A program made the translations under genes and the position numbers. A stretch of 64,000 nucleotides of DNA from Candidatus Aenigmatarchaeota archaeon. Its GTDB lineage: Archaea; Aenigmatarchaeota; Aenigmatarchaeia; CG10238-14. The notes beneath the pieces are model-generated. The model was not told where the DNA came from and did no database searches. It worked only from the letters and a program-made list of their open reading frames with translations. Numbering within the stretch: the stretch's first letter is position 1; every line of letters begins with the position of its first letter. Shown piece by piece: positions 1-64,000 of the stretch. The stretch spans positions 68,449 through 132,448 of the forward strand of contig JAHLMM010000001.1 of assembly GCA_018920365.1 (NCBI GenBank), read 5' to 3'.

Positions 1-138
1 TTTTGTTCTTGGACCAAGATTATAATGAAATTCTATCAAAGCTTCATTTTTTTCATTCAGATCTATTGAAATGTCTAGATCATACACTTGAGCAGCACAC
101 AAAGGTAAAAAAAGTAAAACTATAATGAAACGTTTCAT
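1..138 (-). CDS. secreted protein, N-terminal part only (runs off window): MKRFIIVLLFLPLCAAQVYDLDISIDLNEKNEALIEFHYNLGPRTK...
   Basis: Open frame on the minus strand from ATG at 138 to the window edge; typical signal peptide. Confidence 0.7.
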   Translation of the reverse strand, partial: MKRFIIVLLFLPLCAAQVYDLDISIDLNEKNEALIEFHYNLGPRTK

Positions 139-167
139 GATATTATATTTGAAATTAATAGTTAAAT

Positions 168-1163
168 CTATTCTATAACAAGGTTTATTTTAAATCCACA
201 ACTAGGACATCTATCTTTATCTAGCCTATTTTCAACTATTGCTTCACCTAACCTTTCTATTAAAGGAAATCTGCAATTATAACAGTAAGTTGTGCTATAA
301 CCTGCTACGTATGGATCGTGTACATAGACAAATCTTAACCCATTCTTTTCTGCATCAAAAGAAAACTTTTCAAACAACTCAACTGGTGTTTCTGGTATTT
401 CGTGAAAATCTCCAAATGGTTCAAACTTCATTAAATGATAAGGAACGCTTGAATCAAGGTTGTTTATAATCCAATCAACTAAATGAGAATGGCTATTCTC
501 GTCTTCACCTATTTCAGGAATTATTGTATTTGACACTTCTATAAAAACTCTGTGTTTTTTAAAATTCTTTAATGAGTCAAAAATAGGCGAAACATCATCT
601 ACATTTAGATATTTTTTATAAAACTCTTTATCAGCCGAAGCTATTATTTTAACATTTACTGCATCCAGATATTTTCCAATTTTTTTTATTGCTTCTGAAC
701 TCATAAAACCGTTTGTTACAAGCATTGTTTTTATGTTATATCTTTTGGCTAACCTGAGAATTTTAAATATCAACTCAAAAGACATTGTAGGCTCGTAATC
801 ATTAAATGCGAGTAATTTTATTTTTTTAGCATTCATTGTTTTTACTAACTCTTCTGATTTTAGCTTCTTTATTTTGTCAAACTTATCAGTTGTTTTTTTT
901 ATCCAATCTATATTTGTACCTATTGTAGAAACTGTGAAAACATCTTGTCCTGGAAAGAAATGATACATGGGAATGTTTTCTATTGATTGAACTTTTGTAT
1001 CTTTTATGTTGCCATAATTCTTTATTTTTAGAGAATTTTTGTTATTATATCTTAACTTGCATCTACCAAACTGTCCATCTTCAAGCAAACAATTAAATGC
1101 ACACAAATTACATCTTATTTTTTTACCCTCTTTAGACCAGAACATTGCTTCTTCCATAATCAC
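168..1163 (-). CDS. AmmeMemoRadiSam-type radical SAM homologue lacking the CxxxCxxC cluster motif (putative pseudoenzyme)
   Basis: N-terminal CNLCAFNC, C-terminal CYNCRFPLIER...CPSCGF, family-like EPT, VTNGFM and LDAVNVK segments; expected GCNxxCxxCQN reads GTNIDWIKKTTD. Confidence 0.75.
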   Translation of the reverse strand: MIMEEAMFWSKEGKKIRCNLCAFNCLLEDGQFGRCKLRYNNKNSLKIKNYGNIKDTKVQSIENIPMYHFFPGQDVFTVSTIGTNIDWIKKTTDKFDKIKKLKSEELVKTMNAKKIKLLAFNDYEPTMSFELIFKILRLAKRYNIKTMLVTNGFMSSEAIKKIGKYLDAVNVKIIASADKEFYKKYLNVDDVSPIFDSLKNFKKHRVFIEVSNTIIPEIGEDENSHSHLVDWIINNLDSSVPYHLMKFEPFGDFHEIPETPVELFEKFSFDAEKNGLRFVYVHDPYVAGYSTTYCYNCRFPLIERLGEAIVENRLDKDRCPSCGFKINLVIE

Positions 1164-1221
1164 ACCTCAAAAATTGATATATTTATATAAAGTTACAATT
1201 TATTAAAGTTTAATCAAAATT

Positions 1222-4017
1222 CTATCTTCGAAATATTGAATTAAACGTTTCCACAATTCTATCTAATATATTAGCATTTGTAGTAGTGTAAGTACACTCG
1301 TATTTTTCATTAATAAATCTAGCAGTTTCGCTTACTTCCTCTATATAACTTTGATCATAGCAACAACCATTTTGATTTCTGCAACTTAAAACTTCTTCGG
1401 CATGAAGCACAAAATCTCTGACTTTCATACCAGCAAAGCGTCCTTGCTGTATAACTTGATCTCCTAAACCATATGGTGTTATGCCCTTATCTGAATATAG
1501 TACATTTAGCTTTGTTGCAATCAAGTTATCAATAAACTGTCCTGTTCCCAATTCTTCTCTGTTAGAAGGATTGACAGAAGATTTTATCAAACAACTTGGG
1601 TTTCCTGGGACTACTGAAGGTAAAAACGATGCAACATAGGATGAATTTGTGAATGTTACAGTATATCCACCTTGAGTGGAATTTTTGCCTACAACAAAGT
1701 TTCCATTACCAAAAACTTTAATCCAGTTACAATCTCTTATGCAACCTGGATTAGTTGTATCTCTGCAACTTGTTGGGCATTTATCTAAACCCCACCCACC
1801 TGGCGTATAAGAGCAAACTTTAACTGTGGTTGTTGTTGGAGTTGTGGTTTTTGTGGTTGTTCTTGTTGTAAAGGTCGTAGTTTTTGTGGTTGTTCTTGTC
1901 GGTGTCGTAGATGTAGCTGTTGGTGTTGTTGGAGTTGGTGTAGCTATTTTACACAAAACATCTGTCTTGTCATAGCATCCATTTATAGCATTACCATCAT
2001 AAACGACTTGACCTAAAACACTGTAAACGCTGTTGTCTTTAATATCAAGGTTTTCAGTTTCAAAATAGCCACAATAAGGCCAATTGCCACAACTATATAG
2101 CCCTGGTATAGAAGTTTGCCAAACCAAGTTTTGATCTTTTGTTATATAAACATTAGAGCTTGAACCTTGTAAATAATTCCAATAAACAATTCCTGATACT
2201 TCAAAACTTGGACAATAAGACATTTTTAAAAGTGCACATTTAGGATAGCTGTGACATTGTAATTCAATGCCTGGATTGACAGAAGTTTGGCTTCCTGTTG
2301 CGCAAATATAATAATCGCTTTCTTTTGGTGAATGTGCTTCATCATAAAATTCATAACCTATGCTGTCGCCTTCAGGCAATTTGATGAAAAGAATTCTTGC
2401 AATTCCTATATTACTACCATACCAATAATCTGTTAAATTAAATGGGCCTTTTGAACATAATCTTCCAGGCGCACCTCCGGGGCCGTCCATGCCTTCGCCG
2501 CGTTCATCGCATAGATAAACCCATCTACCTTTAGAATATATTTGAATAAGGAACTTTGACATAATAGATGATTCGTACAAATAGTTGAATTCAATATTAT
2601 CTAAATATTCATAGTTGTTTACAAGATTCCAGGCAATATACAAAGCTCTTGTGCCATATTTGTTTGTGCAATAAACATCTGTATTTACACTTACAGAGCC
2701 GCTACATGCAGTCAATATCTGCTTTATGTTTCTTCCATTATCATCATTACATCTTACTTGATAATTGCTGTTACAATCGTACATAAATGCAGTAAATGGA
2801 TACAACGTTTTTGTTGTATAATCTGGACAAGAGCACTCAGCATTTATATCTATTGAGCATGGGAGTGTTGTGGTTGTCGTAGTTGGTGTGGTTGTTCTTG
2901 TTGTGTTAGGTGTGGTTGTGATTGGTGGTGTGGTTGTTCTTGTTGTGTTAGGTGTGGTTGTGATTGGTGGTGTGGTTGTTCTTGTTGTGTTAGGTGTGGT
3001 TGTGATTGGTGGTGTGGTTGTTCTTGTTGTGGTTTTTGTTGTTGTAGTAGTTGTCGGAATAGAACATTGCACAATTTTGTCTGACAAACAACCTTCTATA
3101 AACGAAGTGCTGTTAAAAACTCTTCCTTCAGCTTTGTAAATGTATGGGTATATCAAAACATTATCTATGTGTTCAAACTTATTAGGCGATGTATATAACG
3201 GACCCCAATTTCTTATTGATATATACCTATATGTTACTTCACCAGATTGAGCATCTGTTGAACTTTCAGGCATGCCTGGTTCATTACCAAATCTTACACC
3301 TTCAAATCTATACAAAGTTACATAAGAATAAACACTTGGATGATTCATTGTAAACCAATTGAATGTTACATTTAATTTTGGTCGCCCTCCAAAAATTTCA
3401 CATTTTATATCAATATAACTTTGACAAACTTTAACTGTAGTGGTTGTTGGTGTTGGAGTGGTTGTGCTAGTGGTTGTTGGGGGTGTGGTTGTTCTTGTTG
3501 TTGTAACAGGACAGCAATTCCATTTTATGTAATATTTGTTTCCGCAACCTGCTGCAAAACATTCTTTTTCATAAGATATCCCACCTGAATTGCAAAGTCT
3601 TGTTCCTGCAGGACATGTTTTAGCAGAATCACCACAATTAGGATCTGGTCCTGTACAAACAGATGCATAATAACAGCAAGTTGAAATTGCTCCTGGGTTT
3701 CCACATCTTTGAGAATCACATGTTGCGCATACACAATGAGAACCGGCAGGATCATTACATGTACAAAATGCTGTTTCAGGCCAATAACATTTAATATTAC
3801 ATTGACTGCCACTTGAACAAGGAATAATACCAAGTGAAGATGATGCTTGAGCTGGAACTATTTCATTATCTGTTATATAAGTAGTTGAAGGTATTCCAGG
3901 ATTTGATATCGAACTAAAGAATTCTTTTAAGCTTGTTACCAATCCTGTAAAGCTAAATGCATATACTAATGATGGCAGTAAAATGAGTGCCAACAATACA
4001 TAGCTTGAAAATTTCAT
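1222..4017 (-). CDS. large secreted Cys-rich, Thr/Pro-repeat (mucin-like) surface protein
   Basis: 931 aa ORF, signal peptide MKFSSYVLLALILLPSLVYA, several TTTRTTTPPITTTPNT-type linkers separating Cys-rich segments. Confidence 0.85.
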   Translation of the reverse strand: MKFSSYVLLALILLPSLVYAFSFTGLVTSLKEFFSSISNPGIPSTTYITDNEIVPAQASSSLGIIPCSSGSQCNIKCYWPETAFCTCNDPAGSHCVCATCDSQRCGNPGAISTCCYYASVCTGPDPNCGDSAKTCPAGTRLCNSGGISYEKECFAAGCGNKYYIKWNCCPVTTTRTTTPPTTTSTTTPTPTTTTVKVCQSYIDIKCEIFGGRPKLNVTFNWFTMNHPSVYSYVTLYRFEGVRFGNEPGMPESSTDAQSGEVTYRYISIRNWGPLYTSPNKFEHIDNVLIYPYIYKAEGRVFNSTSFIEGCLSDKIVQCSIPTTTTTTKTTTRTTTPPITTTPNTTRTTTPPITTTPNTTRTTTPPITTTPNTTRTTTPTTTTTTLPCSIDINAECSCPDYTTKTLYPFTAFMYDCNSNYQVRCNDDNGRNIKQILTACSGSVSVNTDVYCTNKYGTRALYIAWNLVNNYEYLDNIEFNYLYESSIMSKFLIQIYSKGRWVYLCDERGEGMDGPGGAPGRLCSKGPFNLTDYWYGSNIGIARILFIKLPEGDSIGYEFYDEAHSPKESDYYICATGSQTSVNPGIELQCHSYPKCALLKMSYCPSFEVSGIVYWNYLQGSSSNVYITKDQNLVWQTSIPGLYSCGNWPYCGYFETENLDIKDNSVYSVLGQVVYDGNAINGCYDKTDVLCKIATPTPTTPTATSTTPTRTTTKTTTFTTRTTTKTTTPTTTTVKVCSYTPGGWGLDKCPTSCRDTTNPGCIRDCNWIKVFGNGNFVVGKNSTQGGYTVTFTNSSYVASFLPSVVPGNPSCLIKSSVNPSNREELGTGQFIDNLIATKLNVLYSDKGITPYGLGDQVIQQGRFAGMKVRDFVLHAEEVLSCRNQNGCCYDQSYIEEVSETARFINEKYECTYTTTNANILDRIVETFNSIFRR
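2885..3031. repeat. three perfect 42-bp tandem repeats plus a 21-nt partial fourth copy, inside the Thr-rich CDS
   Basis: Unit ggtgtggttgttcttgttgtgttaggtgtggttgtgattggt at 2885, 2927 and 2969, partial at 3011. Confidence 0.95.
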
Positions 4018-4070
4018 AATTTAATTTTGATTTCTATATAAAAAGTTTTTTGTATAAGTATGTTATATAT

Positions 4071-4155
4071 GCCCCAGTAGCTCAGTTGGTAGATAAAAGC
4101 CAAAAGCAATTGCCTCGTAAGCAATAGGTCGTGGGTTCAAATCCCACCTGGGGCT
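4071..4155 (+). tRNA. tRNA-Thr(CGT) with a 12-nt D-arm insertion/intron (4093-4104)
   Basis: GCCCCAG/CTGGGGC acceptor, ATTGC-CTCGTAA-GCAAT anticodon arm, GTGGG-TTCAAAT-CCCAC T-arm, T73; removing ATAAAAGCCAAA restores a GCTC...GAGC D-stem. Confidence 0.9.
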
Positions 4156-6020
4156 TAACAGAATTTAATTGAATCTCTTTTCATACATCCAGATGATATC
4201 AACTTATTCACTGCATTAGGATCGCAAAAAGCAGCTCTTTTTACATCATCTTCACTGCATCCTCTATCAACAAGTATTTGACCTATTTCTCCAGCCGATT
4301 TTCTCTGACCTTCAAATTCAAAACAATAATATCTACTTCCAGAATAATATTCAGCACCCCATTCTGATTGATCACCTGTTTTGCAACCGCCGTATGAAAA
4401 TTGAAGTCCATGCAAAAGTTCATGCCTAAAAAGAATATTTAATTCATTTTGACCTAATCCAGATAAAACATTATATTTACAATATACAGCCAATCCCTTA
4501 CAGCCTTTTTTAGTGACATAACACCAATATCTTATGCCTTCTTCTGTACAATCATCAGATAAATCAATATTAACCCCCATCTCTTTTTTGATCTGCTCAA
4601 AAATCTGCCTAAAATCCCCTGAGTACATTGTATGTGTCCAAGGAATGTCTGTAGCAGGGATTGAATGTCCAATTGATGGTGGATCTTGAAAAGCAACAGC
4701 TTGATCAGGTGTTTTACACCCTGTACACCAGCTGTTTTTCAAATTTTCTGGAACACATCTATCACATTGAGGTTGAACGCCTGCCAAAGGAATTCTAGTA
4801 ATAGCATCTACACACAAACCTAAATTGCTATCAAAAACTCCTGTACTGCAACTCCAATCACATTCACATTGGCCCATGGTATAACAATTTCTTGATTGAA
4901 TCGCAACATTTGTGTGAACAGAAAAAGTCAGATAGTTTTGTCCTGGAACAGAAAGTCTATATTTTTTATCTGTACAACTAAATGTTGCTTCTACGCTGCT
5001 TTTGACAGTACTCCACATTTCAACAATTTGATCTGAACAATCATCCTGCAATGTTTGAGCGTTTGCTGGCGAATATACAAATGGTTTTGATTGATCATAT
5101 GATGAAAGTTTTAATTCGTCTTGTATACACAAATCACCATATGAACCATAATAGCAGTTATTGCATGTCGGTGACTCATCCCAATACACACAACTTGTAA
5201 CATCACCACAAGATTGCTTCTCCTGATGACAACATCCATAGTTTGCTTGACATGTAACATAGCTATCAAATCTATTTTGCAAATTTTCTAATGCCTTCTG
5301 AACAGCATTTGTATAGCATTGATAAAAACCTGGGCAGTTTGATTGACATTCTCCTGCTTGATTGCAATTGCATATCTGCATCATACAACCGCACATATAT
5401 CTTGAAAACACATTGTCTTCTGCCCATCTTCTAAAATTTCTATAGAGGTACCAAAATCTTACTTTGCCTATGTCTTGATAAACATTATTTGACGAATTTA
5501 TGAAGAAATTTCCATCGTTTATATACAAATAACTTCCATATGCACCAACATCAAACGATTCGTCATTCGTGCCTGACATTATATCTTGCTGATTGACATT
5601 ATAATCAATGCAATTAAATTTTCCTGAAAAAAATTCAACACCTTCATCTTCTTTGCTCTTGTTTGATTTAATCATATAACTGTTTAAGATTTTTTTCGTA
5701 TCTTCTGATAAATAATATTTGATTTCATCAACAGACGGAACAGATGGTGATGTGCATATCCATGTTCTTGTTGTACCTATATTACTTCCACCGTTTTTGG
5801 CTATATTTTTTGTTGATTGGTGAGAAGCAAGTGTTAATGCAGTTTTTGTGAATCCTTTGAAATTTTCTATATATTGCTGCATTTTAGACATCATGAAATT
5901 TTTTAATGACTCTTTTGTGTATGTTGTTTGATTATACATAGATAAAATCCAAATTACAGCTGTAACTGCAACTATTGATACTATTATCAGCAAACTACTT
6001 TGAGATTTTTCACCAAACAT
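4155..6020 (-). CDS. Cys-rich exported protein with N-terminal hydrophobic anchor and HExxH motif (putative metallopeptidase)
   Basis: SQSSLLIIVSIVAVTAVIWIL anchor; FRHELLHGLQF motif; many Cys in CxxC-like pairs. Confidence 0.75.
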   Translation of the reverse strand: MFGEKSQSSLLIIVSIVAVTAVIWILSMYNQTTYTKESLKNFMMSKMQQYIENFKGFTKTALTLASHQSTKNIAKNGGSNIGTTRTWICTSPSVPSVDEIKYYLSEDTKKILNSYMIKSNKSKEDEGVEFFSGKFNCIDYNVNQQDIMSGTNDESFDVGAYGSYLYINDGNFFINSSNNVYQDIGKVRFWYLYRNFRRWAEDNVFSRYMCGCMMQICNCNQAGECQSNCPGFYQCYTNAVQKALENLQNRFDSYVTCQANYGCCHQEKQSCGDVTSCVYWDESPTCNNCYYGSYGDLCIQDELKLSSYDQSKPFVYSPANAQTLQDDCSDQIVEMWSTVKSSVEATFSCTDKKYRLSVPGQNYLTFSVHTNVAIQSRNCYTMGQCECDWSCSTGVFDSNLGLCVDAITRIPLAGVQPQCDRCVPENLKNSWCTGCKTPDQAVAFQDPPSIGHSIPATDIPWTHTMYSGDFRQIFEQIKKEMGVNIDLSDDCTEEGIRYWCYVTKKGCKGLAVYCKYNVLSGLGQNELNILFRHELLHGLQFSYGGCKTGDQSEWGAEYYSGSRYYCFEFEGQRKSAGEIGQILVDRGCSEDDVKRAAFCDPNAVNKLISSGCMKRDSIKFC

Positions 6021-7548
6021 ATAAAATCACTTCTGCATACATTCCATACGGTCCTGGTACTGGTAACGGCATATGAAATGTCCTAACTGTTTGTTCTGAT
6101 GTAAATTTATGACCATAATTAACAACTTCATCGACCTTGCTTATTTTTAAATTGTAATCTGTAAAGAAATTATACACATAATGGTTTGAGCCAAATGATG
6201 ATGAAACAAGATAATTTAAGTTTTCATCAAATTTGTACATATAAGTATCTTCGCAAGCAACCCAAACATTGCCTTTTGAATCAATACCAACGCCATGGGG
6301 GCCATTACAAGTATCGCCTACTGCTTTGATATTGCCATTTTTATCTATTTTCACAATAGCATTGCTTGTCTTGAAAACAGCATATATGTTATCTTGATTA
6401 TCAACCATTATTCCTTTACCGCCAGTATATTCGTCTAATTTAATTTCAAGTATTCTATTTCCTCTGCTAGATGGATCAGTACTCAACTTGAGAATTTTTT
6501 TATCATTATAACAGTTTACAACCATACACTCATCCATTGTGCATGGTGCTATGCCATAACTCGTGCAATCAAAATTTATTGTGTTAACCGTGTTAGATGA
6601 TGGATTAAATGTCATGATATTTTTATCAAATGTTGATATCCATACAATGTTGTGTTTATCAACAAAACAGCCATATGGTCTGTATGGAAGATTTACTTGA
6701 TTTAATATACTTCCAGTTTTTCCATCAATATAAAATAATACCTTATCATCATACATTCCAACATATACATTGTCATTTCTGTCTATGCACAATGCTCTAA
6801 CATACACAGCATCCTTTTGCTTTGGCAATATTACATTAAGAAGCATGCATTCGTCTTGCCCAAAATTCATCATTTCGCTTTCATCTATAATCATATCTTT
6901 GTTTTTATCGTATGACGTCTCTATTACGCCATTACTATTTTTATCAATGCAACCGTTTTTTTCAGATAATCCAAACTTTACAACAGAATTATAATTCCTG
7001 TTGCCAATCCAGACATTTCCTTTGCTATCTAAAGCTATTCTTGAGGGATTGCCATTAACACCCTCTGGCACTGTGTAATATCTTCCCATTTCTCTGCCAT
7101 CATCTGAACTTACTTTGGAAATTGAATTTCCGTGCGATCTTCTTGAAACATCCAATGGATTTGCATTAGGTATCCACATTGGATTTATTTCTCTTGACAC
7201 AACTAAAACTGTCAAATTCCATCTATCTCCATAATAATCGGTGAAATATTTTTCAATTATTTTTTTTGCATCAAGATAGCCATAACCCTCGCCGTAAAAA
7301 ATCATATCGTCTTGAGAAATTATTCTGTCTGATAATATTTGCGCTATTGTTTTTTCTGTTCCTGGCAGTTCTGTATAGAAAATACCTTTTACAGAATCTG
7401 AATTATAAAGCAAATTTCTTTCTTCTATTTGAACATCTTGTTTTGTAATTGATGGTTTTCTCATGAAATACAAGGATGTTAAAACAACAAATATTATCAA
7501 AATTACAATAATTGTAAGTTCAAAAATTTCTTTTGATTGTCCTTTCAT
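6010..7548 (-). CDS. membrane-anchored NHL-like beta-propeller protein with KGQ class III-like signal
   Basis: MKGQSKEIFELTIIVILIIFVVL anchor; repeated D(S/N)KGNVW(I/V)-type blades. Confidence 0.7.
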   Translation of the reverse strand: MKGQSKEIFELTIIVILIIFVVLTSLYFMRKPSITKQDVQIEERNLLYNSDSVKGIFYTELPGTEKTIAQILSDRIISQDDMIFYGEGYGYLDAKKIIEKYFTDYYGDRWNLTVLVVSREINPMWIPNANPLDVSRRSHGNSISKVSSDDGREMGRYYTVPEGVNGNPSRIALDSKGNVWIGNRNYNSVVKFGLSEKNGCIDKNSNGVIETSYDKNKDMIIDESEMMNFGQDECMLLNVILPKQKDAVYVRALCIDRNDNVYVGMYDDKVLFYIDGKTGSILNQVNLPYRPYGCFVDKHNIVWISTFDKNIMTFNPSSNTVNTINFDCTSYGIAPCTMDECMVVNCYNDKKILKLSTDPSSRGNRILEIKLDEYTGGKGIMVDNQDNIYAVFKTSNAIVKIDKNGNIKAVGDTCNGPHGVGIDSKGNVWVACEDTYMYKFDENLNYLVSSSFGSNHYVYNFFTDYNLKISKVDEVVNYGHKFTSEQTVRTFHMPLPVPGPYGMYAEVILYVW

Positions 7549-7552
7549 TTTA

Positions 7553-8365
7553 TCAACTTTTTATTTTTACTTTATTTATTTGTGAATTTGACTCAAAAAA
7601 ATAATATCCTTTTGATTCAATTTTGGAAAATTCTATCTCTTTTTCACAAACCAAATTTTGACATTTTTTTCCTGTTATAAAATCCATACAAATGAAATTC
7701 TTGTTATTAATTCTCTCCACATATGTTGGATAATGTAAATACATTTCAGTTTTAGATTGACCCAAAGAAGAGCAGCTTGAATCTATAAATCCTGATAATT
7801 TTTCCATTTCACCTGAAACAACTTCTACGGTTATTTTTCCAGGGACTTGTTTATCTCTATCATAGAAAACTATAACTGGACTTGTGACTGTTATCAATTT
7901 AGAAAAAGCATCTCCTTCTGAAAAATCGTTTATCCCAAACTCCCATTGTTCTGGCTGAACAACTGATTGAATTGTTTCTTTGGTGTTCCCATATTTCTCA
8001 CTGTTTATGTTATAACCAAACGTCTCGACTTTAACTCTTATACCATATTCTGTTTTGTTGTCGCATGGTATTTTAAAGCCCTTGAAATTGCTAGAAAAAA
8101 AATCAAGTTTTGATTTGTCCAAAATTTTATAAGTGGAAACTTTAATCTGTTCATTTCTTATATTGGCATTCTCATTATATCCTATGCATTTGCTAGATAA
8201 AAGCACACCAACTGTTTCATATGATGATTTATAAAATTTAAGTGATTCTTTATCTTCTTCTGATTGAAAATTCAAATAAACAGTTCGATTAATGAAAAAA
8301 GCAATTAAAATTATTACAAGTATTAAATATACAGATTTTACAAAAAAACTAGACTCTGATTTCAC
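7553..8365 (-). CDS. membrane-anchored exported protein, unknown function
   Basis: ORF with N-terminal TM segment FFVKSVYLILVIILIAFF; co-directional with 6010..7548. Confidence 0.65.
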   Translation of the reverse strand: MKSESSFFVKSVYLILVIILIAFFINRTVYLNFQSEEDKESLKFYKSSYETVGVLLSSKCIGYNENANIRNEQIKVSTYKILDKSKLDFFSSNFKGFKIPCDNKTEYGIRVKVETFGYNINSEKYGNTKETIQSVVQPEQWEFGINDFSEGDAFSKLITVTSPVIVFYDRDKQVPGKITVEVVSGEMEKLSGFIDSSCSSLGQSKTEMYLHYPTYVERINNKNFICMDFITGKKCQNLVCEKEIEFSKIESKGYYFFESNSQINKVKIKS

Positions 8366-8441
8366 ATTTAATTTATTGATTATTTAAAAAATAAAATTAG
8401 CATTTGATAATTTTTTAAAGTTTTTGATAGAATATATTAAA

Positions 8442-8689
8442 GGTGAGTTGGAGAGATAGCTTCGCCTTTCCCTCAAAAGAAAGGTGAGGAAGTTCCACCC
8501 GTTGAGAGATAGACAAGGTGAGAGCCTTGTTTTCGGCATCAGAAACGATACCTTCGTATCCAAATGGAATGATTGGATATGACGTCGGATATTGAAGGAT
8601 GAAACGGGCCGAAATATCTATGAAACGCAAGCTTTTGCGCTTAGACGGATGCTATCTTAAAACAGAAGGTGGGCTACCCCAACACACCA
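8442..8689 (+). ncRNA. rnpB: RNase P RNA (compact archaeal type)
   Basis: P1 pairing GGTGAGTTGG / CCAACACACC; conserved GAGGAAGTTCCACCC and AGACGG...ACAGAAGGTGGGCTACCCC segments. Confidence 0.88.
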
Positions 8690-8720
8690 TTTTATATATG
8701 TAAAATACAAAGGTGAAAAT

Positions 8721-8879
8721 ATGGGAAAGAAAGATCAAACAAGAATACCATCTGGAATGGCTGGTATAGTAAGATATGGTGAAGAACCAAAAGATACAAT
8801 AAAAATAAAGCCAGAACAAGTTGTATATTTTACAATTGCATTGCTTGTGCTTGAAGTTATACTCAAATTCTATGGCTAA
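8721..8879 (+). CDS. secG: preprotein translocase subunit Sec61-beta (SecG), 52 aa
   Basis: MGKKDQTRIPSGMAGIVRYGEEPKDTIKIKPEQVVYFTIALLVLEVILKFYG; SD aggtgaaa; below the ORF-track cutoff. Confidence 0.88.
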   Translation: MGKKDQTRIPSGMAGIVRYGEEPKDTIKIKPEQVVYFTIALLVLEVILKFYG

Positions 8880-8904
8880 ATATTTTTAATCTTATATTAT
8901 TTTA

Positions 8905-9987
8905 ATGCAAAAATTTCAGGAAATTATAGATAGACTTACAGATATTGAAAAAAACAGAATGAAAATAGCAGATACACTAAAAAATGTCAATAACTCATTC
9001 TCGATAGGGCCGAATGAAGAGATTTTTGATAAAAGACTGATAAATAAAATTCAACTAAAACCAATCAAAAAAAATGTTGTTGGTGTTGATGGTGGTATAG
9101 TAAAGACAAGTTTGCATGGCGTTGATTTAATACTTTTTAGAGCAATAGGAGTCAATTTCATTTATCTTGATAATGTTTTGCATCAAACTAATTATTTTCC
9201 ATCAACCTTTCCAGAACCTTCTTCTGAAGTGATAGTTAATGCCTTGTCAGAGATTGAATTAGAATATTGCCATAATTTTGTTAGACAAATAAAAGAGATT
9301 GAAACAGCAATTGAATCTATAAAAAAATTCAAACCTGAAATGGTTTTGCTAGATGGATCAATTATACCACATTATGTAACAAAACCTGAAAATGACTTTC
9401 TTAAAGAGTATTACAAAAAACTAATAGATATTTACAAAGAGCTCTTTGATTTAAGCGAGAATATTGTACTTGCTGGCGTTATTGAAGATAGTAGAGGCAA
9501 TAAATTTTGCGATATTTTGATTAGAAGAGCTTTCAGTATATTTGAAGATGAACTAAACAAAAAAAGCCTAAACATCCTTGAAAAGACGAGAGATACAAAC
9601 TTGCTATATTATATGCTTGAGAAAGGAGAGAGAACTTGTGTCTTTAATTATTCATCTACACCATCAAATCATCCAATAATAAAGGAATTCAGCAAATTTT
9701 TTGATAAATTCGTAAGTTTCTATGTGAAAACAGTTGAGTTTGATAGGCCGATAAGAGTGGATTTTTTGGCAAATGATGATCCGATAGAAACAGCAAACGA
9801 AATATCAAATTTCTTAATATCTACAAGTGGCCATGCTGACTATGGATTGCCTGCTGTACTGATAGAAGCTGATAAAAGAGCAAAACTCACTCATCAAGAT
9901 TTAGACAACTTTTATCATGATATAATAAATAAGATTGGTAATTTTTCAAGTATTTTTAAATTAAGAAGAGAAAATAGGCCTTTTTGA
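8905..9987 (+). CDS. NurA-like nuclease domain protein
   Basis: VVGVDGGIVKTSLHGVDLILFRA and VLLDGSIIPHY motifs typical of NurA. Confidence 0.7.
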   Translation: MQKFQEIIDRLTDIEKNRMKIADTLKNVNNSFSIGPNEEIFDKRLINKIQLKPIKKNVVGVDGGIVKTSLHGVDLILFRAIGVNFIYLDNVLHQTNYFPSTFPEPSSEVIVNALSEIELEYCHNFVRQIKEIETAIESIKKFKPEMVLLDGSIIPHYVTKPENDFLKEYYKKLIDIYKELFDLSENIVLAGVIEDSRGNKFCDILIRRAFSIFEDELNKKSLNILEKTRDTNLLYYMLEKGERTCVFNYSSTPSNHPIIKEFSKFFDKFVSFYVKTVEFDRPIRVDFLANDDPIETANEISNFLISTSGHADYGLPAVLIEADKRAKLTHQDLDNFYHDIINKIGNFSSIFKLRRENRPF

Positions 9988-10680
9988 TTATTTGAAAATT
10001 CCAATAGGCACATTATTTAGCTTCATATAGCTTGCATATCCTTTGATATAAACAAGTCCGTTTTTATAATTTATCTCACCGTCAAAATTGTAAATCTCTA
10101 ATCTGTCATTCTGCAATACAGCTGGTATTTTCAACCCAAGCCAACTTAAGCTGCCTGATACTTGTTTGAATTCCAGATAATCGGATTCTGCATTTGTTAT
10201 TTTGTATTGCATTGGTTTTGAGGTAAGAGAAAATGAAATATCTGTTTTGTTTATCCCAAAATTATCTATCCAAAAATCTGAAGTCTTGCCTGATATAACC
10301 AAGCTATCTGAAGTATATGTTATCTTTCCATTAGCATTTTGCGTGTAAAAATTAACTTTGTCTTTAAATGAAAGTGTTGCTGCATCCATATTTCCAGAGA
10401 TTACATTACCTTGAATGCTTATCTCGGAATCTTTTATATCAAACTCTATACCATTTAAATAAGTCGGATCAACACCTGATAGTGTTAATTCTATCTTACT
10501 ACTATCATCTTTTTTGACAGAGGTTACTTTGCCTGTAAGGTTTTTGAAAAAATTGCCTAATGTCTTGACTTTATCGTTTAACTTGCTCTTTTCAAGAAAA
10601 TCTCTGCCTCTTGGGGATGCTAAAAAAAGTGCGCCTAAGATTATAACTGCTATGATAAAAACTATGACTTTGCTATCCAT
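9988..10680 (-). CDS. hypothetical membrane-anchored beta-rich protein
   Basis: N-terminal TM then repetitive beta-type sequence. Confidence 0.6.
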   Translation of the reverse strand: MDSKVIVFIIAVIILGALFLASPRGRDFLEKSKLNDKVKTLGNFFKNLTGKVTSVKKDDSSKIELTLSGVDPTYLNGIEFDIKDSEISIQGNVISGNMDAATLSFKDKVNFYTQNANGKITYTSDSLVISGKTSDFWIDNFGINKTDISFSLTSKPMQYKITNAESDYLEFKQVSGSLSWLGLKIPAVLQNDRLEIYNFDGEINYKNGLVYIKGYASYMKLNNVPIGIFK

Positions 10681-10757
10681 ATTAATCCTTATTTAATTTA
10701 TGATAAATTAACAATATATTTATATAACTTCAATACAATTTGAAAAAAGGTGCTTGA

Positions 10758-11966
10758 ATGGTAGATATATTGAACATTCTTACAGGGCAATCAGATGGAG
10801 GAATAATAGGTCAAATAATAAGTTTTATCATATTCATCTTATTCTTATCTTTCTATACGAGAATAATGGTTCAGCAGACAATGATGAAGTTAGAACAAAG
10901 TGCAAGCGAGCTTGAAAAATTGGCTACAAAAGCTGAAAATGAAGTTACAAAAAAAATAAGCAAAAATCCTGATAAAAAAACAAGGAAAAACATAAAAAGA
11001 TTTTTAGAATTTTACGCAATTCCACCTGTTAATCTTGATCCGTATGGGATTGTGAAAAAATATGATCATATACAAAATCTTGAAAAGCAAAGATTCAACT
11101 ATTTTGTTTCTCAAGTTGCTCCTGATGCAAATTCTGAAGAAAGGGCAAATATTGTTATGGGTTTATCTGGAGCCATACAATTGTATGAAATAAAAAAGGT
11201 TGTAAGACATTTTATTGAGTTGATTAAAAAGACAAAAAGTGTTAATCTTGCATTTATTATACAAATGCAGCTTCCGTTTATAGAAAGAATTGCTAAAGCA
11301 TTGCTTAAAGGTACTGAAGCTTTGACAAATGGATGGCCAATTGGTGATGGAGTTGGTCCATATGTTGCTGCCTCTATAATAGGCAAGGACAAAGTGGAAA
11401 TCGCAGATGAAGAAACTGTTGTATGCAGAAAGAATTATAGAAAGAAAGATGTTATTATCATCAAAGCAAAAGGTCCTGGAGGAAGAACCGGCAATCCTGG
11501 CAAAGTATTAGAGCAAATAGCAAAGAAAGAAAAAATAGCAAAAATAATTACAGTAGATGCTGCTGCAAAACTTGAAGGTGAAAGAACAGGTGATACAGCA
11601 GAAGGTATTGGTGTTGCTATGGGTGGATTAGGCGTTGAAAGATATGAAATAGAAGAAGTTGCTGTAAAAAACAAAATACCGCTTGACTCTGTTATAATAA
11701 AAATGGGCCAGGAAGAGGCTATAATGCCTATGCCAAAAGATGTCATTGATGCTGTACCTGAAGCTATAGAACTTGTGAATGAAGCTATAGATAGAACTCA
11801 TGAAAAGGGAAAGATAATAATAATAGGAGTCGGCAACACTTGCGGAATTGGCAATGATGCAAAATCTTTGGAAAAATCAGATGAAATAATTAAGGAAAAT
11901 ATTAGGAAGATTGAAAGAGAAGAAAAAGAGAAGAAAAAGAAATTCAAAATACCTCTTTTTGAGTGA
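10758..11966 (+). CDS. DUF1512 family archaeal membrane protein
   Basis: 402 aa, N-terminal TM, GPGGRTGNPGK and GVGNTCGIGN motifs. Confidence 0.8.
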   Translation: MVDILNILTGQSDGGIIGQIISFIIFILFLSFYTRIMVQQTMMKLEQSASELEKLATKAENEVTKKISKNPDKKTRKNIKRFLEFYAIPPVNLDPYGIVKKYDHIQNLEKQRFNYFVSQVAPDANSEERANIVMGLSGAIQLYEIKKVVRHFIELIKKTKSVNLAFIIQMQLPFIERIAKALLKGTEALTNGWPIGDGVGPYVAASIIGKDKVEIADEETVVCRKNYRKKDVIIIKAKGPGGRTGNPGKVLEQIAKKEKIAKIITVDAAAKLEGERTGDTAEGIGVAMGGLGVERYEIEEVAVKNKIPLDSVIIKMGQEEAIMPMPKDVIDAVPEAIELVNEAIDRTHEKGKIIIIGVGNTCGIGNDAKSLEKSDEIIKENIRKIEREEKEKKKKFKIPLFE

Positions 11967-11997
11967 AAAATAAATAATTTGGTTTATTATTATAATT

Positions 11998-12681
11998 GTG
12001 TTGAAAAAAGGTATATTCATAAATTTTGAAGGAATTGATTCTTCTGGTAAAAAAACACAAGCCAACATGCTTTGTCATGCTTTAAGAAAAATGGGTTATG
12101 ATGTAGTTGAATTAAATTTTCCTGCTTATGAAAGTACTTTTGGTAAAATAGTAGGAGCATATTTAAGAGGTGAGTTTGGTAAAAATGAAAACATACCAGA
12201 AATACCGTCTTTACTTTTCGCAATAGATCGTTATCAGTTCAAACATGAAATAGCAGATGCTTTGAAAAATGGAAAGATAATAGTTTGCAACAGATATACA
12301 CAATCTGCAATGGCATTTGAAGGTAGTATGAATCAAGATAAAAAAGAAATAATAGAATGGATAAGTAAAGTTGAATCTAGATTACCTCAACCTGATCTGA
12401 TATTTTTGCTCGATATGCCTGTTGAAGCAACAATTGAATTAATTAAAAAAAGAGAAAAGAAAGAATATCTTAAGGATAAAAATAAAGATATACTTGAAGA
12501 AGATATTGAATTTCAGAAAAAGGTAAGAAAAACATATCTTGAGTTAGCAAAAGACAAAAAATGGAAGGTAATAAATTGTGCTGTTAGAAATGAAAGATGG
12601 ATAGTAAAAAGTATTCAAGATATACATGATGAAATTTTGAATGAAACAATTCGTTTTTTAAACTCAAACAACAAAGATTAA
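11998..12681 (+). CDS. tmk: thymidylate kinase
   Basis: NFEGIDSSGKKTQA P-loop, NRYTQSAMAFEG, PDLIFLLDMPVE. Confidence 0.88.
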   Translation: MLKKGIFINFEGIDSSGKKTQANMLCHALRKMGYDVVELNFPAYESTFGKIVGAYLRGEFGKNENIPEIPSLLFAIDRYQFKHEIADALKNGKIIVCNRYTQSAMAFEGSMNQDKKEIIEWISKVESRLPQPDLIFLLDMPVEATIELIKKREKKEYLKDKNKDILEEDIEFQKKVRKTYLELAKDKKWKVINCAVRNERWIVKSIQDIHDEILNETIRFLNSNNKD

Positions 12682-12685
12682 TTTA

Positions 12686-13102
12686 ATGTTTCAAACATTG
12701 ATAGGTTTATTGCTTCTATTTTTGTCAATATTTTTTGTATTCAAAATAATTGGAAATGTCGTAAAAACTGTTTTTATTGCTGTGTTGCTGTTGATATCAT
12801 ACTATTTAATTTTTGGATATATTCCATATACCGATAAAATAGATTTGAAAAGTATTTTTGGATTATCAATTCAAGATGTTGAAAGGGATAAAGAAAATAA
12901 CTTGCTTGTATATGTTAAAAATAATTGGCTTTTTGCTGCTAAAAATCTAAATGTGCTTGTTGATGAGAATAATGCATCTATACTAAACAATATAACACAA
13001 ATAAATGGAAGGGACAAGTCAATTTTGCAAGTACAATGGGATAAAGAATTTGGGCAAATAGTCATACAGTCAAACATTGGTCAAGCAAAATATAAAAAAT
13101 AG
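12686..13102 (+). CDS. hypothetical membrane protein
   Basis: ORF directly after tmk; N-terminal TM segments. Confidence 0.55.
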   Translation: MFQTLIGLLLLFLSIFFVFKIIGNVVKTVFIAVLLLISYYLIFGYIPYTDKIDLKSIFGLSIQDVERDKENNLLVYVKNNWLFAAKNLNVLVDENNASILNNITQINGRDKSILQVQWDKEFGQIVIQSNIGQAKYKK

Positions 13103-13145
13103 TTTAGAAATCATTTTTAATGAAAAAATCAAATTTATTTTTTTA

Positions 13146-13334
13146 ATGAAAATAGAATGTAAATCTAATGAAGTAAGAATATATAGAGTGCAAGGAATTT
13201 TTGGCAATTACACAAACATTTCAGCGCCATCAGAAGAAGGTAGAAGAGATTATTTGGTTGCAGAATGTGAATGTTTAGAATTAACAGATGGAAGATACAC
13301 AATTAGAAATGGTCAAATGGAAAAATTGGCATAG
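13146..13334 (+). CDS. hypothetical small protein
   Basis: MKIECKSNEVRIYRVQGIFGNYTN...; ATG at 13146 favoured over ORF-track start 13077. Confidence 0.5.
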   Translation: MKIECKSNEVRIYRVQGIFGNYTNISAPSEEGRRDYLVAECECLELTDGRYTIRNGQMEKLA

Positions 13335-13345
13335 ATTTTTTATTT

Positions 13346-14062
13346 TTATATATATTTTTCCAATCCAAACTTGAGATCTCTTTCTGTATCTATTACAACA
13401 ATCTTTCCATTTAATGATAAACCGACATTGAAGATTGGTACACCATCTATTCTCGTCATTTTCTTTCCTTTGTGTGCATGACCGCAAACAACAAGATTTG
13501 GTTTCACTTCTAAAATAACATTTTCCATTAATTGACTGCCAAGTTCTGGGTAAGCGTTGATGTTTTCTCCTTCCAAAATTTTGTAAGTCGGGGCATAATG
13601 GGTTAAAAGAATTTTAAACTCTGCTTGTGTTGAAAATAATTTTTCTCTTATAATTCTAACTCTATTTCTATATTCCTCTTCAACCCCTGGTATATTTTTG
13701 TATTGCCAATAAGTTGGTCTGTCTAAACTACCTTTGCTTCCAACTATACATACTTTGGAATTTTTAACATCTAAAACAATAGATTCATCGTCTAGAAAAG
13801 TTATTTCATTCGAATATCTTTGAATTATTTTTTCTGTTTGTTCTCTGCCAAATTCTGAATTACCAAAACATGCTACCTTAGGGCAGTTAATTCTACCAAA
13901 TAACGCATTGATAATTTTTTGATATTCTTCTACATTTCCTTGATCAACAATATCTCCTGCTAACAAAAATAAATCTATTTTATCTGTCAAATTATCTAGC
14001 GATCTTACAAACAGCTCGTAATTTCTTGGAGAATGAATATCTGATGTTGCTGCTATTATCAT
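13346..14062 (-). CDS. metallophosphoesterase
   Basis: SDIHSPRN, LAGDIVD, FGNSE, THYAP, CGHAHKG motifs. Confidence 0.88.
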   Translation of the reverse strand: MIIAATSDIHSPRNYELFVRSLDNLTDKIDLFLLAGDIVDQGNVEEYQKIINALFGRINCPKVACFGNSEFGREQTEKIIQRYSNEITFLDDESIVLDVKNSKVCIVGSKGSLDRPTYWQYKNIPGVEEEYRNRVRIIREKLFSTQAEFKILLTHYAPTYKILEGENINAYPELGSQLMENVILEVKPNLVVCGHAHKGKKMTRIDGVPIFNVGLSLNGKIVVIDTERDLKFGLEKYI

Positions 14063-14093
14063 TAATTATAATTTAAATGAAAATCTAAAAAAG

Positions 14094-14948
14094 CTATCTG
14101 CTTGTCATAAAAAGCGAAACAGCTATGCCTGTAATTAAAGCGACCATGCTTTGACTTGAAAAATAGCCTAAAGATACTAGCTCTGATAAAGATTGACCGT
14201 TCCAAAAATAACCTAAAAATACAGATAATATATATCCAAATATCAAAGCTATACCAAAGTGTATCAGACCTATACGAAAGTTTTTGTATATTTTACTTAT
14301 AAAAAATACAGAAGCTGCTATAAACATTAAGAAAAATGTTAAGCCTATCTGGAAATTTGGCGCGGTTTTTGTTGGAGAAGAAAATATGCCAAATTCTGCT
14401 ATAATCAAATATATCAAAATAGCTAGAATGCTTTTTTCCTTGAATAAAATTTCTGTTTTTATTGTTTCAAAAGTATTTCCCTGTTTTTCTGGTATTATTG
14501 TTTCTTTCAATGATTCTTTTTCCAAATCTTCCTTTGTTGGCAATATTTTTCCTTCTTTTATTTCATTCTTTTTGAAACTTTGGAATAACCAATAGAACGA
14601 CAAGCTCGTTCCGGCTATACCAAGTATGATTCCAAAAACTCCAAAAATTATGTTTTCTGCTGTTAAGCCCATAACAGAAACTCTGACAAGAAATGTTTTG
14701 AAAAAATATAGAAATGCTATGCCTGTTATAAAAAATAAAATTGTTCTTTTTATTATTGAAAGTATTGCTTCTGTCATTTTATTCATCAAAAAAACTCCGA
14801 TGAAAAAAAGTATAAAAGATAATGCTATTGCCGCAACATCACCTTGAGCTGCTCTGCTTGGTAATGAATACATGTATATTTTAAGGAAATCAACAGTAGT
14901 TGTATTTGTATAGTTTGCCGGAATGTCTGCAAATATGAAATCAAACAT
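14094..14948 (-). CDS. hypothetical polytopic membrane protein
   Basis: Multiple TM segments. Confidence 0.65.
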   Translation of the reverse strand: MFDFIFADIPANYTNTTTVDFLKIYMYSLPSRAAQGDVAAIALSFILFFIGVFLMNKMTEAILSIIKRTILFFITGIAFLYFFKTFLVRVSVMGLTAENIIFGVFGIILGIAGTSLSFYWLFQSFKKNEIKEGKILPTKEDLEKESLKETIIPEKQGNTFETIKTEILFKEKSILAILIYLIIAEFGIFSSPTKTAPNFQIGLTFFLMFIAASVFFISKIYKNFRIGLIHFGIALIFGYILSVFLGYFWNGQSLSELVSLGYFSSQSMVALITGIAVSLFMTSR

Positions 14949-14977
14949 TGTATTAAAATTGAATTAATTAAAATAAA

Positions 14978-16618
14978 TTATTTGTATTTTTGTTTTATTT
15001 CCTCTATTCTTTTATCGATTCTTTTTTCAGATTCTAGTCTCTCAAGCGAATATTGGTTCATATCAACAAATTTTGTTGCATATTCTGCAAGATCAGGATG
15101 TTTTTGTCTAACTAATCTTGCCATCTCCTGAGCTATTTTTCTATAATACTCATGACCTTGTGGTGTACTTCTAAGCTCTGTCAAATGGCAAATTTCTCTT
15201 AAGTTGAGCTTAAAATACCATCTTACTCTAAAGCCAAGAGGAACAACATATTGGGCTTGCACTGACATCTTTTCTCTGATTTTATTAAATGTAGTGATGG
15301 CTGTGCTCATGGCTTTTTTATATTTTTTGTCTAATCTACACTCAACAATTTCTTTTGGCAATTCATATCCATAATCTGTTGTTATAAGCTGTCTCTGTTG
15401 TGTAAGCATTCTATGTCTTTGCAAATCTTTGTATGCACCCAAAGGATAGAGTATATCAAATGTATAAAAAGTATTTTCAAATGCTCTGCCCATTCTGTGT
15501 TGTCTAACCTTTCTTCTCGATCCGTATTCAAACAATATTTTTTTTCTCTCATTTCTATCCATTCTTTTTACTTTTTTCCTCAATTCTGTCATGCTCATAT
15601 TTGTATGCGGATACAAAATTGCAGATATTACTTTAACTTCAGCGTCTCTATCATAATCTATAAGTTTTACATAATTTTTTTTGCTAAATCTTGTCGATTT
15701 ATAATTTTTTGCTAAATCTTGTACTGCCTGTTCTGTCTGTTTCATAAATTCTTGGTTGCCTTTGCCTAACTCATTTTTAGGTCTTTTAACAAAAGATGGT
15801 ATAACTTTGTCAAGTTCTTCTTGCATTGATTCTGCAAGTTGCCTTACTTCTGCTAAAGGAGAAATATACATTTTATTAAGCAAATATTCAAATGATCTTC
15901 CATTGCCAAATAATCCAACATTTGTCAATGTTGCAGATGGTAAAAGTTGTCTTAAAATATCACACACCTTTGCCCTTGTAGCTGATTGATATGCTCTATC
16001 AGAAACATCATCTGTTTTGGGGAATTTCTTTTCAATAAATTCTGTCAATGGAGGTATCAACTCTGAATATGTGTCAAACAAAAAATCCATCGTTTCTTCA
16101 TACAAATTATCAAAACCAGACGACATTATGTCAGGATCTCTGTAATATTTGTATTTACCATTTTCTTTTTGATCGAACCAAACATATCTAGTTGATTTTT
16201 CTAATGGTGAAATGCCTATTCTGTTGTCTTCCAATGCCTTTGCTGCCAAAAGTTGTGAAACATCTTCACACGCTATATGTACACCTGCTAGCTCTGCAAC
16301 AGAATCATCACCATATCCAACTAAAACTCTGTCATAAAACTCTTCAGCTTTTTTTGTCGCAATAAATTTTTCAAAATGTGTTTTTTCATCCATTGAAACT
16401 ATTTCATCAAAATGCATGTCAGGATTTTGTATAAATTCTTCAAGCAGCAACCTTCTCAAACTCTTTGGTGATCTGCTATATCTAGAGAACAAAGTACCTT
16501 TGACAACATCTGGCATGTTTACTAAAACAAAAACAGGTTTATCGAGATTTGTGAAAAATGGTTTTAAAATTGCTTTCTCTTTTTCAGTAAATGAATCCAT
16601 AACATCACATCTTTTCAT
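14978..16618 (-). CDS. thyX: double-domain ThyX-like FAD-dependent thymidylate synthase family protein
   Basis: 546 aa; [45 protein letters not shown], plus second-half [13 protein letters not shown]. Confidence 0.75.
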
Positions 16619-17927
16619 AAAGTGGGAACTTTTTGCATAAATCTAACACTTTTTGCCTTATTTCTTTTATCTTCTTATTTGATTTTATCTCTTCCCTGAA
16701 CTTTTTAATTGCGAAATCTCTTTCTTCTTTTGATGTAGGCATTTCATAATGTTTGATTTCATTTATTACTTCAGTTATCATATCAGCTATCTCTTTCATT
16801 TGTTCCTCTTTCATTCCCCTAGTTGTCAATGCTGGCGTACCACATCTTAAACCACTTGGATAAAATGGTGAAGGATCATTTGGTATTGTGTTTTTGTTAA
16901 CAGTTATACCAGCTAAATCTAAAGCCTCTTGAGCAAATAATCCTTTTCCAGGACCAAATGGAGTTAGATCAATCAAAACCATGTGATTGTCAGTTCCTCC
17001 TGTAACAAGCTTTAATCCATTTTCTTTAAGTTGCTCTGCCAAAGCTTTGCAGTTGTTAACAATTTGTTTTGCATACTCTTTGAAAGATGGCAGAGATGCT
17101 TCATGCAAAGCGACAGCTATGCCTGCTATAGCATTGTCATGTGGTCCTCCTTGCAATCCAGGAAATACAGCTTTGTCTATTTTTGCAGGCAATTCGGGAT
17201 CTTTTTCAACTCCTTTTTTAGTGACCATTATCATAGCTCCTCTTGGTCCTCTTAAAGTCTTATGTGTTGTAGTTGTTATTATATGGACAAATGGAACAGG
17301 ACTTTTATGTACTCCTCCTACAATTAAACCTGCTATATGAGCTATATCAGCAACAAGGTAAGCATCAACTTCATCTGCTATTTCAGCAAATTTTTCAAAT
17401 GGTATTTCTCTTGTATATGCCGTTGCGCCACACCATATAAGTTTTGGTTTGTGCTTCTTTGCTAACTGCCTCAATTCATCAAAATCTATATAGCCATCTT
17501 GATTTACATGATAAGGAACTGAATTGAAAAATATTGCAGAAGCACTTGTCTTCCATCCATGTGTTAAATGACCGCCGTCTGTTAAATTCATTCCCATTAT
17601 TGTATCGCCTGGTTTGCAGACAGCCATATAAACAGCAAAATTAGCAGGGCTGCCTGAATAAGGCTGTACATTTACATGCTCTACACCAAACAATTTTTTT
17701 GCTCTATCAATTGCAAGCTGTTCAATATTATCTATAAACTCATTGCCACCATAATATCTTTTTTTCGGATAACCCTCAGAATATTTATTTGTTAATACAG
17801 AACCCAAAGCTTCTAAAACAGCGGGACTGGTAAAATTTTCTGAAGGTATCATTTCTAGAACTGTCTGCTGCCTTTTCAGCTCATTCCTAATCTGCTGATA
17901 AATCTCTTTGTCTGTTTTAGAAAGCAT
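16605..17927 (-). CDS. glyA: serine hydroxymethyltransferase
   Basis: [38 protein letters not shown]. Confidence 0.95.
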
Positions 17928-17990
17928 AAATTTTATTTAATTTGAGTTATTTAAAAAAATTTTAATACTGAATAACAACAAAGTTTTTTA

Positions 17991-18224
17991 ATGGATATAT
18001 GCGTTCATTGCGGTAAATTTGCAACAATGTATAATTCTTCTGAACAGCCAGTTTGTAAAAATTGTTTTGAGAAAAAACCAAAACATTACAGCTGTAAAAA
18101 ATGTGGGGCAATGATGGTTGTAAAAAAGGGAAAGTATGGCTCCTTTTGGGGTTGTATAGGTTATCCTTTATGTGATAACACTGTTTCTTTGAAAGAAGCC
18201 TTTTTGAAAACAATCAAAAAATAA
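17991..18224 (+). CDS. small double zinc-finger protein (topoisomerase C4 zinc-finger type)
   Basis: CVHCGK...CKNC and CKKCGAMMVVKKGKYGSFWGCIGYPLC. Confidence 0.75.
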   Translation: MDICVHCGKFATMYNSSEQPVCKNCFEKKPKHYSCKKCGAMMVVKKGKYGSFWGCIGYPLCDNTVSLKEAFLKTIKK

Positions 18225-18231
18225 TGCTTTA

Positions 18232-18303
18232 TGGACCAGGTGGGATTTGAACCCACAGCCTCTGCCTTGCGACGACAGCGATCTAGCCATTGATCTACTG
18301 GCC
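18232..18303 (-). tRNA. tRNA-Ala(CGC)
   Basis: Reverse strand GGGCCAG...CTGTC-GTCGCAA-GGCAG...CTGGTCC+A; G3:U70 identity pair present. Confidence 0.93.
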
Positions 18304-18350
18304 CATAATATAAATTATTAAAAATTTGTATTGAATTTAAATAATTGCAA

Positions 18351-18425
18351 GGGCCACTAGCTTAGCCTGGTTGGAGCGCCTGACTGATAATCAGGAGGTC
18401 GCCAGTTCAAATCTGGCGTGGCCCA
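18351..18425 (+). tRNA. tRNA-Ile(GAT)
   Basis: GGGCCAC acceptor, CCTGA-CTGATAA-TCAGG, T-arm GCCAG-TTCAAAT-CTGGC. Confidence 0.95.
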
Positions 18426-18469
18426 TCTGGTTTTAAATCGTTTTAATTTAATTATAAACAGGTGAAATT

Positions 18470-18700
18470 ATGGTGGAATATAAAACTTTAAAGTCTGAAC
18501 ATATGGGCTTTGGTAAAAACAACTTTATAGAAATCGCACGAAAAAAGGTGATAGCTGACAATGGTGAAAGTGAGTTTATATCACTATCAAGAGGGTTTAT
18601 AACCAATAATGGTGAAAAAAGATACAAGCAATCTGTAACAATACCTAGCTCTAAAGAAATGGTCGATTTTATAAAAAAGAAGCTGGATGAAATGGTTTAA
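18470..18700 (+). CDS. hypothetical protein
   Basis: 76 aa ORF preceded by aggtgaaatt SD. Confidence 0.6.
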   Translation: MVEYKTLKSEHMGFGKNNFIEIARKKVIADNGESEFISLSRGFITNNGEKRYKQSVTIPSSKEMVDFIKKKLDEMV

Positions 18701-19167
18701 ATTTCTTCCCAAACATCCTCTTCTTCATCACTATCCTTTATAACATCTTGATCATATTTTGTCATTTTTTTGATTGATTTTTCTATTATTTTCTCCTTTA
18801 TATCAAATTTTGGCTTTTTTTCTGTTTCTTCTTCAACTTCTGGTTCTTCCTCTATTTGCTCTTCTTCCTCTTCCTCCTCATCATGTTTTACACTACTTGC
18901 CAGATTAAATTGAAGTGTTTCTATTTTTGATGACAAGCTTTGAATTTGCTCAGAAAGATTTTTTACGGCTGTTTCAAGCTTTTCCAGCCTACTTTCTTCG
19001 TTTAAGGGTTTTAAAATCCCCATTTCAAGAAAAATCCCTAAAACACCTATGTTTGTTTTTTCACCTGTTTCGATGTTTTCAGCTATATGTGTCTTTTTAT
19101 TGTTGTCAAAATAAACCTTAAAGTCGTCTGTGTTTAGCTTATATTTTGTGACTATATTCAAAGCCAT
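18697..19167 (-). CDS. hypothetical coiled-coil, acidic protein
   Basis: Heptad-like region and Glu-rich tract EEEEEEQIEEEPEVEEE. Confidence 0.6.
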   Translation of the reverse strand: MALNIVTKYKLNTDDFKVYFDNNKKTHIAENIETGEKTNIGVLGIFLEMGILKPLNEESRLEKLETAVKNLSEQIQSLSSKIETLQFNLASSVKHDEEEEEEEQIEEEPEVEEETEKKPKFDIKEKIIEKSIKKMTKYDQDVIKDSDEEEDVWEEI

Positions 19168-19237
19168 AGAATTGTTATAGTATTGAATAGATTTATTTTT
19201 ACATTAAGTTGATAAGCTTTGCTACCATCTTCTTTTT

Positions 19238-19441
19238 ATGAAGGCAGAACCTTATGAAATGAGAGTTTCAAACATTATTTATAAAGGAGTTAAATATACA
19301 ATTGAAGGACGAGAAAAAATTGATGATTTTATTTCTACCATTCCACCAAGCGGTTATCTGTTTAAAATTTACAACGAAATATCATCTAATGGGACAGTGA
19401 AAGCCGAAATAGTGATCATTTTTAGAAAAGCAGTTTTATAG
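19238..19441 (+). CDS. hypothetical small protein
   Basis: 67 aa ORF, codon use consistent with coding. Confidence 0.45.
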   Translation: MKAEPYEMRVSNIIYKGVKYTIEGREKIDDFISTIPPSGYLFKIYNEISSNGTVKAEIVIIFRKAVL

Positions 19442-19476
19442 ATAATGATTTTAATCATAAAAACAAATTAATTTTT

Positions 19477-19716
19477 ATGGGAATTTTCAATCTCAAGAAA
19501 GCTGCAAAAGAACCTTTACCTGAACCGATGCCGATAATACCAGAGCAGCCGAAGAATGAGCCTCAACCTGAAACAAATCAAGATTATGCTAAACTAAAAT
19601 TTGACTTGATGCTATCAGAAATTGAAAATGTAAAAACACAGATACAAATGGTAAATGAAAGGTTGAAGATGATAGAGAAAAAGCTTGATCAAAGAACCAC
19701 TATAAGATATGTATGA
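19477..19716 (+). CDS. hypothetical small coiled-coil protein
   Basis: 79 aa ORF; Pro-rich N-terminus then coiled coil; overlaps next ORF start. Confidence 0.55.
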   Translation: MGIFNLKKAAKEPLPEPMPIIPEQPKNEPQPETNQDYAKLKFDLMLSEIENVKTQIQMVNERLKMIEKKLDQRTTIRYV

Positions 19717-20066
19717 AACAATATATTGCTGTTTTGCTGTTGCTAATAATTTCATTCATTATTTTTTATAGGCAAAAAGTCGAGATAATATACTTTTACA
19801 GCAAAGATTGTATAGTCTCTAATCAAACTGACTCTATAATTGAAGATATTGAAAGGAATTTTAACCGTAATGTAAATGTAATTTATGTTGATGGATTTAA
19901 TCCTGAAGGTGAAAGACAGAAAAAAATGGTTGATCTTTATAACATAAACAGCGTTCCTGTCATAATAATTGATGGTAGTGTATTCAAAGGAGAATTTACA
20001 TATGAATCGTTGAAATCCAGTATATGTGAAAGGTTTGTTTTTAAGCCATCTGCCTGCTTCAAATAA
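19713..20066 (+). CDS. thioredoxin-fold membrane-anchored protein with CxxS motif
   Basis: N-terminal TM, VEIIYFYSKDCIVSNQT, VPVIIIDGSVFKGEFT cis-Pro segment. Confidence 0.7.
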   Translation: MKQYIAVLLLLIISFIIFYRQKVEIIYFYSKDCIVSNQTDSIIEDIERNFNRNVNVIYVDGFNPEGERQKKMVDLYNINSVPVIIIDGSVFKGEFTYESLKSSICERFVFKPSACFK

Positions 20067-20127
20067 CTTTTTAAATCTTTATTTTTAAATTTAAGTTTCG
20101 TATATATTGTTATCTTGGGGTGTTCAA

Positions 20128-20400
20128 ATGGAAGTAAAAGCTATCAAAGGAGATAAAGACTCTATTATGGTAGAGATTAAAGGAGATACAATCAGTTTTG
20201 CAAATCTTATAGCAGAAGAACTATGGGAAATAAAGGATGTAAAAGAGGCTGCTGCAATCAAAGAGCATCCATACTTATCAGAACCAAGAGTATATGTTAA
20301 AGCAAATGATCCTAAAAAGGCCTTGGTTACAGCTGCAAAAGAAGTACAGAACAAAGTAAAGGAAATAGAAAAAGAATTTCAAATGAGTAGCAAAAAATAA
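20128..20400 (+). CDS. rpoL: DNA-directed RNA polymerase subunit L
   Basis: NLIAEELWEIKDVKEAAAIKEHPYLSEPRVYVKAND; ATG at 20128 fits family start. Confidence 0.9.
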   Translation: MEVKAIKGDKDSIMVEIKGDTISFANLIAEELWEIKDVKEAAAIKEHPYLSEPRVYVKANDPKKALVTAAKEVQNKVKEIEKEFQMSSKK

Positions 20401-20439
20401 TTATTTAGTATTAAACTACAAATAATATTTAGGATTTAC

Positions 20440-21069
20440 ATGTATGAGCCTTACGATGATAAAAAGGGTTCTTTCTTTAAAAGGTTAGCCAATAAAATAA
20501 AGGATAGATGGGAAGCCTTTAAGCAAGATTTGCATTTCAACGAAGGTTCAACCAAAAATATTTTGATTGTTGTCATACCACTTGTCTTGATTGCATTAAT
20601 AGGGATAAGTTATACAGGCTATGTAACATATACTGCTAGAATAACTGAAGCTCAATCAAAAGTAATGGTAATGGAAAAGCAATTAACTGGTTTGGAACAA
20701 GAGTTGATAAGTACAAAAAATGATTTATCAGCATGTAACAATAATCTTGACAAAACTAAAAACGATTTACAAGAAACAAAGAACAGTCTTGAAAAGTCGC
20801 TGAAAAATGTTGATAGTTGCATTGTAGAAAAACAAGAGCTAGAATCTGATATAAATGATTTGACCAAAAAATACAATGATTTGGATACAAAATTCAAAAC
20901 ACTTGAATCTAATTTCAAATCATTAGAATGCAATTGGGCTAAAAGTAAGGGTTGCCTATATTATGTTCTGAAAAGCAACAATATAGATTGTGTTGTTAAA
21001 ATAGCAGATAAGTATTATACAATACCTGTAGGCATAGAAGTTAAAGAAAGTGAAGTTAGAATATGTTAA
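20440..21069 (+). CDS. hypothetical single-TM coiled-coil protein
   Basis: TM at IVVIPLVLIALIGISY then long coiled coil. Confidence 0.65.
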   Translation: MYEPYDDKKGSFFKRLANKIKDRWEAFKQDLHFNEGSTKNILIVVIPLVLIALIGISYTGYVTYTARITEAQSKVMVMEKQLTGLEQELISTKNDLSACNNNLDKTKNDLQETKNSLEKSLKNVDSCIVEKQELESDINDLTKKYNDLDTKFKTLESNFKSLECNWAKSKGCLYYVLKSNNIDCVVKIADKYYTIPVGIEVKESEVRIC

Positions 21070-21074
21070 ATTAA

Positions 21075-21926
21075 TTGAAATTCATTATAGTTTTAATGAT
21101 GTATGTAAAAAAATTTGATGGCAGCAGGCAGGTTTTTGATAAAAAGAAGATTTACAGAACATGTATAAGAATTGGAGCAAATGAACAACAAGCAAATGAA
21201 ATAGTAAATAAAGTAAGCAGTAAAATTTACAATGGCATAACAACAAAACAAATATTGGATTTAATTTTTAATGAAATGAACAAGTTCAAGTCAGGTTTTG
21301 CTAAAAGGATTGATCTGCGTCAATCCATAAGTATGCTTGACCCAAAACCAGATTTTGAAATCTTTTCATCACTAATACTCAAAGAGCTTGGTTATAAAAT
21401 AAAAAACAATCTAATAATAAGCGGAAAGTGCGTTGAACATGAAATTGATATTGTTGCGATGAAAAATGACAAAACATTATACGTTGAAGTTAAACACCAT
21501 CAAAACCCACATGCATACACAGGTCTTGATATTTTTCTTCAAGCAAATTCCACATTTCAAAGCCTGAAAGATGGATTTGCCTTGAAAAAGAATAGAATTG
21601 ATTTTAATGATGTGTTGATAATATGTAATACAAAAATTTCTGATCATGCTAAAAAATATGCGGATTGCATGCATATAAACTATCTTTGTTGGAATTACCC
21701 TGATGGTGGCTTGGAAAGATTGGTTGAAGAAAAAAAACTATATCCAATAACAATAATAAAAGACTTGGATGATCAAACGAGAAAAAAATTAACTGGGAAT
21801 GGAATTATCATTCTTAAACAAATTGTAGAATCCAATTTAAAAGATGTTTCAAGAAAAGCAAAAATAGGGCTAAGCAAGCTAGAAGAAATAAAAGAGGATG
21901 CACTCAAAATATTGCAAATCGTTTAG
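21075..21926 (+). CDS. ATP-cone + Mrr/PD-(D/E)XK-like nuclease + helix-hairpin-helix-like protein
   Basis: N-terminal ATP-cone pattern (VKKFDGSRQVFDKKKIYRTCIRIGAN); EHEIDIVAMKNDKTLYVEVKHH; C-terminal repeated helices. Confidence 0.7.
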   Translation: MKFIIVLMMYVKKFDGSRQVFDKKKIYRTCIRIGANEQQANEIVNKVSSKIYNGITTKQILDLIFNEMNKFKSGFAKRIDLRQSISMLDPKPDFEIFSSLILKELGYKIKNNLIISGKCVEHEIDIVAMKNDKTLYVEVKHHQNPHAYTGLDIFLQANSTFQSLKDGFALKKNRIDFNDVLIICNTKISDHAKKYADCMHINYLCWNYPDGGLERLVEEKKLYPITIIKDLDDQTRKKLTGNGIIILKQIVESNLKDVSRKAKIGLSKLEEIKEDALKILQIV

Positions 21927-23277
21927 TGTTTTTATATAAAAGCAATGATTTCAATGCTTTAACTGCTCTTTCTGGCGAAGGATAAACAGGTATTCCTTCT
22001 TTCATTAACATCATGTTTTGTGTTTGTGAAAAGTTGCTTCCAACAGAGCATACTGCAATAGGTTTTTTGAATTTTTTAGCTTCTTTAATGTAATTTACAA
22101 CTTTCTCTGATAAAGTTGGTACTTGGAAAAGAGATATTATTAAAACTAAATCATATTCGTTTGATGAAAGGCATGCGTTTATTGCTGTTTTATATCTTTC
22201 TGCATCAGCATCGCCTGTAAGATCTATTGGGTTTTTTAAGCTTACATATCCAGGCATTTTTGATTTTAATTTTGATTTTAACATTTCAGATGGCTCTGGT
22301 AAAGCAAATCCTAATCTTTCAGCTTCGTCTGTAGCAAGAACACCAAAACCGCCGCCGTCAGTGATTATTGCTAAACGATTTGATTTTGGCAATGATTGTG
22401 TTGAAAGCATCATCGCATAATCCTGAAGCTCTTCCCAGTTTGATGCTTCTAAAATACCGGATTGTTTAAAGGCTGCTGAATAAATTTGTGCCTGTCCTGC
22501 TAAAGAACCTGTGTGAGAAGAGACTGCTTGCATGCCTTTTGAGCTTTTTCCAGCTTTCAAAACTATTACAGGTTTTTTTCTTGTAACTTTCTTTGCTACC
22601 TTCATAAACTTTGAACCGTTGTCCTTAAGTCCTTCTAAGTAAGCTATTATAACTTTTGTTTTGTTATCCTTACCAAGAAACTCTATTAGATCTGTTTCAG
22701 TAACATCCATACCATTGCCATATGAAACGAATTTGCTTATTCCTATTTTGTTTTCATAAAAAACATCTAATATTGTTGAACCAACTGCACCTGATTGAGT
22801 GATGAAAGAAATATTGCCTTTGGCAGGACGCATACATCTCTCTCTTGATAAAAACAAAGTATCCACACCCGAATAAGCATCGTAAATGCCTATGCAATTT
22901 GGTCCTATAACTCTTGTTTTTGTTTTTTGTAAAATTTGCTTTAATTCATCTTCAAGTTTTTTTCCTTCTTCACCTGTTTCTGAAAATCCTGATGTAATGA
23001 TGACAACTGATTTAACTTTTTTTTTGATGCATTCAGACAATGCTTGCAAAACCGATTTGACAGGAATAATTATAACAGCGAGATCTATGTCATCTTTAAC
23101 GTCTAAAACTGATTTGTAGCATTTTCTTCCCAAGATTTCATCTGCATTTGGGTTTATTGGGTACAAATGCTTGAAGTTATTGTTAACAAAATTCGAGAAG
23201 ACTATATATCCAAGTTTGTTTGGGTCGCGAGAAGCACCTATGACAGCGACTGATTTTGGCGAAAAAAATGTTTGCAT
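21904..23277 (-). CDS. acdA: acetyl-CoA synthetase (ADP-forming) alpha subunit / CoA-binding protein
   Basis: SVAVIGASRDPNKLGY, GPNCIGIYD, ITQSGAVG, SSHTGSLAG. Confidence 0.9.
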   Translation of the reverse strand: MQTFFSPKSVAVIGASRDPNKLGYIVFSNFVNNNFKHLYPINPNADEILGRKCYKSVLDVKDDIDLAVIIIPVKSVLQALSECIKKKVKSVVIITSGFSETGEEGKKLEDELKQILQKTKTRVIGPNCIGIYDAYSGVDTLFLSRERCMRPAKGNISFITQSGAVGSTILDVFYENKIGISKFVSYGNGMDVTETDLIEFLGKDNKTKVIIAYLEGLKDNGSKFMKVAKKVTRKKPVIVLKAGKSSKGMQAVSSHTGSLAGQAQIYSAAFKQSGILEASNWEELQDYAMMLSTQSLPKSNRLAIITDGGGFGVLATDEAERLGFALPEPSEMLKSKLKSKMPGYVSLKNPIDLTGDADAERYKTAINACLSSNEYDLVLIISLFQVPTLSEKVVNYIKEAKKFKKPIAVCSVGSNFSQTQNMMLMKEGIPVYPSPERAVKALKSLLLYKNTKRFAIF

Positions 23278-23295
23278 ATAATTATTTTGTATGGC

Positions 23296-23895
23296 TTAAA
23301 ATATAATATCGTCTTTTGTCAACCTTATCTTCTTTCTAGGCTTGTCATTAGCATAACCTATTGGACAAAGCACTGTTGGGATAAGATTTTTTGGTAATTT
23401 CAGTATTTTGCTATATTCTTTTGGATCAAAACCTTCCATTGGACAAGCATCAAAACCCAAAGCCTTTGCACCATTTAAAGCATTGGAAAGTGCGATATAG
23501 ACTTGGTTTTGAGCCCAAACTATAATTTCTTCTTTACTTAATGATTTCAAGAATGATTTCACCATTTTTGAATATGCGTTCGCTTTGTCTTTTTCAACTC
23601 CTTCTTTTATCATCAATTCTGCTATTTTGTCAACATTTTTTTCAACATCTATATCAGCACATAAAACAAACAAATGAGAGCATGTTTCAACTTGAGGTTG
23701 ATTGTAGGAAGCTGACATCAATTTTTTCTTTGTCTCATCATCCTCTATTATCTTTATCTTCCATGGCTGAACATTATATGATGACGGAGTCATTCTTATT
23801 ATTTCAATGAGTCTATCAACAAGCTCTTTTGGTATTTTTCTTTTATCAAAAGATTTTGCTGCATACCTTTCTTTTACTATTCTTTCAAATTCCAT
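23296..23895 (-). CDS. nitroreductase family protein
   Basis: RYAAKSFDKRKIP, MTPSSYNVQPWKI, GFDACPMEGFDP. Confidence 0.9.
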   Translation of the reverse strand: MEFERIVKERYAAKSFDKRKIPKELVDRLIEIIRMTPSSYNVQPWKIKIIEDDETKKKLMSASYNQPQVETCSHLFVLCADIDVEKNVDKIAELMIKEGVEKDKANAYSKMVKSFLKSLSKEEIIVWAQNQVYIALSNALNGAKALGFDACPMEGFDPKEYSKILKLPKNLIPTVLCPIGYANDKPRKKIRLTKDDIIF

Positions 23896-23945
23896 ATTAA
23901 CACCTATGTTGTATTAGAATTTCAGCTTATATAAATTTGGCTTAA

Positions 23946-24848
23946 TTATACTCTTTCAAGAGTTTCACTTTTTGTCTTAATTGAAAAGTAAGAGCCAACC
24001 AAAATCAAAAATGAACCAAAGAGCTGAAGATATGTGAAATCTTCATTAAGCAAAATTATACCTAAAAGCAAAGATATCACTGGCGAAATTAAAAGAAATG
24101 TTGTTGCTTTTGAGACATTTATCAGTCTTATGCTTGAATACCAGAAAAATACATAGCTGAATAGTGTGAGTGTTGATATAAGTATGTTTCTGACTTGAAT
24201 AAAATCAAGCTGTGCTATCATTGTCAATTTACCTGTTAATGTTACAAGCCCAAATAATATAAGGCCGCCGAAAAACATTCTTGAAAATGAAACGATGAAA
24301 TTATGTAAACCTTGATTCATGACTTTTTTGGCTATAATATTTTCAACTGCCCATAGAAATGTTGCTGTTATTACAAGCAAATCACCTGTTTTTGGATCTT
24401 GCCATAGTTGGGATGGTTTTATCTGGCCATAATATATTGAGATTGTGCCTAAAAACATCAAGAAAATCGCTATCATTAGCTTTTTGTCTATCTTCTCTTT
24501 TAGGAATATGAATGAAAGCAATGCAACATATAATGGTAGTGTTTTATGAAGGAACGCTGCCCTGCCGCCTGTCGTCATTTTCAATCCACTAAAATAGATG
24601 TAGAAAGCTAAAGCACCGCCTATTAAAGCTATCAAAAGCAAATTTGGCAATTTTGTTTTGAATTTTTTGTCAATTTTTCTTGCTGAAAGTGATATGAAAA
24701 GGAAAACAATTCCAATTATAATTGATCTTATTGCCGTAAATATCAAAGGATCTATGTTTACAATAAATATTTTGTTTAATGGTATTGCTATACCACTTAT
24801 TATTGCAGTTATTATCGCAAAAATAGTGCCCAAAGTTTCCTTTTTCAT
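23946..24848 (-). CDS. EamA/DMT family transporter
   Basis: Ten-TM pattern with two EamA-like halves. Confidence 0.85.
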   Translation of the reverse strand: MKKETLGTIFAIITAIISGIAIPLNKIFIVNIDPLIFTAIRSIIIGIVFLFISLSARKIDKKFKTKLPNLLLIALIGGALAFYIYFSGLKMTTGGRAAFLHKTLPLYVALLSFIFLKEKIDKKLMIAIFLMFLGTISIYYGQIKPSQLWQDPKTGDLLVITATFLWAVENIIAKKVMNQGLHNFIVSFSRMFFGGLILFGLVTLTGKLTMIAQLDFIQVRNILISTLTLFSYVFFWYSSIRLINVSKATTFLLISPVISLLLGIILLNEDFTYLQLFGSFLILVGSYFSIKTKSETLERV

Positions 24849-24851
24849 TGT

Positions 24852-25388
24852 CTATAATATTGGTTTGCTTTTTAAAATATTTTTTAGATTTGTTTTATCA
24901 ATTTTTTCAGAAATAAAATCATAATGTACTGAAACAGTATCACCTGGTTTTATGTTATTCACAAAATCTGTTCTGTATTCTGATATACCAAAAGGTGTTT
25001 TGACTCTTGCCTTACCTTGGCTGACTGATAGAACTTTGCCTATTTTTATTTTGCATTGGATTGGATTGAAATCTTTCATTTCTTCAAATCTTGCATCAAC
25101 AATTTTGTCATGATCAATCAAATAGTATTGATGAATGACTTGCTCGTCTATTTCATTTTTGCCCATTTTTGATGCTATTATTTCTAGCATTCTGTTAGCA
25201 ACCAAAAAATGCTTTTCAAACCCATCAATGTTTTTGCCTTCAGAAAAATCTTTTATTGTTTTATCTAAATCTTGCTGTTTTAATTTGCCTCTTTTGACAA
25301 ATGTTTGTGCACATGGCAATGCATAACAGAAATACAGCCTTTTATCTTTTATTTTCATTGCAAACCACGTCTTCTTCAGCTTTGTCAA
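24852..25388 (-). CDS. protein with C-terminal HypC-like OB-fold, likely hydrogenase-chaperone-related
   Basis: GKVLSVSQGKARVKTPFGISEYRTDFVNNIKPGDTVSVHYDFISEKI resembles HypC. Confidence 0.6.
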   Translation of the reverse strand: MTKLKKTWFAMKIKDKRLYFCYALPCAQTFVKRGKLKQQDLDKTIKDFSEGKNIDGFEKHFLVANRMLEIIASKMGKNEIDEQVIHQYYLIDHDKIVDARFEEMKDFNPIQCKIKIGKVLSVSQGKARVKTPFGISEYRTDFVNNIKPGDTVSVHYDFISEKIDKTNLKNILKSKPIL

Positions 25389-25533
25389 TTATATAATCTG
25401 CTGCACAAATGACAAGATCGTCTTTTTTTATTTTCACAAATGGATTTTTCATTGAATGAATTTTGCCGTCTATTTCAACCTTTGCTTTATCTTTTTCAAC
25501 TGATAAAACTCTGCCTATTATTTGTTGGCACAT
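25342..25533 (-). CDS. HypC/HupF-like small protein
   Basis: MCQQIIGRVLSVEKDKAKVEIDGK...VKKDDLVICAADYIIDKAEE; Cys2 conserved. Confidence 0.65.
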   Translation of the reverse strand: MCQQIIGRVLSVEKDKAKVEIDGKIHSMKNPFVKIKKDDLVICAADYIIDKAEEDVVCNENKR

Positions 25534-25614
25534 GAAAAAAGAATTTGTGAAGAAAATATAAATCTTTTAATAACATTTATTAATTTTATTGTCATTTAAT
25601 TTGAAGTTATAGAA

Positions 25615-26157
25615 ATGACGAGAAAACTTTCATGGATAAATCCAAAGGTTGAAGTAAGAAATTCTGGAATAAATGGCAGAGGGTTATTTGCAAAAGATAG
25701 AATAAATAAGGGTGAAATAATAACAGTTTCTGGAGGAAGAATTGTTGATGAGGAAGAATATAAAAAATTGAAAAACCAAAAAAAAGAATTTTTTATGACA
25801 TACTCCACACCAGTAGCGGATGGGTTCTATATTATTTCTGGGTTTAGTCATAAAAGCTTAGAGCCTGATGATTTTTACAATCATAGCTGCGCACCTAATT
25901 GTGGCTTGGGTGGTCATTTAGTAATAACTGCATTAAGAGATATAGAAAAAGATGAAGAATTAACTTTGGATTATGGAACTTTTGAAGACGATGAGGATTA
26001 TAAGTTAATCTGCAATTGCGGCAGCCCGGAGTGCAGAAAAATAATAACAGGTAAAGACTGGATGAAACCAGAGTTGCAGAAAAAATATAATGGATATTTT
26101 ATCTGGCATTTGCAACAAAAAATAAATTCCATGAACAATGGCCATGAAAAAGAATAG
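25615..26157 (+). CDS. SET-domain protein
   Basis: NGRGLFAKDRINKGEIITV, FYNHSCAPNCG, EELTLDYG, CNCGSPECRK. Confidence 0.88.
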   Translation: MTRKLSWINPKVEVRNSGINGRGLFAKDRINKGEIITVSGGRIVDEEEYKKLKNQKKEFFMTYSTPVADGFYIISGFSHKSLEPDDFYNHSCAPNCGLGGHLVITALRDIEKDEELTLDYGTFEDDEDYKLICNCGSPECRKIITGKDWMKPELQKKYNGYFIWHLQQKINSMNNGHEKE

Positions 26158-26187
26158 ATTTTTATTGGTTTCAACAAAATATTATTC

Positions 26188-26391
26188 ATGCCTGTTAAAA
26201 AGGAATTGCTAGAAATTTTAGCATGCCCAAAATGCAAAGGAGATGTTGAGGAAAAAGAAATGTTTTTATTGTGTAAAAAATGCAAGTTGGCATTTCCAGT
26301 TATAGAAAATATACCTGACATGCTGTTAGATGATGCTTGGAAGATTAGCAAAGCTGAAAAGAATGAATACAAACACAATCTAAAACTTTAA
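26188..26391 (+). CDS. Trm112-like protein
   Basis: LLEILACPKCKGDVEEKE...LLCKKCKLAFPVIENIPDML. Confidence 0.85.
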   Translation: MPVKKELLEILACPKCKGDVEEKEMFLLCKKCKLAFPVIENIPDMLLDDAWKISKAEKNEYKHNLKL

Positions 26392-27419
26392 TAGTTTTCA
26401 ATGTCTTTCATATCTATGCTTATATTTTTCTTATAGATGATTTTATTTTGCTCCTCTATTTTTTTCAGGCTCCATTCCCATGTCTGCTGATCTCTAACCA
26501 TAATTATTACTCTGCTTACTTTGTCTATGGATTTGATGATATAGCCGGTATGTTTTGATATGGCATCTGCAAAATCTTTCAACTCATCAAGTGATGGCAT
26601 ATTTTCTTTCTTTAATCTGAATTTTGATTCGCCCAAATGTGAATATCCTTTTAATTCAACAAAATGCGGTTTTGCCATGTTTATTAACTTTGAATAGCCT
26701 TCGGGGTCTTTCATATTCAAGTCTTTGACCATTGTCATTCTGAAAACTGTCCTAGCATGCTTGAAATCTTTCATTAGTTTTAAGCTCTCATTAACTCTCT
26801 CCCATTCATCTGGTAAAAACGAATTTGTGACAACCTTGTAATCTTCTTTGTTTGTTGCATATACGCTTATGTAAATGTTTGTGGGTTCTGCATCTTTTTC
26901 TATCAGCTCTTTTAATCTATGAGGCATTGTTCCATTTGTTACAAGAAACGCTGTCATGCCTCTTGATTTTATTTCTTTTATCAAACCAACCATGTCAGGA
27001 TATAAAGTTGGTTCGCCGTCAAGGCTAATCGCTACATGCACAGGTTTTTTTGCTTCATTCCACAATTCTCTTTTTGTTTTTGGATTTCCGCCAAAACCTG
27101 ACAGCAATTCTATTTGTGCATCTATTATAGCGTCAACAATCTCTTTTGGTGAATCCCATTTGCTTTCTGTCTTGAATCTTTCAGGACCAAAAGTACGCCA
27201 GCAGAATTTGCATGAAAAAGGACAAAAGTCAAGCGTCGGTGTCATCTGCACGCATCTATGCGACCTTATGCCATAAACTGCTTTGTAGCAATTCCTGCCA
27301 CCTCTTAAAACAGATTTTGTCCATCTGCATATTTCAACTCCTGTATGCTTGTTGCTTCCGACTATTCTATAGCCTGCTTTTTTGTATTTCTTGAGCCTAT
27401 CTTCTGTGAACTTGGGCAT
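26388..27419 (-). CDS. taw1: tRNA 4-demethylwyosine synthase (TYW1/Taw1)
   Basis: CPFSCKFCWR radical SAM motif, SLDGEPTLYP, VTNGTMP. Confidence 0.93.
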   Translation of the reverse strand: MPKFTEDRLKKYKKAGYRIVGSNKHTGVEICRWTKSVLRGGRNCYKAVYGIRSHRCVQMTPTLDFCPFSCKFCWRTFGPERFKTESKWDSPKEIVDAIIDAQIELLSGFGGNPKTKRELWNEAKKPVHVAISLDGEPTLYPDMVGLIKEIKSRGMTAFLVTNGTMPHRLKELIEKDAEPTNIYISVYATNKEDYKVVTNSFLPDEWERVNESLKLMKDFKHARTVFRMTMVKDLNMKDPEGYSKLINMAKPHFVELKGYSHLGESKFRLKKENMPSLDELKDFADAISKHTGYIIKSIDKVSRVIIMVRDQQTWEWSLKKIEEQNKIIYKKNISIDMKDIENY

Positions 27420-27482
27420 GTTTTTTAATTTGAGTAAAGAAATTTAAAGCATTTTATTATTTATATCATAAATAGTATTTGT

Positions 27483-27630
27483 GCCAAGGTGGCAGAACCA
27501 GGTAATGCACCGGACTTGAGTCGTGTTCCGATGTGGAAGATGGCTTGACCCTGATTAATGATGTCAAGGAGGTGAACCGAAGGAAATCCGGCGGGCTTTG
27601 CCCTTCAGGGTTCAAATCCCTGCCTTGGCG
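27483..27630 (+). tRNA. tRNA-Ser(TGA) with ~65-nt intron (27521-27585)
   Basis: GCCAAGG/CCTTGGC acceptor, G73, CCGGA-CTTGAG|...|A-TCCGG anticodon arm, long variable arm GGGC-TTT-GCCC, T-arm CAGGG-TTCAAAT-CCCTG. Confidence 0.9.
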
Positions 27631-27675
27631 TTTTGATAAAATAAAACTACTGTTGGTATAAAAATATGAAGAGAT

Positions 27676-28998
27676 CTAAGCAATAAACGCAGTCTTCAAC
27701 TCAATCAGCAATAAAATCAATAAACAAACAGGTGCGACAAATCTTACAATCAAAAGAAAAACGTCTCTTTCAACAAACTTGTCCAATTTTCTGCTTATTT
27801 TCTCAAGCTCTATGTCAACTTCTTGTAAGAAGCTTCTAGTATTCCAATTCCATGAAACAATCAATGATACAGCTATTGAGGATAATATCAATAAAAGGCC
27901 ACCAAAAATAAAATCAAACTTTTCAAGCAAACTTATTTCTTGCAGCATTATTCCGCTGTAATTCAAAGATATTATTGTTGATATTACAGCTAAAACAAAA
28001 AAATTAATCAATGATGATTTTTTCCTGCTAAAACCAAATTCTTCAATAAAAGTTGAAACAACAACCTCTTTCATTGATATTGCTGATGTCAAACCTGCTA
28101 TGAAAAGTAGCAAGAAAAACAATGGCTGTATGATTGATCCAAATTTTATTGTTGAAAATATTTTTGGCATTACTTCAAAAGCTAGCTTTGAACCAGAGCT
28201 TATTTCTTGTTGGTTTGAATACACAAAACCAAAAATAACCATTCCGTTCAACAAAGCAGTCATGACAACAGACAGTGCAATTATTATAGATGAAGATGGT
28301 ATATTTTCCTTTTTACTCAAATAGCTCCCATATGTTATCATTATTCCTGTGCCTAAAGATAACGAGAATAAAGCTTGACTTGCAGCAAACAAAAGTATTT
28401 TAGGATCTAACTGCTTTGAAAAGTCTATCTTAAAATAGTACCCGATACCTTCAATTCCTTTTGGAAATGTCAATATGAAAATAAACATGACAAGCAGTAT
28501 AGCAAAAAAGAGTGGCATGAATATTTTTGAAAACTTTTCAATCCCATTCTCTATACCTAAATAAACTATAACAGAAGTCATCAGTAACGAGAATACTGTA
28601 GAAATAGTTGGTATAACTGAATGGCTGTAAGAATTAAAATCTATTTTCATCACCAGAGATGACTGAACAAAGTAGCCGAAAACCCATCCAACGATCACAA
28701 TGTAATATGATAAAGTGAAAAAGTTGACTATTATTGGCAATAATCCAATCCATTTGAATTTTTTGTTCAAACTGGAAAAAACAGCAATAACAGATCCTCT
28801 GAATTTTCTACCGCTTGCAAATTCCAAAAACATTAAAGGCAAGCCTATTATTACTACTGCAATTATGTATGCTAACAAAAAGCTGCTGCCACCATATTGG
28901 TTGAATATATAGGGGAATCTCCATATGCTACCTAAACCAACAGCTGAACCAATAGATGCAAAAAGAAAACCTATTTTGCTTTTCCATTCTTCACGCAT
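27676..28998 (-). CDS. SNF-family sodium-dependent transporter
   Basis: FLFASIGSAVGLGSIWRFPYIFNQYGGSSFLLAY. Confidence 0.93.
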   Translation of the reverse strand: MREEWKSKIGFLFASIGSAVGLGSIWRFPYIFNQYGGSSFLLAYIIAVVIIGLPLMFLEFASGRKFRGSVIAVFSSLNKKFKWIGLLPIIVNFFTLSYYIVIVGWVFGYFVQSSLVMKIDFNSYSHSVIPTISTVFSLLMTSVIVYLGIENGIEKFSKIFMPLFFAILLVMFIFILTFPKGIEGIGYYFKIDFSKQLDPKILLFAASQALFSLSLGTGIMITYGSYLSKKENIPSSSIIIALSVVMTALLNGMVIFGFVYSNQQEISSGSKLAFEVMPKIFSTIKFGSIIQPLFFLLLFIAGLTSAISMKEVVVSTFIEEFGFSRKKSSLINFFVLAVISTIISLNYSGIMLQEISLLEKFDFIFGGLLLILSSIAVSLIVSWNWNTRSFLQEVDIELEKISRKLDKFVERDVFLLIVRFVAPVCLLILLLIELKTAFIA

Positions 28999-29027
28999 TA
29001 AATAATATTAGCTGAATTTGCTATAAA

Positions 29028-29567
29028 TCATTTTTTCATTCCAACAAAACTTATCATCAATATAATGATGAAAGCAGTTAAAGCCATCAAAGGTATTGTG
29101 ACAAAATCAAAATATATGAAATAGTCAACTAGGCATGAAACTGAACCTATTTCACAAAAATTGGAATCATAATTTTGCAAAGACAATCTTGATATGTTAT
29201 GATAAGTTGAAATAGAAAGACCTAACAATGCTAGAGGAATTATATAAATAAAGGGTTTTTGTTTTTTCACTATTCCTGTTAATGCTATTATTGAGATGGG
29301 ATACATAAATATTCTCTGATACCAGCATAAATTGCATGGATCATATCCAGCTATTTCAGAGAAAAACAGACTACCTAGAGTCGCTACAGTAGAAATAATC
29401 AAAACAATTTTTACTGAGTTTTTCCATAAAAATGTTCTGAACTCTTCTATTTTTGTTATTTTGACTTTTTTTCTCAATATTGAGTAAAAAGAAAATAATA
29501 TTATGAATATTATGCTGGTCACAGTAAGCATGGAGAGCAAATAGTTTACATTATAAACCAAATCCAT
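29028..29567 (-). CDS. DsbB-like disulfide bond formation protein
   Basis: DPCNLCWYQRIFMYPI and CEIGSVSC; four TM. Confidence 0.88.
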   Translation of the reverse strand: MDLVYNVNYLLSMLTVTSIIFIILFSFYSILRKKVKITKIEEFRTFLWKNSVKIVLIISTVATLGSLFFSEIAGYDPCNLCWYQRIFMYPISIIALTGIVKKQKPFIYIIPLALLGLSISTYHNISRLSLQNYDSNFCEIGSVSCLVDYFIYFDFVTIPLMALTAFIIILMISFVGMKK

Positions 29568-29658
29568 GACAAGATTATAACAGAATAGGATTTAAATCTA
29601 TGTGAAAATCATAAGTTAGCATAAGTTTTTAATATTTGTCATTTTAATTTAATTTGAT

Positions 29659-30621
29659 ATGAAACACAAAGAAAAACATTCTGAGTCTAGAAAAGAAAGA
29701 AACTGGTGGATGTATTCTACTGTTTTGCTTTCTGTTGTAGTAATAGCACTAGTCGTAATATTTTTAAAGCCAACAAGCCCTCAGAGAGTTGGAAATATTG
29801 TTGTTTCTTATATAAATGAAAATCTTGTTCAAGATGCAGATAAAGCTACGCTGTCATCTGTTACTGAAGAGGCTGGAATGTATAAAGTTATAACAATTTA
29901 TAAGGGTCAAGAAATACCTGTTTATGCATCAAAAGATGGTAAGTTTTTATTCTTGTCTCAACCTCTAGACATGAGTCAAACATTGCCAAAGAATGAAGAT
30001 TCAACAACAGGAACTTTTGATGCGCCTGATAGCAATAAACCACAAGTAGACCTTTATGTAATGTCTTTCTGTCCATATGGTGTTCAAGCAGAAAATACAA
30101 TGAAGCCTGTGTTTGATTTATTGAAAAATAAAGCTGACTTTAATATATGGTTTATAGCTAATGTAGGTGGCGACACTGTTGATTCTATTCAATCACTTCA
30201 TGGAAAAACAGAAGCAATGGAAGATTTAAGACAAATATGTGTAATGAAGAATTATGATAAAACAACACTATGGAATTATATAATTGAAGTAAATGCAAAT
30301 TGCTACTCTTTGTATAGAGATGAAAAGGCTTTGGATACATGTTGGAGAAATGCAGCAAAGAAATTCAATATAAATGAAAAATTAATAGATGACTGCTCAA
30401 AGAGTAAAGAAGCTGTGGAAATAATGAAGCAACATGAAGCAAGAGTTAATCAGTTTGGTGTTAGAGGATCGCCAACATTAATAATAAATGGCGCCACTTA
30501 TAATGGTGCTAGAACACCTGATTCATTCAAACAAGCTATATGTTCAGGATTTGCAACCAAACCAACAGAATGTTCGCAAACCTTAGAAAGCAATACAGCA
30601 ACTGTTTCTGGATCATGCTAA
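29659..30621 (+). CDS. membrane-anchored DsbA/thioredoxin-fold protein with CPYG motif
   Basis: VDLYVMSFCPYGVQAENTMKPVF; RGSPTLIINGATYNGARTPDSF. Confidence 0.8.
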   Translation: MKHKEKHSESRKERNWWMYSTVLLSVVVIALVVIFLKPTSPQRVGNIVVSYINENLVQDADKATLSSVTEEAGMYKVITIYKGQEIPVYASKDGKFLFLSQPLDMSQTLPKNEDSTTGTFDAPDSNKPQVDLYVMSFCPYGVQAENTMKPVFDLLKNKADFNIWFIANVGGDTVDSIQSLHGKTEAMEDLRQICVMKNYDKTTLWNYIIEVNANCYSLYRDEKALDTCWRNAAKKFNINEKLIDDCSKSKEAVEIMKQHEARVNQFGVRGSPTLIINGATYNGARTPDSFKQAICSGFATKPTECSQTLESNTATVSGSC

Positions 30622-30636
30622 TTATAAATATTTTTT

Positions 30637-31065
30637 TTGCTAAATTCTATTGTGATTTTGGAAGAAATTATAGCTTTTGGGCATGAAAAAGTTCTAGCAA
30701 AGCACAAGACAACTATTGAAATAACAAGAGAAAATTTTTTAACAAAAAATGGTGATTGTATAATAGCTGTAAACGCAAACAAATCTTGCTTTGATTTAAA
30801 TGAAAACCTAAAATCTGTGTTAAAATCTGGTGAAAAAATAATTTTTGAAATTGAAGTTAATGGTAAAAAAGACAAAATAACTGCTTTCGGATCTAATCAG
30901 CTAGATTTGTCAAATAAAACAAGTATTGTCATAAGAAAATCAAACTATATAGATGACAGGACAATTGCTATAAACGCTGACAAAGCTGCTTGCAACATAA
31001 GAAGGGATATAATAGAAGAGCTAAAAAATCCAAAAGCTAAACTAATATTAAGAGTGATCAAATGA
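30637..31065 (+). CDS. DUF371 family protein
   Basis: AFGHEKVLAKHKTTIEIT, D.RTIAINADKAACNIRRDI. Confidence 0.8.
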   Translation: MLNSIVILEEIIAFGHEKVLAKHKTTIEITRENFLTKNGDCIIAVNANKSCFDLNENLKSVLKSGEKIIFEIEVNGKKDKITAFGSNQLDLSNKTSIVIRKSNYIDDRTIAINADKAACNIRRDIIEELKNPKAKLILRVIK

Positions 31066-31457
31066 ATAGAAAATGGAAAAGAATGTATTTTCAGCTTTTC
31101 TTAACTCTTGTCATGACATTTTTAGCAAGTTATTATATCGGAGAAATTTTAAAGGATCTGACAAAAATACCTAGACCTTGTGTTGGTTTATTGGGTTGCC
31201 CAGAAGGATATTCTTTTCCAAGCAAACATGCATTAATAGCATTTGCATTAACAACAGCATTTTTCCTTGAAACAAAAAACAAGATATTATCTTCATTGTT
31301 TGCTGTATCTTCTATTTTCATATCTGCTCTAAGAGTGGTGACATTTGTGCATACACCGACAGATGTAATTGCTGGCGCAATAATTGGAATAGTAATAGGT
31401 TTTATAGTTCAAAGATTTTACTTATTTTTAAGATTCTATTATACAGAATCAAAATAA
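31062..31457 (+). CDS. PAP2 family phosphatase
   Basis: KIPRPC, SFPSKHA, RVVTFVHTPTDVIAGA. Confidence 0.85.
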   Translation: MNRKWKRMYFQLFLTLVMTFLASYYIGEILKDLTKIPRPCVGLLGCPEGYSFPSKHALIAFALTTAFFLETKNKILSSLFAVSSIFISALRVVTFVHTPTDVIAGAIIGIVIGFIVQRFYLFLRFYYTESK

Positions 31458-31571
31458 AAAAGACAAAATTTTGTTTCTTGTTTTTGTAGAACCGCATATC
31501 AAGCAGACATCTGTTATTTTTATGTTGTTTTCAAATTCATAATATATATATCCACCACATTCGCATCTCAT
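31449..31571 (-). CDS. 40-aa zinc-ribbon microprotein
   Basis: MRCECGGYIYYEFENNIKITDVCLICGSTKTRNKILSFLF; preceded on its strand by GGGGGTGGCG. Confidence 0.65.
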   Translation of the reverse strand: MRCECGGYIYYEFENNIKITDVCLICGSTKTRNKILSFLF

Positions 31572-31743
31572 CGCCACCCCCAAATGTTTTTTTGTTTATT
31601 GTTAATAAACCAATTTCCATAGAATTATAGAAGTTTTATATAACAATATTTGAAAAAAATATTTTTTTAGTTATATTTAATTTGATATAAAAATTACACA
31701 ATCCAAAAGTAACAAATTTAATTCTTCAAATAAAATCAATTTT

Positions 31744-33888
31744 ATGAAAAAGGATGAAATTGTCAGAAAAACGCTTGAATTGTTTGGATTTCAACAATTA
31801 AATCATGTTCAAAAACTAGCTGTTGATAGAGGATTATTAGATGAGAAAAGTATGATCATTGCTTCGCCAACTGCAAGCGGAAAGACACTATGTGCATTTA
31901 TGTCAGGTTTGAATTGTGCAAGCAAAAACAAAAAAATGATTTATTTATGCCCACTTGTTGCACTTGCTCAAGAACATTACAATAGCTTCAAAGAAAGAGC
32001 TGGAAAGGTTGGAATTAAAGTTGCATTGAGCATAGGTGATTTAGATAGTAGCGACCCTTGGTTAAAAGATTATGATTGGATTATTTGCAGCAATGAAAAA
32101 GCTGATAGTTTGATAAGACATGGCACAGAATGGATAAATGATATTGGTTTAATAGTTGTAGATGAAATACACATGTTGACTGATCACTCAAGGGGTCCTA
32201 CACTTGAAGTTTTACTGACAAGATTAAAAAAAATAATTCCGCATGCGCAAATTCTCGGGTTAAGTGCTACAATTAGTAATGTAAGGGAATTGGCTGATTG
32301 GCTGAATGCTGAAAAGATTGAAAGTGACTGGAGGCCTGTAAAACTTTATGAAGGTGTTTCTTTTGATCACAAAATTGAATTTTTTGGCAATAAAAAGTAT
32401 GATCTCAACAAAAAATTGTGGCATGAATTGTCAATAGTAACAAACAGTTTAGAGATGGGCAAGCAAGTTCTATTTTTTGTCGCATCTAGAAGAAATGCAG
32501 AATCTTTAGCAGAGAAATTATCAGATGACATAAAAAATTTTTTGAATGGTGTTGATATTGCTGGTTTGAAGAAAATTTCAGAAAATGTATTAAATGTTTT
32601 GGATATACCAACAAAACAATGCAAAAAGCTTGCTAAATGCATTGAAAATGGTGTTGCTTTTCATCATGCCGGTTTACTTGGAAAACAAAAAAGTATTATA
32701 GAAGAAAATTTCAGAAAAGGTTTGATCAAAGTTATAGTTGCAACGCCAACACTTGCGCAAGGAGTAAACACACCTAGTCATAGAGTGATAATAAGGGATG
32801 TAAAAAGATTTTATGCTGGAATAGGTGCGAGATATATACCGATTTTTGAATATAAGCAAATGGCTGGACGAGCAGGCAGACCTGATTTTAATTCTGAGGG
32901 CGAAGCAATATTGATTGCTAAAAATGAAGACGAAGCTTTTGAATTGGTTGAAAGATATATAAATGGTGAATCAGAAGAAATACAATCAAAACTTGCGTTG
33001 GAACCTGTGTTAAGAATGCATGTTATGGCATTGATTTCTTCTGGTTTTGCCAAAACTATTGATGAACTGTATGATTTTTTCAGAAAAACATTTTATGCTT
33101 ATCAGTATGGCGACATTAGTGGTTTGGATATAAGAATTGAAAGGATTCTTGACAAGTTAATAGAATTTGGTTTTGTTGTAAGAATAAATGAAAAATTAAA
33201 TGCAACAAAAATTGGAAAAAGAGTTTCAGAACTTTACATTGATCCGTTAACTGGGTATTTGTTTGTAGAGGGTTTGAAAAAAGCCGAAAAAGCAAATAAC
33301 TTTAGTTATTTACATCTTATCAATAGCTCTTTGGAAATGAAGCCTCTCCTTAATGTAAGTGGAAAAGATATAAAAGAAGTTGAAGAAAAATTGGTTCAAA
33401 ATGAAAATAATTTTTTAGTTGATATACCAAAAGAATGGGAAGATGATTATGAAGAATTTATGGAATCCATTAAAACTTCTCTTGTTATTGAAGATTGGAT
33501 AGATGAAAAGAGTGAAGATGATATTTTAAACAAAAGAGGTGTGACGCCGGGAGAATTGAGAACTAGATTGACAAATGCCGAATGGCTTTTGTATTCATTG
33601 GGTGAATTGGCTTTGCTTTTGGGTTATAAAGAGATAATTAAAGATTTGAGAAAACTTAGAATAAGGGTTAAAAATGGTGTAAAAGAAGAGTTATTGCCGC
33701 TTGTTAAATTGCAAGGAATCGGTAGGGTAAGGGCGAGAAAGCTATATTCACATAATTTAAAATCGTTGAATGATCTAAGAGATGTTGATTTTAATGTGTT
33801 AAGCAAGATTATAGGAAATTCTCTTGCAATCAGTATTAAAAAACAATTGGGTGAAGATTACCAAAAGCTGAATTTTGAATTAAAATGA
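31744..33888 (+). CDS. hel308: Hel308-type Ski2-like DNA helicase
   Basis: ASPTASGKT, DEIH, LSATISN, GVAFHHAGL, QMAGRAGRP, C-terminal HhH LQGIGRVRARKLY. Confidence 0.9.
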   Translation: MKKDEIVRKTLELFGFQQLNHVQKLAVDRGLLDEKSMIIASPTASGKTLCAFMSGLNCASKNKKMIYLCPLVALAQEHYNSFKERAGKVGIKVALSIGDLDSSDPWLKDYDWIICSNEKADSLIRHGTEWINDIGLIVVDEIHMLTDHSRGPTLEVLLTRLKKIIPHAQILGLSATISNVRELADWLNAEKIESDWRPVKLYEGVSFDHKIEFFGNKKYDLNKKLWHELSIVTNSLEMGKQVLFFVASRRNAESLAEKLSDDIKNFLNGVDIAGLKKISENVLNVLDIPTKQCKKLAKCIENGVAFHHAGLLGKQKSIIEENFRKGLIKVIVATPTLAQGVNTPSHRVIIRDVKRFYAGIGARYIPIFEYKQMAGRAGRPDFNSEGEAILIAKNEDEAFELVERYINGESEEIQSKLALEPVLRMHVMALISSGFAKTIDELYDFFRKTFYAYQYGDISGLDIRIERILDKLIEFGFVVRINEKLNATKIGKRVSELYIDPLTGYLFVEGLKKAEKANNFSYLHLINSSLEMKPLLNVSGKDIKEVEEKLVQNENNFLVDIPKEWEDDYEEFMESIKTSLVIEDWIDEKSEDDILNKRGVTPGELRTRLTNAEWLLYSLGELALLLGYKEIIKDLRKLRIRVKNGVKEELLPLVKLQGIGRVRARKLYSHNLKSLNDLRDVDFNVLSKIIGNSLAISIKKQLGEDYQKLNFELK

Positions 33889-33889
33889 T

Positions 33890-34567
33890 TTAAAATTCAT
33901 AACCTCTTGCATTAAAGAAATCTTGAGTTTTTTGAATAAGATTATTATATTTCTCTAAAACAAAACTTTGAATCTGGTAGCTTGGTGGTTGAAGTGTTAC
34001 TTTGTATGCACCCATTAATCTATTTAATTTTGGATTACTTTTTCCGTTGCTTGCATCTAAAAGCATTGCATAAATTCCGTAAAGTCTTTTCACAAACACG
34101 CTTCCATTAATTCTTTCAGAAGCCAACATTTCCATTGAAACCAAAAATTCACAAAGTGCTAAATTTGCAGCCAAACAAAAGCCAGCATCTTTTGATCTAA
34201 AACCTAAAAATAAAAGTGGATCAGTATATTGTTTTTGTGGACGGTTACGTGGATATAATGCATTTATAAAATCATCTGCTGCAGATAAAGTCGATTTTTC
34301 TGGAATAACAGAAACGCCGTAAGCGCCTTCTATACTAAAATTATTTACAACCTGAACTCGAGGGTGTATAGGTGGGATTGATCCAGGTGATTTATATCCT
34401 AACATCGGTCCCAAACTAATATTTAGTATAGCAAGAAAATTTCCTATTACTGAATTTACATCTTCTACTAAGTTTGCAGGCTTTGGATCTTTGGATAAAC
34501 TTCTTTCAGGATAAATTTGAATTGTTCGATTTGGTTCCGTAGTTAATTCATTCATTATAAAAATCAT
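33890..34567 (-). CDS. hypothetical protein, no family recognised
   Basis: Long ORF, 13-nt gap to upstream ORF. Confidence 0.6.
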   Translation of the reverse strand: MIFIMNELTTEPNRTIQIYPERSLSKDPKPANLVEDVNSVIGNFLAILNISLGPMLGYKSPGSIPPIHPRVQVVNNFSIEGAYGVSVIPEKSTLSAADDFINALYPRNRPQKQYTDPLLFLGFRSKDAGFCLAANLALCEFLVSMEMLASERINGSVFVKRLYGIYAMLLDASNGKSNPKLNRLMGAYKVTLQPPSYQIQSFVLEKYNNLIQKTQDFFNARGYEF

Positions 34568-34580
34568 ACAACAAAGCTTT

Positions 34581-35420
34581 TTATTCTTTTAGGTTTCTAA
34601 AAATTTGTAAACCATCAAGATCTGAATCAACAAAATCTTCAGGAGTCAAACAAACATCATATAAATTTGGATTATAACTTGGCGGCAAAATTAAGTTTTT
34701 TATTTTTTCTCTTTTTCTAACATTTTCTGATGGAACTTGAGGTAATATTTGATTTGAAGAAATGCGACCTTTGAAACTTTGTTTTATTTGTTCTATAGTC
34801 TGTATTAAAAAAGTTTCTAGAACATTTAATTCATTTTTATCTGGTTCTACAAATACTAGTCCAAGTTCTTCCATTTTTTCATTTACAAAATTATACAAAT
34901 TGGGTATTTTTTCCACATTACGTTTGCATAAGCAACCAAATGCATTAACAAATCTTTCTAAAATTATTCTTGGATCCTTCACAGATGGAATTGTATTCCA
35001 ATAATTCCATTCAGGAGATAAAATCAAAGAACAAGTTGCTCCAAACAATTGAGGCCCAATAGTATTTGCAGCAATGCAATATTGTGCTAGACTTGGCACA
35101 CATGAAGTAAATTCTATGGGATCGCCTCTAACACGCATTCGAGATGGTTTTGGCATGTGACTTGTCGGCTGAACATAACTTTGACAAAGAGCTGCATATT
35201 CTCCAACTAATTCAAACAATTTTGGCATTAAATATAGAAAACCGTCTGCAATTTGCCTTCCGTTTGATACTAAAACAAAATATCCTTGAATTTCAACAAG
35301 TTTTGGATTAATCCCAGAATTTTTTAGAATATCTTCAGGATTATCACTGCCTCTGTATAATTTAACATTAGTTTCAGGCACAATAGGTTTTGTTCCAACA
35401 TATTCTAATGTATAATTCAT
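34581..35420 (-). CDS. hypothetical protein, no family recognised
   Basis: Long ORF. Confidence 0.6.
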   Translation of the reverse strand: MNYTLEYVGTKPIVPETNVKLYRGSDNPEDILKNSGINPKLVEIQGYFVLVSNGRQIADGFLYLMPKLFELVGEYAALCQSYVQPTSHMPKPSRMRVRGDPIEFTSCVPSLAQYCIAANTIGPQLFGATCSLILSPEWNYWNTIPSVKDPRIILERFVNAFGCLCKRNVEKIPNLYNFVNEKMEELGLVFVEPDKNELNVLETFLIQTIEQIKQSFKGRISSNQILPQVPSENVRKREKIKNLILPPSYNPNLYDVCLTPEDFVDSDLDGLQIFRNLKE

Positions 35421-35507
35421 ATAAAATGTAAAACAATAAAACTTTTTATTCTTTTTGTTTTCTAAACATTGGTACTTTAGTGCAATATCGGTTCCTTGTT
35501 GAGCCTA

Positions 35508-35530
35508 AAATGGTTTTTTCAAAACCATTT
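35508..35530. terminator. perfect 10-bp hairpin, possible terminator/RNA element
   Basis: AAATGGTTTT-TTC-AAAACCATTT in the gap after the 35563..36183 minus-strand gene. Confidence 0.45.
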
Positions 35531-35562
35531 CAGCTATAATTTTTCATTAAAATATTTTGATT

Positions 35563-36183
35563 TCAATCTCTTCTTTTGCTTGACACAAGCAAATCCAAAA
35601 TTCTTATGAATATGTTCAAAAAGTCTAGGTATAATGCTAAAACAGCGTCTGTAACATACTTGTCAGGATAATCTCTTAAAATTTTTGACATGTCATACAA
35701 AACAAAACCCAAAAACACTAGTAAAACGCCAACATTAATTATAAGATTCATCAATGGTTGTTTTAAGAAAATGTTTACAATAGATGCTAGTATAAATCCT
35801 AACAAAGCAAATGTTAGAAAAACTCCTATTGATCTGAAATCTTTGTTAGTGAAATATACATATCCTGCTAATGTAGCAAAAACAAACGTAGTTAATGCAA
35901 GAGCTTGAAAGACTATCTCAACGCCGCCCTCAAATGCAGCCCAAGCAACAATTGGAGCTGTCGTTGTTCCTGTAAGAAATACGAATAGAAATAAAAGCCA
36001 TGTTGGAAATCCGCTTTTCTTTCTTAAAAAGAATGTTGCAATCAATATTGCAAATTCAGCTATTACTATAGGTATGAACAATATTGGTGGTATGAAAAAT
36101 CCTACACCGACACCAATTGTAGCTATTAGTAAACTTAGAACAAACATTGGCAATACTTTTTTGTTAAATGTTTCTTTTTGCAT
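35563..36183 (-). CDS. Bax inhibitor-1/YccA family membrane protein
   Basis: Seven-TM pattern, conserved YDMSKIL and C-terminal LYLDFLNIFIRILDL. Confidence 0.9.
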   Translation of the reverse strand: MQKETFNKKVLPMFVLSLLIATIGVGVGFFIPPILFIPIVIAEFAILIATFFLRKKSGFPTWLLFLFVFLTGTTTAPIVAWAAFEGGVEIVFQALALTTFVFATLAGYVYFTNKDFRSIGVFLTFALLGFILASIVNIFLKQPLMNLIINVGVLLVFLGFVLYDMSKILRDYPDKYVTDAVLALYLDFLNIFIRILDLLVSSKRRD

Positions 36184-36278
36184 AAGCTATTATTTGAAAA
36201 AAATATATTTAAAAATTTTGTTTATTGGTACCAATAAAAATTCAAGTTTTATTAGATTGGAAAAATCATTCAAATTAT

Positions 36279-36352
36279 GGGGTAGTGGTATAACTTGGCT
36301 ATTATTCCAGCTTCGGGGGCTGGCGATCTGGGTTCAAATCCCAGCTACCTCA
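36279..36352 (+). tRNA. tRNA-Pro(CGG)
   Basis: GGGGTAG/CTACCTC acceptor, CCAGC-TTCGGGG-GCTGG, T-arm CTGGG-TTCAAAT-CCCAG. Confidence 0.92.
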
Positions 36353-36850
36353 TTCAAAAAGAAGCTTTAACTCTTCGTTTTCAAATCTTTTTCCTGAAAA
36401 ATTCAAATTTGATGGTATTGGTATTAGTTTGAAATATCCTTTATCTCCTGCAATTGCTCTAACTTCAACAGATTTTGAATAAGCATTAACACTAACATCA
36501 TCTTTACTTTTTACCCCAGGTAATTTTACAATAACAATATATTTTTCATTTACATTAGCTGTTTCTGTTTGAGGTTCAATAACATTTTCAGGCAGTTTTA
36601 TTGTTTTTTGCTTTGGTTGTTTGTGTCTAAAGTTTTCATTAGGTCTTTGTGAAATTGTTATTGTTATATTTTTAGGGAAAATTATATCCTCCATATCAAC
36701 ATCTTCTTCTATTCTTTTAGTCAATTCTCTTATTTGTCTGTTCAAAAATTCAACCATGTCATAACTGCCTATCATCAAACCACAATTTGGGCAGAAATTC
36801 CAATTTTCTTTTAATTTTTCATTGCAATTTTCACAATTCATGAAAATCAC
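36350..36850 (-). CDS. zinc-ribbon + Hsp20-like domain protein
   Basis: CENCNEKLKENWNFCPNCG; EKYIVIVKLPGVKSKDDVSVNAYSKSVEVRA; YFKLIPIP. Confidence 0.7.
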   Translation of the reverse strand: MIFMNCENCNEKLKENWNFCPNCGLMIGSYDMVEFLNRQIRELTKRIEEDVDMEDIIFPKNITITISQRPNENFRHKQPKQKTIKLPENVIEPQTETANVNEKYIVIVKLPGVKSKDDVSVNAYSKSVEVRAIAGDKGYFKLIPIPSNLNFSGKRFENEELKLLFE

Positions 36851-36982
36851 CGTGCGTTTATATATCGTTTAACTCCTTTTTAAGAATATCGTTTTTTTAC
36901 TATTTATTACACCAAGATAATAATGTCACTACCGATAAGTATTTAAACTTTACTTCAAAAAGAATGTGTAGGTGAATTAACA

Positions 36983-37333
36983 ATGGTATTTTTTGGAGAA
37001 GAAAGAGATTGGAAAGAAGATCTATGCGATGATATAAAAATAGATATGGCAGAATTGCTAGAGATTGCAAAGAGAAACAGATGTGCATACATGCAAGCTG
37101 AAGATGTTAAAGTAGCTCAATTATGGGTTGCTTTGGCAGAAGTCTACAAACACCAAAGAAAAATAGAAAGTAGACTTGAAAAAGTTGAAGCTGCAATAAA
37201 AGCAATTTCACAAATGGGTGAAGCTGCAAAAAGAGATGCACTAAGAAAGAAAATAGTAGACACATTCAAAGCAAAAACACCAGAAGAGAAAGAAACAGTT
37301 GAAAAAATAGTAGATACTTTGATGGAATTTTAG
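36983..37333 (+). CDS. hypothetical helical protein
   Basis: ORF preceded by taggtgaatt SD; coiled-coil pattern. Confidence 0.65.
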   Translation: MVFFGEERDWKEDLCDDIKIDMAELLEIAKRNRCAYMQAEDVKVAQLWVALAEVYKHQRKIESRLEKVEAAIKAISQMGEAAKRDALRKKIVDTFKAKTPEEKETVEKIVDTLMEF

Positions 37334-37458
37334 GCTTTGTTTTTACATTTTTTACACAAGCCTATTTTTATATCTACACATCTAGAGCAGCCTTCAGATC
37401 CGCAAAATTCACAAGTAAACAGTTGTTCAGCATTTTCTTCACATATCTGGCAAATCAT
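37330..37458 (-). CDS. 42-aa multi-CxxC zinc-finger microprotein
   Basis: MICQICEENAEQLFTCEFCGSEGCSRCVDIKIGLCKKCKNKA. Confidence 0.65.
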   Translation of the reverse strand: MICQICEENAEQLFTCEFCGSEGCSRCVDIKIGLCKKCKNKA

Positions 37459-37518
37459 AAGTAGGTATTTTTATTTTAATGTTTTAAATATGTTTAATTC
37501 AATTAGTATGTGGTTAAC

Positions 37519-38172
37519 ATGAAAGAAGGAGACTTTATATTGCTTGATTTTGTAGGAAAAATAAAAGAAACAGGAGAAATTTTTGATTTAACTGTTGAGC
37601 AAGTAGCAAAGGAAAATGGTATACACAACCCTGATTTTGTTTACAAACCAATACCTGTTATAGTTGGCAGTCATATGATCATTAAGGGTGTTGAAGATGA
37701 ATTGATGAAGATGAGTGTAAATGAAAAAAAGAAAATAATTGTAAAACCTGAGGATGGTTTTGGTAACAGAAGTGAAAAACTGATAAAGCTTATACCTGTC
37801 TCAGAATTTAGAAAGCAAGAAATGGAACCTTATCCTGGCATGCCAATAACCATGAATGGTTTAAACGGAAGGGTTTTAGCAGTTTCTGGTGGGAGAGTAA
37901 AAGTTGATTTTAATCATATATTAGCTGGAAAAGAATTGGAATATGATTTAGAGATAAAAAAATTAATTGAAACAAAAGCAGAAAAAGTTCAAGCTATTTT
38001 TAATATTTTTGTCAAAACAAAACAAGACGTCAAAGCCAAAATAGAGAATGATATAGCTGAAATATATGATAACCATTCATTGCCAAAAGAAGTAAAAAAA
38101 GATATTGCGGATGCTATAAAGAAATGGGTTGAAGGGATTAAAAAAATAAGATTTATCGAGGAATTTGAATAA
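37519..38172 (+). CDS. FKBP-type peptidyl-prolyl isomerase (SlyD-like)
   Basis: GDFILLDFVGKI, VIVGSHMIIKGVEDELMKM, VDFNHILAGKELEYDLEI. Confidence 0.9.
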   Translation: MKEGDFILLDFVGKIKETGEIFDLTVEQVAKENGIHNPDFVYKPIPVIVGSHMIIKGVEDELMKMSVNEKKKIIVKPEDGFGNRSEKLIKLIPVSEFRKQEMEPYPGMPITMNGLNGRVLAVSGGRVKVDFNHILAGKELEYDLEIKKLIETKAEKVQAIFNIFVKTKQDVKAKIENDIAEIYDNHSLPKEVKKDIADAIKKWVEGIKKIRFIEEFE

Positions 38173-38239
38173 AGAATTTAAACTTAACTATTATAGATTT
38201 AATAGTTGTAATAACTTTCAAATAATAAAAGGTGAATGA

Positions 38240-39328
38240 ATGGCAATACAACCGTTTTTGAAAAAAACTGTTAGAAAAGAAAGCAAAGTAGATGAAGAAT
38301 TGAAAAAATTGCTTGAAGAGAAAAAGGCTCATATTAAAGTTGTTGGTTCTGGTGGCGCTGGAAATAATACTATAACAAGAATGATGCAGATTGGTATAGA
38401 AGGTGTTTATACAATTGCTGTAAACACAGATGCGCAAGATTTGCTTTATTCTGACGCTGATTTCAAGCTTTTGATAGGTAAAGAGTTGACATCTGGTTTG
38501 GGTGCAGGTGGGGATCCAAAAGTTGGTATGGAAGCTGCAAAAGAAAGCAAAGAAGATATAAGAAAAATGCTTGAAGGTACTGATTTGTTGTTTTTAACAT
38601 GCGGCCTAGGCGGCGGTACAGGCACAGGATCACTACCTGTTATAGCTGAGATCGCAAACAAAATGGGTATTTTGACAATAGGCGTAGTCACATTACCATT
38701 TGAAATGGAAGGACAATTAAGGATGAAAAATGCGAAAGAGGGGTTGGACAATCTAAGAAAATTTGTTGATACTTTGATAGTCATACCAAACGATAGATTG
38801 TTAGATATTGTTCCTGACGTAAGTTTGACTACTGCTTTCAAAATAGCAGATGAGATATTAGTAAATGCTGTTAAAGGAGTAGCTGAATTGATAACAAAAC
38901 CTGGATTGATTAATCTAGATTTGGCTGATGTAAAAGCTGTTATGAGAAATGGCGGTATTGCAATGGTAGGATTAGGTGAATCAGATAGTGATGATAGATC
39001 ATTTGAAGCTGTGGAAAAGGCATTAGCAAATCCTTTGCTTGAACTAGATATAGAAGGTGCAACAGGTGCTTTGATAAATGTAACTGGTGGAAAAGATTTG
39101 ACAATGAGAGAAGCTCAAGATGTGGTTGAATCAATATCAAGCAGATTATCAGAGGATGCAAAAATCATATGGGGCGCTATGCTTGATCCTGAATTGGGAG
39201 ATGCCATAAGAGTTATGCTTGTTATAACAGGCGCAAAACCAAAAGAAGAGTTTATAAAGAAAGAGAAGATTGTATCTAAGAAAAAGAGCATAATTGAAGA
39301 AGAACTCGGCATACAGTTCTTGGAATAG
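38240..39328 (+). CDS. ftsZ: cell division GTPase FtsZ
   Basis: VGSGGAGNNTITRM, NTDAQDL, CGLGGGTGTGSLPV. Confidence 0.96.
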   Translation: MAIQPFLKKTVRKESKVDEELKKLLEEKKAHIKVVGSGGAGNNTITRMMQIGIEGVYTIAVNTDAQDLLYSDADFKLLIGKELTSGLGAGGDPKVGMEAAKESKEDIRKMLEGTDLLFLTCGLGGGTGTGSLPVIAEIANKMGILTIGVVTLPFEMEGQLRMKNAKEGLDNLRKFVDTLIVIPNDRLLDIVPDVSLTTAFKIADEILVNAVKGVAELITKPGLINLDLADVKAVMRNGGIAMVGLGESDSDDRSFEAVEKALANPLLELDIEGATGALINVTGGKDLTMREAQDVVESISSRLSEDAKIIWGAMLDPELGDAIRVMLVITGAKPKEEFIKKEKIVSKKKSIIEEELGIQFLE

Positions 39329-39382
39329 GTTTAAATAAATAATTTTAATAATAAAATCAATTCTTATAAAGTGTGATTGCTG

Positions 39383-39550
39383 ATGAATGTCAGGGAAACT
39401 GTTAAAAAATATGTAAATATATTAAAGATAGCTAGAAAGCCGACAAAACAAGATTTAAAAAAAGTCTTGAGAGTTGTGTTTTATGGCTTTATCGTAATAG
39501 GCATTACAGGATTTATATTTTATATGATATCTGTTATTGCTGGTGGTTGA
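39383..39550 (+). CDS. secE: preprotein translocase SecE/Sec61-gamma, 55 aa
   Basis: MNVRETVKKYVNILKIARKPTKQDLKKVLRVVFYGFIVIGITGFIFYMISVIAGG; between ftsZ and spt5; absent from ORF track. Confidence 0.92.
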   Translation: MNVRETVKKYVNILKIARKPTKQDLKKVLRVVFYGFIVIGITGFIFYMISVIAGG

Positions 39551-40004
39551 TTTGGTAATATACACTGTAAAAACAATAATTGGGAGAGAAAATGTTGTCT
39601 TAGAGTCAATAGCAAATAAAGCTAAAGTTAATGGATTAAATATAAAATCTCTAGTTCATCCAGAAGAGATAAAGGGATATATTTTTGTTGAGGGTGAATT
39701 GAAAGATATTCAAGAAGTAATAAAAGAGATACCTCATGCAAGAGGTATCCTAAGAGATCCTGTTGATATAAATCAAATCAAAAAAATGATAGAAACCAAA
39801 AAGAAGGAAATAGACATAAAAGAAGGTGACATAGTAGAAGTGGTAGGTGGTCCATTTAAAGGTGAAAAAGGAAAGGTTACAAGATATGATAAAGACAAAG
39901 GTGAAGTTACAATTGAATTAATAGAAGTAACTGTACCTATACCAGTAACTGTAAATGCTGGTTTGGTGTCAGTAATACAAAAATCAGGTGATAGGAATGA
40001 GTAA
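39537..40004 (+). CDS. spt5: transcription elongation factor Spt5 (NusG-like, KOW)
   Basis: GYIFVEGE, IKEGDIVEVVGGPFKGEKGKVTRYD; true start probably slightly downstream. Confidence 0.92.
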   Translation: MLVVDLVIYTVKTIIGRENVVLESIANKAKVNGLNIKSLVHPEEIKGYIFVEGELKDIQEVIKEIPHARGILRDPVDINQIKKMIETKKKEIDIKEGDIVEVVGGPFKGEKGKVTRYDKDKGEVTIELIEVTVPIPVTVNAGLVSVIQKSGDRNE

Positions 40005-40560
40005 AGAAACAATTGATTTGTTAGTTGAAGGTGGAAATGCAAAACCAGGACCAACAACAGCTCCAAAATTTTCTCAATTTAAAATCAATATGGGTGAGCT
40101 TTTTAACAAAATAAATGAAGAGACTAAAGAATACAAAGGAATGAATGTTCCTGTCAAAGTTGTTATAGATACTGATACAAAAGAATATTCAATCAAAGTT
40201 GGTGTGCCACCTGTTTCTTCTTTAATCAAAAAAGAGTTAAAACTTGAAAAAATTGGAAGTAGCGGTTCTAAAAAAGATAAGGCTGCTGAAGAAAAGAAAG
40301 CTGCTGATAAGCCGGCTGAAGAAAAGAAAGAAGTTAAAGAAGAAAAAGCTGAAAGAAAAATTGTCGGCAACTTGACAATAGATCAGTGTGTAAAAATTGC
40401 AAAGATGAAATATAGCGGTTTGCTTTCAAAAAATCTAAAAAATGCTGTTAAAGAAATAGTTGGTTCTTGTGTTAGTATGCCAATAACAGTAGAAGGAAAG
40501 CCACCTAAGCAAGTGTTAGCTGAAATAGACAAAGGAATTTATGATAGCAAGCTTCAATAA
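39988..40560 (+). CDS. rpl11: 50S ribosomal protein L11 with extended interdomain linker
   Basis: LVEGGNAKPGPTTAPKFSQFKINM, GNLTIDQCVKIAKMKYSGLLSKNLKNAVKEIVGSCVSMPITVEGK. Confidence 0.93.
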   Translation: MIGMSKETIDLLVEGGNAKPGPTTAPKFSQFKINMGELFNKINEETKEYKGMNVPVKVVIDTDTKEYSIKVGVPPVSSLIKKELKLEKIGSSGSKKDKAAEEKKAADKPAEEKKEVKEEKAERKIVGNLTIDQCVKIAKMKYSGLLSKNLKNAVKEIVGSCVSMPITVEGKPPKQVLAEIDKGIYDSKLQ

Positions 40561-40590
40561 GTTTAAAAGTTTCACTTTCATTCACTAATC

Positions 40591-41001
40591 ATGAACATAA
40601 TTGTCCTGTTAATATTGGCGTCAATAGGATTATCTGTTTACATAGCAATAACACAATCTATTATTGTGGGCATCGTTTTAGCTTTGAATTCAATATCCAT
40701 TCTTTTTCTGTTTGCTGCTAGAACAAAAAATGAAGATTTGGAAAGGATTGAGAAAAAAATAGATAAAATAGATGTAAACAAGATAATTCAAAAGATGGAT
40801 GAAATAAGGGATAAACAAACTAGTGCTAACATTAAAGGATTTGAAGTAGAGATGAAATTGGAAGAATATAAAAAAGAGCAAGAAGACAAATATAGAGATG
40901 TTGTAAAAAAAGTGTTAGAAATTGATAATAAATTGACTGAAAAATATGAATTGCTAGGTAAAACTATAATAAAACTAAGCAAAGATTTCAAAAAGAATTA
41001 A
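40591..41001 (+). CDS. hypothetical membrane-anchored coiled-coil protein
   Basis: Two N-terminal TMs then coiled coil. Confidence 0.65.
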   Translation: MNIIVLLILASIGLSVYIAITQSIIVGIVLALNSISILFLFAARTKNEDLERIEKKIDKIDVNKIIQKMDEIRDKQTSANIKGFEVEMKLEEYKKEQEDKYRDVVKKVLEIDNKLTEKYELLGKTIIKLSKDFKKN

Positions 41002-41501
41002 ATGCAAGTAACCTTGACAAGTTTTTCTGCCCACGATGAAGGACAGTTTGACGGTGAAACTCTTACTTTAGTTATAGTCTGATTATCCTGACATAAATCA
41101 GCACAACCATATTCAAGTATAACGTGCTCTCCTGGATATAATGGTGAATCAATAGTTGGCCCGCCAGTGTTGTTTATATACTGGGTTGTACCTATCTCTG
41201 CAAATGATGAAAAGCCATATAACGCATTATTTCCTTCATTTGAAATTGCTATCATAATCTTATTTGGACCGTTAACAGACGTGTTTGTACATACAACATT
41301 GAATATGCTTACCACTGATCCTGTACAGTTCATTGTTTCCATAGAGCTTTTTTCTATTGATTCTGTTTGGGTTTTAGTCATTCCAGAAAGCCAGCCGCCT
41401 ATTAAACCTGCTATAGATAGTGTAAATGCTATCAGCAAAACTGTTGCTATTAGCGGCGAAACACCTTTTGATTTCATATATCTATTTATCTTCTTTGCCA
41501 T
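40998..41501 (-). CDS. archaeal type IV pilin/archaellin-like protein
   Basis: KGVSPLIATVLLIAFTLSIAGLIGGWLSG N-terminus. Confidence 0.85.
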   Translation of the reverse strand: MAKKINRYMKSKGVSPLIATVLLIAFTLSIAGLIGGWLSGMTKTQTESIEKSSMETMNCTGSVVSIFNVVCTNTSVNGPNKIMIAISNEGNNALYGFSSFAEIGTTQYINNTGGPTIDSPLYPGEHVILEYGCADLCQDNQTITKVRVSPSNCPSSWAEKLVKVTCI

Positions 41502-41590
41502 TTAAAAATCTTAAACCATTTATATTTTGAAATCAAATTAGATTAAGCATTTAAGTTTATATATAATATAAAGTGAAGAGGTGAATCAAA

Positions 41591-42019
41591 GTGGCGTCTT
41601 TGGAAATAGGTAAAGTATGTGTGAAAACAGCTGGGAGAGAAGCAGGAAGATATTGTGTTGTAATAAAATCTGTTGATGATAATTTTGTATTTGTAACAGG
41701 ACCTAGAGCTTTGACAGGAGTAAAAAGAAGAAAATGTAATGTAGAGCATCTAGAACCAACAAATTATTCTATAAAAATAAAAGAAGATGCAAATGATAAG
41801 GATGTAATAGAAGCATATGAAGCAGCTGGTTTGATTTCAAAACTTGGTTTGAAAAAACCTAGTCCTGAGGAATTAAAAGCAGAGAAAAAGGAAAAGGTTG
41901 AAGAAAAACAGGCTAAAAAAGTTGAGAAACCTAAAAGCGAAGAGAAACCTAAAGCAGAAAAACCAAAACAAGTCAAAAAAGAGAGTGAAGAAAAACCAAA
42001 AAAGAAAACTAAAAGTTAA
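41591..42019 (+). CDS. rpl14e: 50S ribosomal protein L14e with Lys/Glu-rich C-terminal tail
   Basis: EIGKVCVKTAGREAGRYCVVIKSVDDNFVFVTGPRALTGVKRRKCN. Confidence 0.92.
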   Translation: MASLEIGKVCVKTAGREAGRYCVVIKSVDDNFVFVTGPRALTGVKRRKCNVEHLEPTNYSIKIKEDANDKDVIEAYEAAGLISKLGLKKPSPEELKAEKKEKVEEKQAKKVEKPKSEEKPKAEKPKQVKKESEEKPKKKTKS

Positions 42020-42043
42020 ATTTATCCTATTTTTATTTTTATT

Positions 42044-42817
42044 ATGTTTTTATTGCTTTTAAACAAACCTAAAGGTATAACTTCTAGACAAGCATGTGAA
42101 ATTGTAAAATCAAAGCTAAATGTTAAGAAAGCAGGTCATTCTGGTACGCTTGATTTAAATGCTGAAGGTCTTTTGATTATTTGTTTAGATAAAGCAGTAA
42201 AGGCAATGCCTTTTTTTGAAAATTTGGATAAAACATACAAAGGTGTGATGCATTTGCACAAACAAATAGACAAGGATGAACTTGAAAATGCTGTTTCCAA
42301 ATTTGTTGGTGAAATAATTCAAAAGCCTCCTGTAAAATCAAGGGTTAAAAGAGTTGAAAGAAAGAGGTTTGTTGAATATTTTAAAATAGAAAGTGTTCAT
42401 GATAGAGATGTATATTTTGAAACAAAAGTTCAGGCTGGAACATACATAAGAAAGCTTGTTGATGATATAGGAAAATTAATAGGTGGTGCTCATTTAAAGT
42501 ATCTAAAAAGAATTAAAATAGGTAAGTTTAATGTTGAAAATGCCTGTGATATTGACAAAATAGATGAAAAATGTAAAATCGAACTTGAAAAATGTATAGA
42601 TCATGTGAAAAAAATTTATGTAAAAGATGATTATGTTGAAAAAATCATGAAAGGATCTCCTGTATATTTTGGTTGGATTGAAAGATACGACAACGTAAAA
42701 AAAGGTGATAAAGTTGCCATATTTTCTTCAAAAATTATAGGCATTGGTATTGCTTTGTTTGATTCTGAAATGTTTATAAAGAACAAGATTGTTGTTAAGA
42801 CAGATAGAATTTTCTGA
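42044..42817 (+). CDS. cbf5: Cbf5/TruB-family tRNA/rRNA pseudouridine synthase (H/ACA)
   Basis: LNKPKGITS, AGHSGTLDLNAEGLLII, VQAGTYIRKLVDDIG, C-terminal PUA-like. Confidence 0.88.
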   Translation: MFLLLLNKPKGITSRQACEIVKSKLNVKKAGHSGTLDLNAEGLLIICLDKAVKAMPFFENLDKTYKGVMHLHKQIDKDELENAVSKFVGEIIQKPPVKSRVKRVERKRFVEYFKIESVHDRDVYFETKVQAGTYIRKLVDDIGKLIGGAHLKYLKRIKIGKFNVENACDIDKIDEKCKIELEKCIDHVKKIYVKDDYVEKIMKGSPVYFGWIERYDNVKKGDKVAIFSSKIIGIGIALFDSEMFIKNKIVVKTDRIF

Positions 42818-42872
42818 AGTTGTAGTTAAATATTTAAAGTATTGTTACCTAAATATAACAAGGTTATATTTT

Positions 42873-43196
42873 ATGCTTACGACACCCTGCGAAACTGCAT
42901 CAAAATATGTGATACCGGCAATAAGAGCAAATGTAGCAAAATCTCTAACAAAAAATAAATATACACAAAAGTCCATTGCAAGAATACTCGGAGTAACACA
43001 ACCGGCTGTAAGCAAATATCTTTCAGAAAAATATGAAGGCAAATTAAAGTATATTGTTAATGATAAAACCATCAAAAAATATGCAGATCAGATTGTTGAA
43101 ATGATAATAAATGGGCAACCAGAAGAGAATATTAGATTAAGCATACTTGGCAGTTCTGCTAAGATCTTAAAAGATAACCCAAATGGTTTTTTATGA
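42873..43196 (+). CDS. HTH transcriptional regulator (COG2522-like)
   Basis: MLTTPCETASKYVIPAIRANVAKSL; QKSIARILGVTQPAVSKYLS; ATG 42873 preferred over ORF-track start 42789. Confidence 0.82.
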   Translation: MLTTPCETASKYVIPAIRANVAKSLTKNKYTQKSIARILGVTQPAVSKYLSEKYEGKLKYIVNDKTIKKYADQIVEMIINGQPEENIRLSILGSSAKILKDNPNGFL

Positions 43197-43206
43197 GGTG
43201 ATTTAA

Positions 43207-43815
43207 ATGTTTGAAAAGAAAATAGCAATTGATTTTGTAAAAGCAAAGCCTGAATTGCTTAAAATGGATGGCTTTTCTGAAAAGTCCATTTTGGAGCATT
43301 TAAAGCTGTACCAAGGCTATGTAAATAAATACAATGAGATAATGGAAAAATTGGATGCTTTGAGTATAGATGAAGCAAAAAATGGAAATGCGACTTTTTC
43401 AACAATAAGAGAATTAAAGGTTGAATTAACATTTGCAATAGGTGGAGTAAAAAATCATGAAATATATTTTAGCAATTTAGGAGGCAAAGGTGGTAAGCCT
43501 AATAGTAAATTACTGAAGCAAATTGAAAAAGATTTTGGGAGTTATGAAAAATGGGAGGCTGATTTTAAAGGTAGTGCACTATCAGCAAGAGGATGGGTGT
43601 GGCTTGCATGGGATAGAGATGCAAATATGTTAATGAATGTAATAGGAGATGCACAAAACACATTTCCAATTTGGAATGCAAAACCAATATTAGCTTTGGA
43701 TATGTATGAACATGCATTTTGGCTTGATTATCAAACAAATAAATCTGCATATATAGACGCCTTCTTCAAAAACATAGATTGGAATGATGTTTTAAAGAAG
43801 TTTGAAAAGGTATAA
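43207..43815 (+). CDS. sod: Fe/Mn superoxide dismutase
   Basis: NHEIYFSNLGGKGGKP, GWVWLAWD, LALDMYEHAFWLDY ligand motifs; SD gaggtgatttaa. Confidence 0.95.
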   Translation: MFEKKIAIDFVKAKPELLKMDGFSEKSILEHLKLYQGYVNKYNEIMEKLDALSIDEAKNGNATFSTIRELKVELTFAIGGVKNHEIYFSNLGGKGGKPNSKLLKQIEKDFGSYEKWEADFKGSALSARGWVWLAWDRDANMLMNVIGDAQNTFPIWNAKPILALDMYEHAFWLDYQTNKSAYIDAFFKNIDWNDVLKKFEKV

Positions 43816-43817
43816 TA

Positions 43818-43916
43818 ATGGAAAAATGTGATATTTGTGGAATTGAAATGAAAGAAGTTCATTGCAAAATAGTTTGCTTTAATTGTGGTTTTAAAAAAGA
43901 TTGTTCGGATATTTAG
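43818..43916 (+). CDS. 32-aa zinc-ribbon microprotein
   Basis: MEKCDICGIEMKEVHCKIVCFNCGFKKDCSDI; starts 2 nt after sod stop. Confidence 0.7.
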   Translation: MEKCDICGIEMKEVHCKIVCFNCGFKKDCSDI

Positions 43917-43925
43917 GTGGAACAA

Positions 43926-43973
43926 ATGGATGGAAAAAAGAAAGGCTGTGGATGCGGTTGTGGTTGCTGTTAA
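43926..43973 (+). CDS. 15-aa cysteine/glycine micro-ORF MDGKKKGCGCGCGCC
   Basis: ATG GAT GGA AAA AAG AAA GGC TGT GGA TGC GGT TGT GGT TGC TGT TAA; SD-like aggtgg upstream. Confidence 0.5.
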   Translation: MDGKKKGCGCGCGCC

Positions 43974-44593
43974 AATTTCAAAGCAACAACACCTTGTGAA
44001 GCATATTCTCTATAAGCCTTGTTAAAACCTGCTAGCAATAGTCTGTTTATTATTCCTTTTGGCAGATTTTTGCCATTTTTCGAGCCAGGGGATCCTGTAT
44101 AATGATACAATTTTCCTTGTGGTTTTAATATTCTATACAATTCTTTGTAAAATTCAAGAGAATACAATTCTGGAGCAAAACTAAATCTAGGCGGATCATG
44201 AATTATAAAATCAAAAAAACTATTTTTTAAAGATTTTACTGCAGCAAAAGAATCATTTATTGATAAAAATACATTGTTTTTTGAAAACAAATCAGACGAA
44301 TGTTTGTTCAATTTAGCTATTTTAATCATATTTTTATCTTTTTCAAATGTGAAAACCTGATAAGCATATCTTGATGCTAATATTGAAGTATAGCCAAGTC
44401 CACAACAAGTATCCAAAACTTTGCCTTTGATTTTACCAATTGCCTTCAATTTAAGAATTGTATCTGTTTTAGGATCAATTTTGTCAGTTCTATGCATCCT
44501 TATTCCTGATATCACAACAGTTGGCCATGTTTCAGTTTCAACAAGTTTGTAAAATTTTCTAGTTTCTTCAGAATAGAATTGTATATTTTCCAT
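43970..44593 (-). CDS. SAM-dependent methyltransferase
   Basis: VLDTCCGLGYTSILAS, DFIIHDPPRFS. Confidence 0.82.
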   Translation of the reverse strand: MENIQFYSEETRKFYKLVETETWPTVVISGIRMHRTDKIDPKTDTILKLKAIGKIKGKVLDTCCGLGYTSILASRYAYQVFTFEKDKNMIKIAKLNKHSSDLFSKNNVFLSINDSFAAVKSLKNSFFDFIIHDPPRFSFAPELYSLEFYKELYRILKPQGKLYHYTGSPGSKNGKNLPKGIINRLLLAGFNKAYREYASQGVVALKF

Positions 44594-44615
44594 AAAAATA
44601 AATTATTTTATAAAA

Positions 44616-45347
44616 CTATTTAGTTGTATTTGTCAATTGAAGCTTTTCTAATATCACCTTTTCAAAATCTTCAAATGGTCTAGATCCAACAATTCTTCTA
44701 TCATTAATAAAGAATGTTGGTGTTCCTGTTATCTGATATTGTTTGGATTCTTGCATTTCTTTTAAAATAATTTCTTTCATTGCACCGCTTTGCAAGCATT
44801 TATTAAACTCGGCTACATCCAATCCAATTTCTTTTGCATAATCATCAAAAAGACTTGGGCCTATTCTTCCCCATTGCTTCTGTCTGCTATAAAGCAACAT
44901 TGCATACTCTTCGTATTTACCTTGATCATAAGCGCACCTAGCTGCTTCTGAAGCTTTAAATGAAAATGCATGTTGTTCTGATGGTAATTCATAAAACACA
45001 AATTTTACTTTGCCTGCGTCAACATATTTTTCTTTTATCTCTGGATATGTCTTTGTATAGAAATCAGCACAATATGGGCATTGAAATTCGCTAAAAGATT
45101 TTATTGTAACAGTCGCGTCCTGGTTACCAACTGATGGCAGATCTGTTTTTATTGGTGTATATTGAATTTTTTCACTTTTTGTCAAAAAAATCACAGCTAT
45201 TATCAAAATAGGTATTGCAATAAACAGAGCCAATTTTTTAAAGTTAATTTTCTTAGTATTTGATTCTGTAGGTTGTGGCAATTGCTGCTGAATATATCTC
45301 ATTTTTTTCTTTTCTTTTTTGCTCAGCCTTTTCCCCATGGATATCAA
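44616..45347 (-). CDS. membrane-anchored DsbA family thioredoxin-fold protein
   Basis: KSFSEFQCPYCADFYTKTYPEI; QITGTPTFFINDRRIVG. Confidence 0.9.
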   Translation of the reverse strand: MISMGKRLSKKEKKKMRYIQQQLPQPTESNTKKINFKKLALFIAIPILIIAVIFLTKSEKIQYTPIKTDLPSVGNQDATVTIKSFSEFQCPYCADFYTKTYPEIKEKYVDAGKVKFVFYELPSEQHAFSFKASEAARCAYDQGKYEEYAMLLYSRQKQWGRIGPSLFDDYAKEIGLDVAEFNKCLQSGAMKEIILKEMQESKQYQITGTPTFFINDRRIVGSRPFEDFEKVILEKLQLTNTTK

Positions 45348-45406
45348 TTATTATTTAAGCATTTATATTTTAAAGGCTTTTATACAACTAAAAATAAAAT
45401 AGTTTT

Positions 45407-46045
45407 ATGAAAGAACCGTTTTTGCTTGTGAACTTCAAGACATATGAGCAAAGCACTGGTAAAAATGCTGTAGCACTTGCTAAAAGAATTTCCAAAATTG
45501 ATAGAAATATTGCAGTTGCGCCTCAGTATGTTGATATAAACAGACTGTCAAACATATGCAAAAACATATTTGCTCAACATGTTGACGGAATAAATTTTGG
45601 TAGAAATACTGGTCATGTTCTCGCAGAATCTTTAAAACAAGCAGGAGCTATTGGTAGTTTGATAAATCATTCCGAAAAAAGAATTGAAATGAAAGAAATA
45701 GAATTGTCTGTAAAAGCTTGCAAAAGAGCTGGGTTGATATCTATTGTATGTGTTCCAGATGTAAAAACAGCTGCAAAAGTTGATAGATTAAAACCAAATT
45801 ACATTGCCATAGAGCCACCTGAATTGATAGAGAGTGGTAGGGCTGTTTCAAAAATAAAACCATCTCTAATAACAAATGTGGCAAAAAACGTAAAATCCAA
45901 AGTTATTTGTGGTGCTGGTATAAGCTGTGGTGATGACGTCAAAATTGCTTTAGAATTAGGGGTATACGGCGTGCTTGTAAGTTCTGCTGTTGTAAAGGCA
46001 GAAAAACCTGAAAAGATCTTGAAGGAAATGATAAAATATGTTTAG
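45407..46045 (+). CDS. tpiA: triosephosphate isomerase
   Basis: LLVNFKTYEQSTG, GSLINHSEKR, AIEPPELI, VICGAGISCGDDV. Confidence 0.94.
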   Translation: MKEPFLLVNFKTYEQSTGKNAVALAKRISKIDRNIAVAPQYVDINRLSNICKNIFAQHVDGINFGRNTGHVLAESLKQAGAIGSLINHSEKRIEMKEIELSVKACKRAGLISIVCVPDVKTAAKVDRLKPNYIAIEPPELIESGRAVSKIKPSLITNVAKNVKSKVICGAGISCGDDVKIALELGVYGVLVSSAVVKAEKPEKILKEMIKYV

Positions 46046-46472
46046 AATGCTTGCAGTTTTTTTATTAATAATTTTGAGTGGTTGCATTCAAAATACTGAT
46101 TACAAGAAGGTTGAAATAATTACAAATCAAGAGGAAATAAAGCTAAATCTAGAAGTGGCTGATACTTTTGAAGAAATGTCAAGAGGTTTGATGTTTAGGC
46201 AAAAATTAGGTGAAAGTGAAGGTATGATTTTTGTTTTTGATAAAGAAAAAATGACAAGTTTTTGGATGAAAAATACATTAATACCTTTAGATATGATATT
46301 TGTTTCTGAAAATGGAACAATAAATGAAATCAAAGTTGACGTTCAACCATGCTATCAGGATCCATGTGAAACATATCCATCAAAATATCCATCAAAATTT
46401 GTAATCGAATTAAACGCAAATTATACAGTAAAGAAAAATATAAATGTTGGGGATTTTGTAAAAATAAACTGA
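46038..46472 (+). CDS. DUF192 family lipoprotein
   Basis: LSGC lipobox-like; SRGLMFRQKL, SFWMKNTLIPLDMIFV. Confidence 0.88.
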   Translation: MFRMLAVFLLIILSGCIQNTDYKKVEIITNQEEIKLNLEVADTFEEMSRGLMFRQKLGESEGMIFVFDKEKMTSFWMKNTLIPLDMIFVSENGTINEIKVDVQPCYQDPCETYPSKYPSKFVIELNANYTVKKNINVGDFVKIN

Positions 46473-46504
46473 AATTTTTTATATTTTATCATTAAATAAT
46501 TTGT

Positions 46505-46573
46505 ATGAAAATTTTGATTGAATTTGTTTGCTCAAAAAATGAACTGAAATTTTCTACTAATTATTGTTGGTGA
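46505..46573 (+). CDS. 22-codon possible leader ORF MKILIEFVCSKNELKFSTNYCW
   Basis: ATG..TGA whose stop overlaps the ggtga SD of the next ORF. Confidence 0.3.
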   Translation: MKILIEFVCSKNELKFSTNYCW

Positions 46574-47073
46574 TTGTTTTGTCTAAATTAAAAGGTTTGA
46601 GGGATGATGGAAGCATAGATGCAAAAGCTCTACAAAGTGATGAGGATATATATAGAATTGTTGATTATTTAATAGAAGTTTTGAAAGAATGTGAAGATTG
46701 CATTTTAGAAAGAAAAGGGGATAGAATAACATGGATTTCTTCAGAAAAACCAAATCCTGTGGTAATAACTGTTTCAAATTTAAAAGGAAGCGACAGAGCC
46801 AATTTTTTAAATAGCACTGGAATAATAAGAAGATACAATCAACAAAGAAAAAATGGGCAAGAAAAAAATGGTAAATATGATGGTTACCCAGAAATTGGCA
46901 GTGAAATAGATATAGGTGGTATAAGAGGTTATGGGTTCTCGCCTGGAACTAGGGGAATTGTGCAATCATACAAGTTTTATCCTAATGATAACAGAATGTA
47001 TGTAGAAATAAAAACGTCTAGGGGTGTTATACCTATACCTGTCGAGATGTTAAATGATTATTCTTTCAAATAG
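46564..47073 (+). CDS. hypothetical protein
   Basis: 169 aa ORF, probable TTG start near 46579 behind ggtga. Confidence 0.65.
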   Translation: MLVIVLSKLKGLRDDGSIDAKALQSDEDIYRIVDYLIEVLKECEDCILERKGDRITWISSEKPNPVVITVSNLKGSDRANFLNSTGIIRRYNQQRKNGQEKNGKYDGYPEIGSEIDIGGIRGYGFSPGTRGIVQSYKFYPNDNRMYVEIKTSRGVIPIPVEMLNDYSFK

Positions 47074-47115
47074 AAAATTATTTCTTAAAAAAAATGCAAT
47101 TTATTTTGTGTTTTA

Positions 47116-48864
47116 ATGACAGAATTTAGTTGGAAAATAGGTGGAGAAGCTGGTTATGGAATAATGACATCTGGCCTTATTTTTGGTAAGGCTTTTGTCA
47201 AAGGTGGTCTTTTTGCATTTGACACAAACGAATATCCATCATTAATTAGAGGGGGTCACAACACTTATACTGTAAGGGTTTCTGATGAACCCATTTTCTC
47301 TCATTCAAAAAAAATAGATATACTAGTCGCATTAACAAAATTGGCTGTAGATAAGCACAAAGATGAAATAACAGAAAACGGTTTTATAATTTTTGATCAA
47401 AGTGTATTTAGCATAAATGATGACGAGATAAGAGATGATATTAAGCTTTTACCATTGCCATTGACAGAAATAGCTACAAAAATAGGCGGTCAAGCAATAA
47501 TGAGGAATAATGTTGCTATAGGCGCATCTTTTGGATTAATTGATTACAATTTTGAAAATCTGGTTGATGTAATAAAAGGTATATTTGGCGGCAAAAAAGG
47601 TGAAGAAGTTGCAAAAACAAATATTGATGTTGCAAGAGAAGGATATAATTATGTTTTAAAGAACTTTGGAAATTTGGCAAAGTCCATCAAGATGACTGTA
47701 AAAAAACCAATAAAAAGAATGTATATAACTGGGAATGAAGCAATTTCTCTTGGTGCTATAAAAGCTGGTTGTAAATTCTATTCTGCTTATCCAATGACAC
47801 CTGCTTCTTCTATTTTACATTTTCTTTCGTCAAAAGAAAACGATTATAATATAGTTGTGAAACAAACAGAAGATGAAATTGCAGCGATACATATGGCAAT
47901 AGGCGCTAGCTTTGCAGGAGTTAGATCAATGACTGGAACTTCTGGTGGTGGTTTTTCATTAATGACAGAAGCTTTAGGGCTTGCTGCTTTGACAGAAACT
48001 CCACTTGTAGTTGTTTTAGCACAAAGACCAGGACCATCTACTGGGATGCCGACACACACAGAGCAAGGTGATTTAAAATTTGTTATAAATGCGTCAAACG
48101 GCGAGTTTCCAAGAGTTGTTGTTGCACCTGGCGATGTGAACGAATGTTTTTATGAAACTTTTAATGCTTTTAATATTGCTGAAAAATATCAAATTCCTGT
48201 AATAATTTTAACTGACAAATTTTTAGCAGAAGCACATTCAACCAATGATTTTTTTGTCACAAAACATTTGAAAATAGATAGAGGTTTGCTTTTGACTGAC
48301 GAAAAGGCTAAAGAGATAAAAGATTATAAAAGATATGAAAATACTGCTACTGGTATATCTCACAGGTCAATACCATCTCAGACTGCAATATTCAAAGCAG
48401 CGACAGACGAGCATGACGAATATGGAAGATTATCTGAAGAGCAAAGCGATAGGATAATTCAAATGGATAAAAGATTTAGAAAATTAAAAGTTATCGAGTC
48501 AGAGATTGATGGTGTAAAAATTTATGGAGATGAAGACGCTGATATAAATATAATAAGTTGGGGTTCAACAAAAGGTCCTATATTAGAAGCTATGAAAATT
48601 TTTGCAGAAAAAGGAATCAAAGTTAGGTTTATTCAAGTTTTATATTTAATGCCGTTCCCAACAAGCAAAATAAAAATTCTGCTTGAAAATAATAAAAACA
48701 AAATAATAGTTGAAAATAATAAAACAGCACAATTGGCAAGTTTGATTAAAGAGCATACAGGAATTGATGTTGATTATAAAATATTGAAATATGATGGAAG
48801 GCCATTTTCACCTGAAGATATTTATGAAAAAATTGATGAGGTGTTAACATTTGCCAAGCTTTGA
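47116..48864 (+). CDS. korA: 2-oxoacid:ferredoxin oxidoreductase, fused gamma-alpha subunit
   Basis: GGEAGYGIMTSGL gamma domain; SAYPMTPASSILHFL alpha domain. Confidence 0.9.
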   Translation: MTEFSWKIGGEAGYGIMTSGLIFGKAFVKGGLFAFDTNEYPSLIRGGHNTYTVRVSDEPIFSHSKKIDILVALTKLAVDKHKDEITENGFIIFDQSVFSINDDEIRDDIKLLPLPLTEIATKIGGQAIMRNNVAIGASFGLIDYNFENLVDVIKGIFGGKKGEEVAKTNIDVAREGYNYVLKNFGNLAKSIKMTVKKPIKRMYITGNEAISLGAIKAGCKFYSAYPMTPASSILHFLSSKENDYNIVVKQTEDEIAAIHMAIGASFAGVRSMTGTSGGGFSLMTEALGLAALTETPLVVVLAQRPGPSTGMPTHTEQGDLKFVINASNGEFPRVVVAPGDVNECFYETFNAFNIAEKYQIPVIILTDKFLAEAHSTNDFFVTKHLKIDRGLLLTDEKAKEIKDYKRYENTATGISHRSIPSQTAIFKAATDEHDEYGRLSEEQSDRIIQMDKRFRKLKVIESEIDGVKIYGDEDADINIISWGSTKGPILEAMKIFAEKGIKVRFIQVLYLMPFPTSKIKILLENNKNKIIVENNKTAQLASLIKEHTGIDVDYKILKYDGRPFSPEDIYEKIDEVLTFAKL

Positions 48865-49708
48865 GGAGTTGACAACAAAAGAAAGACCAACATGGTGCCC
48901 AGGTTGTGGTGACTGGGGAATTTTAACTGCATTGAAAAAGGCTTTAGTGGAGATAAATGCTGATCCTACAAAGACAGTAGTAGTAGCTGGTATAGGTTGT
49001 TCTGGTCATTTACCGCAGTGGATAAACACTTTTGGTTTTCACTCTTTGCATGGTAGAGCATTACCTGTAGCTCAAGCAATTAAACTTGCAAATCATGAAT
49101 TAAATGTAATCGCTGTTGGCGGTGACGGTGATGGTTACGGCATAGGCATGGGTCATTTTATACATGCCATGAGAAGAAATGTTAATGTCAAATATATAGT
49201 ACATGATAATCAGATTTATGGTTTAACAACAGGGCAGGCATCGCCAACAAGTGAAAAAGGATTCAAAACAAAATCAACACCGCATGGCCTCATAGAAGAA
49301 CCAGTTAATCCTGTTGCATTGGCATTAGCTGCTGATTGCTCTTTTGTTGCAAGAGGTTTTGCAGGAGATGTTCCTCATCTTGTCAAGTTAATCACTCAAG
49401 CAATAAATCATAAAGGTTTTGCTTTGATAGATGTTTTGCAGCCTTGTGTTACTTTTAATTATCTTAACACATTCGAATATTTTTATAGAAGGGTTTATAA
49501 ATTGGAAGAAACTGATTATGACATTAGTAATAAAGAGGCTGCCTTTCAAAAAGCTTTTGAATGGGGTGAAAAAATTCCAATAGGTGTTTTTTATAAAAAA
49601 GAAAGAAAAACATATGAAGATGAATTACCACAAATATCAAAAGAACCTCTAGTCAGGCAGAAAATCGATAACATAGACATATCTCAGCTTATTGAGGAAT
49701 TTTGTTGA
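48851..49708 (+). CDS. korB: 2-oxoacid:ferredoxin oxidoreductase beta subunit (TPP)
   Basis: TWCPGCGDWGIL, GIGCSGHLPQW, GGDGDGYGIGMGHFIHAMRRN. Confidence 0.92.
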   Translation: MPSFEELTTKERPTWCPGCGDWGILTALKKALVEINADPTKTVVVAGIGCSGHLPQWINTFGFHSLHGRALPVAQAIKLANHELNVIAVGGDGDGYGIGMGHFIHAMRRNVNVKYIVHDNQIYGLTTGQASPTSEKGFKTKSTPHGLIEEPVNPVALALAADCSFVARGFAGDVPHLVKLITQAINHKGFALIDVLQPCVTFNYLNTFEYFYRRVYKLEETDYDISNKEAAFQKAFEWGEKIPIGVFYKKERKTYEDELPQISKEPLVRQKIDNIDISQLIEEFC

Positions 49709-49718
49709 GGTGAAATAT

Positions 49719-49976
49719 ATGGGGAAATATAAAATAGTTTATGAAAGAGATGTTTGCATAGGTGCTGCTTCGTGTGTTGCAGTTGCACCTTTGGTTTGGG
49801 AATTGGATAAGGAAAATAAAGCAGTATTAAAAGGTGGGCAAAAAACAAACGATCCGAATATATTTGAAAAAGAAATAGATGAAAAGGATTTGCAAGTAAA
49901 TCTGGATGCAGCAAGAGCATGTCCAGTAAATGCAATACACATAATAGAAAAGGAAACTGGAAAAAAACTTGTTTAA
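49719..49976 (+). CDS. ferredoxin, predicted [3Fe-4S]
   Basis: MGKYKIVYERDVCIGAASCVAVAP...ARACPVNAIHII; follows korB. Confidence 0.88.
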   Translation: MGKYKIVYERDVCIGAASCVAVAPLVWELDKENKAVLKGGQKTNDPNIFEKEIDEKDLQVNLDAARACPVNAIHIIEKETGKKLV

Positions 49977-50365
49977 TTTTTCAATTTTTTGCACACTTCA
50001 TCCATGTCAGAATTTTTTACAGATGTAATAGTTTTTCCATTAAAAATTAGATTGACACAATCTTCCTCTCTTAAAACAACAAACTCTTTAATTTTTTCAC
50101 ATGATTCTATTTTTCCCTCTTCATTAAAAACAAATGTACAGTCCATATCTTTGATGTTTGTAAAACTGTCAATATTTTCACAAAATTCAGTACTTGTCAT
50201 TTCTGACAGAAAATAGCTATCATTTTCATCTTTAGCGCATAAAATAGATGAATATATAGGTGTCAATAGGTTTTTTGCTTCTATTGAAAAAAGACTAACA
50301 ACATAAGTATAAGATAGTAGTAAAACTATCAATAATGCCAAAAATACCCAAAATGACTTTTCCAT
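49973..50365 (-). CDS. hypothetical membrane-anchored protein
   Basis: N-terminal TM, exported Cys-containing domain. Confidence 0.55.
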   Translation of the reverse strand: MEKSFWVFLALLIVLLLSYTYVVSLFSIEAKNLLTPIYSSILCAKDENDSYFLSEMTSTEFCENIDSFTNIKDMDCTFVFNEEGKIESCEKIKEFVVLREEDCVNLIFNGKTITSVKNSDMDEVCKKLKN

Positions 50366-50402
50366 ATTAATTAATTTATATTAACAAGTTAATAATATTT
50401 AC

Positions 50403-51209
50403 ATGGGCGCCTTTGAAGCTATGGAAAAGAACATACCGATGATAATAAAAAATCCGAGGATTGTTGTTGCTTCTGCATTGAACTTAATTCCAGGTCTAAT
50501 GGTAATGATATTATTTTTATTGGCATGGAAAGATTTTAATCAGAAATATAGTTTCAAAGATATTATAACAAATGCCTTTAAATCAAACGACTTTAACGAA
50601 TTTTATAAATCTTTAAGTGGCATTGATTTGCTTTCATTTTTATCACCATATATATTTGGTTTTATCGGTATAATGATCGTGATGTTTTTGATAGATATTT
50701 TTCTTAACATTTTTTATACAGAAGCAGGAAGACAATACATGTCTGGTAAAATAAACATGGATAAATGTGTTTCTTTTTCTATAAAAATGTTGCCTAGAGC
50801 GTTTTTAGCTTATTTTTTAGCGTTTATTGTTTTAGTTGGCTTTTCAATTTTTTCATTACTTCTCATGACTTTACCAATAATTAATTTCATCGCAATAATT
50901 CTTTTTATTGCATTCATTGTTTTTTACATTTTTACTATTTTTATGATACCGCCGTTTGTAATTGAAACCAAAGCAAACGGGTTTGATCTAATAAAAAAAT
51001 CTTTTGAATTTTCATTAAAGAATTTTGGTTGGATATTGCTTTCGTTTTTAATTTTTTGGTTTGCCCAAATAACTTTGACATCATCTTTAGAGTTAATACC
51101 AATTATAGGATATTTTATATTGTTGATAACAGAATTGTTTTTGACAACTTGGATAAAATCAATGCCAATATTTTTGTATTATGACATTCTAAAGAAGCAA
51201 GCAATTTAA
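50403..51209 (+). CDS. hypothetical polytopic membrane protein
   Basis: Multi-TM; glycerophosphodiester phosphodiesterase membrane domain-like. Confidence 0.7.
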   Translation: MGAFEAMEKNIPMIIKNPRIVVASALNLIPGLMVMILFLLAWKDFNQKYSFKDIITNAFKSNDFNEFYKSLSGIDLLSFLSPYIFGFIGIMIVMFLIDIFLNIFYTEAGRQYMSGKINMDKCVSFSIKMLPRAFLAYFLAFIVLVGFSIFSLLLMTLPIINFIAIILFIAFIVFYIFTIFMIPPFVIETKANGFDLIKKSFEFSLKNFGWILLSFLIFWFAQITLTSSLELIPIIGYFILLITELFLTTWIKSMPIFLYYDILKKQAI

Positions 51210-51231
51210 ATGTAAAAATTAATTAACTTTT

Positions 51232-51822
51232 ATGGTAAATCATGAAAAATTAAATCTTTTTGATAAAATTATTGCTGTTTTTTCAAAACCAAATGATTTT
51301 TTTGCATATGTTAAAAATGAAATAGGTATAGGTAGTGCATTCGTTTATTTTGCTGTTTTATCACTTTTTTCAACATTTGTAGATTATATCTTAAATATAC
51401 TTTTTGGCGAATCGCCAATTTTTGTGTTAGTTATTTCATATGGTCTTGGTTTAGCGCTGATTTTTGTTGCTTCATTTGTGTTTCATATTTTTTTGAAAAT
51501 ATTTGATGGAAAATCAAATTATGAAGGTACATTCAAAGCTTATGCATATTCAATTACACCATCTCTTTTGTTTGGATGGATTCCGTATATAAAAATGGTA
51601 GCACTTTTATATTCAATTTATCTTGGAGTAAAAGGATTTTCAATAATTCATGAAATAAGCATGGTGAAATCGTTCTTTGCTTTTATTATGCCTATAATAC
51701 TTTTGATAATAATGTTAATTGTTGCTTATATAATAGGTATTAGTTATCTTACTAGCATTAATCCTTATCTTAGCAATGATTTGACTGAGACAACAGGAAT
51801 GGCTACTAGAATTTTCAAATAG
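51232..51822 (+). CDS. Yip1-domain membrane protein
   Basis: FSKPNDFFAYVKNE and five-TM pattern. Confidence 0.7.
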   Translation: MVNHEKLNLFDKIIAVFSKPNDFFAYVKNEIGIGSAFVYFAVLSLFSTFVDYILNILFGESPIFVLVISYGLGLALIFVASFVFHIFLKIFDGKSNYEGTFKAYAYSITPSLLFGWIPYIKMVALLYSIYLGVKGFSIIHEISMVKSFFAFIMPIILLIIMLIVAYIIGISYLTSINPYLSNDLTETTGMATRIFK

Positions 51823-52396
51823 CTTTGTTTTTTATTTCTATTTCTAACACTCCATTTCTGAATGTTTTGTTGACAACTGAATTTGCTGGTATTGGTATTA
51901 ATTTGAAGTAAGTTTTGTCTTTGGCAAATGCCTTCACTTCAATGCTTTGCTCAAACTGCTTTATTTCTATCTGATCTTCTGATTTTATATCGGGAAGGTT
52001 TATTGTTATAATTGTTTTGTCTTTGTTTTTTGACATTTTAGTTTCAGGTTCTTCAGTCTTTTTTGGTTTTCTAAAAGTATTTTTTATGCTTTCACTTAAA
52101 CCCAACTTTCTTTTTATTTCTGGCTCTAAATTCTTATAATCGCCTGAAGTCCTAACTTCTATTCTAGGTTCCATACCAGTACCACTTTGTACTGTTATGT
52201 GTATTTCACCGCCACTCGTCTTTATTCTTGGTTTTTTGAACTCCTTATCTATTCGCTGAAATTCTGTTTCTATTTCATTAAACATTCTTTCAAAAATTCC
52301 GAACTCTCTCACTGGTCGACCGCAATTTGGACAAAAACTCCAGTCATTTTTAAGATTATAACCACAAAAGTTGCACTGCTTCCTTTTCCAAATCAT
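51815..52396 (-). CDS. zinc-ribbon + Hsp20-like domain protein (paralogue of 36350..36850)
   Basis: CNFCGYNLKNDWSFCPNCGR; TIITINLPDIKSEDQIEIKQFEQSIEVKA; YFKLIPIPANS. Confidence 0.75.
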   Translation of the reverse strand: MIWKRKQCNFCGYNLKNDWSFCPNCGRPVREFGIFERMFNEIETEFQRIDKEFKKPRIKTSGGEIHITVQSGTGMEPRIEVRTSGDYKNLEPEIKRKLGLSESIKNTFRKPKKTEEPETKMSKNKDKTIITINLPDIKSEDQIEIKQFEQSIEVKAFAKDKTYFKLIPIPANSVVNKTFRNGVLEIEIKNKAI

Positions 52397-52429
52397 AATT
52401 AAAATTTAAATTTTGTGGTTAAATTTCTT

Positions 52430-52642
52430 TCATATTTTTGATTGAAAAAACAGTAAAATTGCCAAAAGGGTAAGTATAACCAATATTAGACCATATTTGC
52501 TACTGGCCCAACCAAATGGTATTGGTCCTATAAATCCACCGAAGGCATATTCTACTTTAGATGATTTTAATGAAGATATTATGATAATTATCATGCCAAG
52601 AAAAATCAAAGCAAAACCAACAACAAACAAATTATCTTGCAT
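52430..52642 (-). CDS. DUF131 family membrane protein
   Basis: Two TM with FGGFIGPIPFGWASSK motif. Confidence 0.82.
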   Translation of the reverse strand: MQDNLFVVGFALIFLGMIIIIISSLKSSKVEYAFGGFIGPIPFGWASSKYGLILVILTLLAILLFFQSKI

Positions 52643-52674
52643 AATTATATTTTAATTGAATTAATAATTTATTT

Positions 52675-53391
52675 ATGAGATTGTTTTTTGCTTTGGTAAT
52701 ATTTATAATATTAAGTGGTTGTGTAAATAGAGGTGATGAATTGAATCAGGTAAAATTTACTACAGATGATGGTGTTGTTATTTATGCTAATTTTGTTGAA
52801 TCTCAAGAAAAAAATGGAAAAGCTGTAATACTGCTTCATATGTTGAGAACTGATAAAAGCTATTGGACAGTATTTTCAGATGAGCTTAATAAAAACAATT
52901 ATACTACAATAGCAATTGATTTAAGGGGTCACGGAAAAAGTGTTGTAAAAAATGGAAAGGAATACAGGTGGCAGGATTTTACAGAAGATGATTTCAATAA
53001 AATGGTTCTAGATGTAAAAGCTGCAAAATTATTTTTGATAGAAAGAGGTTATGAACCGAAAAATATAGCAATAATCGGCGCTAGTATAGGTGCTAACACG
53101 GCAATAAACTATGCGGCAACAGATGAAGAAATAAGATCAATTGCACTGCTTTCTCCAGGACTTGACTATAGAGGTGTAAAAACAGAAAAATCAATGAGTA
53201 TTTTTGATGGAAATGTGTTCATTGCTTCAAGCAAAGAAGATGAACCGTCTTATTCATCTTGCTTAAAATTAAAAGATTTAGGCAATTCAAGAAAAACTGT
53301 TGTTTTTTATGAAAATGCTGGTCATGGAACTTGGATGTTTCAAAAAACAGATCTAGCTAAAAAACTTCTTGAATGGCTTAATTCTTTGTAA
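52675..53391 (+). CDS. alpha/beta hydrolase lipoprotein
   Basis: LSGC; LLHMLRTDKSYW, DLRGHGKS, GASIGANTA, AGHGTWMF. Confidence 0.88.
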   Translation: MRLFFALVIFIILSGCVNRGDELNQVKFTTDDGVVIYANFVESQEKNGKAVILLHMLRTDKSYWTVFSDELNKNNYTTIAIDLRGHGKSVVKNGKEYRWQDFTEDDFNKMVLDVKAAKLFLIERGYEPKNIAIIGASIGANTAINYAATDEEIRSIALLSPGLDYRGVKTEKSMSIFDGNVFIASSKEDEPSYSSCLKLKDLGNSRKTVVFYENAGHGTWMFQKTDLAKKLLEWLNSL

Positions 53392-54768
53392 AAAAAGTAT
53401 AATACCATCAAATAAATTTTCTTCTTTTTGTTTGTTGACACTATTAATGTTAACATCTACTTTTGTAATATTTTCAGGTTTAATCTCTATTTCCGGTATC
53501 TCTGTTTCATCTTTGTTTATTTCTTTCAAGCAATTTGAAAATATTTCAAAATCTATTGAATAGCAAGGCATAAAATTTGTATTCAGGGCATTCAACAGAA
53601 TCTTATTTGATTCTTTGTAATCTGTCACAGGTCTTTTTATTTCTTTTATTTCTGAATAAGCTTGACTTAATTTTTCAATTCCGTTCTTCATCACAGAATA
53701 TCTTATAATAAGTTCACTGAATGCATATCCAAAATCACGTGTTTCTGCATTTTCAGGATTCCAAATTTCCATAAAAGATTTAGAAGTTGAATAATATTCC
53801 CAAAGTTGTGTTTTGCTTCCTTTGGATTTAATAAAAATCTTGTTGCCATCTTCCTTGAAAATTTTATTATCTCCAAAAAGTTCTGGGTTTTTCAAACCTA
53901 AATGCTTGTTGGATAGATATTCTATATAACTTGACATGCCTTCTTCAAACCATGTTGGGCTCACTTGGTTCCATTTCAAGACTTTGGAATTAAATCCATG
54001 CATTGTTTCATGAAGAATTATACTTGCATTATATTGTCCTTCAGCAATAGACCTTTTTATTAGTATCAAACCACCTCTCATATGAGTTGCTGAACCCCAT
54101 GGTTGTATTTTTGAAGTAAATGTCGAATCATCTAAAACAAAAACAGGAAATCTTTTGTATGGTTTTGGCAACCCTGTTATATTTGGTATAATTGAAAAAG
54201 CATTGTCAGCCGCTGTTATATCTGTACTTCCAAAAAGCAAATAATTTTCGTATTCTCTTCCTGAATAACCATAATAGATGACTATATCAGCTGATCCATT
54301 TCCAACAAACTGTGCAAAATTGTCATCAAAATATTCTGTAAACCCAAAAGAAGCATCACCAGAGATTATTCTATTTGCATATATATTTACTATTGTCTGA
54401 TCATTTTCAAAACCAGATAGGTATAGCTGTATTTTTTTTAATGGTACAAAATCATCGTAAATAGAATTTTTCAGTGTATATTGAATGTTAATAACCCTTT
54501 CATTTGAGTTTAATCTATGTGTTTGGAAAACTATATAGTTGCCTTGTTTTTTATAACTTATGATGCCTACTTCATCTTTTATATAGTCTATTTCATTTTC
54601 TTGTGGTATTTCCCAAGATATTTCAAAAATATCATAACTCTTTGCAGCATCAATTTTTATTGTGGTGTTTACTTTTACAACATCATTATTAACCGTGACA
54701 TTATGGAAAACCAAAGCATTAGATATTGGAATTATTAAAAGTGCGATGAAAAACAAGCTAAATTTCAT
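53353..54768 (-). CDS. exported HExxH (gluzincin-like) peptidase, membrane anchored
   Basis: ASIILHETMHGFNSKV...PTWFEEGMSSYIEY. Confidence 0.8.
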   Translation of the reverse strand: MKFSLFFIALLIIPISNALVFHNVTVNNDVVKVNTTIKIDAAKSYDIFEISWEIPQENEIDYIKDEVGIISYKKQGNYIVFQTHRLNSNERVINIQYTLKNSIYDDFVPLKKIQLYLSGFENDQTIVNIYANRIISGDASFGFTEYFDDNFAQFVGNGSADIVIYYGYSGREYENYLLFGSTDITAADNAFSIIPNITGLPKPYKRFPVFVLDDSTFTSKIQPWGSATHMRGGLILIKRSIAEGQYNASIILHETMHGFNSKVLKWNQVSPTWFEEGMSSYIEYLSNKHLGLKNPELFGDNKIFKEDGNKIFIKSKGSKTQLWEYYSTSKSFMEIWNPENAETRDFGYAFSELIIRYSVMKNGIEKLSQAYSEIKEIKRPVTDYKESNKILLNALNTNFMPCYSIDFEIFSNCLKEINKDETEIPEIEIKPENITKVDVNINSVNKQKEENLFDGIILFLQRIKPFKKFFS

Positions 54769-54796
54769 ATCATTATTTGAATATTTGCTATATAAA

Positions 54797-55432
54797 TTAT
54801 CTACCTTTGACTCCGATCTTTTTGCAATAATATTTTATTTTACAAGCATCACATTTTGGTTTAGTCGGCAAACATATGTTTTGTCCCCAAGTCACAAGAA
54901 GATTGTTGTAATCCTTCCAAAATTTTGGTGGAATCTTTTTTTTCAGTTCAAACTCTGTTTTTTCAGGCGTTTTTGTCTTAACTATGCCTATTCTGTTTGA
55001 AATTCTGTGTACATGAGTATCAACTGCTATTGTATTTTTACCAAAAGCATAAATCAAGACTATGTTTGCAGTTTTTCTTCCAACACCTTTTAATTTTAAA
55101 AGATCATCTATATTATCTGGAACATCACCATTATATTTTTGAATCAATTCTTCTGAGATCTCTTTTATTCTCTTTGCTTTTGTTTTGTAATAGTTGACGT
55201 TTTTAATTGCATTCTCGATTTTATTTAAATCCAATTTTGAGATTTCGTGTGGTGTTGATGCAATAGAAAACAATTTTTCGCTTGCTTTTATTGTTATTTT
55301 GTCTTTTGTCCTTAAGCTCAACAAACATGATATTAAAACTTTGAATGGGGTTGGCTTTGTTAGCTGTTCCATAGCTGGTTTTTCAAATTTTACAGTTTCT
55401 TTCTTTAAAATTTTTATTATCTTGGTTATCAT
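54797..55432 (-). CDS. nth: endonuclease III
   Basis: LLKLKGVGRKTANIVL, VDTHVHRISNR, CLPTKPKCDACKIKYYC. Confidence 0.94.
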   Translation of the reverse strand: MITKIIKILKKETVKFEKPAMEQLTKPTPFKVLISCLLSLRTKDKITIKASEKLFSIASTPHEISKLDLNKIENAIKNVNYYKTKAKRIKEISEELIQKYNGDVPDNIDDLLKLKGVGRKTANIVLIYAFGKNTIAVDTHVHRISNRIGIVKTKTPEKTEFELKKKIPPKFWKDYNNLLVTWGQNICLPTKPKCDACKIKYYCKKIGVKGR

Positions 55433-55457
55433 AAAGAATTATTGCAATTTATTATTT

Positions 55458-55973
55458 TTATTCTGAATTGTATATAGCTAGTGCTTGAATGAAAAACGGA
55501 TTTGAAAAAAATGTACGCGGTAGGCATTGCACGTTCATTTCTCTTTCTTTCATAGCATATAATCCTCCAATAAATGGTGTAAATTTATCTCTATATTCTT
55601 GATTCATTCTAAGCTTTCTTATTTGCGGAAATTTTTCTTCAAGAATTCTTCTGAGTTTTTGATATTCACCCATGTTATTAATAACTATTGACTCTAAATA
55701 CCCTCTTATAAAAGCATCAGTATCTGAATTAACATGTAAATACATTATTAACCAAAGCGTTTCTTTTCCATATCTTATAGTCAAGTATGTGCCAAGTTTT
55801 GTCCAAATCTCTGACTCATTAACAAAATTTTCAACACCTTCAGATGTCCCAAAAAAATCTATATACAACTCTACTAAAGCTTTTGTCATATCGTTTACAA
55901 AACCTAAATCTGAAAATGAATGGTGTCTTTTTTTTAACCTCAAGCCAATAGTCGGAAAATAAATATCATTCAT
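55458..55973 (-). CDS. hypothetical protein
   Basis: 171 aa ORF. Confidence 0.6.
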   Translation of the reverse strand: MNDIYFPTIGLRLKKRHHSFSDLGFVNDMTKALVELYIDFFGTSEGVENFVNESEIWTKLGTYLTIRYGKETLWLIMYLHVNSDTDAFIRGYLESIVINNMGEYQKLRRILEEKFPQIRKLRMNQEYRDKFTPFIGGLYAMKEREMNVQCLPRTFFSNPFFIQALAIYNSE

Positions 55974-56025
55974 AAATAAAATTTATATAAAAAGCTTTAA
56001 ATGCTATTTCATTAAAAACAAATAC

Positions 56026-56673
56026 TTGAAAAATATATTATTTAATATGAAAAAATTTGAATTTCTAGCTTCATTGATAATAATATTCACATTCTTGATT
56101 ACAATATATTTTTATACATATATCCCTGACATAATAGAAAGCCATTGGGATTTGAACGGAAATGTTAACGGATATATGAAAAAGGCGTCTGGATTACTGC
56201 TAATACCAATAATTATGATTTTTTCAACTATGATGTTTTTCACCCTACCAAAAATTGACCCGTTAAAAGAAAATATTAAAAAATTCAGAAATTACTATTA
56301 TTGGTTTATTATAATATTTTGCTTGTTTATGCTCATCATTCAATTACATTTAATCTTATGGAATGTTGGTTTTAAAATCAATCCCAAAATTATAATTTCC
56401 TTTTGTTGCTCTGCTTTGTTTTTTTATGTTGGAATACTTTTGGGCAAAACAAAAAGAAATTGGTTTATAGGTATAAGGACTCCTTGGACATTAAGCAGCG
56501 ATTATGTGTGGGAAAAGACAAACAAACTAGGAGGGATGATTTTCAAAATGCTTTCAATTTTATGTCTAATTTCAATTTTATTTGAAGAATACTATATTTT
56601 GTTTGTACCTATCATAATTTCAGCAATATTTCTAGTAATATATTCTTATTTTGTTTACAAAAAATCAAAATAA
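56026..56673 (+). CDS. SdpI/DUF1648 family membrane protein
   Basis: IPDIIESHWDLNGNVNGYMKK, GKTKRNWFIGIRTPWTLSS. Confidence 0.9.
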   Translation: MKNILFNMKKFEFLASLIIIFTFLITIYFYTYIPDIIESHWDLNGNVNGYMKKASGLLLIPIIMIFSTMMFFTLPKIDPLKENIKKFRNYYYWFIIIFCLFMLIIQLHLILWNVGFKINPKIIISFCCSALFFYVGILLGKTKRNWFIGIRTPWTLSSDYVWEKTNKLGGMIFKMLSILCLISILFEEYYILFVPIIISAIFLVIYSYFVYKKSK

Positions 56674-56674
56674 C

Positions 56675-57766
56675 TCATTTCTCTAGAACCCATATTTCTC
56701 TCTTTGTTTTATGTCTCTCTTCAGCATCCACAATAGATTTGTGATTTGGCAATAATTCAATAATTTTGAATTTTGTTTTTTTGCATAAATCTTCCATATT
56801 TATTCTTGCTGTTTTTCCTTCTTTTACAACAAAAAGCGGTGTTATCATGCAAATTTTTGCTCTATCTTTCATTACTTTGTGAGCTTCTGATAAAAAAGAT
56901 TCAAACAATTTTGTTACATCATTTAATATTTTTTCTGCTTGATGTATTGATGGATTTGATTTTAACGGCTGTCCTAAATAAGGCTCTGTTACTATGACAT
57001 CTATACTATCTCTATTCAAGTAATTGCTAAGCTTGGTTGCGTCACCTTCAATCAGATTAAATTTTTCAAAACCTAACCAATTGAGATTTATCTTTGCATC
57101 ATCTAAACACTTTTTATTTTTATCTAAACCATAAACATCCATACTTGAAATCAAAGCTTCTTGCAATATAGTTCCTATGCCACAAAATGGATCAAGCAAT
57201 TTTTGCCCTGGCAAAGCAACTAGATTTATCATTATTCTTGCCAATCTAGGTGGTATTGAATATATTGGTCTTTGTCTTGGTCTCTCAACATCCCTTTTTT
57301 TGAATGCAAAGGGGTTGTGAACTTGAACAGTCTTGTAAAATTTTGAATCAAATGAAATTATTTCAACTCCATTTTTCTTCAAAATTTTTAAAACCTCGAA
57401 ATGTTTCAAATCAGTATGCCCATGAAATTTTGGAGATGAAAAAATAGCTTTGATTTTTTGCTTTTTTAAATCATTGAGTATATGTTTTTTGACATTTTTA
57501 TACTCTGAGTTTGATTTTGGATACACGCTTAAGCCTATTTTAATTTTTTCATAATTGTGTAATTCATCAAGATTTAACGGAACTGCTATCTTGATAGTTC
57601 CACCAAGCTCGTCAATAATATTTCCGATATTTCTGTCAGTTTTCACTTCAAGAATATTTTCAAACTCTTTAATGAATTCAAAGTTTATTTTTCTGTTTTT
57701 AAAGTAATGATAAATCTCCGCCTTTGATAAAACTGGATTCTTGCCTAAAACAAAAAGATAATTCAT
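56675..57766 (-). CDS. TRM11/Trm-G10-type tRNA methyltransferase
   Basis: RPIYSIPPRLARIMINLVALPGQKLLDPFCGIGTILQEAL, VIVTEPYLG. Confidence 0.85.
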   Translation of the reverse strand: MNYLFVLGKNPVLSKAEIYHYFKNRKINFEFIKEFENILEVKTDRNIGNIIDELGGTIKIAVPLNLDELHNYEKIKIGLSVYPKSNSEYKNVKKHILNDLKKQKIKAIFSSPKFHGHTDLKHFEVLKILKKNGVEIISFDSKFYKTVQVHNPFAFKKRDVERPRQRPIYSIPPRLARIMINLVALPGQKLLDPFCGIGTILQEALISSMDVYGLDKNKKCLDDAKINLNWLGFEKFNLIEGDATKLSNYLNRDSIDVIVTEPYLGQPLKSNPSIHQAEKILNDVTKLFESFLSEAHKVMKDRAKICMITPLFVVKEGKTARINMEDLCKKTKFKIIELLPNHKSIVDAEERHKTKREIWVLEK

Positions 57767-57797
57767 GATAATAATTCATACAAAACATATTTATTGG

Positions 57798-58091
57798 TTA
57801 GCAAACTTTCCATTTCAAACCCCAGTTGCCTAATTTCTTTATAATAGGTAATAATTCTTTGCCTTTTTGCGTCAAAAAGTATATGTTTTTATTGTCCATT
57901 GATTTATGGTCTATTATTTTTTGTTCTAAAAGATATTTGAGGTTGATAGAAAGTGTTCTAGAACTTATCATGCAAACCCTCCTTAGATCATTAAAGCTTT
58001 TCTCACTATCGCTTAAATATCTTATAATAAGCAATCTTGGTTTTGTGCCTATTATTTTTATTGATTCTGTTATTGGGCATATTTTTTTCAT
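57798..58091 (-). CDS. HxlR-type winged-helix regulator
   Basis: CPITESIKIIGTKPRLLIIRYLSDSEKSFNDLRRVCMISSRTLSINLKYL; ATG at 58091 preferred. Confidence 0.85.
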   Translation of the reverse strand: MKKICPITESIKIIGTKPRLLIIRYLSDSEKSFNDLRRVCMISSRTLSINLKYLLEQKIIDHKSMDNKNIYFLTQKGKELLPIIKKLGNWGLKWKVC

Positions 58092-58116
58092 ATAAATTAA
58101 TTGATGTGATAGATTT

Positions 58117-58141
58117 AAATAGTTTACTTTGTAAACTATTT
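58117..58141. promoter_or_regulatory. perfect 25-bp palindrome, candidate HxlR operator
   Basis: AAATAGTTTAC-TTT-GTAAACTATTT between divergent genes. Confidence 0.75.
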
Positions 58142-58156
58142 TAGAGGTGAATGAAA

Positions 58157-58390
58157 ATGGAAGTAATCTTGTATTCGGCTGACTGGTGTCCATGGTGTCA
58201 GAGAACAAAAATGTTTCTGAAAGAAAACAATATAAAATTCAAAGAAATGAATGTTGACAAAAACCCAGAAGCTGCAAGAGATTTAATTGAAAAAACCGGG
58301 CAGATGGGAATTCCAGTTACGCTTGTAGATGGTAAACCAATAATTGGATATGATGTACCAAGATTAAAGCAAGCCTTGAAATTAAAGTAA
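58157..58390 (+). CDS. glutaredoxin-like protein (NrdH type)
   Basis: VILYSADWCPWCQRTKMFLKENN, GIPVTLVDGKPIIGYD. Confidence 0.9.
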   Translation: MEVILYSADWCPWCQRTKMFLKENNIKFKEMNVDKNPEAARDLIEKTGQMGIPVTLVDGKPIIGYDVPRLKQALKLK

Positions 58391-58429
58391 TTTTTATTTT
58401 TATTTAATCTAAATTAATTAGGTGATTTT

Positions 58430-59401
58430 ATGCAAGAATTTGATTTAATTATAGTAGGTGCAGGCCCTGCAGGCATTACTGCTGGAATTTATGCTTCTAG
58501 GAGAGCGTTAAAAACTGTTATAATAAGTGAAAATATAGGCGGACAGATAATGTCAACTACATGGATTGAGAACTATCCTGGATTTACTCAAATAAAAGCT
58601 GTTGAACTTGTACAAAAATTTGAAGATCATGTAAGACATTTTGGTGTTGATATAATTCAAGAATTAGTTGTTGAAGTAAATGAAGTAGAAGGTGGATTTG
58701 TAGTAAAGACAACACAAAATGAATATAAGGCTAAAGCTGTTATACTTGCTTTTGGAAAATCCCCAAGAACGTTGGATGTGCCTGGAGAAAAACAGTATAC
58801 GGGGAAAGGTGTCTCATATTGTGCAACTTGTGATGCACCTTTGTTCAGAAACATGCCAACAGCTGTTATAGGTGGTGGTAACTCTGCATTTGAAGCTGCA
58901 CATTTGCTATCTCAAATATCATCAAAAGTTTATATTATACATAGATCTGATACTTTTAGGGCGTTTGAAAGTTTAGTTGAAGACGTAAGAAAAAAAGGCG
59001 TAGAATTTGTAATGAATAGTGAAGTGAAAGAAATAAAAGGAGATAATTTTGTAAGGTCGATCGTTATTGAAAATAATAAAACAGGTGAAAGAAAGGAAAT
59101 ACAGGTAAATGGTGTTTTTGTTGAAATTGGCTCTGAAGTAAAAACAGATTTAATAAAAGATCTTGTAAAGCTGGATGAGAGTAAGCATGTTGTTGTTAAT
59201 GAAAAGGCAGAAACATTTTATCCAAATAGCGATAAAGTTAGACCTGGATTATTTGCTGCTGGTGATTTAACTAATGTGCCTTTTAAGCAAATAGTTGTCT
59301 CTGCAGGCGAAGGTTGTAAAGCAGCTTTGCAAGCATATAATTACATACATGGAATTGAAACAAAAGGACATGTAGCAGATTGGTCTGCTTCTAAAAAATG
59401 A
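58430..59401 (+). CDS. trxB: thioredoxin reductase
   Basis: IVGAGPAGITAGIYASRR, CATCD, GGGNSAFEAA, AAGDLTN. Confidence 0.95.
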   Translation: MQEFDLIIVGAGPAGITAGIYASRRALKTVIISENIGGQIMSTTWIENYPGFTQIKAVELVQKFEDHVRHFGVDIIQELVVEVNEVEGGFVVKTTQNEYKAKAVILAFGKSPRTLDVPGEKQYTGKGVSYCATCDAPLFRNMPTAVIGGGNSAFEAAHLLSQISSKVYIIHRSDTFRAFESLVEDVRKKGVEFVMNSEVKEIKGDNFVRSIVIENNKTGERKEIQVNGVFVEIGSEVKTDLIKDLVKLDESKHVVVNEKAETFYPNSDKVRPGLFAAGDLTNVPFKQIVVSAGEGCKAALQAYNYIHGIETKGHVADWSASKK

Positions 59402-59402
59402 G

Positions 59403-60506
59403 GTGATAAAAATGCAAGTTTTCGACGAATGGGGTCCAGAAAAGATAATACAAACTTATGATCCGAAAACAAAAATGGTTGGGATTCTTGTTATCGATAA
59501 CACTGCATTAGGTCCTGGCAAAGGCGGAATAAGGATGACTCCTACTGTAACAGTTGAAGAAGTCTTCAGGCTTGCTAGGACAATGACATGGAAAAATGCT
59601 CTAGCCGAACTTCCGTTTGGTGGAGCAAAAGCTGGTATTGTTGCAGATCCAAAAAGTATGAGTGAAGAGCACAAAGTTGAAATAATAAAATCCTTTGCTA
59701 AATCATTAAAACAAGTTTGCCCAAGCATTTATGTTGCAGGACCTGATGTAAATACAAATGAGCAATCAATGAAATGGTTTGCTGAAGAAATTGGCGACAA
59801 AAAAGCTTGTACAGGTAAACCAAAAGAAATGGGTGGATTACCGCATGAATTAGGATCAACTGGTTTTGGTGTTGCACATGCCACAAAAGTAGCATTAAAG
59901 TATTTGAATAAAGATTTGAATAACACAAAAATAGCAATTGAAGGCTATGGAAATGTTGGCACATTTGCACACAAATTTTTAGAAGAATGGGGTGCAAAAA
60001 TAGTTGCTGTTAGCGATAGTAAAGGCGGTATCTATAATGAAAATGGATTAATCTATAATGAGTTAATGAAGACAAAAACCCAAACAGGTAGTGTTGTTAA
60101 TTTTGAAAAAGCAAAAAAAATTGAAAATAAAGACGTTTTTGAATTAGATGTTGATGTTTTAATTCCAGCTGCTCTACCTGACGTAATAAATGAAAGCAAC
60201 TGGAATAATGTAAAGGCGAAAATAGTTGTTGAAGCTGGAAATATTGTGATGAAAGAAGAAATTGAAGCTAAATTGCACGAAAAGGGGATAATAGTTGTGC
60301 CAGATTTTGCAGCAAACGCAGGCGGTGTCATATCATCTTGGGTTGAGTATATAGGCAAAGATGAAAACTTTATGTTTAAAACAGTTGAAGAAAAAATTAC
60401 AAAAAATGTTGATCTTGTTTTAGAAAAAAGCCATGAAGAAAATATAAAACCAAGAGATGCTGCCTTAGAAATAGCAAAACAAAGGGTAAGAAAAGCAATG
60501 AAGTAA
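59403..60506 (+). CDS. gdhA: glutamate/Leu-family dehydrogenase
   Basis: GPGKGGIRMTPTV, LPFGGAKAGI, IEGYGNVG, DFAANAGGVISSW. Confidence 0.93.
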   Translation: MIKMQVFDEWGPEKIIQTYDPKTKMVGILVIDNTALGPGKGGIRMTPTVTVEEVFRLARTMTWKNALAELPFGGAKAGIVADPKSMSEEHKVEIIKSFAKSLKQVCPSIYVAGPDVNTNEQSMKWFAEEIGDKKACTGKPKEMGGLPHELGSTGFGVAHATKVALKYLNKDLNNTKIAIEGYGNVGTFAHKFLEEWGAKIVAVSDSKGGIYNENGLIYNELMKTKTQTGSVVNFEKAKKIENKDVFELDVDVLIPAALPDVINESNWNNVKAKIVVEAGNIVMKEEIEAKLHEKGIIVVPDFAANAGGVISSWVEYIGKDENFMFKTVEEKITKNVDLVLEKSHEENIKPRDAALEIAKQRVRKAMK

Positions 60507-60507
60507 T

Positions 60508-61200
60508 TTGAAAAGTGGTTTTATGAAAGTAGCAATAGTAGAGTCAGGTAGAAATTTAGAAATGAAAAAAATTATTTCAAAGTATTTTAAAATAGTTAAA
60601 AATGATCCTGATTTTGTAATTTCTATAGGAGGCGATGGAACTATTTTGGCTTCTGAAAGGTTATATCCATCAATACCAAAGTTGACTATAAAAACAAGTC
60701 AGATATGCAGAAAGTGCGATTATTCACCTAACAGGCTCGAAATTATTTTGAAGATGTTGAATGATGGCAAGTATGAATTAAAAAAGGAAATGAAATTAGA
60801 AGCAAAGTTTAAAGGAAAGAGAATAATCGCATTGAATGAAATACAACTTCATAATGAAAATCCAACAGTTGCAATAAGATTTGATGTTTATGCTGATAAA
60901 ATGTATAGAAATGTCATTGGTGATGGAGTTATAGTATCAACACCTTTCGGTTCAACAGGATATTTCAAATCTATTACTGGCAAATCATTCAAAAAAGGTA
61001 TTGGCATAGCATTTAACAACAGCTATAATTTTCCAAGAAAGCCTATTATAATTGATGAAAAAAGTAAGATTAAAATTAAACTAAATAGAGAAAGTGGTTT
61101 GTTGTTAAGAGACAATGATCAAAACTTTGTAAGGGTTAAAGAGAATCAAAAAATTTATATTAAAAAGGCTAGGAAGCCTGCGTTTTTTGTAAATTTTTAA
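60508..61200 (+). CDS. nadK: NAD kinase
   Basis: ISIGGDGTILAS, GDGVIVSTPFGSTGYFKS. Confidence 0.9.
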   Translation: MKSGFMKVAIVESGRNLEMKKIISKYFKIVKNDPDFVISIGGDGTILASERLYPSIPKLTIKTSQICRKCDYSPNRLEIILKMLNDGKYELKKEMKLEAKFKGKRIIALNEIQLHNENPTVAIRFDVYADKMYRNVIGDGVIVSTPFGSTGYFKSITGKSFKKGIGIAFNNSYNFPRKPIIIDEKSKIKIKLNRESGLLLRDNDQNFVRVKENQKIYIKKARKPAFFVNF

Positions 61201-61208
61201 AATATATT

Positions 61209-62414
61209 TTATAACTTTAATATTTCTACACCAGGCAATTTTTTCCCTGATAAATAATTTATCATTGCACCCCCAGCTAAGCTTATATATGAATAACTTT
61301 CTTTTTTTATGCCTATTTTATCCATTGCAACAGTTGTGTCTCCTCCGCCTATAAGAGTAAATGCTTTAGACTTTGCAACTGCATTCAGAATATCTCTGGT
61401 GCCTTTCTCAAATCCTTTTTGCTCGTAAACTCCTGCTGGACCTTTTACTACAATTGTCTTTGACTGTTTGATTTTTTCTGAATATAATTTTATTGTTTCT
61501 TTGCCTATGTCAAGAATCATTTTGTCTGTTGGTAGCTCATCAACGCTTATCTCTTTTCTTTTTCCATTTTCATCAATTGCAACATCAACAGGTAAAAATA
61601 TTTTTTCATTATATTTTTTAAACACACTCTCCAACGATTCGCTTAAATCAAAAAACTTTTTCTCTTTAAGAAAATTTTCAGTTTTTTCACCCAGCTCAAA
61701 TCCTTGTGCAATTAAAAACAGCTCGCCTAATACACCACAGGACAAGGCAATATCAATCAAATTATTTTCAAGTCCATAATTCATTATTTTTATACAATCG
61801 TCTGGTTTTGCACCTCCAAGTATATAGCAGTTAGGCCTTTCTGGATTTAATGCTTTTGAAAGCGACCTTAATTCTTTTTCCATTAATCTACCTGCAATAG
61901 TTGGAAGCTTTGAACTAAAACCAACTATAGAAGCATGAGATCTGTGTGATGCTGAAAATGCGTCATTAACAAAAACTTCTGCTAAAGGAGATAAAGTTGA
62001 AACAAGTTTGCTTTTTGAATGTTCTTCTGGCGTTTTTTCAATGTCTTCATCATCCAAAAACCTAACATTTTCTAATAAAATTATATCTCCAGGTTTCAAA
62101 GACTTTATTTTTTTCACAGCGTCTTCATCAACAATACTCTGAGAAAATATAACTTTACTTCCTATTTGCTTTTCCAGCATCTTTGCATGTTCGCTTAAGC
62201 TTACAAAATCCGGGTCGCCTTTTCTGCCTTGGTGTGCTAATACAATAACTTTAGCCTTTTTATCAGACAATTCTTTAATTGTTTTTGCGGCTTCAACAAG
62301 TCTTTCAGAGATTTCTAGCTTTTTAGTCTTTTCATCATAAGGCAAATTTATATCCACTCTTACTATTGCTGTCTTATTTTCAAAATTAAAATCATCTATT
62401 GTTTTAAATTTCAT
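61209..62414 (-). CDS. pgk: phosphoglycerate kinase
   Basis: VRVDINLPYD, LAHQGRKGDPD, NDAFSASHRSHAS, GGGDTTVAM. Confidence 0.95.
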   Translation of the reverse strand: MKFKTIDDFNFENKTAIVRVDINLPYDEKTKKLEISERLVEAAKTIKELSDKKAKVIVLAHQGRKGDPDFVSLSEHAKMLEKQIGSKVIFSQSIVDEDAVKKIKSLKPGDIILLENVRFLDDEDIEKTPEEHSKSKLVSTLSPLAEVFVNDAFSASHRSHASIVGFSSKLPTIAGRLMEKELRSLSKALNPERPNCYILGGAKPDDCIKIMNYGLENNLIDIALSCGVLGELFLIAQGFELGEKTENFLKEKKFFDLSESLESVFKKYNEKIFLPVDVAIDENGKRKEISVDELPTDKMILDIGKETIKLYSEKIKQSKTIVVKGPAGVYEQKGFEKGTRDILNAVAKSKAFTLIGGGDTTVAMDKIGIKKESYSYISLAGGAMINYLSGKKLPGVEILKL

Positions 62415-62456
62415 AAAGGCACCGATTTATTATTTGTTTTTATTTAATAAATTATT

Positions 62457-63005
62457 ATGAAAATTTTAATCGCTGTGCTTGTATTTTTATTTATAATCAG
62501 CATAAACATTAGCATTTTGTGTTTTGAACCAATTTTCAGTATTATTAATGATAATGATGACGCAATAAATGTACTCAGATATGTAAATGGACAGAATTTT
62601 GATTTAAATTTTTTCACTGAAAATGAAATTTTACATTTGAATGACGTGAAAATTATTATAAACATTTTCAAATATTATGCAAAAATAGGTTTTGTCTTAC
62701 TACTCTTATCTATTTTTACGGAAAAAACCAAATTTGTTGTTAACTCGATAAAAATTAGTTCTATTTTAATTTTGTCTTTTAGTTTTTTTATGTTGTTATA
62801 CTCTGTGTTTTTCTTTGAAAATTTTTTTACAACCTTTCACAAAATATTCTTTCCGAAAGGAAACTGGTTGTTTGAATATAACAGCAAATTAATACAACTA
62901 TTTCCGCTAGATTTCTGGTATAAAATTGCTTTGATTTTTATTTTAATGAATATTTTTGACGGAATTATACTTTTGTATTTACATCATTCTATTGCTAAAA
63001 ATTAA
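62457..63005 (+). CDS. hypothetical membrane protein (DUF1461-like)
   Basis: Four-TM pattern, ENEILHLNDVK motif. Confidence 0.6.
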   Translation: MKILIAVLVFLFIISINISILCFEPIFSIINDNDDAINVLRYVNGQNFDLNFFTENEILHLNDVKIIINIFKYYAKIGFVLLLLSIFTEKTKFVVNSIKISSILILSFSFFMLLYSVFFFENFFTTFHKIFFPKGNWLFEYNSKLIQLFPLDFWYKIALIFILMNIFDGIILLYLHHSIAKN

Positions 63006-63523
63006 TTTCCTAATGATATTTGGCACATGTGACAAAAATCAAAATTTTTGTTATCTATGTCTCTTATACTATTTGATGGATTCATAACACAACCCTTTTC
63101 TTTGCAGTGTTGAAGGCCTAAGACATGGCCAATTTCATGAATACATTCCTTAAGCAATCTTTCTTTGAATAACTCAATGTCGCCTGGTTGTTTGTAAAAT
63201 TTTGGGTCTAATCTAGCTGTTGAAACGATTGCTGCTTTGCTTTTAGATTTTGCTAAACCAAACACATAGTTCAATCGTTGAGTGTATATATCATGACTTG
63301 TTATTGCTAGAACTTTATCATCAAAATTCTTTTCCAATTCATTCAAAATAATGTCAGCTTCATATTGATTTCTGAATTTGTTAAAGCTAGATGATGGTGC
63401 AGAGAATTCGTTGCCAATTAAAATGGGCATCTTAAATTTTGATCTTAATCCTTTTTTTACATGATCAATTAAAGAAGGTTCAATTTTGCCTATATAAACC
63501 ATTGTCAACTGCATTTTTATCAA
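63002..63523 (-). CDS. amzA: archaemetzincin
   Basis: HEIGHVLGLQHCKEKGCVMNPSNSI...FCHMC. Confidence 0.94.
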   Translation of the reverse strand: MIKMQLTMVYIGKIEPSLIDHVKKGLRSKFKMPILIGNEFSAPSSSFNKFRNQYEADIILNELEKNFDDKVLAITSHDIYTQRLNYVFGLAKSKSKAAIVSTARLDPKFYKQPGDIELFKERLLKECIHEIGHVLGLQHCKEKGCVMNPSNSIRDIDNKNFDFCHMCQISLGN

Positions 63524-63554
63524 TTATTATTTGTTCAAATAAAAATAAATTTGA

Positions 63555-63998
63555 TTATTTTTTTCTATTAAAAGACAACACTCCTATAAATGCAGCTAAT
63601 ATACAAAACAAAATTACTATTAAAACATCCAAAACTGGGTTCATGAAAGATTTGTCTATTATAGCATATCTCATTAAATCAACACCATATGAAAGAGGAT
63701 TCAAATGAGTTATTATTTTCAGCCATTCTGGCACTTGAGTAACAGGATAAAAAATACCGCTAAGAAAGTTCAATGGAAATACAATAAAATTCATAATAAC
63801 GCCAAAACTTTCAAAAGTTTCTACATAAGATGATATTATCAAGCCGAGACTGACCATACTAAATGATATTAAAATCATTATTGGTATGATTTTCAGAAAT
63901 ATTATAGGAGGCAAATTTAAACCTATAATGAAGGATAAGCTAGCTATTATTATACCTTGTATTAAAGCGATCGTGCATCCGCCAAACGCTTTACCCAA
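63555..63998 (-). CDS. ABC-2 type transporter permease (truncated by window end)
   Basis: NFIVFPLNFLSGIFYPVTQVPEWLKIITHLNPLSYGVDLMR. Confidence 0.9.
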   Translation of the reverse strand: MGKAFGGCTIALIQGIIIASLSFIIGLNLPPIIFLKIIPIMILISFSMVSLGLIISSYVETFESFGVIMNFIVFPLNFLSGIFYPVTQVPEWLKIITHLNPLSYGVDLMRYAIIDKSFMNPVLDVLIVILFCILAAFIGVLSFNRKK

Positions 63999-64000
63999 AA

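Follow-up and report, generated by a model that had tools for sequence, protein, structure and literature searches.

A 12-nucleotide insert with a relaxed bulge-helix-bulge motif at tRNA position 22/23 of an Aenigmatarchaeota tRNA-Thr(CGT) gene, in a genome with a single EndA gene

The window analyzed here, a 64,000-nucleotide stretch of DNA from a Candidatus Aenigmatarchaeota archaeon, contains a tRNA-Thr(CGT) gene with 12 extra nucleotides in its D-arm, raising the question of whether this insert is an intron and, if it is, which enzyme could remove it. The gene lies at exactly 4071-4155 on the forward strand (Rfam RF00005, 62.1 bits), where ARAGORN made no call. The insert, ATAAAAGCCAAA, occupies 4093-4104, between tRNA positions 22 and 23; a preliminary description made from the sequence had placed gene and insert at these positions, and the Rfam hit agrees with it to the base. 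When the 12 nucleotides are removed, the remaining sequence (GCCCCAG TA GCTC AGTTGGTA GAGC A ATTGC CTCGTAA GCAAT AGGTC GTGGG TTCAAAT CCCAC CTGGGGC T) forms a complete cloverleaf with the anticodon CGT, the GCTC/GAGC D-stem being restored as the same description had proposed, and the cloverleaf score rises from 13.5 to 22.6. The recovery of a full tRNA on removal is the behavior expected of a BHB intron. The Rfam match and the junction score described below define a 5′ exon with tRNA positions 1-22 (4071..4092, forward strand) and a 3′ exon with the anticodon CGT, a T as discriminator, and no encoded CCA (4105..4155, forward strand).

About 32 nucleotides 5′ of the tRNA, the sequence TATATAAA (4035..4042, forward strand) is, by its letters and position, a probable archaeal TATA box that would serve as the promoter. 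The gene is flanked by opposite-strand open reading frames at 1222-4017 and 4155-6020. The first of these (reverse strand) encodes a 931-amino acid Cys-rich protein with long Thr/Pro repeats, and it separates the tRNA from a radical-SAM-like gene whose start adjoins the tRNA in G001 and G003, two genomes of the same genus.

To locate the splice junctions, every cut position and insert length was given a joint score that combined cloverleaf quality with pairing in the central helix. The top score (26.2; runner-up, 24.4) was obtained with a cut after nucleotide 22, the junctions AG^A and AA^A, and the central helix UGGU/GCCA. An alternative register, a 14-nt insert cut after nucleotide 21, scored 1.8 points lower and broke the D-stem, and it was rejected. 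The best solution places a 4-bp central helix with one G-U pair (U17 G18 G19 U20 at 4087..4090 and GCCA at 4099..4102) between two 3-nt bulges (AG^A at 4091..4093 and AA^A at 4103..4105, all on the forward strand), the arrangement of a BHB motif. The motif is a relaxed one, outside the strict hBHBh′ form, for its outer helix comprises 2 pairs and its inner helix no more than 1. The minimum-energy fold of the precursor retains three D-stem pairs and lengthens the helix to UUGGU/GCCAA, so it lacks the textbook 3-nt AAA bulge. Because a random 12-mer at this site yields a correctly placed 4-bp helix in 6-9% of cases, the gene alone is modest evidence, and no proof, of an intron; it is the relatives that carry the claim.

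The same-genus genome G003 contains a Thr(CGT) gene that is identical at 72 of 73 exon bases and has a 10-nt insert, ATTTGCCAAA, in which the ends of ATAAAAGCCAAA are kept and the middle is altered. In G036, a member of another family, the insert is 13 nucleotides long and the helix is CGGU/ACCG. The same site is used in several isotypes, among them Thr(GGT) (12 nt in G007), Lys (29 nt in G087, anticodon CTT), and Phe. Intronless Thr(CGT) orthologues are present in G014 and G034 (loci L045 and L051). In two further genomes of the genus, G001 and G002 (loci L066 and L068), the D-arm of Thr(CGT) is intact and a 10-nt insert lies in the anticodon loop, and comparison by eye suggests that the genes on either side of the loci in G001 and G003 are homologues of those flanking the gene in the window. 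The intron of one orthologous tRNA gene therefore differs in position within a single genus, being in the D-arm in the window and G003 and in the anticodon loop in G001 and G002; G018 (locus L095) seems to have both. Apparent D-arm inserts of the 12-nt class were also seen in Arg tRNAs of other families (L069, L072, and L073), in a register of ∼20/21 (for example, TTGGAT^AGAATACCAAAA^AGAGC).

A sequence pattern in which only GCTCAG, GG, AGA, CC, and AAAGC were fixed matched 14 of 160 genomes of the class, and a reversed control gave no match. When generic anticodon-arm and T-arm letters were added and the search was run over 85,462 prokaryote genomes of GTDB, 46 matches were obtained, all in records titled archaeal, that span Thermoproteota, Thaumarchaeota, Asgard, Hadesarchaea, and DPANN. 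Both bulges are fixed parts of these patterns and so common to all the archaeal matches. Covariation was analyzed in 43 distinct motifs at the two helix pairs that the pattern leaves free. Pair 17-17′ is Watson-Crick in 37 of 43 motifs, compared with 12.8 expected (reached in 0 of 20,000 shuffles), and pair 20-20′ is paired in 42 of 43 (shuffle fraction, 0.0002); these shuffles disregard relatedness, yet AU, UA, CG, and GC all figure among the changes, which are spread over different isotypes. The lengths of the inserts among these motifs range from 10 to 32 nucleotides. Together with the best joint score, the conserved junctions, the compensatory changes, the intronless orthologues, and the use of the site in several isotypes bear out the junctions and minimal BHB that the preliminary description had drawn.

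Position 22/23 is listed among the non-canonical tRNA intron positions, with published lengths of 11-129 nt (PMC4090602). The intron in the window thus belongs to a known positional class, in which its 12 nucleotides fall at the short end of the range and the 10-nt insert of G003 just below it, and it has almost no inner helix. Its junctions, AG^A and AA^A, are also those of the matches in crenarchaeal, thaumarchaeal, and Asgard records. In contrast to most of the crenarchaeal matches, which have ∼3-4 inner pairs, this very short intron has essentially no inner helix. We found no paper on tRNA introns of Aenigmatarchaeota in the open-licence literature on tRNA introns in DPANN, Woesearchaeota, and Aenigmarchaeota.

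Other tRNA genes of the host genome (752 kb in 19 contigs, 93.75% complete) are interrupted as well. The genes for Glu(TTC), Glu(CTC), and Gln(TTG) (loci L036, L037, and L038) have 18-20-nt D-loop introns at 15/16 with the junctions AG^A and AA^N, and introns at 15/16 recur in G001 and G003. These Glu and Gln genes, which appear 5′-truncated to Rfam, were considered as split tRNAs, a reading that was rejected when each proved complete with a 15/16 intron. A 40-nt intron at ∼30/31 was found in Leu(CAA) (L035) and one of ∼29 nt in the V-arm of Phe(GAA) (L027). Introns in the anticodon loop are present in Asn, Tyr, Thr(TGT), a CAT tRNA, Leu(TAA), and Ser(TGA); the last, at 27483-27630 of the window on the forward strand, has an intron of ∼65 nt and was also missed by ARAGORN, which evidently overlooks such interrupted genes. 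Since introns occur at 15/16, at ∼30/31, and in the V-arm, non-canonical splicing looks routine in this organism. The window also contains an archaeal RNase P RNA gene (8443-8687, forward strand, 103.8 bits).

From these observations, we conclude that the gene very probably yields a functional tRNA-Thr(CGU), its precursor being interrupted at position 22/23, a non-canonical site, by a BHB-type intron of 12 nt that is removed by protein enzymes. In the proposed pathway, the GCCA within the intron would form the central helix with U17-G18-G19-U20 of the D-loop. The sole EndA of the cell would cut both junctions (AG^A and AA^A), and the halves would presumably be ligated, and the GCUC/GAGC D-stem restored, by RtcB, whose gene was found in the genome alongside that for EndA. 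What was observed directly is the sequence, the cloverleaf recovered on removal, the conservation of the junctions, the covariation, and the presence of the two enzyme genes; from these we infer transcription, cleavage, and ligation.

Among the alternatives, all of them improbable, the likeliest is that the 12 nucleotides are never spliced out and enlarge the D-arm of the mature tRNA. The unspliced RNA does fold stably, with an extended D-hairpin, as this explanation would have it. However, the insert varies in length from one motif to the next while junctions and exons are conserved, orthologues exist that do without it, its paired flanks fit the geometry cut by EndA, and the pattern is confined to records titled archaeal, that is, to organisms that have EndA. 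We consider it less probable still that the gene is a decaying pseudogene. In that case, Thr(TGT) could read ACG codons through wobble; the remaining Thr genes of the genome are this TGT gene, with its anticodon-loop intron, and an intronless GGT gene. Against decay stand the near identity of the exons with those of G003, the integrity of every stem after removal of the insert, the TATA-like box in its place, and the search for an intact duplicate, which found no other CGT tRNA-Thr gene in the 93.75%-complete genome. That the insert arose as an artifact of sequencing or assembly, for which the draft state of the genome in 19 contigs and the chance frequency of the helix might be cited, is refuted for practical purposes by other genomes, assembled separately, that have a homologous insert at this site; locus L140 (Aenigmatarchaeota SKW179) and members of other families are among them.

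If the 12 nucleotides are an intron, the next question is which EndA cuts it. The host EndA gene encodes 175 amino acids (L031:1279-1803, forward strand) and lies ∼6.6 kb past the end of the window. No second subunit was found in the host genome with two Pfam families or with a beta profile built from seven relatives that have tandem pairs (no match at E≤1). One EndA gene each is present in the window genome, G001, G003, G007, and G009, as expected of the homotetramer type (a single gene of ∼180 amino acids). The host protein aligns end to end with the Methanocaldococcus jannaschii homotetramer, and its structural model (pLDDT 87, pTM 0.85) matches that enzyme best (PDB 1A79, TM-score 0.86), the two being collinear over residues 4-175; crenarchaeal alpha subunits match the model nearly as well. 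The host EndA thus resembles the homotetramer type, the tetramer being read from gene number only.

The active site of this protein differs from that of the M. jannaschii enzyme, likewise the product of one gene. The catalytic Tyr and His are kept (Y105 and H121), but the position of Lys156 in M. jannaschii is occupied by Ala152, so the Tyr-His-Lys set is incomplete. This position lies where the alignment has no gaps, and among the 23 catalytic-type, non-epsilon EndA sequences of the class that cover it, it is Ala in 20, Ser in 2, and Thr in 1. The segment between Tyr and His forms a basic loop in the class enzymes, with the sequence VKLKRGPKxxxEHTK in that of the window organism. This loop is 6-7 residues longer than its M. 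jannaschii counterpart, and in tandem pairs the partner without the His lacks it. Of its lysines, K116 occurs in every sequence, and K112 is replaced by Ile in one (G027). A similar long basic loop precedes the catalytic His in the EndA alpha subunit of Nanoarchaeum equitans (PDB 3IEY), which, unlike the host enzyme, has retained the catalytic Lys and is paired with a beta subunit (PMC6379350). Broad-specificity enzymes are marked by a specific loop with a Lys close to the N-terminal GKP region. The CSL insert is absent from the host EndA, at a position where S. tokodaii has an 11-amino acid insert and Acidilobaceae, Thaumarchaeota, and Loki sequences have KPR or KPK; an ASL, judged from gene architecture only, is also lacking.

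These features bear on the suggestion in the preliminary description that the intron needs a broad-specificity EndA. Part of it holds, in that relaxed motifs must be cut in this cell, but the sole EndA is of no known broad type, and the proposed check of its architecture returned a single gene whose closest structure is a narrow-specificity homotetramer, with active-site changes specific to the class. Reviews state that homotetrameric EndA cleaves only canonical BHB motifs (PMC4033280 and PMC6379350), and BHL-like motifs are said to be cleaved only by homodimeric and heterotetrameric enzymes (PMC8707768). In the published accounts, a non-canonical tRNA intron goes with an EndA that is heterotetrameric or of the epsilon type and bears a special loop (PMC4033280 and PMC6379350), and lysines of the CSL and ASL have been proposed to permit relaxed cutting (PMC12397907). 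The crenarchaeal heterotetramers with CSL and the ARMAN-2 epsilon enzyme with ASL (PMC12397907) likewise serve hosts with non-canonical and relaxed introns; in contrast to these, the host EndA has no beta subunit and no crenarchaeal loop and is not an epsilon fusion. A counterpoint to our reading of the gene is this mismatch between enzyme and intron, a homotetramer-type EndA reported to be canonical-only facing a relaxed motif.

This mismatch is not confined to the window organism. Introns at 22/23 were found in 14 class genomes, of which ten have one single-gene EndA (G000, G003, G007, G009, G018, G027, G034, G079, G087, and G110), one has an epsilon-like fusion (G013), and three, which are incomplete, yielded no EndA. 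Across the class (loci L178-L197), EndA occurs as a single gene, a tandem alpha/beta pair, a two-domain fusion of ∼365 amino acids, and an epsilon-like fusion of ∼400 amino acids. The Hadesarchaea and Woesearchaeota in which 22/23 introns occur each have one matching EndA, with the Lys present and the long loop absent, and their introns have 3-8 inner-helix pairs versus 0-2 in Aenigmatarchaeia, a correlation based on small numbers. One idea suggested by this comparison is that the basic loop may replace the Lys and allow cutting without an inner helix.

Taking these results further, we tentatively propose, with the odds somewhat against us, that the EndA of Aenigmatarchaeota could be an unrecognized variant: a single-gene, presumably homotetrameric enzyme that has lost the third catalytic residue (Lys to Ala, Ser, or Thr) and has a Lys/Arg-rich loop between Tyr and His instead. 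Alongside CSL and ASL, this would make three independent solutions, the new one allowing a single kind of subunit to cut minimal 10-13-nt introns that lack an inner helix, both in the D-arm and at other sites. For specialists, the point of interest is the mismatch of enzyme and intron, since the ten genomes with a single-gene EndA imply either that the enzymes of this class are relaxed by another route or that the canonical-only rule is too strict.
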